Assembly: GCA_018831055.1 (NCBI GenBank)
Contig: JAHJRE010000111.1
Coordinates: 1-37,594, forward strand
Direction: 5' to 3'
DNA: 37,594 nucleotides
Source: Bacteroidota bacterium
GTDB lineage: Bacteria > Bacteroidota > Bacteroidia > Bacteroidales > B18-G4
Below, in pieces: positions 1 to 37,594 of the stretch. Both the position numbers and the translations under genes were made by a program. Positions within the stretch are counted from its first letter, which is position 1; each line of letters opens with the position of its first letter. The notes under the pieces were generated by a model that was given only the letters and a program-made list of their open reading frames with translations, searched no databases and was not told where the DNA came from.

Positions 1-290
1 GATGGTTCCTTCTCTTATTTTTACTCGTCTTCCAGTCACTCAGTCACTATGATACTGAGTGACTTAGGGATCAAGTGACTGAGTGACTCGATGGTTCCTT
101 CTCTTATTTTTACTCGTCTTCCAGTCACTCAGTCACTATGATACTGAGTGACTTAGAGATCGAGTGACTGAGTGACTCGATGGTTCCTTCTCTTATTTTT
201 ACTCGTCTTCCAGTCACTCAGTCACTATGATACTGAGTGACTTAGGGATCAAGTGACTGAGTGACTTAGGGATCGAGTGGCTGAGTGACT
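1..290. repeat. 89-bp tandem repeat, three units plus a partial
   Basis: Near-identical units begin at 1, 90 and 179, so the period is exactly 89 bp. A partial fourth copy of the second half follows at 268-290. Differences between units are a few single bases. Each unit contains AGTCACTCAG (34-43 in unit 1), which can pair with CTGAGTGACT (55-64, 10-bp stem) or, extended to 14 bases (34-47), with 75-88. The two hairpins exclude each other. The array starts at the window edge and may continue to the left. It lies just beyond the stop codon of the minus-strand ATPase gene, so it would form part of that gene's 3' untranslated region or terminator. No coding function is seen. Confidence 0.95.
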
Positions 291-309
291 CAGCGGTCAG
301 ATCGGAGAT

Positions 310-1434
310 CTACAGGATAAAATCGAAAAAGTTTTCCTTGTCAACAACTTCAAAATGAGCTTCCGGATAAGCATTCGAAAACATTAAAGGTGCTTTTATG
401 TTTGATTTCGGTTTGTATTTAAACTCATATGCATACAACTTATCATCAAATTCCTCCAGATAGTCAACTTCCTGTTGTTTGGTTGTGCGCCAAAAGTAAG
501 TGTTCCTGTATAGTCTGTTGTATTCAATGTGCTTTAAGCGTTCCGAAATCATGAAGTTTTCCCATAATGATCCGGTATCGTTCCTAAGTTCAATCGGATT
601 AAACTGACTGATCACTGCATTTCTGATTCCGTTATCAATGAAATATATTTTTCTTGATCTTTTAAGCTCATTTCTGAGATTCCTGGAGTAGGAAGAAAGT
701 CGGAAAATTATAAATGCTTCCTCTAAAATATGAATATACCGCTCAATGGTCTCTTTATCTGCTGCCAAAATATTCGACAATTCGGTATAAGAGACCTGGT
801 TTCCTACCTGAAAAGCCAGAGCCTTGACCAGATTCTCAATCAGATCGGGTTTCCTGATATCTTTCAATCGGAATACATCCTTGAATAAGTAATCCGAGAC
901 AAGCTCATTAAGTACCTCCTTTTCTTTACCGGCCTGATTAATAACATCCGGATAGGAGCCATATATAAGTCTTGTATTTAGTGACCGTAATATTTCCAGT
1001 TTGTTTGTATGATCCACAAGTTCCTTTATGGATATAGGAAACAATCTGAATGTCCATTTTCTTCCTGTAAGCGATTCTTTTATTTTATCTGTCAGTTCAA
1101 ACGAACTGGAGCCTGTTGCAATCAGTTGTATATCAGAACAGTTATCATGAATTATTTTTAGTGTTAAGCCAGAATTACTGAGTCTTTGAGCTTCATCAAT
1201 AACTATTATATTTCCGGGTGGAAATAATTCTATTGCGCGTGTAGAATTCATGCTATTCAGCAATTCCCTGTCATCCGGATTATCTGCATTAAGCCAGGTA
1301 GTTTTATCTAAATGCATTTTTTGTAATTGCCTTAAAAGAGTTGTTTTGCCTACCTGCCTGGGGCCTAACAGGAGAATGGTTTTTCCGGAAAACAGCCTGC
1401 CGGTAATTATGTCGAAAAGCTTTCTTTTGATCAT
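310..1434 (-). CDS. AAA+ ATPase with DUF4143 domain
   Basis: This encodes a predicted 374-residue ATPase of the large family with an N-terminal AAA fold and a C-terminal DUF4143 domain. Visible motifs are Walker A GPRQVGKT (24-31), Walker B NIIVIDE (75-81), the sensor-like IATGSSS (105-111), and a C-terminal nuclease-like signature EVD (322-324) followed by EFKY (337-340), as in the PD-(D/E)xK fold attached to this family. The reading frame is open back to 1494, but a TATATTTG -7 element at 1453-1460 lies inside that extension, so I choose the ATG at 1434. The biological role of the family is unknown; copies are often numerous and scattered in Bacteroidota genomes and some are suspected to act in toxin-antitoxin or defence settings. 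There is no partner gene here: it is a single-gene unit between two repeat regions. Confidence 0.88.
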   Translation of the reverse strand: MIKRKLFDIITGRLFSGKTILLLGPRQVGKTTLLRQLQKMHLDKTTWLNADNPDDRELLNSMNSTRAIELFPPGNIIVIDEAQRLSNSGLTLKIIHDNCSDIQLIATGSSSFELTDKIKESLTGRKWTFRLFPISIKELVDHTNKLEILRSLNTRLIYGSYPDVINQAGKEKEVLNELVSDYLFKDVFRLKDIRKPDLIENLVKALAFQVGNQVSYTELSNILAADKETIERYIHILEEAFIIFRLSSYSRNLRNELKRSRKIYFIDNGIRNAVISQFNPIELRNDTGSLWENFMISERLKHIEYNRLYRNTYFWRTTKQQEVDYLEEFDDKLYAYEFKYKPKSNIKAPLMFSNAYPEAHFEVVDKENFFDFIL

Positions 1435-1452
1435 TTTAAAGGTCTTAACCGA

Positions 1453-1460
1453 CAAATATA
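1453..1460 (-). promoter_or_regulatory. -7 promoter element of the AAA+ ATPase gene
   Basis: On the minus strand this reads TATATTTG, a full match to the Bacteroidota -7 consensus TAnnTTTG, 18 bp before the chosen ATG. A clear -33 TTTG at the right distance is not seen; the nearest is at 1485-1488, somewhat far. Confidence 0.55.
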
Positions 1461-1544
1461 CGGATTTTTCTCGGTTATGTTCTCCAAAATTCAAAAAGCT
1501 TTATAACATAAGATTAAATGAGTATCGGGAAACATGAACTCAAA

Positions 1545-1637
1545 GTTACAGGCGACAGGTTGCAAGCGACAACTCATCACTCTTCACCCACACCCAAACT
1601 ACCTGCAGCCTGTAACCTGCACAGCCTGTAACCATAA
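1545..1637. repeat. 7-bp-period repeats of the CAGGTTRC family
   Basis: GTTACAG, GCGACAG, GTTGCAA and GCGACAA follow each other in 7-bp register at 1545-1572. Similar CCTGYAA/CCTGTAA words continue on the opposite sense at 1600-1635. Relatives of this family occur at 9613-9640, 20547-20570, 21003-21044 and 26254-26329. The short reading frames crossing it have low-complexity translations and are not genes. Together with the palindromic pair at 1754-1821 and the array at 1848-1903 it fills the 367-bp gap between the ATPase and GH13 genes. Confidence 0.75.
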
Positions 1638-1753
1638 AGCAGGTAACTTGGTATTAATCATTCCCTGTACTCATTTAAGACTATTCTCAACGAGAATTCA
1701 GGTAACAAATTCAAGGTAATTTTCCCTGTTCCTAAAACCAACTTAATCAGTTC

Positions 1754-1821
1754 CACCCCTACGGGGTTCGGAAAACGTTCCTTAACCATTGTGCTACCGA
1801 AGTGAGGGCCCCTACGGGGCT
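1754..1821. repeat. Paired palindromic repeat (CCCCTACGGGG), dispersed copy
   Basis: Two palindromic cores, ACCCCTACGGGGTT (1755-1768) and GCCCCTACGGGGCT (1808-1821), stand 53 bp apart. The whole 67-bp element is found again, clearly homologous including the sequence between the cores, at 30634-30701. The same core and pitch form the array at 30873-31195. Such GTAGGGGC repeats are interspersed noncoding elements; no coding role is supported. Confidence 0.85.
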
Positions 1822-1847
1822 TGCTAATATTAAATTACCACATTTTC

Positions 1848-1903
1848 TCATCTTCCATCTCTCATCTCTCATCTTCCATCTCCCATCTCTCCTCTCTCTT
1901 CTT
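1848..1903. repeat. Heptamer array (TCATCTY/CCATCTC) over the GH13 stop codon
   Basis: Eight consecutive heptamers can be laid out: TCATCTT, CCATCTC, TCATCTC, TCATCTT, CCATCTC, CCATCTC, TCCTCTC, TCTTCTT. The stop codon of the minus-strand GH13 gene (1862-1864) lies inside the array, and its last dozen charged residues (roughly from REERW on) are encoded by it. Confidence 0.85.
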
Positions 1904-3370
1904 CCCATAAAACCCATAATACTTCCACCCCCCCTCATCAAGGTACAACCCTCTCTCCCTGAGTTCCAGTCCATCGCGTTCAAAAACAACTCCCGAAAAC
2001 AGGTCTTTCAGGAACCATGTTCCTTCATTGAAAAGATCTTCCGGAAGTTTAACATAACATTGGCTTTGATACGGGGAGTAATTGACCGGTATCAGGAAGA
2101 TTTGATTTCCGGGTCCCTCCCACAAAAAAGCAATATAGTTCTCAAAGGAATGATTTCCTTCCCAGATGGAAACACAGTTTAGCAAACGCCAGTTTCCTTC
2201 ATGAAATGCTTTATCATTCAAAACCTCCAGAAGCTTAAGATAAAACTGTTTTATCTGCAGATTTTCCTCTTCCCGCGGTCCCCGGATCAAGTGCGGAGAA
2301 ATGCGCTTTGTTTTCCCTTCAAATTGCCCCTGGTGGAAGAATTTCAATCCCGGTGTCAAATATGTTAGTATGGCGGCAGCTTCATGCTTTCCGGGAGGAA
2401 ACTCTTTTGCAGCCCTTTGCTCATCGTGGTTTTCCAGGAAACGTGCCATTTCCCTCTGATAATCCAGCGGAGCCAGCAAATGGGCTCTTACCGGGGCGGC
2501 ATTGTCTTTTAACAGCCTGTCGTAAAGTCTTTTGTCATAAACATAATCGAATCCCTGCTGCAACAGGGTCCACTCCATATCCCAGTATACCTCCGCCATA
2601 AAGATAAATTCAGGATGTTTGACTCTCACCTTTTGAATGGCATCCTGCCAGAATGGGGCTGCCTGTATGCCCCAGGTTCTTTCAAATACTTCCGGCAAAA
2701 CCAGCATGGCCATATCGCAGCGCAGTCCGTCGCACCAGCCGGATATCCTCTCCAATTCCTCTTTCATGGCTTCCTGCAATCCTGTGTGACCGTAATTTAA
2801 CTGCAGAGTATCCGGCCAGCCGTCGAAGTATGGATCCCTGCCATAAGCGAAGATCATCTCTTTTTTACCGGAGTTTACCCGGATAAAATTTTCAGGATGC
2901 TCCAGAAGATCCTTTTCGGTGCCTGTGATAAAATACTCCGGATGCTCCATCACCCAGGGATGATCAGGACCCATATGGTTGGGTACGAAATCGAGCATCA
3001 GGCGCATACCCCTTTCATGGAGCTTTGCCCTGAACCGCTGTAAAGCTGCTTCTCCACCCAGTTCCGGATTGACTCTATAGTCCGCAATGGCAAATCCCGA
3101 ACCCCCGATATCATCATCCTGCAAATCAGGCAGGGTATTCTCATAATCCTGCCTCCATGCCTTATGGTGCTGGGAGACATTCCTGCCTGTTTCCCCTGTG
3201 CACCAAACACTCAGCATGTAGATCCAGTCAAAACCTTTGGCTTCCATCTCATCCAGGAAAGCATCCGGAATATCATCCAATGTGGTCTTGCGACCTGTTT
3301 CCTGAGACAACCGGGTTAAAAGAACCCTGGTATTAATTTGGTAAAGTAGGGGATATTTATGATGATTCAT
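1862..3370 (-). CDS. GH13 alpha-amylase-family glycoside hydrolase, cytoplasmic
   Basis: The 502-residue protein carries the four GH13 catalytic regions: DFVPNH (127-132), GLRCDM with the nucleophile Asp219, FMAE with the acid Glu260, and ENHDEQR with the transition-state Asp316. It begins MNHHKYPLLYQINTR without a signal peptide, so it should act on alpha-glucans or oligosaccharides inside the cell. The pattern around NHDEQRA and the QQGFDYVYDKRLYD segment matches a group of uncharacterised bacterial GH13 enzymes; the exact substrate cannot be read from sequence. The start is supported by a TATCTTTG element at 3387-3394. The C-terminal tail from about residue 489 is encoded by a 7-bp repeat array that runs across the stop codon and is probably not part of the fold. 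It is divergent from the PagL-like gene. Confidence 0.88.
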   Translation of the reverse strand: MNHHKYPLLYQINTRVLLTRLSQETGRKTTLDDIPDAFLDEMEAKGFDWIYMLSVWCTGETGRNVSQHHKAWRQDYENTLPDLQDDDIGGSGFAIADYRVNPELGGEAALQRFRAKLHERGMRLMLDFVPNHMGPDHPWVMEHPEYFITGTEKDLLEHPENFIRVNSGKKEMIFAYGRDPYFDGWPDTLQLNYGHTGLQEAMKEELERISGWCDGLRCDMAMLVLPEVFERTWGIQAAPFWQDAIQKVRVKHPEFIFMAEVYWDMEWTLLQQGFDYVYDKRLYDRLLKDNAAPVRAHLLAPLDYQREMARFLENHDEQRAAKEFPPGKHEAAAILTYLTPGLKFFHQGQFEGKTKRISPHLIRGPREEENLQIKQFYLKLLEVLNDKAFHEGNWRLLNCVSIWEGNHSFENYIAFLWEGPGNQIFLIPVNYSPYQSQCYVKLPEDLFNEGTWFLKDLFSGVVFERDGLELRERGLYLDEGGWKYYGFYGKKREERWEMEDER

Positions 3371-3386
3371 AGTCAGGTATTTTATT

Positions 3387-3394
3387 CAAAGATA
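3387..3394 (-). promoter_or_regulatory. -7 promoter element of the GH13 gene
   Basis: Minus-strand TATCTTTG, a full match to TAnnTTTG, 16 bp upstream of the ATG. It stands back to back with the element for the plus-strand gene at 3424-3431, so the two divergent genes share a compact control region. Confidence 0.6.
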
Positions 3395-3399
3395 AGACC

Positions 3400-3431
3400 T
3401 TTCATCATAGCAGACACTTTACTTATCTTTG
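3400..3431 (+). promoter_or_regulatory. Promoter of the PagL-like gene
   Basis: TATCTTTG (3424-3431) fits the Bacteroidota -7 element. TTTC at 3400-3403 sits 20 bp upstream where the -33 TTTG is expected. Transcription starting about 3438 would favour the ATG at 3455 over earlier in-frame ATGs. Confidence 0.6.
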
Positions 3432-3454
3432 TCAAAACCTTTTCAATAACCTTA

Positions 3455-4555
3455 ATGCGGATGATAAAAAGCCTTATTACGCTTTGCCTGCTATTCATCT
3501 TCCTGGATGTCTTTTCACAAGCCTCTGAGGAAAGGCCCTCTGCATTTTTCAGTCTGGGCGCCAGGTACAATTATGGCTTTGTTATCCGCCATTCCAAGGC
3601 TCTTCCTGAAGAAACCCAATCGAACCCCGTTGGTTACCAATTAGATGCAGGATGGCATTTCATTGGAGAGAAGGCAAGGGATTACTGTAACTGTTATCCC
3701 AGGTTAGGCTTATCATTCTATTACTGGGATTATCGGAATCCGGATATCCTGGGACAAGGCCTCACCCTTATGGCTTTTGCCGAGCCGTTTTTCAAGGCGC
3801 GCGACCGTTTACGTTTTTCAGCCAGGGCCGGATTGGGCCTTAATTACCAGAACATGCCCTACGATTCTGTGAACAATCCCCTGAACCTGGCTTACAGTAC
3901 CCACTTTGCTTTTGCTGTATTACTGAATTTCAATGCGGGATTCAGGATCAATGAGCAATGGACACTGAGCCTGGGTATCAATTATAACCATATCTCCAAT
4001 GGAGGTGTAAAACTTCCGAACAAAGGCCTAAACTATCCAACCGTCAGTCTGGGCGCCGAATATTATTTCAGGAAAGCCGTATTCCCCGAACCTGCAAGGA
4101 AACAGACACGATCGGCATTCCAGCCTTCCTGGCAGGGAAATGTCAGTGTTTTCCTGGGTTTTAAAGGCATACAGGAAGATGAAGAACTTTATTTCGTTAA
4201 AGGTCTTTCCATACAGGGAGGTCGCAGGATCAGCCCGGCCTCGGCATTTGCCGGCGGACTGGAATACATTTACGACGATTCTGAACTGGCCATGAGCAGG
4301 ATCTATACATCCATCACGGAAAAAGCCGTTAATCGTCTTTCTGGTTTCGGAGCTTATGAATTTTCCGCGGGAGACATCACTTTCTTTTTTAATATGGGTA
4401 TTTATTTATACAGCCCCGACCGGCATACCAGCCTCTTGTACCAGCGTTACGGATTTCGCCTGAAGATATGGAGGTTTCTCTCCACCGGACTTAGCCTGAA
4501 AGCACACGGACATGTAGCAAGCTTTTTTGATGTTAGATTGATTGGTGTTATGTGA
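3455..4555 (+). CDS. Acyloxyacyl hydrolase / PagL-like outer-membrane lipid A deacylase
   Basis: The predicted 366-residue precursor begins with a signal peptide (hydrophobic stretch about residues 6-20 ending near FSQA). The rest is rich in alternating aromatic and polar strands typical of an outer-membrane beta-barrel. The motif NHISNGG (178-184), with His179 and Ser181 followed by KGLNYP, matches the active-site strand of PagL-type lipid A 3-O-deacylases, called acyloxyacyl hydrolases in Bacteroidota. The protein is longer than classical PagL: the second half repeats barrel-like strands and may form additional barrel sequence. Predicted role: removal of an ester-linked acyl chain from lipid A in the outer leaflet. 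The frame is open upstream to 3359 but the promoter at 3424-3431 argues for 3455 (a second ATG is at 3461). Confidence 0.75.
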   Translation: MRMIKSLITLCLLFIFLDVFSQASEERPSAFFSLGARYNYGFVIRHSKALPEETQSNPVGYQLDAGWHFIGEKARDYCNCYPRLGLSFYYWDYRNPDILGQGLTLMAFAEPFFKARDRLRFSARAGLGLNYQNMPYDSVNNPLNLAYSTHFAFAVLLNFNAGFRINEQWTLSLGINYNHISNGGVKLPNKGLNYPTVSLGAEYYFRKAVFPEPARKQTRSAFQPSWQGNVSVFLGFKGIQEDEELYFVKGLSIQGGRRISPASAFAGGLEYIYDDSELAMSRIYTSITEKAVNRLSGFGAYEFSAGDITFFFNMGIYLYSPDRHTSLLYQRYGFRLKIWRFLSTGLSLKAHGHVASFFDVRLIGVM

Positions 4556-4715
4556 GTCTATCAACCGTCTATTTCCGAACACTACTGTAACGTTTCGAAC
4601 ATTATTTCGTCTTATAATTACGACATTCCGGTTTATTATTTGATTAATAATCAAGCCAATAAGCGGTTTGGCATAATTAGTGAATAATTATTAAGCGTAA
4701 ACAACCCTTTGCAAC

Positions 4716-5024
4716 ATGGTAGTAGATCTTAAAGCTAACGAAATGGTCACCAAAGCAGGAGATGTGAAATTTCACGCCCTCAACGGTGAAATAAAAGGAA
4801 AACTGATCCTGACCAACCAAAGGATCTATTTCAAACCGATCGAAAACGATGATCATAATTACAACCTGGAAATACTCCCGGATGAAATTAAAGAGCTCCT
4901 GTACTTCAAGACCGGTTTTTTCTCTAATAACGGCCTGATATTCATGACAAAAGAAGGCAAAGAGCTGCGGTTTATTGTCAAAAACAGGGATACCTGGTCG
5001 CAAATGATCAATAAAATGTATTAG
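4716..5024 (+). CDS. Small GRAM-domain protein
   Basis: The 102-residue soluble protein has no signal peptide or membrane segment. The segment GKLILTNQRIYFKP (about 29-42), followed by short beta-strands and a closing helix DTWSQMINKM, is the signature of a GRAM/PH-like fold, a lipid- or protein-binding module that is poorly understood in bacteria. It stands alone between the PagL-like gene and the T9SS protein gene; a hairpin with T-tract at 5116-5141 lies about 90 bp after the stop. No clear -7 element is seen upstream, although a TTTG occurs at 4667-4670. Function unknown. Confidence 0.75.
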   Translation: MVVDLKANEMVTKAGDVKFHALNGEIKGKLILTNQRIYFKPIENDDHNYNLEILPDEIKELLYFKTGFFSNNGLIFMTKEGKELRFIVKNRDTWSQMINKMY

Positions 5025-5059
5025 AGGATCTTTGACTGGTCATTCAATATAACCCCTGG

Positions 5060-5090
5060 GTGGTTTCCTTGTGAAACCACTCTACCTTTG
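5060..5090 (+). promoter_or_regulatory. Inverted repeat followed by a -7 element
   Basis: GTGGTTTC (5060-5067) pairs with GAAACCAC (5073-5080) and is followed at once by TACCTTTG (5083-5090), a full TAnnTTTG match. The next recognisable feature downstream is a terminator hairpin at 5116-5136, so a transcript from here would be only about 45 nt unless it reads through. Confidence 0.45.
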
Positions 5091-5115
5091 TAAGCAGAAT
5101 TATTAATGAGTGTTG

Positions 5116-5141
5116 ATCCCCGGTTTTACCGGGGATTTTTC
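5116..5141 (+). terminator. Rho-independent-type terminator hairpin
   Basis: ATCCCCGGT (5116-5124) and ACCGGGGAT (5128-5136) form a perfect 9-bp GC-rich stem with a 3-base loop, followed by a run of T. It can end transcripts of the GRAM gene and of the short unit from 5083. It lies inside the longest open frame of the next gene, which argues that this gene starts further downstream. Confidence 0.75.
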
Positions 5142-5155
5142 ATTTGGTTTTTTCC

Positions 5156-5163
5156 TATATTTG
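5156..5163 (+). promoter_or_regulatory. -7 promoter element of the T9SS protein gene
   Basis: TATATTTG, a full match to TAnnTTTG, 20 bp after the terminator stem. A transcript would begin near 5170, before ATGs at 5187 and 5214. Confidence 0.55.
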
Positions 5164-5213
5164 TCTGGCTTTCCTGGAAATTAATTATGTATTTCCTCAT
5201 CAAATCCACAGCC

Positions 5214-7421
5214 ATGAACAAATCAATCTTTTTCTTTTCGCTTCTGGTCATTTTCAGCAGCAAAAGCATTATCTCCCAGGAAGCATTAAAACCTACTTTG
5301 ATTAAACCTGCTTTCTTCAGTAAAACCCCACCTCTTTCAGAGTTTTCGCCAGCAAATACCGTCTGGTTATATGCAAAGGAAATAGATAACATCATGGAGG
5401 TTGAAATGCCCCGGGTTGAGAATACCAGGCCTTACCTTACCGATCCCGTAAAGCAGGGTTATTGGGGAAACAGCCATCCGGCTAAGCTTTTAAACGTCTT
5501 CGAGGGGATCGGTAATGTGAATACCACCATCCCTCCCGATACTCAGGGAGATATTGGGTCTGAGTTTTTCTTCCAGTCGGTGAATGTGTCATTTATGGTT
5601 TTCGATAAATCAGGAAATAGTGTTCATGGGCCCTTTCAAAACATGATGCTCTGGCAAAGTTTTCCATTAATAACCAGGACCTTCGGGGATCCCATCACCA
5701 TTTATGATCATATCGCCAACCGGTGGCTGACCAGTGTCATGGGATCAAACAACGAGGTCACAACATACTATGAATTAATAGCTGTTTCGGAAACTTCTGA
5801 TCCTGGCGGGCCCTGGTATGCTTATGCTTACGAGTTGGAATCATTGCCCGACTATCCCAAATTTGGATTGTGGCCCGATGCATATTACATGTCGGCCAAT
5901 ATGTTTGATCTGAACAACAACATTTGGGTGGGTGCGGCTGCATTTGCTTTCGACCGGGAAAAAATGCTTGAGGGAGACCCTGATGCAGGTATGTTGCGCT
6001 TTCAGACAACACCCACGAGTGGCGGGTTCCTGGAAGATCCTTTTTCTTTCCTTCCTTCCGATCTCGAAGGCCTTCCTCCCGATTCTGCTTTGCCGAATTA
6101 TTTTATGTACTTCAAAGATGACGTATGGGGATTTGATTATGATCTGCTCAGCTTGTGGGAGTGTACCATCGATTGGAACAGTCCTTTTGCATCTTCTTTC
6201 ACTCATATTACGGATCTTCAAACCGAACCTTTCGATGCCAATGTCGATAACTTTAGCTTCATCAACCAGCCCGGAACCCATTACAAACTGCATTCCCTTT
6301 GCAACCGGCTGATGAACCGCCTGAATTACCGCTTTGTGAACGGATACCATGCTCTCGTCACCAACCATACCGTAGATGCAGACGGCATGGACCACGCCGG
6401 AGTGAGATGGTATGAGTTGCGAAATGAAGGTAAGGGATGGACTATTTTCCAGCAAGGTACTTATGCCCCCGATACAACCCACCGCTGGATGGGTAGCATC
6501 TCCATCGACTGCCAGGGTAATCTGGGGCTCGGTTACAATGTCTCAGGAACTACAGTCTTTCCCGGAATCAGGGCAACCGGCAGGCGGATTAATGATCCAC
6601 CGGGACTTATGACCGTACCTGAGTTTGTCATACAGAATGGAAACGGTGTGCAAACCAATTCAGGATTCCGTTGGGGCGACTATTCCCTGATGAGCATCGA
6701 TCCTGTTGACGACAAAACGTTCTGGTATACCAACGAATACATTCCAACCAACGGTCCTTATTCCTGGAAGACAGCTATAGGTGCATTTTACCTCGCCGAT
6801 GACTCCCTGGACCATACCTCTGCTCTCCCCGATACTCTGTTGTTTACTAATATTCAACAGGTAAACGAAGGACAGGATATCCTGGTCTGTAACCCTTCAA
6901 CCGTCAATGCCATGATCAAATCCTTTACCCAGGAAGGTGATTTCTGGATGATCAGTGAACCTGCACCTGATCCATATTTTCTGAATATAAATGATACATT
7001 GGCACTGCATGTCGATATAACCATCCCTGCAGAATACCTGTTTGGTGAGGTGATTTACGATGCATTGCAGATCATAACAAGCCTGGATACTCATAATGTG
7101 ATCATCGGAATCGCTGATAGCCTGATAACAGGCATTAAAAACAAGATCATTCAAGTCAGTGACCTGCAGGTTTATCCCAATCCATTTACTTCGCAAACAT
7201 CTGTTTCTTTCAATATTTTCTCTGAAAGCGAGATATGTCTTTATGTTTATGACCTCCAGGGAAAAAAGGCTGATATGATCTTTTCCGGGCGGATTTCTCA
7301 ACCGGGCAAACAGGTATTTACCTGGACAGTACCGCGCGATTTTCATAAAGGTGTATATTTCATTGGCCTGCAATCAAACGGATTTCTTATTTCCAGGAAG
7401 GTATTGCATCTCCCTGAATAA
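5214..7421 (+). CDS. Secreted protein with type IX sorting domain
   Basis: The predicted precursor has 735 residues. The chosen ATG begins an ordinary signal peptide (MNKSIFFFSLLVIFSS, cleavage near residue 22). The open frame extends to 5106 but crosses a terminator and promoter; an ATG at 5187 is also possible. The body contains PPDTQGDIG, GDPITIYDHIANRWL and PDYPKFGLWPDAYYMS, a pattern shared by many large uncharacterised secreted proteins and probably forming a beta-propeller-like fold. The C-terminal 91 residues, with YPNP at 654-657 and the GVYFIGL strand, match the type A T9SS sorting domain (Por secretion family), so export across the outer membrane and surface attachment or release is expected. 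No enzyme motif was recognised and no T9SS machinery gene is in the window. Confidence 0.85.
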   Translation: MNKSIFFFSLLVIFSSKSIISQEALKPTLIKPAFFSKTPPLSEFSPANTVWLYAKEIDNIMEVEMPRVENTRPYLTDPVKQGYWGNSHPAKLLNVFEGIGNVNTTIPPDTQGDIGSEFFFQSVNVSFMVFDKSGNSVHGPFQNMMLWQSFPLITRTFGDPITIYDHIANRWLTSVMGSNNEVTTYYELIAVSETSDPGGPWYAYAYELESLPDYPKFGLWPDAYYMSANMFDLNNNIWVGAAAFAFDREKMLEGDPDAGMLRFQTTPTSGGFLEDPFSFLPSDLEGLPPDSALPNYFMYFKDDVWGFDYDLLSLWECTIDWNSPFASSFTHITDLQTEPFDANVDNFSFINQPGTHYKLHSLCNRLMNRLNYRFVNGYHALVTNHTVDADGMDHAGVRWYELRNEGKGWTIFQQGTYAPDTTHRWMGSISIDCQGNLGLGYNVSGTTVFPGIRATGRRINDPPGLMTVPEFVIQNGNGVQTNSGFRWGDYSLMSIDPVDDKTFWYTNEYIPTNGPYSWKTAIGAFYLADDSLDHTSALPDTLLFTNIQQVNEGQDILVCNPSTVNAMIKSFTQEGDFWMISEPAPDPYFLNINDTLALHVDITIPAEYLFGEVIYDALQIITSLDTHNVIIGIADSLITGIKNKIIQVSDLQVYPNPFTSQTSVSFNIFSESEICLYVYDLQGKKADMIFSGRISQPGKQVFTWTVPRDFHKGVYFIGLQSNGFLISRKVLHLPE

Positions 7422-7521
7422 AGCTGTTGAAACCGGTTGAATACCTTTCCCTGAACGAATCAAACCGTTAACTTTCTGACGTTTGCATGGAAAGGAATAG
7501 TAAATATTACTAAGTACTCTA

Positions 7522-7529
7522 TAAATTTG
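7522..7529 (+). promoter_or_regulatory. -7 promoter element of the GH97 gene
   Basis: TAAATTTG, a full match to TAnnTTTG, 29 bp before the ATG at 7559. No convincing -33 element is seen at the expected distance. Confidence 0.5.
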
Positions 7530-7558
7530 CTAACTTTAGCCATCTCAATCCAACCAGC

Positions 7559-9505
7559 ATGAAAAAAACCATTCTCCTGGCATTACTTATTACTGTGATG
7601 TCAGGCAATTCCTTTGCCAAATCATACAACCTCTCCTCTCCGGATGATAAGATCAGGGTTAACATTAACGTCGGGGATGGAATAAGCTTTACGGTTCATT
7701 ACTCCGGCAAGTCCGTCATCGAATCCGCCATCATAGGTTTGGAACTGCAAAACAGCTTTGATTTCGGAACAGAACCCAAAGTCCGGGCAAAGAAATTCTA
7801 TGAGGTAAATGAAGAGATATACCCTGTTGTCCCTGTAAAATCAAAAGTTGTACATAATCAATACAATAGTCTGGTGTTGATCTTCCGACAGCCCTTTAAA
7901 TTAGAGTTCAGGGCATACAACGATGGGGTTGCATACAGGATAATAGGGGAGACCAACCAGACCGTTACGGTGCAAAGTGAGACCGGTATTTTTGAATTTC
8001 CTGAAAACACGCGGGTTTGGTTTCCTCAGGAAGATAAGTTTTACAGCCATTTTGAGCGAATGTACCTCGACACTCTTCTCTCTTCCCTTGATAACGGCGC
8101 CTTCTGTTCCCTTCCCGTCCTCCTGGAAACACCTGATGATATGTTTATCGCCATTTGCGACAGCGATGTCAAAGACTATCCGCAAATGTTCCTGGAAAAA
8201 ACGGAAGGGGTTGCTTTAAAGGCTCTTTTCCCTCCGGTAGTGCTGGAAACGGAGCCCACTCAGCGACCTCATGCTGAAACCATCACCTCGGAAGCGGATT
8301 ATATCGCACACACAAGGGGATTTCGTGATTTCCCCTGGAGAGCCTTCATCCTCTCAGATAATCCGGGTGATATCGTGGAAAGCAACATCATCTTTGCTTT
8401 GGCCGGCGAGTCAGAAATAGAAAACACATCCTGGATCAAACCGGGTAAGGTTGCCTGGGACTGGTGGAATGCAAACAACATTTACGGGGTCGATTTCCGG
8501 GCAGGAATAAACACGGAAACATATAAGCATTACATCGATTTTGCATCCCGTTTCGGACTCGAATACATCATCCTGGATGAAGGCTGGTCGGATCCGGGTG
8601 ACGTGATGGTCATCAATCCCGACATCAACCTGACAGAGATCATCAACCATGGCAAAGAGAAAAATGTGGGAATCATCCTATGGGTATTATGGAAACCTCT
8701 GGACAAGGTTATGGAGGCATTTATGGACAGCTGTCAGGTCTGGGGTGTGAAAGGCCTGAAGATCGATTTTATGCAGAGGGCCGACCAGGAAATGGTGAAT
8801 TATTACTGGAAAACGGCGGAAGCAGCCACCGCTCATCAACTTATCCTGGATTTTCATGGTGCTTACAAACCGGCTGGATTTAACCGTACCTGGCCCAATG
8901 TCTTGTCGCACGAAGGGGTAAAAGGACTGGAAAACAACAAGTGGTCGATGCTGATCACCCCGCGGCACGATCTAACCCTCCCGTTCACGCGCATGGTAGG
9001 TGGACCGATGGATTATACCCCTGGCGCCATGATCAATGCCCAACCCGGTAATTTCCATGTCTCCTTCACCCGCCCCATGAGCCAGGGCACACGCTGCCAC
9101 GAAATAGCCAAATATGTGGTCTTCGAAAGCCCACTCCAAATGCTGGCCGATAGCCCTTCAAATTACTACAGAGACGAAGAATCCACGGAGTTTATTTCCG
9201 GTATCCCTGTTACATGGGACGAAACAAAGGTGCTGGATGCTGCTGTGGGGGAATACATTGTGATGGTCAGAAAGAAAGGTGGTAAATGGTACCTGGGCGC
9301 CATGACCAACGAAAAACCCCGGCAATTTCAAATCCGCCCCACTTTCCTGGATGATGGGGAATATAATCTGGAAATCATGCAGGACGGTATCAATGCCGAC
9401 AGAAATGCCATGGATTACAGTAAGATCACCCGGACCATCTCAACAGACGACACCATCCATCTTAACCTTGCTCCCGGCGGAGGCTGGGTTGGGATCTTTG
9501 AGTAA
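7559..9505 (+). CDS. GH97 glycoside hydrolase (alpha-glucosidase/alpha-galactosidase family)
   Basis: The 648-residue precursor has a signal peptide (MKKTILLALLITVMSGNSFA) and full-length GH97 architecture: N-terminal beta-sandwich (about 22-285), central TIM barrel (about 290-560) starting KPGKVAWDWWN, and a C-terminal beta-domain. The family includes inverting alpha-glucosidases such as SusB and retaining alpha-galactosidases. The barrel has KIDFMQRADQ with Asp403, which resembles the position of the nucleophile in retaining members, and HEGVKGLE with Glu452 and Glu458 as candidate acid or calcium-ligand residues. This hints at the retaining type but needs an alignment. It should act in the periplasm on alpha-linked oligosaccharides. 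No SusC/SusD pair is nearby. A hairpin follows the stop. Confidence 0.9.
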   Translation: MKKTILLALLITVMSGNSFAKSYNLSSPDDKIRVNINVGDGISFTVHYSGKSVIESAIIGLELQNSFDFGTEPKVRAKKFYEVNEEIYPVVPVKSKVVHNQYNSLVLIFRQPFKLEFRAYNDGVAYRIIGETNQTVTVQSETGIFEFPENTRVWFPQEDKFYSHFERMYLDTLLSSLDNGAFCSLPVLLETPDDMFIAICDSDVKDYPQMFLEKTEGVALKALFPPVVLETEPTQRPHAETITSEADYIAHTRGFRDFPWRAFILSDNPGDIVESNIIFALAGESEIENTSWIKPGKVAWDWWNANNIYGVDFRAGINTETYKHYIDFASRFGLEYIILDEGWSDPGDVMVINPDINLTEIINHGKEKNVGIILWVLWKPLDKVMEAFMDSCQVWGVKGLKIDFMQRADQEMVNYYWKTAEAATAHQLILDFHGAYKPAGFNRTWPNVLSHEGVKGLENNKWSMLITPRHDLTLPFTRMVGGPMDYTPGAMINAQPGNFHVSFTRPMSQGTRCHEIAKYVVFESPLQMLADSPSNYYRDEESTEFISGIPVTWDETKVLDAAVGEYIVMVRKKGGKWYLGAMTNEKPRQFQIRPTFLDDGEYNLEIMQDGINADRNAMDYSKITRTISTDDTIHLNLAPGGGWVGIFE

Positions 9506-9508
9506 GTT

Positions 9509-9540
9509 TATTTTACATTTGGACGCCTGATTGTAAAATA
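9509..9540. terminator. Inverted repeat between convergent genes
   Basis: TATTTTACA (9509-9517) and TGTAAAATA (9532-9540) form a 9-bp A/T-rich stem just after the GH97 stop. There is no T-tract, so it is only a possible bidirectional terminator for GH97 and the convergent protease gene. Confidence 0.35.
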
Positions 9541-9612
9541 CACTTTCATACGAATCTTCGGTCTCTCTGGATAGGTAAAACCATTATCAGGATTGGGAAA
9601 TATTAAAAAAGT

Positions 9613-9640
9613 GGCAGGGTGCAGGTTACAGGTTGCAACT
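9613..9640. repeat. 7-bp-period repeat (CAGGTTRC family)
   Basis: GGCAGGG, TGCAGGT, TACAGGT and TGCAACT follow each other in 7-bp register, just beyond the stop of the M48 protease gene. Confidence 0.7.
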
Positions 9641-9647
9641 CAAAAAA

Positions 9648-10589
9648 TTAAAACTGCTCCAACAGCCGGATCCTGTTCTCAATCGGGGGATGGGTAGCAA
9701 ACAGCGAATCCAGTGAAAGAAAATTTTTCTTTTCTTTCTCCTGGGGATTATCAATAAAAAGCTGGGCAACATCCTGGCGTTTCACTGCCTCTATCCTGGA
9801 ATCGGTGGAAACCTTCCGCAAGGCGGAAGCCAGAGCCATAGGGTTTTTTGTCAATTGTGCCCCGCCGGCATCGGCCATGTACTCTCTTTTCCTGGAAAGG
9901 GCAAACCGGAACAAAAGCGTGATCACATATCCCACAACCGCCAATACAAGCCCCAGCAGCATGATGGTGCCGTCTTTCTTGTCTCTTCTGCCTCCGCCAA
10001 AAACCAGGGTTCGCAGGAACATCTCAGCGAGAAAGGCGAAGATCCCTACAAAAATGATGGAGATGATCAGAAGCCTCACATCCCGGTTGCGGATATGGGT
10101 CAGTTCGTGAGCGATAACACCCTCAAGCTCCTCATCATTCAGCTTGTTAATGATCCCGCTGGAAAGGGTCACGGTATATGTCTTTTCATTGATCCCGCTC
10201 GCATAGGCATTCAATGAATCGTCATCAATGATATTGATTTTAGGCATCTTCATGCCCGCGGCAATGGTCAGGTTTTCCACAAGGTTGTAAACCCTTTTGT
10301 TGTCCTTTCGTTCCAATGGCCTGGCTCCCGTGGCACTCATGATCATGCTGGAATGTGAAAAGTAAGCTATTAAAAACCAAATGCCTACTCCTATGGTGAT
10401 CCAGGGAACCGTCCTGAGAAAAGCATGAACGGCATAAGGCCCGCTGCTGTCGGGGTATTGCGGGTCATAGTTGATAAAATAAATGAAGATATATGCCAGG
10501 ATGAACAATACCAGCGGGAACATGATAAGCAGCACCACAGACCTGGAATTGTTCCTCCAGATCTGGGTTTGCAATCCTGTGTATTTCAT
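9648..10589 (-). CDS. M48 family membrane zinc metalloprotease, HtpX-like
   Basis: A 313-residue integral membrane protease. Two N-terminal membrane helices (about 18-40 and 62-81) precede the catalytic part with HELTH (161-165, Glu162 catalytic), then two more helices (about 173-197 and 208-230) and REYMADA with Glu236 as the third zinc ligand, the HtpX arrangement. Role in the family: quality control of damaged membrane proteins in the cytoplasmic membrane. The frame can start at a TTG three codons earlier (10598), overlapping lemA; I choose the ATG at 10589, which follows the lemA stop by one base and suggests translational coupling. The lemA-M48 pair is common in bacteria. Confidence 0.9.
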   Translation of the reverse strand: MKYTGLQTQIWRNNSRSVVLLIMFPLVLFILAYIFIYFINYDPQYPDSSGPYAVHAFLRTVPWITIGVGIWFLIAYFSHSSMIMSATGARPLERKDNKRVYNLVENLTIAAGMKMPKINIIDDDSLNAYASGINEKTYTVTLSSGIINKLNDEELEGVIAHELTHIRNRDVRLLIISIIFVGIFAFLAEMFLRTLVFGGGRRDKKDGTIMLLGLVLAVVGYVITLLFRFALSRKREYMADAGGAQLTKNPMALASALRKVSTDSRIEAVKRQDVAQLFIDNPQEKEKKNFLSLDSLFATHPPIENRIRLLEQF

Positions 10590-10590
10590 T

Positions 10591-11157
10591 TTACTCAAAG
10601 TTTATTTTGGGAGCCTCTTCCATCCTTTCCCTGCCGGCTTCTCCCAGGTCGAACATCATTTCCTTTTTGAACCCGAACATGCCGGCAACAATATTAGAGG
10701 GAAACATTTCAACCGAAGTATTGAGCTCTCGCGTGGCCGAATTAAAGTAACGCCGTGCCGCAGCCAGCTTGTTTTCCACATCGGAAATTTCTTCCTGAAG
10801 ATTCATAAAGTTCTGGCTGGCTTTCAGGTCGGGGTAGGCTTCCACGGCAACTTTCAACCCTTGCAATGCAGAGGTGAGCTGGGCTTCAGCCTGTATCTTC
10901 CCGTCGATGGTGGTGGCGCTCATGGCCTTTGACCTGGCTTCCGTGATGTCGGTTAGCACTTTTTGCTCATGCTTCATATAACCCTTCACGGCATCCACCA
11001 GTTGAGGGATCAGATCATGACGCTGCCGCAGCTGCACATCGATATCGGCAAATGCATTTTCACGGTTATTCCTTAACCTTACCAGCTTGTTATACAATGA
11101 AATAAGAAGCAGTATGACTACCGCTATAATGGCAATGATTACAATGATTCCTGTCAT
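10591..11157 (-). CDS. lemA: LemA family protein
   Basis: A 188-residue protein with one N-terminal membrane helix (about 3-21) and a long helical domain containing the typical LemA features VRLRNNRENAFADIDVQL and RHDLIPQLV, followed by YPDLKAS and FNSATRELN. LemA proteins are membrane-anchored helical bundles of unknown biochemical function. It is the first gene of a two-gene operon with the M48 protease; the stop and the next ATG are separated by one base. A weak TAATTTTA element lies upstream at 11182-11189. Confidence 0.92.
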   Translation of the reverse strand: MTGIIVIIAIIAVVILLLISLYNKLVRLRNNRENAFADIDVQLRQRHDLIPQLVDAVKGYMKHEQKVLTDITEARSKAMSATTIDGKIQAEAQLTSALQGLKVAVEAYPDLKASQNFMNLQEEISDVENKLAAARRYFNSATRELNTSVEMFPSNIVAGMFGFKKEMMFDLGEAGRERMEEAPKINFE

Positions 11158-11219
11158 AATATTCGTTTATTGATTTACGGGTAAAATTAAGGATAATTTC
11201 CCGGGATACACCATGAAAT

Positions 11220-13637
11220 TTACTCATACTTTAATGCATCCGCAGGATTGATCTGAACCGCTCTCAGGGTTTGCCAGGAAACGGCCGCAATAGTCAGTAC
11301 GACGGATAATAAACCGGATGCAATGAAAATCCACACATCAATATCTATCCTGTAGGCAAACCTGCTAAGCCATTCTGCAGACAGGAAATACATCAACGGA
11401 AGGGCAATGATCCCGGCTATCAGCACCAGTCGGAGGAAGCTCCAGAGTATCATACGATACAGGCTAAGATTATCCGCACCCAGTGTTTTACGTATGCAGA
11501 TTTCCCTGATCCTGCTTCTAAGCGTGAACATAACTATGGCAATCAATCCGATCAGTGCGATGGCCAATGCCAGCAGCGTGAATACACCCATGATCTTCAC
11601 CAGGTTTTGTTCTTTCGAATATAAGCGGTCGAAATTCTCATCCAGGAAAAAAGAATTGAATGGCCATTCCGGAGAGGATTTATCCCAAACCTCCTCAATG
11701 GCAGCCAGGGTCTTATCAAGGTTTTTTGTATCCACATCCAGGATCATATTCAGCACATAATTAGGGTAGGGTCGCTTGCTGACAACGAAGACAGCCGGAT
11801 ATACCCTGTTATGAAGTGAACGGTAATGGATATCATCTGCTATCCCTATGATCCGCCGGGTTTCTATCCCATCCCAGAATCCTGTAAGATATTCCCCGAC
11901 AGGGTTTTCTATCCCCTGGTTCCTCAGGATACCGGCCATGGTTTCATTGATGATACAAAGGTCAAGGCTGTCTTTGGCAACTTCCGGAAGGTCATCCGGA
12001 AAGTCCTCCCCTGTATGTATCCTGGCCCCCATAACATCAAAGAAGTTATTTTCGACGGAAATAAATGCTGCCGAAAGCTCGTTTTCCGCCACGGTATGTC
12101 CTTTGACGAGAAATCCACAGTAATTGTTCTCAAACCTTCCCGGGATATTATGAGTACCTGTCGAGGCATTCACTCCGGGCATGGAGGCCACAGCCATTTT
12201 AATGTCATCAAAGCGGCGGTTCATGTTTTCATCCCAGGGATTTTCCACAACCAGCTTTCCCGATTTCTCAAATCCCAGGTTCCTTTCCGATAAATAACTG
12301 AATTGCTGCTGCACGATCCAGGCTCCCGTGATCAATCCTACAGATATGATAAACTGAAAGATCACCAGTATTTCACGTATACCCAAACCTTTCCTGCCCT
12401 TACGATGAACGGTATCTCCAAGGCTTTTTAACACCTGCCCCGATTGATAGGAAGAAAGTATCCAGGAAGGATAACTGCCGGTAAGGATGATCAGCAATCC
12501 CAGGAAAGCCACAATAGAAGTGAGGAACACAGGCCTTGCCAGGGTTTCTAAAGACAGTTCGTAGCCATAAATTACCGAAAACCATGGCAGGAATATTTCT
12601 GCAAGAGCCAATGCCAGCAGGAAAGCAAGAAGTATATAAAAGGCTGTTTCTGTAAAAAATTGCATCGCGATTTGCCCCCGTGTTGAGCCCATAACCTTGC
12701 GTAGCCCAATTTCCCGGTAGCGCTTCATGTTACGGGCAGTCGACAAATTGATAAAGTTCACACAGGCGAGTATAAGAATGAGAGCAGCGCTGACCCCGAA
12801 TATCCTGACCACTGTTATGCTTCCCTGAGCTTCCATCTCCCAGCGTATGTTTTCCGAGTGCAGATGGATGCGCTTTAACGGTTGCAGTCGAATGGTGCTG
12901 CGATAATTTGTATCAGGAACATTCCGCGCCCAGCATTCATCCAGATCCTGCTCAATATCTGCTACCTCCACACCGGGCCTTAACAGGCAGTAAAAATGAT
13001 AGGAACTGTTGTACCAGTTTTTCAGGGCAGATTTGTTCGATTGCATAACATAATCAAGCGGCAATATGCCTGAAAAATGCACGAAAGATCCCGAGGGAAT
13101 ATCCTCCATGATACCACTCACTACAACAGGGTAAAAGTTTTCCACCAGAATCTCCTTCCCGATCGGATCTTCATCCCCAAAATACCGTCTGGCCGTCGAC
13201 TCCGTCAGAATTACGGTATTTGGCCTTTTGAGGATCTCAATGGGATCTCCTGAGATCATTCCGAAATCAAAAATCCTGAAAAAACTACTGTCGGTACTGA
13301 TAAAAATCTCATTCTTAAGCTTGGTATCCCCATAACGCAATACCAGGTTTTCCCTTTTCAGGATGGTGACATCCTCAATACCGGATATCTGATCCCGTTG
13401 AAATGTAAGAAATACACCGGGTTGTATGGGATCATCAAACTCCGTTCCCGGATTGATCTGCCGGTAAATACGGTCTCCCTTGCTGTGAAACCGGTCAAAA
13501 TCATACTCGTTAATTATATAAACGGTAATAATCAACACACAGGAAATTCCCAACGCCAACCCGATGATGTTGATCAACGAATAGGAAACCGACCTGTAAA
13601 AATTTCTCCAGGCGGTTTTAAGATAATTGGAGAACAT
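11220..13637 (-). CDS. ABC transporter permease, MacB/FtsX type
   Basis: The 805-residue protein has the domain order usual for the large Bacteroidota permeases of this class: N-terminal helix (about 19-42), periplasmic MacB-like core domain (about 50-270), FtsX domain with three helices (about 277-398), another helix (about 420-443), a second periplasmic core domain and a C-terminal FtsX domain (about 680-800). The segment REIGLRKVMGSTRGQI and its counterpart REICIRKTLGAD are the characteristic cytoplasmic loops. Proteins of this class do not transport through a channel but transmit ATP-driven movement across the membrane, for example for lipoprotein, peptide or antibiotic export. No ATPase or membrane-fusion gene is adjacent, so its partner must lie elsewhere. 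Substrate unknown. Confidence 0.9.
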   Translation of the reverse strand: MFSNYLKTAWRNFYRSVSYSLINIIGLALGISCVLIITVYIINEYDFDRFHSKGDRIYRQINPGTEFDDPIQPGVFLTFQRDQISGIEDVTILKRENLVLRYGDTKLKNEIFISTDSSFFRIFDFGMISGDPIEILKRPNTVILTESTARRYFGDEDPIGKEILVENFYPVVVSGIMEDIPSGSFVHFSGILPLDYVMQSNKSALKNWYNSSYHFYCLLRPGVEVADIEQDLDECWARNVPDTNYRSTIRLQPLKRIHLHSENIRWEMEAQGSITVVRIFGVSAALILILACVNFINLSTARNMKRYREIGLRKVMGSTRGQIAMQFFTETAFYILLAFLLALALAEIFLPWFSVIYGYELSLETLARPVFLTSIVAFLGLLIILTGSYPSWILSSYQSGQVLKSLGDTVHRKGRKGLGIREILVIFQFIISVGLITGAWIVQQQFSYLSERNLGFEKSGKLVVENPWDENMNRRFDDIKMAVASMPGVNASTGTHNIPGRFENNYCGFLVKGHTVAENELSAAFISVENNFFDVMGARIHTGEDFPDDLPEVAKDSLDLCIINETMAGILRNQGIENPVGEYLTGFWDGIETRRIIGIADDIHYRSLHNRVYPAVFVVSKRPYPNYVLNMILDVDTKNLDKTLAAIEEVWDKSSPEWPFNSFFLDENFDRLYSKEQNLVKIMGVFTLLALAIALIGLIAIVMFTLRSRIREICIRKTLGADNLSLYRMILWSFLRLVLIAGIIALPLMYFLSAEWLSRFAYRIDIDVWIFIASGLLSVVLTIAAVSWQTLRAVQINPADALKYE

Positions 13638-13740
13638 ATGGAAAGTTTTTCCAATTGTTTCAAGAATTATACCAATCGAAGGAAAAGCCTGGTTTATAGA
13701 AGATAGTAAGGATATGACAAAAGGATTCCTGTATACTAAA

Positions 13741-13757
13741 TGAACATCTGCTGTTCA
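13741..13757. promoter_or_regulatory. Inverted repeat, possible operator upstream of the permease
   Basis: TGAACA-TCTGC-TGTTCA is a perfect 6-bp inverted repeat with a 5-bp centre, in the 173-bp gap between the aldo/keto reductase stop and the permease start, 104 bp upstream of the latter. Its size fits a dimeric regulator site; no regulator is assigned. Confidence 0.3.
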
Positions 13758-13810
13758 CAACTGAACAAACAAATATTTCAAAATCATTCAATGGATGCCT
13801 ACCTGATAAC

Positions 13811-14743
13811 TTAAAAAGGTAAAGCATCCCTTATCGTTTTCAGGTCCGTTTCCTTCAGCTTCAGATTCCCGGCCCTGGCATTGGAGATTACCTGCTCCGT
13901 CTTCCTTGCCCCTGTCAGCACACTGGTAATGCCCATCTGGTGAAAGGTCCAGGCAATAACTATATTTGATACCGGCTGCTGATAAAACGAGGCAATATCT
14001 TCCAGGATGCTTAGCAGCTTGAGTACTTTGCTCCATGCAGGTTCGCTGTAAAAATCATAGAAACGGTCACGGTAATCCCCTTTTTCAAACTCCGGTTTTG
14101 TTTTATACCTGCCGGTAAGGATTCCTCCTCCAAGTGTCCCATATCCCAGGATACCAATGTTCTTCTCCAGGCAAAAGGGAAGTATATCCTTTTCAATTTC
14201 TCTTTCCAGCATAGAATAGTGGGGCTGGTCCGATACTATCCATGTCGTTTTCAATGTCGTTTCAAGCAATTCACGGCTGAAATTGGAAACCCCGAGGTAA
14301 CGAAATTTGCCCAAATCCCTTAGTTTAACCAATTCATTCAGGGTATCTTCCAAAGGTGTATCAGGATCCGGGCGGTGGATCTGGTACAGATCGATAAAAT
14401 CCGTTCCCAGCCTTTTCAGCGAATCATCGATCTCCTGGCGTATGCTTTCCGGTTTCAGGGTAATGTAAACTCCTTTGCCTGCCTTCTTTATTCCAACCTT
14501 GGTGGCCAGCACCACCTCATCCCTTTTACCCTTAATGGCTTTACCCACAATCTCCTCAGAATGCCCCGAGCCGTATACCGGCGCTGTATCAATAAGGTTA
14601 ATCCCGTTATCCAATGCAGCATGTAAAGCCCTTACCGACTCTGCATCATCCGACACACCCCAGAAATCATTCCCCATCGCCCACGTCCCCAATCCAACAA
14701 CAGAAACCCTCAAATCAGACTTCCCAATTTTCCTATAAATCAT
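13811..14743 (-). CDS. Aldo/keto reductase
   Basis: The 310-residue enzyme has the complete catalytic tetrad of the family: Asp52 and Tyr57 (LIDTAPVYG), Lys82 (ATKVG) and His123 (YQIHRPD). NADPH-binding features such as GVSNFS and the C-terminal GARKTEQV are present. The type is the soluble cytosolic oxidoreductase resembling L-glyceraldehyde-3-phosphate reductase or auxin-induced-protein homologues; the substrate is not predictable. It lies 41 bp behind the Crp/Fnr gene on the same strand, and a heptamer repeat containing seven ATG triplets fills the space; only the last (14743) opens the full frame. It is likely co-transcribed with the regulator. Confidence 0.9.
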   Translation of the reverse strand: MIYRKIGKSDLRVSVVGLGTWAMGNDFWGVSDDAESVRALHAALDNGINLIDTAPVYGSGHSEEIVGKAIKGKRDEVVLATKVGIKKAGKGVYITLKPESIRQEIDDSLKRLGTDFIDLYQIHRPDPDTPLEDTLNELVKLRDLGKFRYLGVSNFSRELLETTLKTTWIVSDQPHYSMLEREIEKDILPFCLEKNIGILGYGTLGGGILTGRYKTKPEFEKGDYRDRFYDFYSEPAWSKVLKLLSILEDIASFYQQPVSNIVIAWTFHQMGITSVLTGARKTEQVISNARAGNLKLKETDLKTIRDALPF

Positions 14744-14789
14744 TATTCATTATTCATTATTCATTGTTCATTGTTCATTGTTCATTATT
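14741..14789. repeat. Heptamer array CATTRTT x7 between the Crp/Fnr and AKR genes
   Basis: Seven consecutive copies: CATTATT three times, CATTGTT three times, CATTATT once. On the coding (minus) strand each unit carries an ATG. The array includes the stop codon of the regulator gene (14785-14787, overlapping an ATG) and ends in the start codon of the aldo/keto reductase gene. Confidence 0.95.
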
Positions 14790-15465
14790 CCTGGTTCCCT
14801 CTCAACATCAAATTCAACCCCTTCCTGTCCAATATCCGTATCTCCCTTCTCTGCAACTCAATGATCCCTTCCCTGTCGAGTTCACCCATTGTTCTGGCCA
14901 GGGAAGGCCGTGTCACTCCAAACAGGTCCGCCAGGCTTTGTTGCGAATGTGGGATGGTAACCATTTCCTTATCTTTCCCGGCAAGGTTCAGCAGGTATTG
15001 AGCGATCTTTTCCCGGATGGTCTTGAAAGAAAGAAACTTGATCTTCATCGACAGGAACTGTGCCCGGGTGGAGATCATATTCAGGAAGTTCTCCAGGAAT
15101 ACCGGGCTGATCTGAAACATTTGGATCACCGAAGCTCGTGGTATCATCAGTATAGTAACCTTTTGATTAGCCACAATGTTCACCGGAAGCTTACGGTGCT
15201 GGCCAAACAAAAATGCCGAAGCCACCGGGCTGGGTGCTGTCATATCCTCTATTTTGATCGTTTTTCCTGAAAAATCGATCATATCACCCCTCACACTGCC
15301 TTCCAGAACAACATACAGAAAATCACAGGGATCATTGCTATGTGCGATCAGATCTTCCGCTTCATAAGAACGCATCTGGTAATGGACCTGGTTCATGATA
15401 TGAGCCAGCTCCCCTTGTGAAATACCCTGAAAAAGCGGACTCTGAGATAACACTTCAATATTCAT
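14785..15465 (-). CDS. Crp/Fnr family transcriptional regulator, HcpR-like by context
   Basis: A 226-residue regulator with an N-terminal cyclic-nucleotide-binding-type sensor domain (about 10-110), a long dimerisation helix (about 115-145) and a C-terminal winged helix with SQQSLADLFGVTRPSLARTMGEL (174-196). It has a single cysteine (47), so it cannot hold an FNR-type Fe-S cluster; haem or another ligand is possible. It is divergent from a ferredoxin-like gene and hcp, the arrangement of HcpR, a nitrosative-stress regulator known from anaerobes. A palindrome TGTAACA-TT-TGTTACA in the shared region is its likely site. The frame extends to 15492 but ATG 15465 gives the normal N-terminus, MNIEVLSQSPLF. 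The downstream partner is the aldo/keto reductase. Confidence 0.85.
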   Translation of the reverse strand: MNIEVLSQSPLFQGISQGELAHIMNQVHYQMRSYEAEDLIAHSNDPCDFLYVVLEGSVRGDMIDFSGKTIKIEDMTAPSPVASAFLFGQHRKLPVNIVANQKVTILMIPRASVIQMFQISPVFLENFLNMISTRAQFLSMKIKFLSFKTIREKIAQYLLNLAGKDKEMVTIPHSQQSLADLFGVTRPSLARTMGELDREGIIELQRREIRILDRKGLNLMLRGNQE

Positions 15466-15479
15466 CCGTACTTTTTTTG

Positions 15480-15487
15480 CAAAAATC
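15480..15487 (-). promoter_or_regulatory. Putative -7 element of the Crp/Fnr gene
   Basis: Minus-strand GATTTTTG differs from TAnnTTTG only in the first base and lies 15 bp before the ATG. The palindrome at 15505-15520 would be centred about 38 bp upstream of the predicted start, which allows autoregulation. Confidence 0.4.
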
Positions 15488-15504
15488 CGCATTTTTTGCT
15501 ATGT

Positions 15505-15520
15505 TGTAACATTTGTTACA
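15505..15520. promoter_or_regulatory. Crp/Fnr-type operator between regulator and ferredoxin-hcp operon
   Basis: TGTAACA-TT-TGTTACA is a perfect 16-bp palindrome with the half-site layout TGTnA-N6-TnACA of the Crp/Fnr family. Its centre is about 42 bp before the start point predicted from the -7 element at 15542-15549, which is the class II activator position; no -33 element is seen there, as expected for an activator-dependent promoter. Confidence 0.7.
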
Positions 15521-15541
15521 TTTTTTCAGGAAGGGCTGGGA

Positions 15542-15549
15542 TAATTTTG
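15542..15549 (+). promoter_or_regulatory. -7 promoter element of the ferredoxin-hcp operon
   Basis: TAATTTTG, a full match to TAnnTTTG, 25 bp before the ATG at 15575. Confidence 0.6.
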
Positions 15550-15574
15550 CCATGTAAAGACAAATTCCTGAAAA

Positions 15575-16480
15575 ATGAAAAGAGAGATAATACATATTGA
15601 TGATGAAAAATGCGATGGTTGTGGTTTATGCATTCCCAACTGTCATGAAGGTGCGCTCCAGATCATCGACGGAAAAGCGAGGCTGGTAAGCGAACTGATG
15701 TGCGACGGGCTTGGCGCCTGTATAGGACATTGTCCGCAGGGAGCCCTGACCATCGAAACCCGTGAAGCCGATGCTTATGATGAAGTAGCCGTTATCGGTG
15801 AGATCATCCCTAAAGGGAAGAATACTCTTATCGCTCATTTAAAACACCTGAAGGATCATGGTGAACATGCTTATCTTAAGGAAGCGGTTGCTTTTCTGAA
15901 AACACAGAACAACCTGCCTTTCGACCTGCAGGAGGTTCTGTCAACCGTGCATCATCACGGACATGCACAGGAGAATCAGCATAATCATCACAATCATCAT
16001 CATGGCGGAGGCTGTCCTGGATCTATTCCTGTTGACCTGGGAGCCGTGAAAGTCAGACCTCAAACTATCACGAATGACGTGGAGGGGTCACCGGAAGGCT
16101 CAGAGCTTTCACAATGGCCGGTGCAGATGCACCTGATCAATCCTTCGGCTTCCTATTTCAAAGGACAGGATCTGCTGGTTGCTGCCGATTGTGTGGCATA
16201 CGCTATGAGCGGCTTCCACAGAGACTATTTGAAGGGTAAGAAACTCGTGATTGCATGCCCAAAACTCGATACAGGTCTTGAAACCTATGTAGAAAAGTTC
16301 CGCAGACTGATCGATGAAGCCAGGATCAACACGATCACTGTGATGATGATGGAAGTCCCCTGCTGCCAGGGAATGATGCGACTGATAGACCACGCTTTGG
16401 CACAGGCAACGAGAAAAGTCCCGGTCAAAGCCCTGGTCGTAAGCATCCGGGGAGAAATATTAAAGGAAGAATGGGTATGA
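15575..16480 (+). CDS. Two-cluster ferredoxin-like protein with His-rich linker, hcp partner
   Basis: A 301-residue soluble protein. The N-terminus has a standard 4Fe-4S motif, Cys13, Cys16, Cys19, Cys23 ([11 protein letters not shown]), and a second motif [12 protein letters not shown] with Cys43, Cys49 and Cys53, in which the usual second cysteine is replaced by Leu46. A linker at 126-143 contains ten or more histidines, a likely metal-binding or flexible segment. The C-terminal domain (about 180-301) has conserved-looking cysteines at 206, 228 and the pair 263-264 (VPCCQGM). It is the first gene of an operon with hcp, 28 bp apart, under the Crp/Fnr-type operator. The probable role is electron supply to, or maturation of, the hybrid cluster protein; this is inferred from position only. 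Confidence 0.8.
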
Positions 16481-16508
16481 GCCCGATAACAATATAATTT
16501 ATAATACC

Positions 16509-18158
16509 ATGTCAATGTTCTGTTACCAATGCCAGGAAACCATGAAAGGAAGCGGATGCACCGTAAAGGGTGTCTGTGGTAAGACCGACGATGTAGCGAA
16601 TATGCAGGATCTGCTGATTTTTGTTACCAAAGGCGTCTCCATCCTGGCCAATATTGCAAGAAAAAACGGCCTCGACACGATCAGGGCCGACAAGTATGTC
16701 TTCGAATCCCTTTTCATGACCATCACCAATGCCAACTTCGACAAGAAGAAAATCATGGAGAAAGTAAAAGAAGGTTATGAACAGCGGGAACACCTCAGAA
16801 AACAAATAACGGATGCCGGAAAACGGATACCGGAAGGATTGCACAGCAGTACTTCCTGGAAAGGATTGAGCGAAGAAGAGATGGAAAAGAAATCACAGCT
16901 GGTTGGTGTAATGACCACAGGTGATGAAGACATCCGCTCTCTCAAGGAATTGCTGACATACGGAATCAAGGGAATGGCTGCTTACGCAGAACATGCCTGG
17001 AACCTTGGCTATAAAGACCCCAGTGTATATGTTTTTATGGAAAAGGGACTGGAAGCGACCACACGCAATGATATCGGTGCAGCGGAGTTGTTTGATCTCG
17101 TTATGGAATGCGGCAAGACTGGTGTACACGTGATGGCCCTCCTCGACCAGGCCAATACGGAAACCTATGGCCATCCTGAAATGACTACAGTCAACATAGG
17201 GGTAAGGAACAACCCCGGCGTCCTGATCAGCGGCCATGACCTGAAGGATATGGAAGAACTGCTTCAGCAAACGGAAGGAAGCGGTGTGGACGTTTATACG
17301 CACAGCGAAATGCTTCCTGCCAATTATTACCCGAAGTTCAAGAAATACAAGCATTTCGTTGGTAACTATGGTAATGCCTGGTGGAAACAAAAGGATGAAT
17401 TTGAGAAATTCAACGGTCCGGTGCTGTTAACAACCAACTGCCTGGTTCCACCGAAAGACAGTTACAAAGATCGCGTGTACACCACGGGTATGGCGGGCTT
17501 TGAAGGCTGTGTGCATATTCCCGATCGCGAAAATGGTTCTCCCAAAGATTTCAGCATCCTGATTGAACATGCCCAAAAATGCGCCTCTCCTGTGGAGATA
17601 GAAAACGGAAGCATTGTCGGTGGCTTTGCTCACAACCAACTGCTTCAGTTTGGCGATACCATTGTGAATGCTGTAAAAACCGGAGCTATTAAAAAGTTCT
17701 TCGTGATGGCCGGATGCGACGGCAGGATGAAAAGCAGGGAATACTATACGGAATTTGCCGGTGCTTTGCCTGCGGATACGATCATCCTCACCGCAGGCTG
17801 TGCCAAATACCGTTATAACAAGCTCCCTCTTGGTGATATCGGAGGTATTCCGAGGGTACTGGATGCCGGGCAATGCAACGACTCCTACTCACTTGCCCTT
17901 ACTGCACTGAAGCTCAAGGAACTCTTCGGACTGAATGACATTAATGATCTGCCCATCGCATACAATATTGCCTGGTACGAACAGAAAGCCGTCATCGTCC
18001 TGCTTGCCCTGCTCTACCTCGGAGTGAAAAAAATCCACCTCGGGCCAACCCTCCCGGCTTTCCTGTCACCCAACGTGGTGAAGGTACTCGTGGATAAATT
18101 CGGGATCGCTGGTATCGGAGAAGTTGAAGAAGATGTGGCTATGTTTATGGAAGCATAA
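16509..18158 (+). CDS. hcp: Hydroxylamine reductase / hybrid cluster protein
   Basis: The 549-residue enzyme has the N-terminal cluster ligands Cys5, Cys8, Cys17 and Cys23, the close spacing of class I Hcp (4Fe-4S type of anaerobes). All ligands of the hybrid Fe-S-O cluster can be placed: His243, Glu267, Cys311, Cys403, Cys431, Cys456, Glu491 and Lys493, each 1-3 residues below the positions known in the Desulfovibrio protein. Hcp reduces nitric oxide to nitrous oxide and hydroxylamine to ammonia, protecting against nitrosative stress in the cytoplasm. An alternative start two codons later (16515) is possible. It is transcribed with the ferredoxin-like gene; nrfH follows after a 221-bp gap. 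Confidence 0.96.
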
Positions 18159-18190
18159 AGCTGTTTCTGGTGTAAAAACCAGGATATTAG

Positions 18191-18331
18191 TCATTAAGGC
18201 CCTCAAACCATCCACGTCTACAAGGATACTTTGAGGTATTACTGTTTATTCCCCTATTCGGGCTGTTTTCCGTGTTTATTTTGCTGACAGGAACCATACT
18301 CTGGTTCAAAAAGTTTTTCAGAAAGACTTGA
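18191..18331 (+). pseudogene. Possible remnant of a membrane protein (PepSY-TM-like tail)
   Basis: In the 221-bp gap between hcp and nrfH a frame of 46 codons without an ATG ends at 18331. Its last 35 residues, from GYFEVLLFIPLFGLF through ILLTGTILWFKKFFRK, form one clear membrane helix followed by a positive tail, the usual end of a PepSY-associated or similar membrane protein. It could be the decayed 3' end of a lost gene, or a small protein with a non-ATG start. The family assignment is weak. Confidence 0.3.
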
Positions 18332-18358
18332 TAATAAACTGGTAAATACGTATTTTTA
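18328..18358 (+). promoter_or_regulatory. Putative promoter of nrfHA
   Basis: TTG (18328-18330), a 20-bp spacer and TATTTTTA (18351-18358, one mismatch to TAnnTTTG) lie 21 bp before the nrfH ATG. No Crp/Fnr-type palindrome was found near it. Confidence 0.4.
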
Positions 18359-18379
18359 AACCATTCCAAACCAATCAGA

Positions 18380-18964
18380 ATGCTGAAATTCATCAAATCA
18401 CTAAAACCCCCGCCTCGATGGCGTATACCTGTGATCCTGGCGCTGGGGATTTTTGCAGGGCTGTTTCTGTTTGCGTTTTACCTGTCGAACGCCCCATCTT
18501 ATCTCTCCGACAATCCCAAAACCTGTGTCAACTGCCACATCATGGCTCCTCAGTACACGACCTGGTTTCACAGTGCGCACAGGGAATATGCTACGTGCAA
18601 CGACTGTCATGTCCCGCATAACAATAAGCTTAATTCATATTACTTTAAGGCAAAGGACGGATTGCGGCACGCAACCATATTCACCCTCAGGGCTGAACCT
18701 CAGGTGATTTTTATCAAAGAGGCAGGCATCAATGTGGTTCAGGGTAACTGCATCCGTTGCCACAACGACTTGATCACCCATGAAAAAGTAAACGCGTTCT
18801 CTGCCGAATTCCACGATGCACGGATGGATCGTTTATGCTGGGATTGCCATGTTGAAACCCCGCACGGCAGCGTAAACAGCCTTTCCAGCGTCCCCTACGC
18901 CAGGGTACCTCTTCCGGAAAGCCCGGTACCCGACTGGTTAAAGAAATCATTAAAGAATCAATAA
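18380..18964 (+). CDS. nrfH: Cytochrome c nitrite reductase small subunit NrfH
   Basis: A 194-residue membrane-anchored tetrahaem cytochrome of the NapC/NirT/NrfH family. One N-terminal helix (about 15-36) anchors it, followed by four CxxCH motifs at 49-53, 73-77, 124-128 and 153-157. Met55 directly after the first motif (CVNCHIM) is the unusual methionine ligand of haem 1 in NrfH. It takes electrons from menaquinol and passes them to NrfA on the periplasmic face. nrfA follows after 10 bp. Length and motifs are complete. No cytochrome c maturation gene is in the window. Confidence 0.95.
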   Translation: MLKFIKSLKPPPRWRIPVILALGIFAGLFLFAFYLSNAPSYLSDNPKTCVNCHIMAPQYTTWFHSAHREYATCNDCHVPHNNKLNSYYFKAKDGLRHATIFTLRAEPQVIFIKEAGINVVQGNCIRCHNDLITHEKVNAFSAEFHDARMDRLCWDCHVETPHGSVNSLSSVPYARVPLPESPVPDWLKKSLKNQ

Positions 18965-18974
18965 ACAATTAATT

Positions 18975-20492
18975 ATGAAACCATTGTACGAATCCGTCAC
19001 CAAGAAGCCCTGGCTGGGCTGGTCATTGTTCTTCGTCACCCTGATTGTTGTGTTTTTCCTGGGTCTGCTTGCTTCATCCATCATGGAAAGAAGAGCAGAA
19101 GCAATATTTGCTTATACACCGGTTGTTGAATACTCCCAATGGGAACCCAGGAACGATGTGTGGGGTGAAAACTTCCCGCATGAGTATAAATCCTACCTCG
19201 AAACATCGGATACAAGCTTCAAAAGCAAGTATAATGGGAATGCACCGATTGATATGCTGGAAGTGGATCCGCGCATGGTCGTGTTATGGGCAGGATATGG
19301 TTTTTCCAAAGATTACGAACAAGCCCGGGGGCATCATTATGCCATCACCGATATACGGAATACTCTCAGAACCGGGGCCCCGGTCAACGGACAGAAAAGC
19401 CCTATGCCCAACACCTGTTGGACATGTAAAAGCCCTGACGTACCCAGGGTCATGAATGAAATCGGCATTGCAGAGTTTTACAAGGGACATTGGGGAGAGA
19501 AAGGGGCGGAAATCGTAAATCCTATCGGTTGCGGCGACTGTCATAATGCCGAAACCATGAATCTACAAATATCCAGGCCAGCCCTTATTGAAGCATTTGA
19601 GCGCCAGGGACGCGATATCAGCAAGGCCAGTCACCAGGAGATGCGTTCCCTTGTTTGTGCCCAGTGTCACGTTGAATACTATTTCAACAAAAATATTGTG
19701 GATGGAGTAAATTATCTCGTTTTTCCATGGGACAACGGGATGACTATGGAAGCAGCGGAAGAATATTATGATAACATGGGATTCTCAGACTGGACACATG
19801 CCCTCAGCCGTGCGCCCATGCTAAAAGCTCAGCATCCTGGATATGAGGTTTACCTCACCGGAACCCATGCCAGCCGTGGTGTATCCTGTGCCGACTGCCA
19901 TATGCCTTATATGAGCGTGGGTGGACAAAAATATACCGACCACCACATCCAAAGCCCCCTCAACAATGTGAACAATTCCTGCCAGGTATGCCACCGGGAA
20001 GAAACCGAACGACTCATTGCCGATGTTTATTCCCGCCAGGATAAGATCATCGAAAACCGCGACAAACTGGAAGAGCTCCTCGTCAGAGCACACGTCGAAG
20101 CTAAAGAAGCATGGGATATCGGAGCAAACGACGAACAAATGAAACCCTGGCTCAAACTCATACGACAAGCCCAATGGCGCTGGGACTATGCCGCTGCCGG
20201 ACACGGAAACTCCTTCCATTCACCTGTCGAAACCGGCCGTATCATCACCCATGGCATCGATAAAGTGCAGGAAGCCCGAATAGGCCTCGCCAAGCTACTC
20301 ATCAGACTCGGACACTCCGGCGATGTACCCTACCCCGATATATCCACCAAAGCCAAAGCCCAGGCTTTCATCGGACTCGATATGGAAAAACTAAACAGCG
20401 AAAAACAGGAATTCCTGGAAAAAGTAGTACCCGAATGGCAAAAACAAGCCGCCGAAAGAGAAGAAACCTATGAGGTGGCGTATAGGAAATAA
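18975..20492 (+). CDS. nrfA: Pentahaem cytochrome c nitrite reductase NrfA
   Basis: The 505-residue protein catalyses six-electron reduction of nitrite to ammonium in the periplasm. The active-site haem is bound by the special CxxCK motif CWTCK (148-152); four further CxxCH motifs are at 186-190, 228-232, 305-309 and 336-340. Catalytic Tyr235 (CHVEYY) and His287 (KAQHPGYE) are present, as are the calcium-site residues Glu234, Lys284 and Gln286. The N-terminal helix (13-34) may stay uncleaved as an anchor. It forms the NrfHA complex with the preceding gene. A strong hairpin with a T-rich tail lies 174 bp after the stop. Confidence 0.97.
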   Translation: MKPLYESVTKKPWLGWSLFFVTLIVVFFLGLLASSIMERRAEAIFAYTPVVEYSQWEPRNDVWGENFPHEYKSYLETSDTSFKSKYNGNAPIDMLEVDPRMVVLWAGYGFSKDYEQARGHHYAITDIRNTLRTGAPVNGQKSPMPNTCWTCKSPDVPRVMNEIGIAEFYKGHWGEKGAEIVNPIGCGDCHNAETMNLQISRPALIEAFERQGRDISKASHQEMRSLVCAQCHVEYYFNKNIVDGVNYLVFPWDNGMTMEAAEEYYDNMGFSDWTHALSRAPMLKAQHPGYEVYLTGTHASRGVSCADCHMPYMSVGGQKYTDHHIQSPLNNVNNSCQVCHREETERLIADVYSRQDKIIENRDKLEELLVRAHVEAKEAWDIGANDEQMKPWLKLIRQAQWRWDYAAAGHGNSFHSPVETGRIITHGIDKVQEARIGLAKLLIRLGHSGDVPYPDISTKAKAQAFIGLDMEKLNSEKQEFLEKVVPEWQKQAAEREETYEVAYRK

Positions 20493-20546
20493 AATGATCA
20501 CATAGTAAATTTGGAGCAAAGAAAGCAGGTTGTAGGGAGAAGGGAA

Positions 20547-20570
20547 CAGGTTGCAGGTTGCAGGTTGCAG
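20547..20570. repeat. Heptamer repeat CAGGTTG x3.4
   Basis: Three exact consecutive CAGGTTG units and a partial fourth, 55 bp downstream of nrfA. It opens the 770-bp repeat mosaic 20493-21263, which holds no credible gene. Confidence 0.85.
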
Positions 20571-20640
20571 GGGGGATGTCCCGGCTTTCGCCGGGATGAC
20601 GGGATTGAGAGATCCCGCTTTCGCTTCGCTCAGCGGGATG
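20570..20640. repeat. Dispersed palindromic repeats of the GTCATCCCG type
   Basis: Two imperfect palindromes adjoin: TCCCGGCTTTCGCCGGGA and GATCCCGC...GCGGGATGAC. They belong to the same class as the array at 20759-20998 but in mixed orientation. Confidence 0.75.
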
Positions 20641-20665
20641 ACGACCTCCCGTAGGATTAGAAAGT

Positions 20666-20706
20666 GGCGGGCGGCGGGCTTCGCCCGCCGCCCGCCCTTT
20701 TATTTT
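20666..20706 (+). terminator. Strong GC hairpin, probable nrfHA terminator
   Basis: A perfect 14-bp stem of only G and C pairs (20666-20679 with 20683-20696) closes a 3-base TTC loop and is followed by CTTTTATTTT. It fits a Rho-independent terminator for the nrf operon; it may also be a repeat element, as it is embedded in repeats. Confidence 0.65.
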
Positions 20707-20758
20707 AGGAGCCCCGCCGTCATCCCGGCGTAAGCCGGGATCCATTATATCTCCCCCT

Positions 20759-20998
20759 GTCATCCCGACGAAAGTCGGGACATCCCGACGTAAGCCCGTC
20801 ATCCCGACGTAAGTCGGGACATCCCGACGTAAGCCCGTCATCCCGACGTAAGCCGGGACATCCTGACGTAAGCCCGTCATCCCGACGTAAGCCGGGACAT
20901 CCCAACGTAAGCCCGTCATCCCGACGAAAGTCGGGACATCCCGACATAAGCCCGTCATCCCGACGAAAGTCGGGACATCCCGACGTATGCCGGGACAT
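20759..20998. repeat. 39-bp tandem array, six units (GTCATCCCGACG...)
   Basis: GTCATCCCGACG words begin at 20759, 20798, 20837, 20876, 20915 and 20954, so the period is exactly 39 bp. Each unit holds a CCCGACNNAAGTCGGG-type palindrome plus a half. A single related unit precedes at 20718-20746. Because 39 is a multiple of three the array is open in several frames and gives repetitive translations of 13 residues per unit; these are not taken as proteins. Confidence 0.92.
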
Positions 20999-21002
20999 GT
21001 CT

Positions 21003-21044
21003 CCTGCAACCTGTAACTTGTTGCCTGTTTCCCTTTCCCTTTTT
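21003..21044. repeat. 7-bp-period repeat (CCTGYAA)
   Basis: CCTGCAA, CCTGTAA, CTTGTTG, CCTGTTT, CCCTTTC, CCTTTTT follow in 7-bp register at the right end of the repeat mosaic. From 21045 to 21263 the sequence is A/T-rich with a promoter and nothing else recognisable. Confidence 0.65.
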
Positions 21045-21108
21045 CCCATTTCATTTTTTCTTGATCTCTTTCCTGATTTTCCTAAGTATTTCCCGTAAAT
21101 GCGCAACC

Positions 21109-21136
21109 TTGCTTGATTTTACACGTTATATTTTTG
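21109..21136 (+). promoter_or_regulatory. Putative promoter of the histidine kinase gene
   Basis: TATTTTTG (21129-21136) matches TAnnTTTG; TTG at 21109-21111 lies 17 bp upstream. The leader to the ATG at 21264 would be about 120 nt, unusually long for this window. Confidence 0.45.
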
Positions 21137-21263
21137 TACTTTTAAACACCAGATCTTATTTAATTACCTTCCGCTTATTACTGAAAATATTTGTCTTTCA
21201 GGATTTATCAGGTATTTATCTAACGAATAAACCTGAAAACAATCCCGGATTAATTGATATATT

Positions 21264-23189
21264 ATGACAACAAATCCAACAACGGAAGATCTTAAAAGAC
21301 AGGTTAAAGCTCTGTCAACCGAGCTGGAAACCAAAATCCTCAGCGAGGAAAGATACCGTATCATTGCCGAGATCAGTCCGGATATGATCTTTCATATTAA
21401 CCTCCTGGGTAAGGTCACCTATGCCTCTCCGGCCACGGAAACAATACTCGGATATAGCCCGGCTGAAGCAATGGGCTCCTGGTTCAGCAAATATTATGCG
21501 CCACATGAACATATGAGGGTCAGGGAGACCCTGCGGAAAGCAATTGCAGGAGAAAGCATAACGGCCGTGGAGGTAGATGCCCTCAGAAAAGACGGGAAAA
21601 TCGTTCCCATACACATTAGTATCTCCCCAATTTTCCAGAAAGGGAAAGTAACGGAGATTCAAGGTATTGCCAGGGACATCTCCAATGAAAAGAAAACCCA
21701 GGAAGAACTCCGGGAAAAGAAAGACTATGCGGAACTCCTTCTCCAGACTGTCCCCAGTGCCGTTTATACCGTGGATAACAACCGGATAATCAGAAGCTGG
21801 AACAAGCGCGCAGAAGAGATCACCGGGTATAAACCGGAGGAAGTCATCGGAAAACACTGCACCTTCTTTGCCAAAGATCCTTGCCGCCAGAATTGCGGTT
21901 TACTGAACACAAACATGAAAAAGCCTATTTCCAAGAGGGAATGTACCTTTATAACAAAAAACGGTGAAGAAAGAAATGCCTTGAAGAATATTGATTATCT
22001 CAGGGATTTGCAGGGTAATATTATCGGTGGTATAGAGATTTTTGAAGACGTGACCGAAATCCTCGAAAAAGACCGTATGCTCCTCAGGATAAAAAAAGCG
22101 GTTGAAAACTCTGAAGAAGGAATAGGGCTTGCTAATATCGAGGGTAACATGATTTTTATCAATCATGCACTGGTCGACCTTCTGGGTTATGCGCTTAGTG
22201 AATACCAGGGAATCGGAACACCCGGGGCTCTGATTATTGATGAAAATATCCGGAAGGAAATCGATGATGCCAACGATGAAGGCAAATCCTGGACCGGTGA
22301 GGTACAGATGAAAAGTAAAGACGGAAAGATCATCGACATATATCTCCATGTTGATGTGGTAAGAGACGATCATGGAAAACCAATAGGGTTTTTGGGAATT
22401 CACTCCGACATCACCGAAAGAAAAGAGATCCGCAGAAAACTGGAGAAATTCATGGAAGAACTGCAACGGTCAAATACCGAACTGGAGCAATTTGCTTACA
22501 TCGCCTCCCACGACCTTCAGGAACCTCTTCGTAAGATACAGGCCTTTGGTGACCGTCTCCTGGAGAAATACGGTAATACTATCGATGAGCGCGGTCAGGA
22601 TTATATGTTGAGAATGCAATCGGCCGCCAAACGCATGCAGGAAATGATCAACGACCTGCTATCCTTTTCCCGTGTAACCACTCGTCCGAACCCCTTCACC
22701 GAAACCGACCTCAATGTGGTGATGGAGGAGGTACTATCCGATCTGGAAGCAAGAATAGCCAAAGAAAATGGTAAAGTGGAAATATCAAAGCTCCCGGTAA
22801 TAAAGGGAGACAAGATACAACTACGGCAGTTGCTTACCAATATAGTGGGCAACGGACTGAAATATCATAAACCCGATGTACCTCCCCTGGTTACCATCAC
22901 AGGAGAAAGAAAAAACGGACACTGTATAATGAAAATCCGTGATAACGGGATTGGTTTTGATGAAAGCTATGCAGACAAGATCTTCCAGCCTTTCCAACGC
23001 CTGCACGGACGAAACGAATACGAAGGAACCGGTATTGGACTTGCTATTTGTAAAAAAATAGTAATTAGACATAAAGGCGAAATCACCGCAACCAGTACAC
23101 CCGGTGAAGGCTCTTTGTTTACCATTACATTGCCTGTTAAACCACCCGATCCGCAACCCATTTCTGATATTAACCAAAATCAACAGTAA
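21264..23189 (+). CDS. Soluble PAS-domain sensor histidine kinase
   Basis: The 641-residue protein has no membrane segment. Three PAS domains are seen at about 30-145, 155-268 and 275-390, then a coiled linker and HisKA box FAYIASHDLQEPLRKI with phospho-acceptor His416. The ATPase domain has an N-box near Asn526-Asn530, DNGIGF (560-565) and GTGIGLAI (588-595). The second PAS domain contains Cys199, Cys207, Cys211 and Cys227 in a compact pattern (HC-x7-C-x3-C), which may bind a metal or an Fe-S cluster or sense redox state. The phosphate receiver is probably the next gene, four bases downstream. It senses a cytoplasmic signal; the neighbouring nrf genes suggest but do not prove a redox theme. 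Confidence 0.92.
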   Translation: MTTNPTTEDLKRQVKALSTELETKILSEERYRIIAEISPDMIFHINLLGKVTYASPATETILGYSPAEAMGSWFSKYYAPHEHMRVRETLRKAIAGESITAVEVDALRKDGKIVPIHISISPIFQKGKVTEIQGIARDISNEKKTQEELREKKDYAELLLQTVPSAVYTVDNNRIIRSWNKRAEEITGYKPEEVIGKHCTFFAKDPCRQNCGLLNTNMKKPISKRECTFITKNGEERNALKNIDYLRDLQGNIIGGIEIFEDVTEILEKDRMLLRIKKAVENSEEGIGLANIEGNMIFINHALVDLLGYALSEYQGIGTPGALIIDENIRKEIDDANDEGKSWTGEVQMKSKDGKIIDIYLHVDVVRDDHGKPIGFLGIHSDITERKEIRRKLEKFMEELQRSNTELEQFAYIASHDLQEPLRKIQAFGDRLLEKYGNTIDERGQDYMLRMQSAAKRMQEMINDLLSFSRVTTRPNPFTETDLNVVMEEVLSDLEARIAKENGKVEISKLPVIKGDKIQLRQLLTNIVGNGLKYHKPDVPPLVTITGERKNGHCIMKIRDNGIGFDESYADKIFQPFQRLHGRNEYEGTGIGLAICKKIVIRHKGEITATSTPGEGSLFTITLPVKPPDPQPISDINQNQQ

Positions 23190-23193
23190 ACCC

Positions 23194-23643
23194 ATGGAAC
23201 AAAAACAGCAAAAAATTGTGATCCTCATGGCCGATGATGATCCCGACGACCGACTGATGACCCGGGAAGCCCTGGAGGAAAGCCATCTCAATAACGAATT
23301 GCACCTGGTTGAAGACGGTGAGGAACTGATGGATTATCTCAACCGGAAAGGAAAATATACCAATCCGGAATCATCCCCAAGGCCCGGCATTATCCTGCTC
23401 GACCTGAACATGCCCAGAAAAGACGGCCGTCAGGCTCTTAAAGAAATAAAGGAAAATGAAGAACTGCGGAATATCCCGGTTATCATACTCACTACCTCCA
23501 AGGCCGAGGAAGATATCCTCAGAACGTATCACCTTGGAGCAAATTCATTCATCTCCAAACCGGTTACTTTCAACGGACTGGTTGATGTAATAAAGAAACT
23601 TGGTGAATACTGGTTCGAAATAGTCAGACTACCGGAAAAATGA
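23194..23643 (+). CDS. Single-domain response regulator, Rcp1-like
   Basis: A 149-residue CheY-like receiver without output domain. Acidic pocket Asp14-Asp16, phospho-acceptor Asp70 (LLDLNMPRKDG), Thr100 and Lys122 (SKP) are in place. The insertion between beta-2 and beta-3 is typical of the Rcp1 group that partners phytochrome-like and PAS kinases. The longest frame opens at 23104 inside the kinase gene; the ATG at 23194, four bases past the kinase stop, gives the normal start MEQKQQKIVILMADDD. It is expected to receive phosphate from the preceding kinase; how the signal is passed on is unknown. Confidence 0.9.
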   Translation: MEQKQQKIVILMADDDPDDRLMTREALEESHLNNELHLVEDGEELMDYLNRKGKYTNPESSPRPGIILLDLNMPRKDGRQALKEIKENEELRNIPVIILTTSKAEEDILRTYHLGANSFISKPVTFNGLVDVIKKLGEYWFEIVRLPEK

Positions 23644-23698
23644 TAATTATTATTTTTCCGCATAACTTTATATATTTACAACGTTAAGTGGTTTTATT

Positions 23699-24820
23699 AT
23701 GCAGGAAATAAAAAATATCCGGCTTTTATTGGTTGAAGATGACGAAGATGATCTTCTCATCACCCGGGATATCCTGGAAGAAATTCCTCATTATAAATTT
23801 GATATACATTGGGCCTCAAATCCTGCTCTTGCAAGAGAAATACTTCCTGAAAAACAATTTGATATTTGCCTTTGCGATTTCCGCCTGGGTATGGAAACAG
23901 GTCTTGAGGTAATCAAACATATAAAAGAAAACTATGACCATATCCCTGTAATCATGCTGACCGGACAGGATGATTTTGAAATCGATTCGCAAGCACTTAA
24001 AGACGGAGCCTCCGACTATCTTATCAAAGGCAGGATCAATGCTTCTGTGCTGGGCCGTTCCATTCGTTATGCGATGGAACATAAAAAAGCCCAGTTGCGG
24101 TTAAAAGAAAGTGAGGCGGAACTACGCAAATCCAATGCTACCAAAGATAAGTTCTTCTCCATCATCGCACACGACCTGCGTAGTCCTTTTACAGCATTAT
24201 TAAGCCTTTCCGATATCCTTCTCAAACATTACAATGATCTCGACGACGATACCAAGAAAGAATACATCGGAATGATCAAGGATTCATCGGAAAATACTTT
24301 CAAGCTGATCGAAAATCTCTTGCAATGGTCACGTATCCAACGGGGAACCATAGAAATCAATCCTAGTTCCTTTAATATTTGTGACCTGGTAAACCGAACC
24401 ATCGGTTTGCTTAAGCAATCGGCTGATGGTAAAAACATTGAAATAACATCATGCCTGAACCAGGAATTACCGGCGTTTGCCGATATTAATATGGTTGATA
24501 CGGTTATCCGTAATCTCATGATGAATTCTATAAAATTCACTCAGCCCGAAGGAAAAATCAGCATTGAAGGCCATCTTGACAATAATAGTATTTACCTGTC
24601 CATTGCAGACACAGGCGTAGGAATGACCCAGAAAACAATGGATAAACTTTTCAAGGTGGAAGAAAACAAAAGCACACCCGGGACGGCCGGAGAGTTGGGT
24701 ACCGGCCTTGGCTTGATTCTTTGCAAGGAATTTATCACCATTAACAAAGGCGATATTCTGGTGGAAAGCGAACCCGGTAAAGGAAGTAAATTTACCGTGG
24801 TTCTGCCTGCGAAAAGCTGA
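23699..24820 (+). CDS. REC-histidine kinase hybrid protein
   Basis: A 373-residue soluble protein with an N-terminal receiver (about 6-125; Asp60 acceptor in CLCDFRLG, Lys110) joined by a helix to a HisKA domain (His158 in FFSIIAHDLRSPF) and an ATPase domain with N-box RNLMMNSIKF (271-280), DTGVGM (304-309) and GTGLGLIL (334-341). The order receiver-then-kinase suggests that an incoming phosphate or a phosphorylated partner modulates kinase activity. It follows the Rcp1-like gene by 55 bp with a near-consensus TATATTTA at 23671-23678. The three genes together look like a local phosphorelay without a DNA-binding regulator. Its 3' end overlaps the convergent udk gene by 29 bp. Confidence 0.92.
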   Translation: MQEIKNIRLLLVEDDEDDLLITRDILEEIPHYKFDIHWASNPALAREILPEKQFDICLCDFRLGMETGLEVIKHIKENYDHIPVIMLTGQDDFEIDSQALKDGASDYLIKGRINASVLGRSIRYAMEHKKAQLRLKESEAELRKSNATKDKFFSIIAHDLRSPFTALLSLSDILLKHYNDLDDDTKKEYIGMIKDSSENTFKLIENLLQWSRIQRGTIEINPSSFNICDLVNRTIGLLKQSADGKNIEITSCLNQELPAFADINMVDTVIRNLMMNSIKFTQPEGKISIEGHLDNNSIYLSIADTGVGMTQKTMDKLFKVEENKSTPGTAGELGTGLGLILCKEFITINKGDILVESEPGKGSKFTVVLPAKS

Positions 24821-25430
24821 CATCCTCCAGGCCCTGCCTGATCCTGGAAGCTACAATGTCTACGGCAATATGGTTCTGCCCACCCTGAGGGATGATAATG
24901 TCGGCATAACGTTTTGACGGCTCAATAAACTGAAGATGCATGGGTTTCACGAATTTCTGGTAATGCCGCAGCACGTCGTTCACATCCCTGCCCCTTTCCT
25001 GCATATCCCTGGTCATGATTCGTATCAGCCGGTCGTCGGGCTCCGCATCAACAAAGACTTTAATATCAAATAACGAACGCAGCTCCTCATGGGTAAAGAT
25101 GAGTATGCCCTCCACGATAAGAATGCTTCGCGGTTCCACCGCTATGGTTGCATCCGACCTTGAACAGGAAATGTAAGAATATACCGGCATCTCAATGGCT
25201 TCCCCCCGCCTGAGCTTACCCAGGTGATCTATCAGCAGGGGAAATTCAATGGAAGAGGGGTGGTCGAAATTGATCTCCTTCTTCTCTTCCGGGGTCAGGA
25301 AACTCTGATCCCGGTAATATGCATCCTGGGAAATAAGGGCCAGGGATCCCTGCGGAAGCTGCTCCGCTATCCGGTTTACTACCGTTGTTTTTCCGGAGCC
25401 GGAGCCCCCCGCTATTCCAATGATCAGCAT
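24792..25430 (-). CDS. udk: Uridine kinase
   Basis: A 212-residue nucleoside kinase: P-loop GGSGSGKT (8-15), the substrate segment INFDHPSSIEF, and VYSYISCSRS, all typical of bacterial uridine/cytidine kinases, followed by the LIVEGILIF strand. It phosphorylates uridine and cytidine to UMP and CMP in pyrimidine salvage. It follows the patatin gene by 10 bp on the same strand, so the two are probably co-transcribed. The last 29 bp of coding sequence overlap the end of the convergent kinase gene. Confidence 0.93.
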   Translation of the reverse strand: MLIIGIAGGSGSGKTTVVNRIAEQLPQGSLALISQDAYYRDQSFLTPEEKKEINFDHPSSIEFPLLIDHLGKLRRGEAIEMPVYSYISCSRSDATIAVEPRSILIVEGILIFTHEELRSLFDIKVFVDAEPDDRLIRIMTRDMQERGRDVNDVLRHYQKFVKPMHLQFIEPSKRYADIIIPQGGQNHIAVDIVASRIRQGLEDVSFSQAEPR

Positions 25431-25440
25431 AATCGTATTT

Positions 25441-26223
25441 TCAGGATAGTATTGCTTTCTTAATATCGTCCATCATCATATTCGTCTTATCGTACCCGAT
25501 CCGGAAAAGCTCTTCATCCGTCTTCTTCCTGAAAACACCGTAATCATAGGCTTTCTCCGGTTCAATCAGGATGTTGCAGGATGCCAGGTTATGCTTTGAA
25601 TTCTGGTGTAAAGCCAGACTCAGGCAACGGTTGGCAATATCCTGCCAGTTTTTTAATGTTGCCATACCCACAGGCCGGTGGTCATGAACAAATATACCTA
25701 TGGTCTTTGTGCATAATTCCTCCAATGGCTCAAGAGGGAAGTTGTTTAGCAAACCTCCGTCAACATATAGTTGCCCATCAATTTCCTGGGCCTCGAAAAC
25801 CAAAGGTACTGCAGCCGATGCCAGGATATAGGGATAAAGCTTCCCGCTGTTCCGTATCTCGAACTTCCCGGTATTCAGGTTGGAAACACAAACAAATAGC
25901 TGCTTTTTCAGACTCTCAAAGGAATCCCCGGGCAGATACCTCTTCAGGAGATTATGAAGGTATTTCAGGTTGCTGATACCACTCTTCCTGAAACCCAGCT
26001 GGAACACCTTCAGCATACTGCTGCTCTTGGATATCTCCAGCATCTCCAACGGCGAATAACCTGCTGCATAAAATGCACCGATAACGGCCCCAATGCTCGA
26101 ACCCGAAATATAATCCGGCCGTATCCCGTTCCCCTCAAGGGCAGCCAAAACGCCGATCTGTGCAAGTCCCCGCACCCCACCCCCGCAAAGCACAATGCCG
26201 GTCTTATCTTTTGATGATGACAT
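25441..26223 (-). CDS. Patatin-like phospholipase
   Basis: A 260-residue patatin-domain protein: oxyanion loop GGGVRG (14-19), nucleophile elbow GSSIG with Ser43, and catalytic Asp155 in the DGG motif. There is no signal peptide or membrane segment, so it is a cytoplasmic or peripheral acyl hydrolase of the RssA-like group; the natural substrate is unknown. Its start codon is only five bases after a full TACCTTTG promoter element, which implies a leaderless or nearly leaderless message. udk follows. Confidence 0.9.
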   Translation of the reverse strand: MSSSKDKTGIVLCGGGVRGLAQIGVLAALEGNGIRPDYISGSSIGAVIGAFYAAGYSPLEMLEISKSSSMLKVFQLGFRKSGISNLKYLHNLLKRYLPGDSFESLKKQLFVCVSNLNTGKFEIRNSGKLYPYILASAAVPLVFEAQEIDGQLYVDGGLLNNFPLEPLEELCTKTIGIFVHDHRPVGMATLKNWQDIANRCLSLALHQNSKHNLASCNILIEPEKAYDYGVFRKKTDEELFRIGYDKTNMMMDDIKKAILS

Positions 26224-26227
26224 GGTT

Positions 26228-26235
26228 CAAAGGTA
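26228..26235 (-). promoter_or_regulatory. -7 promoter element of patatin-udk
   Basis: Minus-strand TACCTTTG, a full TAnnTTTG match. Only AACC separates it from the ATG at 26223, so transcription would begin at or next to the start codon. Confidence 0.5.
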
Positions 26236-26253
26236 ACAAAAAATGTGGCAGGC

Positions 26254-26329
26254 TTCAGGTTACAAGGTACAGGTTACGTGTAAAAGCTTGCACGAGTTCT
26301 GCAGCCTGCAACCTGTGACCTGCAACCTG
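26254..26329. repeat. 7-bp-period repeats (CAGGTTAC / CAACCTG)
   Basis: TTCAGGT, TACAAGG, TACAGGT, TACGTGT (26254-26281) and, in the opposite sense, CAGCCTG, CAACCTG, TGACCTG, CAACCTG (26302-26329). The two halves can pair imperfectly, so this may also act as a terminator for the oad operon that ends at 26347. Confidence 0.7.
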
Positions 26330-26346
26330 ACGCCTTCAGTCTGCTC

Positions 26347-27699
26347 TTACATCAAAAAACTCATTAATATCCCCGCTGCCACTGCAGAGCCAATCACTCC
26401 GGCCACATTGGGTGCCATGGCGTGCATCAGAAGATGATTGGATGGGTCGGCTTTTAATCCCTCATTCTGCACTACCCTTGCACTGTCAGGTACTGCCGAT
26501 ACACCGGCGGCTCCCACCAGAGGATTGATCTTGTTGTGTGAGGGAAGGAAAAGATTCATCACCTTGGCAAAGATAATGCCCCCGGCGGTGGCGACCATGA
26601 ATGACAATGCGCCAAGCACAAAAATCAGAATAGATTGTGATGTGATGAACACATCCGCTTGTGTTGATGCTCCTACCGTCAATCCCAATACAATCGTAAC
26701 GATATCAATCAGAGAATTTTTCGCGGTATCGGCCAGCCTGCGGGTCACACCGCTTTCTTTCAGGATGTTGCCAAAAAACAACATCCCCAGAAGTGGCAAT
26801 GCACCGGGAGAAATGAAGGTAGTAAGTATCAAACCTACAATAGGGAAAGATATCTTTTCAATCTTCGATACAGATCGCGGTGGTTTCATCCTGATCACCC
26901 TTTCCCTTTTGCTGGTAAGCAATCGCATGATGGGTGGTTGTATCACCGGAACCAGCGCCATATATGAATAAGCTGCGATCGCGATGGGTCCTATCAGGTT
27001 CGCGGTCTGTATGCCGTTAACAATGCCTCCGTTGGCCAGCTTGGAAGAAAGAAAGATAGCCGTGGGACCGTCGGCACCCCCGATAATACCTATGGACGCC
27101 GCTTCCGGCATGTTAAAACCCAATATCAACGCTCCCAGAAGGGTAAGAAAGATACCGACCTGTGCAGCGGCTCCAAGCAAAACAAGCCTCGGGCTGGATA
27201 TCAGCGAGGAGAAGTCCGTCATGGCCCCAATACCCAGAAAGATCAAAGGAGGATAAATACCCTTGGTAACTCCGTAGTACAGGTAATTCAGAACGCTCCC
27301 ATCCTGGTAGATCCCTAACTGCAGATTGATGCCCGGCGCCTGGAAGAAAGGAACATTCCCGATGATGATCCCTGTACCGATTGGTATCAGGAGCAATGGC
27401 TCATAATCATATCGTATCGCCAAAAATATGAAGATCAGACCCACCAGGATCATCACGAAATGCCCCGGTGTGGCATTAGCAAAACCCGTGAAACTGATGA
27501 ATTTCCTGACCCCGTCCATAGGGGAAAATCCCTGTGTTGTTGCAGACCTCGTTTGTTCAGCAGATCCGTTATCCACCACCGATTCAGTGACAGATACCGT
27601 ATCCTGTACCTGCAGCGAATCTCCCTGCACCACAAGTGCATTCAATACAGCAAGGATGGCTAAAATTACAAGTATGGTTAACGCTTTGCGGACTGGCAT
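26347..27699 (-). CDS. oadB: Na+-translocating decarboxylase beta subunit
   Basis: A 450-residue polytopic membrane protein with the conserved OadB/MmdB/GcdB features: GGADGPTAIF with Asp210, the matching Asp of the Na+ pathway, YSYMALVP (244-251), and NPLVGAAGVSAVPDSAR (392-408) with the family's Asn, Ser and Arg. It has an N-terminal extension of about 75 residues with its own hydrophobic helix (7-24) and a polar linker. It couples decarboxylation of carboxybiotin to export of sodium ions across the cytoplasmic membrane. It is the last gene of the operon, three bases behind the biotin carrier gene. The adjacent mmdA and mce genes mark the complex as methylmalonyl-CoA decarboxylase rather than oxaloacetate decarboxylase. 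Confidence 0.93.
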   Translation of the reverse strand: MPVRKALTILVILAILAVLNALVVQGDSLQVQDTVSVTESVVDNGSAEQTRSATTQGFSPMDGVRKFISFTGFANATPGHFVMILVGLIFIFLAIRYDYEPLLLIPIGTGIIIGNVPFFQAPGINLQLGIYQDGSVLNYLYYGVTKGIYPPLIFLGIGAMTDFSSLISSPRLVLLGAAAQVGIFLTLLGALILGFNMPEAASIGIIGGADGPTAIFLSSKLANGGIVNGIQTANLIGPIAIAAYSYMALVPVIQPPIMRLLTSKRERVIRMKPPRSVSKIEKISFPIVGLILTTFISPGALPLLGMLFFGNILKESGVTRRLADTAKNSLIDIVTIVLGLTVGASTQADVFITSQSILIFVLGALSFMVATAGGIIFAKVMNLFLPSHNKINPLVGAAGVSAVPDSARVVQNEGLKADPSNHLLMHAMAPNVAGVIGSAVAAGILMSFLM

Positions 27700-27702
27700 G
27701 GT

Positions 27703-28125
27703 TTATTCAATTTCTAAGAGTATATCGTCCTGTAATACATTCTGCCCGGGAGTAACCTTTATAGACCTGATGGTGCCGTCTTTTTCGGCCAGGATATTGT
27801 TCTCCATTTTCATGGCCTCATAAATCAGCAATTTATCTCCTTTGGCAACTTTATCGCCCGGTTTTACCAGGATATGCATGATAGTCCCGGGAAGTGGTGC
27901 CTTCACCCTGAAGAGCGCGACTTCATCCTTTTTGATCTCACCGGCTCCCTTTTCTAAAACCACGGGCTTACGCACCAGCTTTGGCGTCTTGGTCTCACTG
28001 ACCTCGCGAAGCAGCTCCACTTCATAAACCGTCCCGTTTACTTCAATCTCTGCATAATTACCCTCCAGGCTCTTGACCTCCACCTCATAATCATGTCCAC
28101 GTATGGAAAACTTGAAACGTTTCAT
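27703..28125 (-). CDS. Biotin carboxyl carrier subunit of the decarboxylase
   Basis: A 140-residue protein with an N-terminal domain (1-45), a linker, and a C-terminal biotinyl domain (about 72-140) with the biotinylation motif EAMKMEN, Lys106 carrying the cofactor. It shuttles the carboxyl group from the carboxyltransferase MmdA to the membrane beta subunit. The linker is short and charged, not the long Ala/Pro-rich type. It lies between the gamma and beta subunit genes with gaps of 4 and 3 bp. Confidence 0.93.
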   Translation of the reverse strand: MKRFKFSIRGHDYEVEVKSLEGNYAEIEVNGTVYEVELLREVSETKTPKLVRKPVVLEKGAGEIKKDEVALFRVKAPLPGTIMHILVKPGDKVAKGDKLLIYEAMKMENNILAEKDGTIRSIKVTPGQNVLQDDILLEIE

Positions 28126-28129
28126 ATAC

Positions 28130-28492
28130 TTATTTCTTAAAATTTCTTACACCGTATATCTTTGAACTCCATGGAGAATACATCCGTGATACCCTTTTAA
28201 TGGTAATTACTTTGCTTTCTTCATCATGAAGCATATACGTCATATACAAAGCCGTGCTGATAGCTGCGATCACGTCTCCTGAAATAAAAATCTCCTCGCA
28301 ACATTCGTCCACCCTGATGCCCCGCCTCATAAGCTTTTGACGGATCTGCAATTTGTATGCCTTGGCAATATATGTAAACACGAGGTATAACACTACCAGG
28401 GCCAGGAAAACCGTCACATACCCCACAACGGCAATGATCAGCCCCTGTTCCATGATCGCCCCGAAATCTATTCCTGCATCAAGAATAATCAT
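28130..28492 (-). CDS. oadG: Decarboxylase gamma subunit, OadG family
   Basis: A 120-residue protein with one membrane helix (about 17-44) and a cytoplasmic domain, the plan of OadG/MmdD subunits, which stabilise the decarboxylase complex and link the carboxyltransferase to the membrane part. The sequence is weakly conserved in this family; the assignment rests on the helix, the size and its place directly after mmdA (gap 9 bp) and before the biotin carrier. Confidence 0.8.
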   Translation of the reverse strand: MIILDAGIDFGAIMEQGLIIAVVGYVTVFLALVVLYLVFTYIAKAYKLQIRQKLMRRGIRVDECCEEIFISGDVIAAISTALYMTYMLHDEESKVITIKRVSRMYSPWSSKIYGVRNFKK

Positions 28493-28501
28493 ATTAACTA
28501 A

Positions 28502-30061
28502 TTATAAAGGTATATTACCATGTTTTTTGAGAGGATTGACTTCCTTCTTTGTAGCAAGGACCCTCAGTGCCCTGATGATCCGGAATCGCGTATTACGGGG
28601 TTCGATGATATCGTCGATATACCCGTAACGGGCTGCTTCATAAGGATTGGCAAATTTATCCTTATATTCCTGTTCCTTGCGCTGTACAAAAGCACTCCTT
28701 TCTTCAGGATCCTCAATCTCTTTAATGTTTTTACCTTCCAGGATCTCAACGGCGCCGGCAGGACCCATAACCGCTATCTCAGCCGATGGCCAGGCATAAT
28801 TGATATCACCCCTGAGCTGCTTTGAACTCATCACATCATGCGCTCCACCATATGATTTTCGCAATGTGATGGTGATCTTGGGAACAGTAGCTTCGCCATA
28901 AGCAAACATCAGCTTGGCGCCATGAATGATAATACCCCCGTATTCCTGAGTGCTGCCGGGAAGAAAACCGGGTACGTCAACCAAAGTGATAATGGGAATG
29001 TTGAAGGCATCGCAAAAACGTACAAAACGGGCTGCCTTCCTGGAGGCATTGATGTCGAGCACACCGGCCAGGAAATTCGGCTGATTGGCCACTATACCTA
29101 CCGGCATACCATCGAAACGGGCAAATCCGGTTATGATATTCCGGGCATAGTTACGCTGTATCTCAAGGAACTCCGCTTCATCCACGATGGCATGGATAAT
29201 ATCCAGCACATCATAGGGTTTGTTTGGATCAGCAGGTATGATCTCGTTCAGATAATCTTCCAGACGGTTGATCGGATCATTGCATTCCACCACGGGAGGA
29301 TCCTCAAGATTGTTTTGCGGAAGATAACTCAACAGTTTACGAATCAGCATGATCCCTTCTTTTTCGTCCTCCGCAATGAAATGAGCCACACCGGATTTCT
29401 TACCATGCACCTCTGCACCTCCCAGATCCTCAACGCTGATTTCCTCACCGGTAACGGTTTTGGTAACTTTCGGACCGGTAACGAACATGTAACTGTTCTT
29501 CTCGCTCATAATGATAAAATCGGTGAGAGCAGGCGAGTAAACAGCTCCGCCGGCACAGGGTCCGAAAATTGCGGATATCTGCGGAATAAGGCCGGAAGCC
29601 AGAATGTTCCGTTCAAAGATCTCAGCATAACCGGCCAGCGATCTCACTCCTTCCTGTATCCTTGCTCCTCCACTGTCGTTGATCCCGATCAGGGGAGCAC
29701 CAACCTTCATGGCCTGGTCCATCACCTTACAGATCTTCAGTGCAAAGGTCTCTGAAAGAGATCCGCCAAATACCGTGAAATCCTGGGAAAAAACATAAAC
29801 CACCCTTCCATCAATGGTGCCGTGACCGGTTACTACCCCATCGGAAAGGATTTGCTTGTCGGCCAGCCCGAAATCCGTTGTCCTGTGCGTCATGAACATG
29901 TCGTATTCCTCAAAGGAACCGTCGTCAAGCAACAATTCCAGACGCTCTCTCGCTGTCAGCTTCCCTTGCTGATGCTGGGCTTCAATGCGCTTTGGGCCTC
30001 CACCCATTTTTGCTTCTGCCCTCAAATCCAGCAAACGCTTGATCTTGTCTTCTATCGCCAT
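28502..30061 (-). CDS. mmdA: Methylmalonyl-CoA decarboxylase alpha subunit (carboxyltransferase)
   Basis: The 519-residue protein is a full-length biotin-dependent acyl-CoA carboxyltransferase with two crotonase-type halves. Typical features are [22 protein letters not shown] (N-half oxyanion region), [17 protein letters not shown], and [12 protein letters not shown] plus [11 protein letters not shown] in the C-half. It moves the carboxyl group of (S)-methylmalonyl-CoA to biotin, giving propionyl-CoA. The same fold serves propionyl-CoA carboxylase; the downstream Na+-pump subunits favour decarboxylase. In Bacteroidota this is the energy-conserving step of succinate-to-propionate fermentation. 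Confidence 0.93.
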
Positions 30062-30080
30062 GATATATAAATAATTGCGT

Positions 30081-30491
30081 TTATTTTTTCTTGTCTTCGC
30101 AAAATTCTGTCAATACCCCAAAGGTAGACTTCGGATGCAAAAAGGCTATATCAAGCCCCTCAGCACCTTTCCTGGGCTTCTCATCTATAAGCCTGACACC
30201 CTTTTTCTCCGCCTCCTGCAAACGCTCCTCCAGGTCTTTCACCGCGAAAGCTATATGATGTATGCCTTCCCCCCGCTTCTCAATGAACTTCCCGATAGGC
30301 CCCTCCGGATCCGTCGACTCCAGCAACTCCAGCTTCGTCTGCCCTACCTTGAAAAAAGCCGTTTTTACCTTCTGGTCAGTAACCTCCTCTATGGCATAAC
30401 ACCGTAAACCCAAAACATTCTCATAATAGGGTATTGCCTCGTCCAAATTCCTTACGGCAATACCAATATGTTCAATGTGAGATAGTTCCAT
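30081..30491 (-). CDS. mce: Methylmalonyl-CoA epimerase
   Basis: A 136-residue vicinal-oxygen-chelate enzyme. Metal-site candidates are His8 (HIEHIGIAV), Glu55 or nearby, His79 (GIHHIAF) and Glu129 (LTEF), matching the known epimerase. It converts (R)- to (S)-methylmalonyl-CoA, feeding MmdA 19 bp downstream. It is the first gene of the propionate operon; its promoter is overlapped by a Crp-type palindrome. Confidence 0.94.
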
Positions 30492-30502
30492 GTCAATAAT
30501 TG

Positions 30503-30522
30503 TTTGTGAAATTTTTCACAAA
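30503..30522. promoter_or_regulatory. Crp-type palindrome over the propionate operon start point
   Basis: A perfect palindrome of nine-base arms (TTTGTGAAA and TTTCACAAA) around a TT centre. The core is TGTGA-N6-TCACA, the classical Crp half-site layout, also known for HcpR in other anaerobes. It overlaps the end of the -7 element (30519-30526) and the predicted start point, a position for repression. It would also be a hairpin at the 5' end of the message. Confidence 0.6.
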
Positions 30523-30526
30523 AGTA
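30519..30526 (-). promoter_or_regulatory. -7 promoter element of the mce-oadB operon
   Basis: Minus-strand TACTTTTG, a full TAnnTTTG match, 27 bp before the mce ATG. Confidence 0.55.
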
Positions 30527-30633
30527 TAAAAATTGTGGTAAGAAATGATCTTTATGAAATACTTTATCTGGAGTATTATGGAACAATTAAGTAAACACGG
30601 TTATCCAGGCAGAAGTCATCTGTTTATTAGTAT

Positions 30634-30701
30634 CACCCCTACGGGGTTCCGGAAAACGATTCGCGTCCATTATGCTACCGGAGGGGCGCCCCTACGGGGC
30701 T
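30634..30701. repeat. Paired palindromic repeat, second dispersed copy
   Basis: Homologue of the 67-bp element at 1754-1821 in the same orientation; the cores are again 53 bp apart (30635 and 30688) and the sequence between them is largely conserved, including GGAAAACG and GTGCTACCG/ATGCTACCG. Confidence 0.85.
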
Positions 30702-30766
30702 GGTTATTAGATAACGTTTTACAATAGCTTTATAATTGTGGAAAACAATATTCATATGATAAACCA

Positions 30767-31195
30767 AAGCCCTGTAGAGGCGTTTTTATTGCATAATGAT
30801 TGTCGTCACGTTATCCCAGGATCTATGGGTTAACACGAATTTCAATTTTATGATGTTAAGAACAAATATTTCGCCCCTACGGGGCTTCCATTCTGTTTGG
30901 TTCCCTTATTTCTATAAATATACCGCCCCTAAAGGGGCTGGGTTTATCAAGGTAATTAACTTTACCGCAAACAAATACAGAATAGGTTAATAATTGCAAT
31001 CCACCTTACAAGCCCCGTAGGGGCGGCATATTTATAGCATAATCAGCGACGATCGTGTTCCAAAGCCCCGTAGGGGCGACATATTGGTAGTAAAATGATC
31101 ACAGGTCACATCCCGAAGCCCCGTAGGGGCGACATATTTATAGAAAATAGGCGATGGCCCTGGTCCAAAGCCCCGTAGGGGCGGAATATTTTTAA
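30767..31195. repeat. Palindromic repeat array, 52/53-bp pitch, two orientations
   Basis: The core GCCCCGTAGGGGC recurs on the plus strand at 31010, 31063, 31116 and 31168 (pitch 53, 53, 52), each followed by a semi-conserved GACATATTTATAG-like stretch. In reverse orientation cores lie at 30873 and 30925 (pitch 52), and a degenerate unit is at 30767. The two halves face each other around 30940-31009. The bases between cores are partly alike, unlike CRISPR spacers. The 890-bp gap 30492-31384 contains no credible gene. Confidence 0.9.
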
Positions 31196-31275
31196 TGTTA
31201 ATAACTGAGCTATTTCTAACCTGAAAGTATTGATATGCAAATTTTAAAATTGACAACTGGAAATGGACAAATAAA

Positions 31276-31309
31276 ATTGTCACTTGTCAGTGTCAATTGT
31301 CAATTACAA
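31276..31309. repeat. Imperfect heptamer repeat ATTGTCA
   Basis: ATTGTCA, CTTGTCA, GTGTCA (one base short), ATTGTCA, ATTACAA follow in nearly 7-bp register. Confidence 0.6.
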
Positions 31310-31342
31310 ATGTGAATGTCGGCTAATACCATTGAACTTTCC

Positions 31343-31384
31343 CCCAGCCCCCAGTACCCAGCACCCAGTACCCAGCACCCAGCA
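31343..31384. repeat. Heptamer array CCCAGYA x6, abutting the lspA stop codon
   Basis: CCCAGCC, CCCAGTA, CCCAGCA, CCCAGTA, CCCAGCA, CCCAGCA are consecutive. The next base begins the (reverse) stop codon of lspA. A related short array lies at 37544-37571. Confidence 0.9.
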
Positions 31385-31993
31385 TCACCCCCCACTCTTC
31401 TTCCCAAAAAACTTCCTCTGAAACACAATCAACATGAGTACCCCGATGGTAATAGACGAATCTGCAATATTGAATACAGGCCGGAAAAAGATAAATGAAT
31501 CCCCGCCCCAGAAAGGCATCCATTGCGGGAATCGGCCTTCTATGATAGGAAAGTATAACATATCCACAACCTTCCCGTGGAGAAAACCGGCATAGCCACC
31601 TCCTTCAGGAAGGAAAACAGCTATCTGGTGATAACTGCTGGCACTGAACAACAACCCGTAAAAGGCGCTGTCGATGATATTGCCCAGCGCCCCGGCAAAG
31701 ATGAGAGCAAAACTTATTACCAGGCCAAAAGGATGCTTTTTCCTGGTAAGATAATATAAATAAAAACCTATAAAGACTACTGCAATAATTCGGAATATGC
31801 TCAGGATAAGTTTTCCGGCTTCCCCACCGAACTTCATCCCAAAAGCCATGCCTTCGTTTTCGGTGAAATGAATAAGGAACCAGTTCCCGATCACCGAAAA
31901 CTCCTGACCCATGTACATATTCGTTTTGATCCAGACCTTAAAGACCTGGTCAACGATCAAAATAACCAATACCAGCAGAAGGACTCTTTTCAC
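31385..31993 (-). CDS. lspA: Lipoprotein signal peptidase II
   Basis: A 202-residue membrane aspartic protease with four hydrophobic segments. The catalytic aspartates are Asp144 in GKVVDMLYF and Asp178 in FNIADSS; GNIID (104-108) is the other conserved block. It cleaves signal peptides from diacylglyceryl-modified prolipoproteins in the cytoplasmic membrane. It is about 40 residues longer than the E. coli enzyme, with an extra loop between the two aspartates (about 150-172), as usual in Bacteroidota. The start codon is GTG and overlaps the dksA stop in GTGA, so translation is probably coupled. Confidence 0.94.
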   Translation of the reverse strand: MKRVLLLVLVILIVDQVFKVWIKTNMYMGQEFSVIGNWFLIHFTENEGMAFGMKFGGEAGKLILSIFRIIAVVFIGFYLYYLTRKKHPFGLVISFALIFAGALGNIIDSAFYGLLFSASSYHQIAVFLPEGGGYAGFLHGKVVDMLYFPIIEGRFPQWMPFWGGDSFIFFRPVFNIADSSITIGVLMLIVFQRKFFGKKSGG

Positions 31994-32397
31994 TTCTTCT
32001 CCATCAATTTTGCTTCTATGCTCAAAGTTGCATGAGGCACGCTGCGCAACCTTTCCTTGGAGATAAGCTTACCGGTAGCCCGGCAAATCCCGTAGCTTTT
32101 GTTCTCAATCCTGATCAGTGCATTCTCGAGATTCTGTATGAATTTGCTGATCCTGGCGGCCAAACGGCTGTTTTCTTCCTTCGACATTACCTGGTAACCT
32201 TCTTCAAGTATCTTGAATGTAGGTGATGTATCGTCGGTTCCGTGTTCATCGGCATTGGTGAATGCATTTGTGAGCATCTCAAGATCACGCCGGGCCTTAT
32301 CCAGTTTCTGAAGGATCAGTTGCCTGAATTCCTCCAACTCTTCATCCGAGTACCTCGTCTTGGCCTGTTCCTCACTGGGTTTGCTGTTAACGTTCAT
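31990..32397 (-). CDS. TraR/DksA family protein lacking the zinc-finger cysteines
   Basis: The 135-residue protein has a helical coiled-coil N-terminal part (about 18-90) and the C-terminal segment YGICRATGKLISKERLRSVPHATLSIEAK that marks the TraR/DksA family. Only one cysteine remains, so no zinc finger can form; this is the usual Bacteroidota form. Members bind RNA polymerase through the secondary channel; the effect here is unknown. It lies 29 bp after ileS and overlaps lspA by four bases, an arrangement common in this phylum. Confidence 0.88.
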   Translation of the reverse strand: MNVNSKPSEEQAKTRYSDEELEEFRQLILQKLDKARRDLEMLTNAFTNADEHGTDDTSPTFKILEEGYQVMSKEENSRLAARISKFIQNLENALIRIENKSYGICRATGKLISKERLRSVPHATLSIEAKLMEKK

Positions 32398-32426
32398 GTG
32401 TATGTAGATTACAATTGTTTCTGATA

Positions 32427-35400
32427 TTAATTACTCTGATCAGCTTTCTCAATAGCTACCTGTGCCCTGATATCATCGGCAAGTTCTATCTCAACTCCTG
32501 CCGTATTATCCATATTTTCAACTATATCGAGGGATTCGGCTAAGGTTTCTGAACAAATATATGAAAAATTCTGCCTGATTGCCTGATCCAGGAAATCATT
32601 TGTCAGAATTTGAATACGAATTTTATCCGTAACCTCGAAACCATTGTCTTTACGCAGGTTCTGGATACGGTTCACCAGGTCGCGGGCTATCCCTTCCTGC
32701 CGTAATTCCTCGGTGACAGTGATGTCAAGAGCTACCGTCAGATGATTCATATTGGCAATAAGCCATCCCGGTATATCCTCCGTGATGATCTCAACATCAT
32801 CCAACAGTATCTCCGCTTCCTGCCCTGCAACCTCCAGCTTGTAGCTTCCTTCGTCTTCAATCCTGGAGATGTCTTCCTGAGTGAACTTTCCAATGGCCGC
32901 CGCGATCTCCTTCATCATCTTCCCGTATCGTGGACCCAGCTTCTTGAAATCAGGCTTGATCTTCTTCACAAGAATGCCGGTTCCTTCTGTCAGGTATTCC
33001 ACCTCTTTCACATTCACCTCCGACAAAATAAGGTTCTCCACTGCCTTCAGATGTGCCAGAAATCGCTCATTGTTCACGGGTATCATGATCTTGTTCAATG
33101 GCTGGCGTACCCTGATGTTCGATTTCTTCCTGAGCGACAATACCATAGAAGAAAACTTCTGGGCCAGCTCCATCCTTTCTTCCAGGTCACGGTCAATTAA
33201 TCCCTCATCAGCCACCGGGAAGGGCACCAGATGCACAGAAACGCTTTCCTGCTTCCCTGTTACCTGATTAAGATCGGTGTATAAGCGATCCATGTAAAAT
33301 GGTGCAATGGGTGCCGATAAACTTGCCAGGGTCTCCAGGCAGGTGTACAAGGTCTGATAAGCGGATATTTTATCCTGCGAATAATCCCCCTTCCAGAAAC
33401 GCCTGCGGCTTAACCTCACATACCAGTTGCTGAGATGCTCGTCAACGAAATCGGCAATAGCACGGCCGGCACGGGTTGGCTCATAATCCGCGTAACAGGC
33501 GTCAACAAAAGATATCAGCGAGTTCAGCTCCGAAAGAATCCAGCGGTCTATCTCCGGCCTCAGAGCAATGGGGATCTCTTCCTCATGATAATCAAAGCCG
33601 TCTATGTTCGCGTAAAGAGCAAAAAATGTGTAACTATTGTAAAGCGTTCCGAAAAACTTGCGCACCACCTCCTGTATGCCGTCAAGATCAAACTTCAGGT
33701 TATCCCAGGGCTGTGAGTTGGTCATCATATACCAACGGGTAGCATCCGGACCAAACTTATGAATGGTCTCGAAAGGATCCACCGCGTTGCCGAGGCGTTT
33801 CGACATCTTATTCCCGTTCTTGTCGAGGACCAACCCGTTCGAAACACAAGTCTTATAAGAAACATCATCGAACAGCATCACGGCAATGGCATGCAGCGTG
33901 AAGAACCAACCGCGGGTCTGGTCAACCCCTTCCGCAATAAAGTCGGCCGGGAAGCTGGTTTTGAACTTCTCCCCGTTCTCAAATGGATAATGGAACTGCG
34001 CATAAGGCATGGAACCCGAATCAAACCAAACGTCGATAAGGTCTGCCTCCCGCACCATCTTTTTTCCTGAAGGCGATACCAGGATGATCTCGTCAACAAA
34101 AGGACGGTGCAGGTCAAAGGTATTGTAATTCTCTTCCGTGAAATCGCCCGGAACAAACTTCTCAAGAGGATTGGACTTCATAAACCCGGCTTTCACCGAT
34201 TTTTCGATCTCCTTTTTCAGTTGCTCCGCCGAACCGATACAAATAGCCTCTTCTCCGTCTTCAGTCCGCCAGATGGGCAAAGGTGTTCCCCAGTACCTGG
34301 AACGGCTCAGGTTCCAGTCGACCAGATTCTCCAGCCAGTTCCCGAAACGGCCTATCCCGGTAGCAGGCGGCTTCCAGTTGATCGCGAGGTTCTTCTCTAT
34401 CATCTTGTCTTTAAAGGCCGTAGTGCGGATAAACCAGCTATCCAGCGGATAATACAGGATGGGCTTGTCGGTACGCCAGCAATGCGGGTAACTGTGTTCG
34501 TATTTCTCCGTCTTAAAAGCCTTATTCTCCTTCTTCAGCTTGACGATAATGTCTACATCCACCGTCTCTACCGGGTTTTCCGGGTTCCAGGATGGGTCAT
34601 ACTCATTCTTGACAAACCTTCCTGCAAATTCTCCCATAGCCTCAACAAACTGCCCGTTTTTATTGACCATGGTGAGGGATCCTATCCCATTCTCCCGGCC
34701 TACCTTGAAGTCGTCGGCTCCAAAACTGGGCGCAATATGTACTATGCCCGTACCTTCATCGGTTGTGACAAAATCACCCGTCACCACCCGAAAAGCATCG
34801 CCGTCTTCCGGCTGGGCATAGGGCAAAAGCTGCTCATATCGAATGCCTTTTAGCTTGTTTCCTTTATACTCCCCGCAAACATGAAAGGGTATGTTTTTCT
34901 GCCCCGCTTCGTATTCTTCCAGTCTTAGCTCCGAATTCTTTTCAGGAAAATACTTTCCCAGGAGCTCTTTAGCCAGGATGACGGTGATTGGCAGGTTCGT
35001 ATATGGATTAAAAGTCTTTACGCAGAGATAATCAATCTTTTTCCCGACAGCCAATGCAGTATTTGAGGGCAGGGTCCAGGGTGTTGTGGTCCACGCCAGG
35101 AAAAACACATCTCCGTGAGCATCCTGGAACAGGAACTCACTCTGCTCATTGCGTATCACGCGAAACTGGGCCACAACCGTCGAGTCCTTAACATCCCGGT
35201 AACACCCCGGCAGGTTCAGCTCATGCGAACTCAGACCCGTGCCGGCAGCCGGTGAATAGGGCTGTATCGTATAACCCTTGTAAAGAAGACCCTTTTCATA
35301 CAAACGGCTCAGCAGGTACCATACCGTCTCAATATACTTGTTGTGAAAAGTGATATAGGGATGATCCAGGTCAACCCAGTATCCCATCTCTTCGGTGAGA

Positions 35401-35804
35401 CTGTCCCAAAGGTCTTTGAACTGCATGACCTCCTTGCGGCAGGCTTTGTTGTAATCCTCAACGGAAATCTTAGTGCCGATATCTTCCTTGGTGATTCCCA
35501 GGATCTTCTCCACCTGTATCTCCACCGGAAGACCATGGGTATCCCATCCGGCCATACGTTCAACATAATGGCCTTTCATTGTTTTGTAACGGCAGAAGAG
35601 GTCTTTGATGGCCCTGGCCATCACGTGATGGATGCCCGGTTTACCATTGGCGGAAGGCGGTCCTTCATAAAACACAAAAGGCTCATTGCCACGGGTTTGC
35701 TCCATGCTCCTGTGAAAAATGTCTTCTTTTTTCCAGGAAGCGCCAACCTCCTTCGCGATGGCCGTCAGATCTAATTTTTTGTATTCCCTGTATCTCTTTT
35801 TCAT
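32427..35804 (-). CDS. ileS: Isoleucyl-tRNA synthetase
   Basis: The 1125-residue class I synthetase has its HIGH-type motif at 57-60 (GIHH), GWDTHGLP (86-93), the editing-domain strand [11 protein letters not shown] (238-248), the eukaryote-like block [12 protein letters not shown] (441-452), DVWFDSGS (591-598), [10 protein letters not shown] (626-635) and KMSKR (666-670). The length and the HCWRTDKP block place it in the longer, eukaryote-like IleRS group, which includes mupirocin-insensitive enzymes; insensitivity here is only a possibility. It charges tRNA-Ile and edits valine. First gene of ileS-dksA-lspA. Confidence 0.97.
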
Positions 35805-35838
35805 TCGGAATTTCCTGCTGCTTTAACGAAATTGGCTG

Positions 35839-35846
35839 CAAAAGTA
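35839..35846 (-). promoter_or_regulatory. -7 promoter element of ileS-dksA-lspA
   Basis: Minus-strand TACTTTTG, a full TAnnTTTG match, 34 bp before the ileS ATG. Confidence 0.55.
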
Positions 35847-35890
35847 GTAAATTATATTAAGATTTTCACGAAGTTGAAAGCATCAATACC

Positions 35891-35898
35891 TATCTTTG
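35891..35898 (+). promoter_or_regulatory. -7 promoter element of the wbpD-like gene
   Basis: TATCTTTG, a full TAnnTTTG match, 20 bp before the ATG at 35919; it supports this start over the earlier frame opening at 35832. Confidence 0.55.
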
Positions 35899-35918
35899 CG
35901 GCGCTAAAGGGTATATAT

Positions 35919-36515
35919 ATGGACAAAGAATATTTCGCACACGAGACCGCGGTGATCGATGAAGGTTGTATCATTGGCAAGGGAACGAAAATCTGGCATT
36001 TCTCTCATATCATGCCGAATTGCAGGCTTGGCGAGAAGTGCAACATCGGCCAGAACTTGGTCATCTCCCCGGATGTCATCCTGGGTAACAATGTAAAAGT
36101 ACAAAACAATGTATCGATTTACACCGGGGTTATATGTGAAGACGATGTCTTCCTGGGACCATCCATGGTTTTCACCAATATCATCAATCCGCGCAGCGCG
36201 GTCATCCGTCGCGATCAGTACGTTAAAACAATAGTAAAAAAGGGAGCTTCCATCGGGGCCAACGCTACCATTGTTTGCGGACACGATATCGGCGAGTATG
36301 CTTTTATCGGCGCCGGCGCGGTAGTGACAAAGGAAGTCCTGCCCTATGCCCTGATGGTAGGTAACCCGGCCCGCCTTATCGGCTGGATGAGTGAATACGG
36401 CCACCGCCTGCATTTTGATAACACCGGCATCGCCACCTGCCCCGAAAGCAACGAAAAATACGAACTAAAAAACGGAAAAGTAAAAAAAATAACCCCCCTA
36501 AACCCTAAACCCTAA
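35919..36515 (+). CDS. wbpD: Hexapeptide-repeat N-acetyltransferase, WbpD-like
   Basis: The 198-residue protein is a left-handed beta-helix acetyltransferase; hexapeptide repeats run from about 14 to 150 and end with [26 protein letters not shown] and [13 protein letters not shown] are typical of the enzyme that N-acetylates UDP-2-acetamido-3-amino-glucuronate in the di-N-acetyl uronic acid pathway (WbpD/WlbB). The sugar goes into lipopolysaccharide or capsule. The wbpB-like gene follows, supporting the pathway. The last residues (about TPLNPKP) and the stop codon are encoded by a CCCTAAA heptamer array. Confidence 0.87.
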
Positions 36516-36544
36516 TCCCTAATCCCTAATCCCTAAACCCCAAA
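36496..36544. repeat. Heptamer array CCCTAAW x7
   Basis: CCCTAAA x2, CCCTAAT x3, CCCTAAA, CCCCAAA. It contains the stop of the wbpD-like gene (36513-36515) and ends four bases before the ATG of the next gene. It is the same kind of word, inverted, as at 37505-37539, and equals the plant-type telomere heptamer by sequence only. Confidence 0.95.
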
Positions 36545-36547
36545 CAC

Positions 36548-37498
36548 ATGTCAAACACAAAGAACTTTGCCCTCATCGGTGCAGCCGGCTACATAGCCCC
36601 GAGGCATATGAAAGCCATTAAAGACACCGGTAATGTGCTTATTGCAGCGCTCGATAAAAACGACAGTGTAGGTATTATCGACAGCTATTTCCCGGAAGCG
36701 GATTTCTTTGTTGAGACGGAGCGTTTCGACCGCCACCTGGATAAGCTGCGCCGCAAAGGCGAGCGAAAGGTGGATTATGTCAGCATCTGCTCACCAAATT
36801 ATCTGCATGATGCCCATATTCGTCTGGCACTGCGTAATGAAGCCCATGCCATATGCGAAAAACCCATCGTACTGAACCCATGGAACGTTGATGCCCTCCA
36901 GGAACTGGAAAATGAAAGCGGCAAGAGGATCTTTAACATCCTCCAGGTAAGGCTGCATCCGGCTATCGTCGCATTGAAACAGGAAATAGAAAACGGTCCT
37001 GCCGACAAGATTTACGACATCGACCTTACCTATATCACCAGCCGCGGCCACTGGTACTACATGTCATGGAAAGGCGATATCGAAAAATCAGGTGGTGTAG
37101 CCACTAATATCGGCGTACATTTCTTCGATATGCTAACCTGGATCTTCGGTGAGGTGCGGGAAAACACCGTTCATATCTCTGAACGCGATAAAGCAGCCGG
37201 TTTCCTCATGCTGAAAAAAGCAAGAGTACGCTGGTTCCTAAGCCTTGACCCCGAAACCCTACCCGATGAAGCCATAAAAAAAGGACAGAGAACCTTCCGC
37301 TCCATCACCATCGAAGGTAAGGAACTGGAATTCAGCGACGGCTTCACCGACCTCCATACCCGCCTCTATGAACAAATCCTGCAAGACAAAGGATTCAGCA
37401 TGGAAGACGCACGCACCAGCATAGAGATCGTCTACGGCATCCGTAACTCCAAACCCGTCGGACTGAGAGGAGACTATCATCCGCTGGCAGGAAAATGA
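36548..37498 (+). CDS. wbpB: Gfo/Idh/MocA oxidoreductase, WbpB-like
   Basis: A 316-residue NAD-dependent dehydrogenase. The Rossmann motif GAAGYIAPRH (11-20), the EKP motif (104-106, Lys105) and GVHFFDML with His191 are present. The conserved blocks DSYFPEADFF, DYVSICSPNYLHDAHIRLAL and ILQVRLHP match WbpB/WlbA, which oxidises the 3-hydroxyl of UDP-N-acetylglucosaminuronate to give the 3-keto sugar for later transamination by WbpE. The aminotransferase gene is expected beyond the window. The gene is bracketed by inverted heptamer arrays. Confidence 0.88.
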   Translation: MSNTKNFALIGAAGYIAPRHMKAIKDTGNVLIAALDKNDSVGIIDSYFPEADFFVETERFDRHLDKLRRKGERKVDYVSICSPNYLHDAHIRLALRNEAHAICEKPIVLNPWNVDALQELENESGKRIFNILQVRLHPAIVALKQEIENGPADKIYDIDLTYITSRGHWYYMSWKGDIEKSGGVATNIGVHFFDMLTWIFGEVRENTVHISERDKAAGFLMLKKARVRWFLSLDPETLPDEAIKKGQRTFRSITIEGKELEFSDGFTDLHTRLYEQILQDKGFSMEDARTSIEIVYGIRNSKPVGLRGDYHPLAGK

Positions 37499-37504
37499 AG
37501 CGGA

Positions 37505-37594
37505 GTTAGGGATTAGGGATTAGGGGTTAGGGGTTAGGAAAGTTCAGCAACCAGTTCCCAGTACCCAGCAACCATATAACCATATAACCATATA
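37505..37594. repeat. Three adjoining short-period arrays at the right edge
   Basis: GTTAGGG, ATTAGGG, ATTAGGG, GTTAGGG, GTTAGGA (37505-37539) begin six bases after the wbpB-like stop. Then TCAGCAA, CCAGTTC, CCAGTAC, CCAGCAA (37544-37571), also in 7-bp register, and CCATATAA (8 bp) nearly three times to the end of the window. Confidence 0.9.

Follow-up and report, generated by a model that had tools for sequence, protein, structure and literature searches.

The promoter of the sodium-pumping propionate operon in this genome carries a palindrome that is probably (we put the probability at roughly 0.78, judging from sequence) an operator for Rex, a repressor that responds to NAD(H) and whose NAD+-bound form would there repress mce, mmdA, oadG, the biotin carrier gene and oadB until NADH rises. 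In its short form, TGTGA-N6-TCACA, the palindrome would suit CRP as well as Rex, whereas its longer form, TTGTGAAN4TTCACAA, is the Rex consensus. Rex is preferred over a Crp/Fnr protein because both the sequence of the site and its natural variation fit Rex better, and because Rex co-occurs with the site. The original prediction of a Crp-type operator holds as far as an operator-like element on the propionate promoter is concerned, and is probably mistaken as to the Crp/Fnr family of the regulator.

The propionate operon and its promoter

Within the window (the whole stretch of 37,594 nucleotides that was analysed), mce, mmdA, an oadG-like gene, a biotin carrier gene and oadB follow one another in that order on the minus strand (Table 1). 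The palindrome, TTTGTGAAA-TT-TTTCACAAA at 30503-30522, comprises 20 bp with two perfect nine-base arms, in agreement with the TGTGA-N6-TCACA element originally described; the end at 30526 then assigned to it lies beyond the palindrome, which stops at 30522, the extra four bases being those that complete the -7 promoter element. The minus-strand sequence of the promoter is TACTTTTG-TGAAAAATTTCACAA (in a longer reading, TACTTTTGTGAAAAATTTCACAA), and the palindrome begins with the TTTG of TACTTTTG; the predicted overlap is borne out, since this TTTG is that of TAnnTTTG, the Bacteroidetes -7 consensus (PMC7366714). The 18-bp core is 12 nt distant from the ATG of mce, which starts at 30491.

Exact TGTGA-N6-TCACA occurs once in the window, at the mce palindrome, and matches with up to two mismatches are at chance level there (16, compared with 16.95 expected from shuffles). 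Perfect palindromes with 9-bp arms and spacers of 0-6 number six in the window, one pair of which overlaps; 40 first-order Markov sequences averaged 1.05 and never had more than 5. Taken alone, the window makes a moderate case that the palindrome is beyond chance; conservation is the stronger evidence. The gap upstream of the operon (30634-31190) contains repeated inverted units of the GCCCCGTAGGGGC type, four in direct order at a spacing of approximately 53 nt and others pointing the opposite way, which constitute a dispersed repeat.

Table 1. Positions in the window of the propionate operon, its promoter and predicted operator, and the Crp/Fnr-family gene with its adjoining palindrome.
Feature	Positions	Strand	Remarks
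Palindromic operator TTTGTGAAATTTTTCACAAA (predicted Rex site)	30503..30522	+ (strand of reading)	18-bp core 30504-30521, exact TTGTGAAN4TTCACAA
-7 promoter element TACTTTTG (TAnnTTTG)	30519..30526	-	TTTG common to element and operator
mce, methylmalonyl-CoA epimerase	30081..30491	-	TIGR03081, 160.4 bits, above cut-off of 114.95
mmdA, methylmalonyl-CoA decarboxylase alpha subunit	28502..30061	-	TIGR01117, 807.8 bits, below model cut-off of 998.8
oadG-like gamma subunit	28130..28492	-	PF04277, E 1.7e-4, below gathering score
Biotin carrier subunit	27703..28125	-	PF00364, E 4.3e-19
oadB/mmdB, sodium-translocating decarboxylase beta subunit	26347..27699	-	TIGR01109, 470.1 bits, above cut-off
Crp/Fnr-family regulator, HcpR2-like	14785..15492	-	HTH_Crp_2; near hcp, beside GTAACnnnnGTTAC palindrome
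Palindrome TGTAACATTTGTTACA, HcpR2-type motif, unlike mce operator	15505..15520	.	exact GTAACnnnnGTTAC match

Conservation of the site

When 250 nt upstream of each of 80 named mce loci were scanned for TTGTGAAN4TTCACAA with up to two mismatches, 16 loci had a match: 14 have it 12-24 nt from the ATG, two others have it at 54 and 193 nt, and the remaining 64 have none. When each upstream stretch was shuffled 100 times, no shuffle matched as well for any of the 14 loci. A strict pattern, TTGTKAAN4TTMACAA followed by an mce start, was found in 12 of 295 genomes of the order (Bacteroidales); a control with the spacer lengthened by one base, to five, was found in none of the 295. Among mce loci the flanks diverge while the palindrome is kept. 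TAnnTTTG shares its TTTG with the operator at all 12 strict mce sites, and for these four bases conservation of the operator is not separable from that of the -7 element. Comparison of 15 mce sites (the 14 loci and the window) revealed 12 substitutions, nine of which are G to T at half-site position 5 (TTGTGAA becoming TTGTTAA); because the set holds near relatives (L038 with L039, and L036 with L040) and L037 looks like the same organism as G054, the counts overstate independence. The findings support the view that the core promoter of the Na+-pumping propionate operon carries, in the palindrome, a conserved element resembling an operator.

The predicted Rex operator and the Rex protein

In a motif scan of the genome, a kind of check that the original prediction had proposed, the mce site is the only exact copy of TTGTGAAN4TTCACAA in the 4.19 Mb (G000), and none of the three one-mismatch sites is convincingly placed, one being more than 220 nt from the nearest starts (C16), one within a sigma-factor-like ORF (C195) and one downstream of an ORF (C47). 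With up to two mismatches allowed, the whole-genome scan returned 32 sites, against 15 for a reversed control.

The Rex consensus measured in Staphylococcus aureus is TTGTGAAW4TTCACAA (PMC2883068), and the 18-bp core of that operator is identical to the mce site, A/T-only spacer included; the mce site differs in belonging to another phylum, in its target, the mce-mmdA propionate operon, and in its overlap with TAnnTTTG. The clostridial Rex motif is TTGTTAANNNNTTAACAA (PMC8457756, PMC9600882), which differs at half-site position 5 (PMC8457756). It is toward this clostridial form that the Bacteroidales sites vary at that position, the window having the symmetric G form and many relatives having hybrids of the two halves.

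Contig C179 of the genome codes for a Rex protein (L001:1233-1928), in a frame of 231 aa from a TTG or 209 aa from the first ATG, with matches to PF06971 and PF02629 over the cut-offs, to the NCBIfam Rex subfamily (203.9 bits; cut-off 126) and to the solved structure 2VT2 (phmmer E 1.8e-36). The best Rex-like site at rex is the palindrome TTGTTAAATAAATAACAA (L001:1203), with 3 mismatches, just before the rex frame. The rex gene is downstream of a HypB-like ORF (hydrogenase nickel protein, named by eye; both within L001:45-1928).

In the Rex protein of T. maritima, Arg48 and Lys49 read bases, the first G and the A of the site are conserved, and the second G is contacted by Lys49 (PMC8836258). 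At the positions of T. maritima Arg48, Lys49 and Tyr64, the G000 protein has Arg, Arg (a conservative change) and Tyr, so that the DNA-reading residues are in place; at the minor-groove positions, Arg60 is replaced by Leu and Gly61 by Arg, the latter a departure of the wing from canonical Rex that counts against a Rex site. Thirteen Rex proteins were aligned: G004, a genome lacking the strict site, supplied one, and 11 site-bearing genomes supplied the other 12, G271 with two; the alignment leaves aside the second copies of G075, G106, G110, G209 and G222. Arg48 is kept and Arg occupies the Lys49 position in all 13, and the wing reads GTLR(K/R)GY in 12 (11 of the 12 from site-bearing genomes), compared with GKRGVGY in T. 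maritima. The second Rex copy of G271 (L230) is diverged, with the wing GNYRSGY, and PF06971 matches number two or three in several other genomes of the order.

Co-occurrence of the site with Rex

PF06971 was detected in 181 of the 295 genomes and in 11 of the 12 that bear the site, an association that is weak when PF06971 alone is considered (p 0.022) because Rex is common in the order. Among the good genomes only (n = 244), PF06971 is present in 10/10 site-bearing genomes and in 156/244 (p 0.010). Proteins closely related to the G000 Rex (E up to 1e-40) occur in 114 of the 295 genomes and again in 11 of the 12 site-bearing ones (Fisher p 1.7e-4) and, counted by family, in 7/7 families with the site as against 57/120 (p 0.004). 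G163, the only site-bearing genome in which no Rex was detected, is 76% complete. The mce site is limited to certain lineages, because 66 of the 80 named mce loci have no near-start site and 103 of the 114 genomes with close Rex relatives (counted regardless of the presence of mce) do not have the strict site; two named species, Alkalitalea saponilacus (L042) and Prolixibacter denitrificans (L107), likewise have mce loci without it.

Alternative explanations of the palindrome

The reader of the palindrome might instead be a CRP-like Crp/Fnr paralogue of the type seen at L186, whose recognition helix, SRESVSR, resembles the SRETVGR of E. coli CRP; the mce site does contain an exact TGTGA-N6-TCACA. 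Crp/Fnr proteins are no less widespread than Rex: six of the 12 site-bearing genomes have one with Arg180, and 11 have one in which residue 180 is Arg or Lys, a distribution that does not separate the two candidates; this spread, along with sites similar to that of mce beside Crp/Fnr genes in three genomes, constitutes the main points against Rex. In G000 (L183, contig C221) and G222 (L149), a Rex-like site separates a rhodanese-like lipoprotein gene from a Crp/Fnr gene, and in G001 (C37) a one-mismatch site precedes a Crp/Fnr gene of the Arg180 type; at these sites such a protein could be regulating its own gene. Five HTH_Crp_2 proteins of G000 exceed the cut-off, and the Crp/Fnr protein of its rhodanese pair has Thr at 180 (STESVIR).

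Arginine 185 of Crp/Fnr proteins reads the second G of TGTGA, which is part of the common core of Crp/Fnr sites, yet this is the base that takes 9/12 of the substitutions in the mce sites, with G to T the commonest change, so that the conservation of both Gs expected of a CRP site is not found. No recognition type is common to all 12 site-bearing genomes among the Crp/Fnr hits that were read (31 of 37), and the three Crp/Fnr proteins found in G106 have neither Arg nor Lys at 180. CRP-type activators sit near -41.5 or -61.5 and not on the start point; the palindrome, unlike them, is at the predicted start region. The global Crp of Bacteroides, BT4338, has another motif, the AT-rich palindrome TATGTTnTAnAACATA of a Crp-family protein (given as wwwTATGTTnTAnAACATAwww; PMC3878776), with the half-site TATGTT compared with TTGTGAA at mce. 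Weighing both sides, a CRP-like paralogue, above all one with Lys180, is a possible but unlikely regulator of mce.

Still less probable, and indeed very improbable, is that no regulator is involved, the left half being kept as promoter TAnnTTTG and the right half arising by chance or as a stem-loop of the transcript leader: the left half does overlap the -7 element, but the right half, TT(C/A)ACAA, recurs at fixed spacing in 14 named loci and 12 genomes and disappears when one base is added to the spacer, the flanks diverge, and the same element precedes other genes. This pure promoter explanation was set aside on the conservation of the right half at fixed spacing.

We give next to no weight to control of both hcp and the mce operon by the HcpR2-like Crp/Fnr protein of the window, which was originally predicted to tie propionate fermentation to nitrite or NO: it belongs to the Crp/Fnr family and has hcp and nrfHA nearby, but the palindrome adjoining its gene is an exact GTAACnnnnGTTAC, the HcpR2 motif (PMC1274295), which the mce palindrome does not contain, and its helix reads TRPSLAR, with Pro where CRP has Glu181 (alignment by eye). 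Because the adjoining palindrome has the HcpR2 motif and is unlike the mce site, this protein probably does not read the mce palindrome, and it was set aside as the mce controller, which leaves the proposed hcp and nitrite/NO link without support. HcpR2 regulons are predicted to consist of hcp alone in most Bacteroides (PMC1274295). Around TGTAACATTTGTTACA, at 15493-15574, the hcpR-like gene and a ferredoxin gene (followed by hcp, an nrfH-like gene and nrfA) diverge in an arrangement of the HcpR2 type. Beyond nrfA, the stretch at 20368-21106 translates as repeated 'RRDVPTFVGMTGL'-like units and is probably a repeat array and no gene.

Candidate members of a Rex regulon

A 19-mer version of the site, sought in G007, G008 and the 12 genomes that have the strict site, returned 31 places in these 14, against 1 for a reversed control; 13 of the sites (14 rows) are the mce site itself, by choice of genomes. 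Sixteen sites from nine genomes are not at mce, and 15 of these were looked at (one is without a locus): 14 lie before genes and one inside an ORF. Enzymes of central, fermentative or amino-acid metabolism follow 13 of the 15; another site is between rhodanese-like and Crp/Fnr genes, and the last is within a sigma-factor-like ORF. The targets assigned are ADP-forming acetate-CoA ligase (four genomes), malic enzyme, NqrA, glutamate dehydrogenase, aspartate aminotransferase (two), histidine ammonia-lyase (two), phosphate butyryltransferase and a threonine-dehydrogenase-like protein. One 110-aa fragment per enzyme was tested by HMM, and further copies and the rhodanese were named by eye; the threonine-dehydrogenase-like fragment gave only general sugar-epimerase-type matches, and the Crp/Fnr fragment gave none. 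The distances from site to start are 11 to 165 nt; because at several sites a second ORF starts on the other side, which gene counts as the target is in part the analyst's choice.

All 28 two-mismatch sites of G000 were inspected, and seven lie 14-102 nt before a plausible target, several of which may be due to chance because the reversed control gave 15 sites. The seven are associated with malic enzyme (14 nt), an aldehyde ferredoxin oxidoreductase-like gene (18 nt), a divergent pair of kbl and a threonine-dehydrogenase-like gene (25 and 144 nt), GlnA-like (41 nt), NuoE-like (61 nt) and proline-dehydrogenase-like (102 nt) genes, and the rhodanese-Crp/Fnr pair (23 and 157 nt). The others are mostly within ORFs or far from a start; the one at position 338 of the window, for example, is within the ORF at 310-1494.

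The candidate target set looks as an NADH-responsive regulon would. We lean towards the view that a set of Bacteroidales has a redox regulon of its own, with a wing-altered Rex and half-sites TTGT(G/T)AA, in which the NADH/NAD+ ratio would switch not only Na+-pumping propionate formation but also amino-acid fermentation, ADP-forming acetate-CoA ligase, malic enzyme, Nqr and glutamate dehydrogenase.

Probable redox control of propionate formation

Many Bacteroidota make propionate by the succinate/methylmalonyl-CoA route as one of their main products, and we know of no settled account of how the choice among succinate, propionate and acetate is made at the level of transcription. Rex is a known kind of regulator, and the mce operon is apparently an unreported target. 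The comparison of Rex regulons by Ravcheev et al. (2012) reportedly covers no Bacteroidetes. RegPrecise 3.0 includes a Bacteroidaceae collection (PMC3840689), and the titles and abstract openings of the literature matches listed contain no report of Rex control of a propionate operon in Bacteroidota.

Binding of Rex is promoted by NAD+ and abolished by NADH (PMC2883068, PMC8836258). On the mce promoter, Rex with NAD+ would occupy the -7 element and the start region, blocking RNA polymerase; as NADH builds up, Rex would be released and the epimerase and Na+-pumping decarboxylase would be made; and the succinate that results from NADH use could be converted to propionate, with a sodium gradient gained. 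Rex binding, repression, the NADH signal and this physiological logic are what we infer from the site, its variation and its company. One caution that follows for Bacteroidota is that sites of the form TGTGA-N6-TCACA are not necessarily Crp sites. If the Rex reading is true, the promoter of the Na+-pumping decarboxylase would be switched by the NADH/NAD+ ratio through its operator, and the cell probably adjusts propionate fermentation to its redox balance.
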